In this document: piece after piece, positions 1-8,079 of the stretch
Position numbering within the stretch: position 1 is the first letter of the stretch
Layout: every line of letters starts with the position of its first letter
NCBI GenBank assembly: GCA_903904765.1
Contig: CAIVEA010000772.1
Coordinates: 1 to 8,079 of the forward strand
DNA length: 8,079 nt
Direction: 5' to 3'
Origin: an uncultured Chloroflexota bacterium
Lineage (GTDB): Bacteria; Chloroflexota; Anaerolineae; Aggregatilineales; Phototrophicaceae
Made by a program: the position numbers and the translations under genes
Notes under the pieces: model-generated
What the model was told of the DNA's origin: nothing
The model's input: only the letters and a program-made list of their open reading frames with translations
Database searches by the model: none

Positions 1-5
1 AATCA

Positions 6-41
6 CCCTCTCCAACACGCGGAGTACCGCTTTGGAGAGGG
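6..41. repeat. REP-like hairpin, copy 1
   Basis: Perfect 10-bp inverted repeat: CCCTCTCCAA at 6-15 pairs with TTGGAGAGGG at 32-41. An inner 4-bp stem (GCGG 19-22 with CCGC 27-30) closes an AGTA loop. The C-rich left arm and G-rich right arm match the style of the other hairpins in the first 230 bases, so this is read as a member of one degenerate intergenic palindrome family. There is no T-tract, so it is not a canonical intrinsic terminator. Confidence 0.6.
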
Positions 42-60
42 GAAGTAAGATGGTATTACA

Positions 61-97
61 CCCTTCGCCCTGAGGGAGAAGGGATGGGGATGAGGGT
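61..97. repeat. REP-like hairpin with G-rich tail, copy 2
   Basis: CCCTTC at 61-66 pairs with GAAGGG at 78-83, followed by a G-rich tail (GGGGATGAGGGT, 86-97). The whole unit recurs with small changes at 184-222: both contain CTTCGCC, TGAGG, AGAAGGG and GGGGATGAGGGT in the same order. The runs GGG 74-76, GGG 81-83, GGGG 86-89 and GGG 94-96, with loops of 4, 2 and 4, fit the classical G-quadruplex pattern. No coding sequence overlaps it. Confidence 0.65.
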
Positions 98-131
98 TAT
101 CCCGCAAAAAACCTACCCTTGTAAGCCCTTT

Positions 132-174
132 ATCCCTATCCCTCAGGTAGTGGGATTTAAGCGTTGCATAACGC
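132..174. repeat. Degenerate palindromes between repeat copies
   Basis: ATCCC at 138-142 (also at 132-136) can pair with GGGAT at 152-156 around CTCAGGTAG, which looks like an eroded copy of the neighbouring hairpins. Just after it, GCGTT at 161-165 pairs perfectly with AACGC at 170-174 around a GCAT tetraloop, followed by TCTCTT. The second stem could be a weak terminator on the plus strand, but no plus-strand gene is seen upstream of it in the window. Confidence 0.4.
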
Positions 175-183
175 TCTCTTGCA

Positions 184-222
184 CCCCTTCGCCATGAGGT
201 AGAAGGGGCAGGGGATGAGGGT
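184..222. repeat. REP-like hairpin with G-rich tail, copy 4
   Basis: CCCCTTC at 184-190 pairs perfectly with GAAGGGG at 202-208, followed by the same GGGGATGAGGGT tail as copy 2 (211-222). It lies 12 bases downstream of the stop of the minus-strand small membrane protein gene, so it may also act as a 3' stem for that transcript. No run of T follows on the minus strand. A short palindrome, GGGTAAATACCC (219-230), fills the rest of the gap to the stop codon. Confidence 0.6.
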
Positions 223-233
223 AAATACCCACG

Positions 234-407
234 CTAGTGTTGGTGATGCGGGCGATGACCGCCATACAGCCACAGCGCGGCGATGATGGCCGCCCCGATG
301 GGCAGCGACCAATCGAGCAGCGCCGGATTGTTGGCGAGATTGCTGATGAAGATCACCGAGACCAGCGAGATCAAGACGAGCAGGGCGAAGTATTCAATCT
401 TCTGCAT
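234..407 (-). CDS. Small two-helix membrane protein, function unknown
   Basis: Reading the minus strand from ATG at 407-405 to TAG at 236-234 gives a 57-residue protein beginning MQKIEYFALLVLISL and ending GGHRPHHQH. Two hydrophobic stretches (about residues 6-22 and 36-49) are joined by a short polar segment containing NNPALLDW, so it is predicted to be a small inner-membrane hairpin. The last seven residues contain four histidines. The start is supported by a strong Shine-Dalgarno, GAGAGGGG, ending 6 bases before the ATG. The gene is divergent from the secreted-protein gene at 585. I do not recognise the family. The case for it being real is the clean hydrophobic pattern, the ribosome binding site and the sensible intergenic position; an overlapping plus-strand reading is low-complexity and charged and looks like its shadow. 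Confidence 0.7.
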   Translation of the reverse strand: MQKIEYFALLVLISLVSVIFISNLANNPALLDWSLPIGAAIIAALWLYGGHRPHHQH

Positions 408-584
408 GATGTTCCCCTCTCTACTCTGCCTCTATCTTCACCTTATGCCCGTTTAGGGCTGCGCGGGGAGTGACAACCATCACCCTTTCATGCGCCATTT
501 GTGCTATTGCTCACCCCTTACTCAGATAGCCGTTTTAGACTCACAGACTATAAGGCAGTAGAGATCAAGCACAAGGGGGCAAAA
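408..584. promoter_or_regulatory. Divergent intergenic region with ribosome binding sites for both flanking genes
   Basis: This 177-base stretch separates two divergently oriented genes and must carry both promoters if each is transcribed on its own. On the plus strand TATAAG at 549-554 is a plausible -10 about 30 bases before the ATG at 585, but no good -35 lies at normal spacing. The plus-strand Shine-Dalgarno AAGGGGG is at 573-579. On the minus strand the Shine-Dalgarno GAGAGGGG lies at 414-421 and no convincing promoter was found. There is no strong operator-like palindrome. Confidence 0.35.
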
Positions 585-1298
585 ATGCGCGCGATACGGG
601 TTTCGGGCGGGATCATACTGGCGCTGGCGCTGCTGCTGGCGTTTCCGGTGGCGGCGCATGATCCGTCTATCGAGGAGGAGGATTGGGGCGGATTCGATGC
701 GCCTTATCAGACCGCCGATGCGACGGTTTCGTATGCGCTGTACGGCTATCTGGACGAGGCTGATGTGGATGTGTTCACGCTGGATTTCCCCGAAGCCGAC
801 ATGCTGTTGCGTGCCGAACTATTGACCCCGGTATGCGGAGAGCATTACGCCGACTTCTACCCGCAGATGGTGATTTTCGCGCCAGCAGCGGACGGTGTGA
901 CCCCGATTGAAGTGGCGCTGCCTTTCGATGTGCCGGAGGGACTTGTCCCCATTTACACCTCGGCTGCGGCACGACCCGAAGCCACGCCCGAACCGGAAGG
1001 CGAACGCCCGACCTTTGTTGAACCCATCGGCGGCACAACCTTCTACGAGTCCTTGCGAACGGATTTGACGGTGACAACAGCCGGACGCTACTGGGTGGCG
1101 GTGTATAACCCGGATGGACAAACGGGTGATTATGCGCTGGCGACGGGCTACCGCGAGGTGTTCAACTCGTCTCCGGTACAGGTGATGCAAGCAGTGGCGG
1201 CCATCCGTAGCGGGGAATGGTTGCACCGCCGCTGCGATCTATCACCGGATGACCCGGATGCGGTGATCGAGCATGACCAACACGCGGACGGCGGGTGA
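585..1298 (+). CDS. Secreted PPC-like beta-domain protein, function unknown
   Basis: The 237-residue product starts with a typical Sec signal peptide: basic MRAIR, a hydrophobic core (about 8-21), then a signal peptidase I-like site VAA before H25. The start at ATG 585 is preferred over an in-frame GTG at 501, because 585 has AAGGGGG at optimal spacing and puts the signal peptide at the N terminus. The mature part begins acidic, then has alternating hydrophobic strands (YALYGYLDEADVDVFTLDF, about 50-68) and, near the C terminus, GRYWVAVYNPDGQTGDYAL (about 167-185). This resembles pre-peptidase C-terminal (PPC) or related jelly-roll domains of exported proteins. A Pro/Glu-rich insert (about 129-146) separates the two halves. 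The only cysteines, C84 and C217, could form a disulfide. No catalytic motif is seen. The gene converges on the downstream minus-strand gene with a 25-base gap. Confidence 0.8.
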   Translation: MRAIRVSGGIILALALLLAFPVAAHDPSIEEEDWGGFDAPYQTADATVSYALYGYLDEADVDVFTLDFPEADMLLRAELLTPVCGEHYADFYPQMVIFAPAADGVTPIEVALPFDVPEGLVPIYTSAAARPEATPEPEGERPTFVEPIGGTTFYESLRTDLTVTTAGRYWVAVYNPDGQTGDYALATGYREVFNSSPVQVMQAVAAIRSGEWLHRRCDLSPDDPDAVIEHDQHADGG

Positions 1299-1307
1299 GG
1301 TGTGCGC

Positions 1308-1349
1308 GGCTGGTTCAGAAGCCTTACGAATGCAGCTTGTGAACCAGCC
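1308..1349. terminator. Shared stem-loop between convergent genes
   Basis: GGCTGGTTCA at 1308-1317 is perfectly complementary to TGAACCAGCC at 1340-1349. After one G-G mismatch (1318/1339) the stem continues with AAGC 1319-1322 and GCTT 1335-1338, leaving a 12-base loop: a 15-position stem with one mismatch. The stop codon of the minus-strand gene (1326-1324) lies in the loop, and the right arm encodes its last residues. No T-tract follows on either strand, so it would work as a bidirectional 3' end structure or RNA stabiliser rather than a textbook intrinsic terminator. Confidence 0.55.
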
Positions 1350-3012
1350 CCTCCACAAAATCGTCGTCAATGAACGAGCCTTTTTGCAGCAGCATTTGAA
1401 TCTGCCCGCCGAGTCGCGCTTTTTCCTTCACGGTCAGGTCTTTGGCAGTCACGACCACAATCGGGATGGCGGCTGTTTGCGGGTCGGCTTTGAGCAGGTC
1501 AATCATTTTGAAACCGTCTATATCAGGCATCATCAGGTCGCTAATCACCAGATCGGGATGCGTGTCGCGGATGATCGCCAGCCCCGCCGCGCCGTTGTGC
1601 GCCAGATGCACCTCATAGCTGCCCCGCGCCTGCAAAATGCGCTGAATCAGCCGCGCCGCGTCCGGGTTGTCTTCCACTACGACGATGCGCTGCACCTGTG
1701 AGTCCATCTGTTCCAGCGCCGAGAGCAGCCCTTCTTCGGTCACGGGTTGAGCGTAATCTGGCTGTGCGGGCAGTTCGACGGTTTGCTGCCAGTGGTCGCC
1801 CAGAATTTGGCTCTCCACGCTCACGGTATGACCGGAACAGTTGATGACCACTACCTCATCCGGCTTGATGACCCCTTCGCGCACCATGCGAATCAGTCCG
1901 GCGAAGGTGATGGCCGTCGCGGGTTCTACCGAGATGCCCTCGGTACGAGCCAGCAGGAGGCTGGTTTTGAAGGCTTCCTCATCCGTCGCGGAGGTGAAAT
2001 GCCCCCCGTTCTGGCGCACATAATCCACCAGCAGTTCATACGCCCGCCCCGGATTGCCTGTCGCCAGCGTGGTGATGAGCGTAGACGGGTTCTCGATGGG
2101 CGTGGCGATGCGCTGCCCGCGCTGGAACGCCTCCACCATTGGCGCACAGCCCGCCGCCTGTATCGCGCCGATGGCTGGCAGCTTGCTCACCAGCCCGAAG
2201 CGTTTCATCTCCTGAAAGCCCTTGCCCACGCCAATCGGCCCCATGCCGCCGCTGACGGCCTGCAAGAACCAGTCCGGCGCACGCCAGCGTTGACCGTCTT
2301 CTAACTCATGCCCCAACTGCTCCGCGATTTCGTAGGCCATCGTTTTCATGGCTTCGATAGCTGCCACGCTTTTGATGCCCCTGTCGAGGAACAGCCCTTT
2401 GCTGCGGGCGAACCGTGCCGCTAACTCTTTGGTCTGGTCATACGTGCCGGTGATTTTAATGATTTCCGCGCCGTACAGCGCCGCCTCGCGCATTTTCTCG
2501 GCGGGTGTCAGGCTGGGGAAGAACGCCCACAGCTTGATTCCGGCACGGGCGCAATAGGCGGCATAGGCAATCGCCACATTCCCCGTGCTGGCGACCACCA
2601 GTTCATCCACGCCCATCTCGCGCAGCGCGGAGATCGCCACCGTCGCCTGACGGTCTTTGAAGCTGGCGGTTGGCCCCTGCCGTTCATCCTTGATGTACAG
2701 ATGTTTTAAGCCGAGGCTGGCGGCGAGGGCGTTGGATTTGATGAGGGGTGTGCCGCCTTCGCCCATGCTGATGATATTGGCCGAATCGGTGACGGGCAGC
2801 ACTTCGCGGTAACGCCACAGGGTAGGCCGCCGCCGCCGGATGACCTCCAGCCAGTCGCCCACATGAATGCGCCCCAGATCGTAACGCGCTTCGAGGATGA
2901 CTTCGCCGCATTGTGGGCAGCCCGCAAGGGTACGGTCTAACGGCAGACGGGTATGACAGTTAATACATTCCAGTTCAATTTGCGGCGCAATACGTTGCGC
3001 GGGATTCGGCAT
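1324..3012 (-). CDS. Threonine synthase-type PLP enzyme fused to a C-terminal response-regulator receiver domain
   Basis: 562 residues. Residues 1-40 carry a zinc-ribbon-like pair CINC (C16, C19) and CPQC (C32, C35), as in some threonine synthases. Residues about 75-405 are a fold-type II PLP enzyme: GEGGTPL (84-90), KDERQGPTASFKDR with the predicted Schiff-base lysine K119, the substrate/cofactor loop STGN (142-145), a glycine-rich SGGMGPIG (254-261) and NCSGHT (391-396) near the end. Threonine synthase converts O-phospho-L-homoserine to L-threonine and phosphate in the cytosol. A linker of about 35 residues leads to a full receiver domain (442-562): acidic pair E446/D447, phosphoacceptor D492 in SDLMMPDIDG, T522 and K544, with the 30- and 22-residue spacings of CheY. 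Ordinary threonine synthases of this class lack a receiver. The ATG at 3012 has GGAG 6 bases upstream. The gene follows the hybrid kinase after 183 bases in the same direction. A related PLP lyase activity is possible, but the motifs favour threonine synthase. The name thrC is withheld because of the fusion. Confidence 0.88.
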   Translation of the reverse strand: MPNPAQRIAPQIELECINCHTRLPLDRTLAGCPQCGEVILEARYDLGRIHVGDWLEVIRRRRPTLWRYREVLPVTDSANIISMGEGGTPLIKSNALAASLGLKHLYIKDERQGPTASFKDRQATVAISALREMGVDELVVASTGNVAIAYAAYCARAGIKLWAFFPSLTPAEKMREAALYGAEIIKITGTYDQTKELAARFARSKGLFLDRGIKSVAAIEAMKTMAYEIAEQLGHELEDGQRWRAPDWFLQAVSGGMGPIGVGKGFQEMKRFGLVSKLPAIGAIQAAGCAPMVEAFQRGQRIATPIENPSTLITTLATGNPGRAYELLVDYVRQNGGHFTSATDEEAFKTSLLLARTEGISVEPATAITFAGLIRMVREGVIKPDEVVVINCSGHTVSVESQILGDHWQQTVELPAQPDYAQPVTEEGLLSALEQMDSQVQRIVVVEDNPDAARLIQRILQARGSYEVHLAHNGAAGLAIIRDTHPDLVISDLMMPDIDGFKMIDLLKADPQTAAIPIVVVTAKDLTVKEKARLGGQIQMLLQKGSFIDDDFVEGLVHKLHS

Positions 3013-3043
3013 GACCCACTCCAGCAGCGATTCGGTAATTCAC

Positions 3044-3070
3044 AGTATAACATTTCGTCCATCAGGACGA
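3044..3070 (-). promoter_or_regulatory. Extended -10 promoter and operator-like palindrome for the threonine synthase-receiver gene
   Basis: On the minus strand TGTTATACT (3052-3044) matches the extended -10 pattern TGnTATAAT with one mismatch in the hexamer. It would start a transcript near 3037, giving a leader of about 25 bases before the ATG at 3012. No good -35 is seen, as is usual for extended -10 promoters. Immediately upstream, a perfect inverted repeat (TCGTCC 3055-3060, GGACGA 3065-3070, spacer ATCA) covers the spacer and -35 region, where a repressor or activator dimer could bind. This suggests the gene can be expressed apart from the kinase gene. Confidence 0.45.
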
Positions 3071-3109
3071 TTACAATCCATTTGTATTGGTTCTCAAACC
3101 GGCATCACA

Positions 3110-3187
3110 TTTCGTAGGGACACCCAACGGGGCGGCCACCTGCCCCTGTTGCTTCCGGCGGATATGCCGTTGCACGTTCCTACGAAA
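3110..3187. repeat. MITE-like imperfect palindromic element after the kinase gene
   Basis: TTTCGTAGG at 3110-3118 is the exact reverse complement of CCTACGAAA at 3179-3187; extended to 12 positions (3110-3121 and 3176-3187) the arms match at 11. Inside are smaller stems GGGGC/GCCCC (3129-3133, 3142-3146) and CGGC/GCCG (3156-3159, 3166-3169). The element starts 8 bases after the kinase stop codon. Short elements with CGTAGGGAC-type ends resemble the non-coding palindromes common between genes of Chloroflexota and cyanobacteria. It could also end or stabilise the kinase transcript; no T-tract follows. Confidence 0.5.
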
Positions 3188-3195
3188 CCCCTGCG

Positions 3196-6100
3196 TCACT
3201 CATTGCCAGCCGTGTTGAGATGTTGCTTTAATGTGGCGAAGAAACGCTCATGCTGCCCCTGCTGCAAATCGTTTTTGTAGATCACTTGCAGTTTCGCCAG
3301 CCGCTGTTGTTCTTCCTCGTTCAGCGTGTCCGCCGTGACCACGATCACTGGAATCCGTGCTGTTTCCGGGTTGGAGCGCAGTTCGCCCAGCACGGCGAAC
3401 CCGTCCATATCCGGCATTCGCAGATCGAGGATGACCAGATCGGGACGGCGGCGTGCCACCAGCGACACCCCTTCGAGGCCACTGTTGGCGGCAAATATGC
3501 GGAACTGCCCGGCTTGATCGAGCATGGACTGAATCAGGCGCGTGCTTTCCGGCTGGTCGTCAATAATCAGGATGCGTTCGGTGCGCGAGTCAGCTTCGGC
3601 GCGGCGCACAAGGTCTTGAATCTGTTCTGGCAGGAAAGGGCGCTGCAAGAAGGCGAACGCGCCTGCCGCCGCCGCCCGCTGCGACTCATCCATCAGACCG
3701 ATCACGATCACCGGAATATCGCGGGTATCCTCGCGCTGGTGCAACCGCCCCAGCATATCCCATCCGGTGCCGTTGCTGAACTCCGCGCTCATGATGATGA
3801 GCGTGGGGCGCAAACCACTCGCCATCGCTTCCGCTTCCAGCGAAATTGAGGCCGAGAAGATGTCAAAGCCTTCACGCTGGAGCGCCCGCCGCACGATGTC
3901 CACGCGCTCCGGCTCGTCCTCGATGAGCAGGATTTGCCGCCGCACCGTGATGGGCGTGGCGACGGGCATACTCAGCGTCCGCGCCTTCGGCACTTCGGGC
4001 GCGTGGGTGATGGTCGGCGGCTTGGGCGGCGGGTCGAAAGTGGGCATGGTCAGCGGCCCGGTGACAGGTTTGCGGATTTCCATCGTCTGACGCGGGTCTT
4101 CGGCGGTCAGCGGCGGCTCGTCTTCGCTTTCCGGCGGGGCGGGCGGCTTCAGCGGGATAGTCACACTGAAGGTCGAACCGGCATTTACCACCGAATGCAC
4201 CAGCATTTGCCCGCCCTGCATCTCGATCAGCGATTTGGCGATGGGCAAACCGAGGCCAGTGCCGCCGACAGTGCGCGTCAGCGACGAGTCCACCTGCCGG
4301 AAGGCTTCAAACAGCATTGGGATGTCTTTCTCCGCGATGCCAATGCCCGTATCCTGCACATCCACGCGCACCATCGTCTCGCCGCTGCGGGCGTGCGTTT
4401 CGGTGTAAGCGCGGATGGTCACGCTGCCTTGCTGCGTGAACTTGGCGGCGTTGGAGACAAGGTTGAGCAGCACCTGTCGCACACGCATTTCGTCACCGTA
4501 GCATGGAGGCAAACCGGATGCCATCTCCAGTTTCATCTCCACCGATTTGTCTTTCACAAGGCCGATGCCGATGGAGCGCACGCCCTCCAACACGGGCTTG
4601 ATGTCGAAATAGTCGCTGTGGATGGTCATCTTGCCGGAACTGACCTTTGCCTGATCGAGGATGTCGTTAATCAGACCCAGCAGATGCGTGCCGCTGGTGT
4701 GGATGGTACTCAAATCCTGTTCCTGCATCTCGGTCAGGGGGCCATCCACGCCCTTCAGGATGATGCGGCTGAAGCCGATGATCGAGTTCAGCGGGGTACG
4801 CAGTTCGTGGCTCATGTTGGCGAGGAAATCGCTTTTGAGCCGATCCAGTTCGCGCAACTGAAGGTTTTGTTCCTGCACCTGTTCCAGCAGGTGGGCGCTC
4901 TGGATGATAGCCGACAAGCTGTTGGTGAGCGTTTGCAGCAAGCGCATTGTGTCGTCATTGAACGCGCCGATGCGGTTGTCCTCCACCACCACCACGCCCA
5001 CTGCCTGCGCGCCGCTGGTGAGGGGTGTGGCAGCGGTAACGGTGGCTTCCGGGTGAATCGGCATGTAGCCGCGCTCGGTTATCAGGTCAATCCGGCGCGG
5101 TTGCTGGTCGCGCACCACACGGCTGAGGACGTTGGCGGTCGTGTCCAGATCAATTTCCGAAAGCTCGCTCAACGGCTGGTCAGAGCCGGCTAGGGCGATG
5201 GCTTGCAGCAGCTTGTGTTTCCCGCCGTCTTGATCTTCGTATTCTTCGATCAGATACAGCGCGGCAACCAGCGCCCCCAGCGACTCGCGCACACGGGCAG
5301 CCACTTCTTGCAGCGCCTCCGCCAGCGATTTATCCGTTGCGGCGGCAGCTTGCGTCGCTTCAAACAGGAAGCTCATATCGCGGACACGATGCTGCGTTTG
5401 CTCGAACAGGCGGGCGTTGTCCAGCGCCACCGAGATTTGCGCGGCCAGCGTGGTCAGCACGTCCACATCTTCATTGCTGAAGGCGTTGGGCGTATTGGAC
5501 TGCACATCCAGCGCCCCCACGACTTGATCTTTGAGGATGAGGGGCAGCGCCATTTCGGAGCGCGTCAGCGGCAGGTACATATTCGGGCGGTGAACCACCC
5601 GCGCATCGGCGGTATCCAGCGCAATCGCGGGTTCAGCGGTGGCCGTCACCGTCCCGATGACCGATTTCGAGCCTTTCGCCAATCGGTGATTGTTCGCCAG
5701 CAGTTGCCGTCCGGCCTCGCCCGTGCTGGCGCGTAGCACCGCGTATTCGTTGGCGACATCCATCAGGAACACCTGCACATGGTCGTAGCCGAAGGCATCG
5801 CGGATCATCACCACGATTTGCGGCAGCAGTTCGTTCAGGTCGAGGATCGAACTGGCGATCTGGCTGACCTGCGCCGAAGTCGCCAATTGGCGGGCGCGGC
5901 GTTCGGTTTGCTGAATCAGTCGTCCGGCTTCTATCGAGAGCGAGGCCTGTTCCATGAACGACTGGAAAATGCGGCGGTCACGGTCGGTGTGCTTGTATGG
6001 CTGATCGGACGACAGCCACAGCGCACCAATGCGCCGCGAACCTGCACGCAACGGCAGCACCGTCAGCGAACGGGCGTTAATGCTGCTCAAGCCCATCTGT

Positions 6101-8079
6101 TCCAGCGCATCCAACGTTTGATCGGTTTCGGCATCGTCCAACGTGAGCAGATCGGATGTGGCGATCAAGCGCCATGCCGGGAATTGTTCGGCGGTCAGCG
6201 TCAGCCCTTCGAGAGCGAGGCTTTCTGACCCCTCTCGTTGCCAGTGCGAGATGACCAACAGCGAGTCCAGTTCGGCGCTGCGGCTGCCGGGGACTGCCAT
6301 CACCACCTGCGTGATGTGCGGCTGATTCAGTTGCGTCACCACCGCCTGAACCACCTGCTGCGGTTCGGTGGCGTTCGCCAGCACACGGCTGATCTCGTAC
6401 AGTGTTTGCGCTTCCTGAAAGGCCATCTGCGTGCTGGTGAACAGGTTACGATTGTCCAGCGCCACCGCCGCGTTATCCGACAGCGTACTCAAGAAACGGG
6501 CGTTGTCCGGTGTGACCGGGGTAGGACGGTCATACGTCACCGCAATCCAACCCAGCAGCGCGTCACGGGTACGCATCGGCACGGTGATGACCGCCAGCAC
6601 GCCACTTTGCACCAGTACTTGACGGGTTTCAGCATCCAGTTCGGCCTGTTCGATGTCCGGGTAGACAGCAATATCATCGCCGAACAAGATGCGCGGCAGG
6701 TTGAAACCGGATAGGTCTATCATCGCCCGCGTCGGCAATAGGTCGCCGTTGGATGGGTCGCGCAGGACAATATAAGCTTCCATCGGCTCGAGGACGATCA
6801 ACGGCGCAATAGTGGCTTCCAGCGCCGAGTCGAGATCGGGCGCAGTGGCAAGGTTGCGCGTGGTTTCGTACAACGCCACTTGATCGCGTAGCGTATTTTG
6901 CAGCGTATTTTCCATCGTTCGCAGCGTTTTGATGTCCTGAAACGCCGCTACAATCGCATCAATTTCGCCGCGTGCGTTGCGGACGGGCGCAGCGTTCAGC
7001 AGCAGGTCGGTCTGCGACCCATCGGCATACACCACCGACAGGTCATCGTTAACGGTCACTTCGTCCTGCACCGCCCGGAAGATGGCGAGGTCTTCCGCCG
7101 GATACGGCACAACCGTACCCGTGCGAATCAGGTTATAGGCCGCCACATCAAAGGGCGTGGTCAGGTCAATTGGCCTGCCGAGTAGCCACTCGGCCTGCGC
7201 GTTGGCCTGCACCGGTTGGAAGGTTTGCGCGTCCAGCACCACCACGCCCGTCGGCATGGTTTCGAGGATCGAGCGCAGGTAGGCGCGTTCTTCTTCGGCG
7301 GCGCGGAAGAGGCGACGGTTATCTACCGCCACCGCCAACTGTGCCGTCAGGGTGCGGACGAGTTGTTCATCGCGTTCGTCCAGATCAGCGCGATCCAGAC
7401 TGCGCCCGACCAGTAACGCCCCGGCCACATGATCCCCCACGCGAATTGGCGTGGTGATGTGCTTGCCCACTTCAGCGATAGCTGTGCTGTTCCAGTATCG
7501 GAAGGCCGGATAGCGGACGGGATCGTTGACCAGCAGCAGCGTATTCTGGCGGGCGGCATCCACCAGCGAATGTTCGCCCGTTTGCAGGTTATAAACCAGA
7601 GCAGTGGTATCGTCCGTGCCGGAAGCCGAACGGCGGGCGATCACCCGCAGCACATCCGGGTTTTCCTCGTCTACCAGCGCCAGCACCCAGCGGTCAATCT
7701 GGGCGGGTTCGGCCACACGCTCGAATACTTCACTGATGGCTTGATCGAATTGTCCACTCACCCGCGTCGCTAACTGACCGACTTCCGCCAGCGCCAGCGC
7801 CCGCTGTGCTTCGGATTGCGCCGCGTCGAACAGCAGGCGGTTGTCAATCGCCACGCCCGCCTGATCCATCAGGGCACTGAAGGCGCGGCCTTCGCCATCG
7901 CTGAACTCTCGCGGTTGGCTGAACTCGATCATCAGCAGGCCGCGCCACTGACCGCGCACGCTGACCGGAACCAGCACGACCGAGCGTGTATCCAGCCGCC
8001 CGAAGAAAGACCGCAGCGAGTCATCTAACCGCCGTTCGCGGCTGACATCAGTAATCATTTGCACGCGGCTGGGTTCGAG
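3196..8079 (-). CDS. Multi-GAF/PAS hybrid sensor histidine kinase with two C-terminal receivers (5' end missing)
   Basis: The frame is open to the right edge, so the start is outside the window; the GTG at 8064 and ATG at 8058 are internal, since the first residues already lie inside a GAF domain. Numbering from the GTG (1622 residues): partial GAF to about 80; GAF about 96-255; PAS about 262-380; GAFs about 395-545, 550-718, 725-890 and 895-1060, most ending in a VALDNRxLF-like helix; coiled-coil linker; HisKA with SHELRTPLNSIIGF, phosphorylated histidine H1086; HATPase_c with N box NLVSNAAKFT (N1201, N1205), DTGIGI (D1238) and GGTGLGLPIA (1267-1276). A proline-rich linker (1307-1375) leads to receiver 1 (about 1377-1490), where S1426 replaces the phosphoacceptor Asp, and receiver 2 (about 1497-1618), with D1502/D1503, D1547, T1577 and K1597. 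No transmembrane segment is visible. C1188 is the only cysteine, so the visible GAFs cannot attach a bilin through Cys. Ligands are unknown. It likely senses a cytosolic cue and passes phosphate to its own receiver and perhaps to the receiver on the downstream enzyme. Confidence 0.95.
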   Translation of the reverse strand, partial: LEPSRVQMITDVSRERRLDDSLRSFFGRLDTRSVVLVPVSVRGQWRGLLMIEFSQPREFSDGEGRAFSALMDQAGVAIDNRLLFDAAQSEAQRALALAEVGQLATRVSGQFDQAISEVFERVAEPAQIDRWVLALVDEENPDVLRVIARRSASGTDDTTALVYNLQTGEHSLVDAARQNTLLLVNDPVRYPAFRYWNSTAIAEVGKHITTPIRVGDHVAGALLVGRSLDRADLDERDEQLVRTLTAQLAVAVDNRRLFRAAEEERAYLRSILETMPTGVVVLDAQTFQPVQANAQAEWLLGRPIDLTTPFDVAAYNLIRTGTVVPYPAEDLAIFRAVQDEVTVNDDLSVVYADGSQTDLLLNAAPVRNARGEIDAIVAAFQDIKTLRTMENTLQNTLRDQVALYETTRNLATAPDLDSALEATIAPLIVLEPMEAYIVLRDPSNGDLLPTRAMIDLSGFNLPRILFGDDIAVYPDIEQAELDAETRQVLVQSGVLAVITVPMRTRDALLGWIAVTYDRPTPVTPDNARFLSTLSDNAAVALDNRNLFTSTQMAFQEAQTLYEISRVLANATEPQQVVQAVVTQLNQPHITQVVMAVPGSRSAELDSLLVISHWQREGSESLALEGLTLTAEQFPAWRLIATSDLLTLDDAETDQTLDALEQMGLSSINARSLTVLPLRAGSRRIGALWLSSDQPYKHTDRDRRIFQSFMEQASLSIEAGRLIQQTERRARQLATSAQVSQIASSILDLNELLPQIVVMIRDAFGYDHVQVFLMDVANEYAVLRASTGEAGRQLLANNHRLAKGSKSVIGTVTATAEPAIALDTADARVVHRPNMYLPLTRSEMALPLILKDQVVGALDVQSNTPNAFSNEDVDVLTTLAAQISVALDNARLFEQTQHRVRDMSFLFEATQAAAATDKSLAEALQEVAARVRESLGALVAALYLIEEYEDQDGGKHKLLQAIALAGSDQPLSELSEIDLDTTANVLSRVVRDQQPRRIDLITERGYMPIHPEATVTAATPLTSGAQAVGVVVVEDNRIGAFNDDTMRLLQTLTNSLSAIIQSAHLLEQVQEQNLQLRELDRLKSDFLANMSHELRTPLNSIIGFSRIILKGVDGPLTEMQEQDLSTIHTSGTHLLGLINDILDQAKVSSGKMTIHSDYFDIKPVLEGVRSIGIGLVKDKSVEMKLEMASGLPPCYGDEMRVRQVLLNLVSNAAKFTQQGSVTIRAYTETHARSGETMVRVDVQDTGIGIAEKDIPMLFEAFRQVDSSLTRTVGGTGLGLPIAKSLIEMQGGQMLVHSVVNAGSTFSVTIPLKPPAPPESEDEPPLTAEDPRQTMEIRKPVTGPLTMPTFDPPPKPPTITHAPEVPKARTLSMPVATPITVRRQILLIEDEPERVDIVRRALQREGFDIFSASISLEAEAMASGLRPTLIIMSAEFSNGTGWDMLGRLHQREDTRDIPVIVIGLMDESQRAAAAGAFAFLQRPFLPEQIQDLVRRAEADSRTERILIIDDQPESTRLIQSMLDQAGQFRIFAANSGLEGVSLVARRRPDLVILDLRMPDMDGFAVLGELRSNPETARIPVIVVTADTLNEEEQQRLAKLQVIYKNDLQQGQHERFFATLKQHLNTAGNE

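Follow-up and report, generated by a model that had tools for sequence, protein, structure and literature searches.

The gene at positions 1324 to 3012 of the window (the whole stretch of 8,079 nucleotides that was analysed) encodes a single protein in which a threonine synthase-like, PLP-binding domain is followed by a complete response-regulator receiver. The same fusion is conserved in relatives from at least two classes of Chloroflexota, and on sequence grounds the family is a real, conserved subfamily of enzymatic response regulators, apparently an undescribed one. It is considered reasonably probable that the protein is an enzymatic response regulator with a PLP output domain, acting on a substrate that is probably not O-phosphohomoserine and phospho-controlled through a co-encoded kinase.

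The fusion gene and its domains

The gene occupies one uninterrupted frame, as the sequence-only reading had stated; it lies on the minus strand, and the plus-strand frame over the same positions is interrupted by stops. The encoded domains follow one another in the order zinc ribbon, fold-type-II PLP domain, flexible linker and receiver. The individual features are listed below with their conservation among 81 aligned members.

1324..3012, minus strand: gene for the ThrC-like PALP domain with C-terminal receiver, 562 aa, one frame from ATG (3012) to stop (1324)
2908..2967, minus strand: N-terminal zinc-ribbon cysteines C16, C19, C32 and C35, all four present in 81/81
1837..2772, minus strand: PALP (fold-type-II PLP) domain, residues 81-392, Pfam PF00291, E 1.2e-71
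2656..2658, minus strand: K119, the predicted PLP Schiff-base lysine, within SFKDRQ, K in 81/81
2341..2391, minus strand: residues 208-224, FLDRGIKSVAAIEAMKT, where matching solved threonine synthases show NSxNxxRxEGQKT
2230..2256, minus strand: residues 253-261, VSGGMGPIG, aligning with VGNAGN or GGNLGN of canonical threonine synthases
1693..1824, minus strand: linker, residues 397-440, partly disordered in the structural model (pLDDT <50 over 407-433)
1333..1692, minus strand: receiver domain, residues 441-560, Pfam PF00072, E 4.2e-18 over residues 443-528
1537..1539, minus strand: D492, the predicted phosphoacceptor aspartate, D in 81/81 aligned members and in 360/360 listed proteins

Both the PALP and the Response_reg matches of the window protein exceed the Pfam gathering score, and the top solved-structure matches of the PALP domain are threonine synthases together with one cysteate synthase. 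STGN at 142-145 is present in all 81 aligned members. The VSGGMGPIG stretch, which presumably forms the PLP-phosphate loop, is recovered as SGGxGP in 354 of 360 listed family proteins, and SFKDRQ in 351 of them. The phosphorylation residues of the receiver (E447/D448, D492, T522 and K544) are kept in 80-81 of 81. The key residues and zinc-ribbon cysteines named earlier from the letters were thus found in place, apart from the acidic pair, which had been numbered E446/D447 and lies one residue further on. In the model the receiver makes no fixed contact with the PLP domain; being a single chain, the model cannot show a switched or dimeric state.

A convergent gene on the plus strand (501-1298) encodes 265 aa with a hydrophobic stretch near the N terminus; it has no Pfam or NCBIfam match and ends 25 bp from the stop of the fusion gene. 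Scanning of 1200-3400 for promoters and terminators gave no more candidates than shuffled sequence, and a tRNA scan gave no lead.

Conservation and distribution of the fusion

Relatives were collected by three protein searches, using the window protein, a Herpetosiphon-like member and a ThrC-REC-REC member as queries and retaining the best 120 rows of each. Both Pfam domains occur in all 360 of these proteins (the window's own protein and one query included), which confirmed the fusion claimed from the letters alone. The window-protein search scored 7,999 candidates, and its best 120, again including the window's own protein, are at least 71% identical to the query. The nearest relative, L001, lies on a separate MAG contig and is 87% identical over 99%. 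The sequence-only reading had proposed to map the spread of the architecture. Named hosts include Herpetosiphon giganteus, Anaerolinea thermolimosa (strain IMO-1) and Aggregatilinea lenta, and the named hosts fall in the classes Anaerolineae and Chloroflexia. Gene neighbourhoods were taken from the best 80 of 137 confirmed relatives in genome contigs. These loci were gathered by the peptide patterns VSGGMGPI and GNPGRAYE, and the conservation of both stretches among them is partly by construction; the 360 proteins were chosen without these patterns. The gene also occurs, at 67% and 76% identity, on contigs L034 and L011, whose labels read Pleurocapsa minor and Bacteroidetes; both are probably misbinned Chloroflexota DNA. 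L109 (6672-9110, minus strand) holds a longer member, extended at its N terminus, in a 1157-codon open frame.

A sample of 301 genomes from the phylum of A. thermolimosa (Chloroflexota), in each of which no more than 4 or 5 candidates were scored, contained full-length members in 34 genomes. The 43 matches each extend to positions 554-559 of 559. A profile of the PALP domain by itself brought back these 43, which score 566-720 bits and lie in open frames of at least 551 aa; the next match after them scored 304 bits in a 455-aa frame. Two of the 43 PALP-only matches, in G268 and G048, cross a TAG that goes unreported in the full-length search. No unfused close relative was found among the 301 genomes at up to 5 candidates per genome; within this sample the clade is never unfused.

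Mean pairwise identity is 0.72 for the PALP domain, 0.60 for the receiver and 0.48 for the linker. The dN/dS values for the single pair of window and L001 are 0.057, 0.215 and 0.175, respectively, and for this pair the PALP domain and the receiver both look to be under purifying selection, the receiver under less constraint. The PALP domain being the most conserved part, and its dN/dS being low, argues for a working PLP domain and not a relic. This conservation also weighs on the possible, if rather unlikely, alternative that the PLP domain is a non-catalytic small-molecule sensor or scaffold which the receiver couples to the kinase network. With the PLP lysine and STGN invariant in the alignment and the PALP domain conserved above the receiver, the constraint on the active-site core exceeds what a scaffold would need, though a ligand sensor could need the same. 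Aminotransferase-like domains act as sensors in the MocR regulators, and a sensor or scaffold would be consistent with the flexible tether, the replaced threonine synthase motif and the signalling operons in which the fusion is mostly embedded.

Relation to threonine synthase

The fusion has the fold-type-II PALP domain with PLP lysine that is a trait of threonine synthases, and with a score of 192.7 the window protein is above the cut-off of TIGR00260 (threonine synthase), 167.1. Across the family, 17 of 20 single-REC members pass this cut-off and 3 fall below it; none of 13 long paralogues (689-783 aa) passes. Scores against neighbouring models are lower than required: 293.3 for NF006050 (PRK08197; cut-off 303), with two distant members at 234.5 and 258.1, and 126.9 bits for TIGR03844 (cysteate synthase; cut-off 324.9). 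The cysteate synthase CapA2 (9k3c) has no receiver aligned. NF006050 is the best-scoring NCBIfam model for the fusion, and the standalone PRK08197-type threonine synthase-like proteins share its N-terminal part and PALP domain; they lie on the other side of the split in the PALP tree described below.

The NSxNxxRxEGxK motif separates the fusion from canonical enzymes. It is present in all five threonine synthases that match among solved structures (1uim, 2d1f, 2zsj, 6cgq and 1e5x), a comparison confined to these matching sequences, and in 0 of 360 family members; the GNxGN motif is replaced in the fusion as well. In the Thermus enzyme we take N154, S155 and R160 to hold the substrate phosphate, and the motif count is independent of this assignment. 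A separate standalone protein bearing the motif was found in 20 of 20 genomes checked, which were picked non-randomly from the 80 loci; in them the fusion is present alongside a canonical ThrC. The PALP tree separates the fused domains from 17 unfused relatives with 100/100 support on a stem of 2.11, the unfused rows coming from few genomes and including three long branches.

The missing motif, the separate motif-bearing protein and the tree split together argue that the fusion is probably not the threonine maker of the cell, and "threonine synthase" is probably wrong as its function. Phospho-control of threonine production, which the sequence-only reading had put forward, was not borne out by the motif count and the separate motif protein and was rejected as the leading interpretation. 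A true threonine synthase under phospho-control would agree with the TIGR00260 scores of the window protein and most single-REC members; set against those scores are the failure of every long paralogue at the same cut-off, the NF006050 score and the three lines of evidence just given, and we regard this alternative as improbable. Some threonine synthases also deaminate threonine, as PMC12172450 reports, and threonine deamination is a possible activity of the fusion.

Gene neighbourhood and proposed signalling

Upstream of the fusion gene lies a large kinase gene that the sequence-only reading did not mention.

3196..8079, minus strand: multi-GAF hybrid histidine kinase, HisKA-HATPase-REC1-REC2, cut by the end of the window, 183 bp upstream of the fusion
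3634..3942, minus strand: REC1 of the kinase, with Ser at the phospho-Asp position (3787-3789)
3214..3585, minus strand: REC2 of the kinase, phosphorylation residues intact

Among 50 copies of REC1, the phospho-Asp position is Asp in 46 and Ser in 4, so that REC1 is a degenerate receiver in a few members. By crude hydropathy, membrane stretches were found in four of five kinases and none in that of L080. An amino-acid dCache sensor in the kinase was considered and is unsupported: in 6 of 45 kinases longer than 2000 aa a crude R-x-W/F-Y/F pattern lies within the first 420 residues, and of three kinases scored at the dCache_1 cut-off (45 bits) the Herpetosiphon-like one passes, that of L018 falls under it (25.1 bits) and that of L117 has no match.

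A GAF-rich kinase is the immediate same-strand upstream neighbour in 57 of the 80 loci; another gene takes this place in 22 and a contig edge in 1. The kinase and fusion genes overlap or lie within 20 bp of each other in 39 of those 57, start codons having been picked mechanically. A kinase-core query placed a kinase at most 600 bp upstream in 56/80, at most 2.5 kb downstream in 51, on either side in 70 and on neither in 10; several of the ten loci without a same-strand kinase nearby are close to a contig end. In 48 of 605 control genes (other genes of at least 150 aa in the same loci, the operon's own downstream genes included), a kinase core lies directly upstream at a distance of up to 600 bp.

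Many loci share the gene order HAMP-GAF receptor, giant GAF kinase, fusion, REC-HisKA-HATPase protein and EamA transporter, the Pfam names of the clusters being taken from one representative each. The receptor recurs in 41 of the 80 loci, the kinase in 55, and the REC-HisKA protein and the transporter in 54 each. An EamA gene lies downstream of the fusion in 45 of the 62 loci having at least 4 kb of downstream sequence; the REC-HisKA protein and EamA genes are absent after the fusion in the window and in L001. Judged by its gene context, the fusion is wired like a two-component system.

Paralogues extend the pattern. In 13 of the 20 genomes a ThrC-like match lies in a frame of 689-783 aa, and the eight of these that were fetched (L081, L082, L083, L093, L094, L095, L099 and L100) all have the architecture PALP-REC-REC. 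Seven of the eight loci have a GAF kinase upstream (none for L093), seven a short receiver downstream and five a downstream GNAT acetyltransferase, within flanks of 1.5-2.3 kb. A third type shows the order kinase, fusion, short receiver in 8/8 loci (L111-L117 and L125). L111-L113 look like Herpetosiphon, the best protein match of the L113 copy being H. giganteus at 96% identity. In these three a GNAT gene precedes the fusion by about 5.9 kb; none is shown in the other five. A 628-aa form (L110, L124) has a kinase nearby in neither of its two loci. L114 (8958-10226), L115 (5453-6697) and L116 (5803-7029) each have a standalone PALP protein after the fusion and short receiver, possibly an enzyme partner; the L115 copy is PRK08197-type, at 577.6 bits.

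In a receiver tree of 62 rows, kinase REC1 stands apart from all other rows (99/100), and a second group (99/100) unites the short downstream receivers with the REC-HisKA protein. With the few columns available, neither group takes in the receivers of the fusion, REC2 of the kinase or the two receivers of the double form.

In the proposed mechanism, the threonine synthase-like PLP-binding output domain would be tethered by the flexible linker to the C-terminal receiver. The co-encoded GAF-rich histidine kinase would phosphorylate D492, either itself or by way of its terminal receiver, and in response the PLP domain would change its activity or assembly. This domain would probably be a catalyst, with a substrate other than O-phosphohomoserine, and in the commonest operons the EamA transporter may move the product or substrate. 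The earlier suggestion of phospho-control or scaffolding holds to this extent as a sound inference from the intact receiver, the conservation across the clade and the kinase linkage, its threonine production part aside. Against the mechanism count the loci with another gene upstream (22/80) or no kinase nearby (10/80), the lack of a kinase next to the 628-aa form and upstream of the PALP-REC-REC gene of L093, the absence of a fixed domain contact in the model, the weaker constraint on the receiver than on the PALP domain and the passing of TIGR00260 by 17/20.

That the receiver serves the kinase solely for docking or as a phosphate sink, without regulating the PLP domain, is very improbable: the flexible linker and the kinase's own receivers would allow it, but the fusion is kept in all 43 genome-sample members as well as all listed proteins, and the short downstream receivers of two sub-families could already act as sinks. 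An assembly error or frameshift joining two genes, raised by the sequence-only reading together with absence of the architecture from relatives, was ruled out, since the 360 listed proteins (named species among their hosts), the 43 genome-sample members and L001 on its separate contig are all fused.

PMC5847659 describes receivers joined to standard metabolic enzymes as a general class, occurring in bacteria as well as archaea. Its examples include KaiC-REC, with the receiver last, and glycosyltransferase-REC fusions of archaea, and it reports spread at family or genus level for the archaeal fusions. The present fusion resembles these in the joining of a receiver, in some of them placed after the enzyme, to a metabolic-type domain that comes under signal control; it differs from them by its fold-type-II PLP output, its occurrence in at least two classes and its usual position next to a large GAF kinase. 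The earlier statement that no described system of this type was known is partly right: the general class is described, and no PLP-enzyme version appears among the open-licence matches listed. Titles and abstract openings among the open-licence matches listed gave no description of a PLP-enzyme-receiver architecture or of its hosts, and rare cases are possible in the Galperin surveys. The MocR/GabR regulators, like the fusion, recruit a PLP enzyme fold into a regulatory protein; unlike it, they combine an aminotransferase of fold type I with a DNA-binding domain and have no receiver.

Going beyond the preferred mechanism, a tentative and rather doubtful proposal is an undescribed Chloroflexota class of two-component systems in which the PLP enzyme makes or removes an amino-acid-derived compound on phosphorylation, this compound being exported or imported by EamA (single-REC) or acetylated by GNAT (some ThrC-REC-REC and Herpetosiphon-like loci). 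If true, a signal would enter and a small molecule leave without a gene regulation step.

With this family a PLP enzyme fold joins the outputs of two-component signalling. The family is large and conserved, and the label threonine synthase under which it sits probably misnames it. Its kinase, receiver and enzyme are encoded next to one another and its hosts include named isolates, and it offers a system for asking whether phosphorylation can directly switch an amino-acid-type enzyme.
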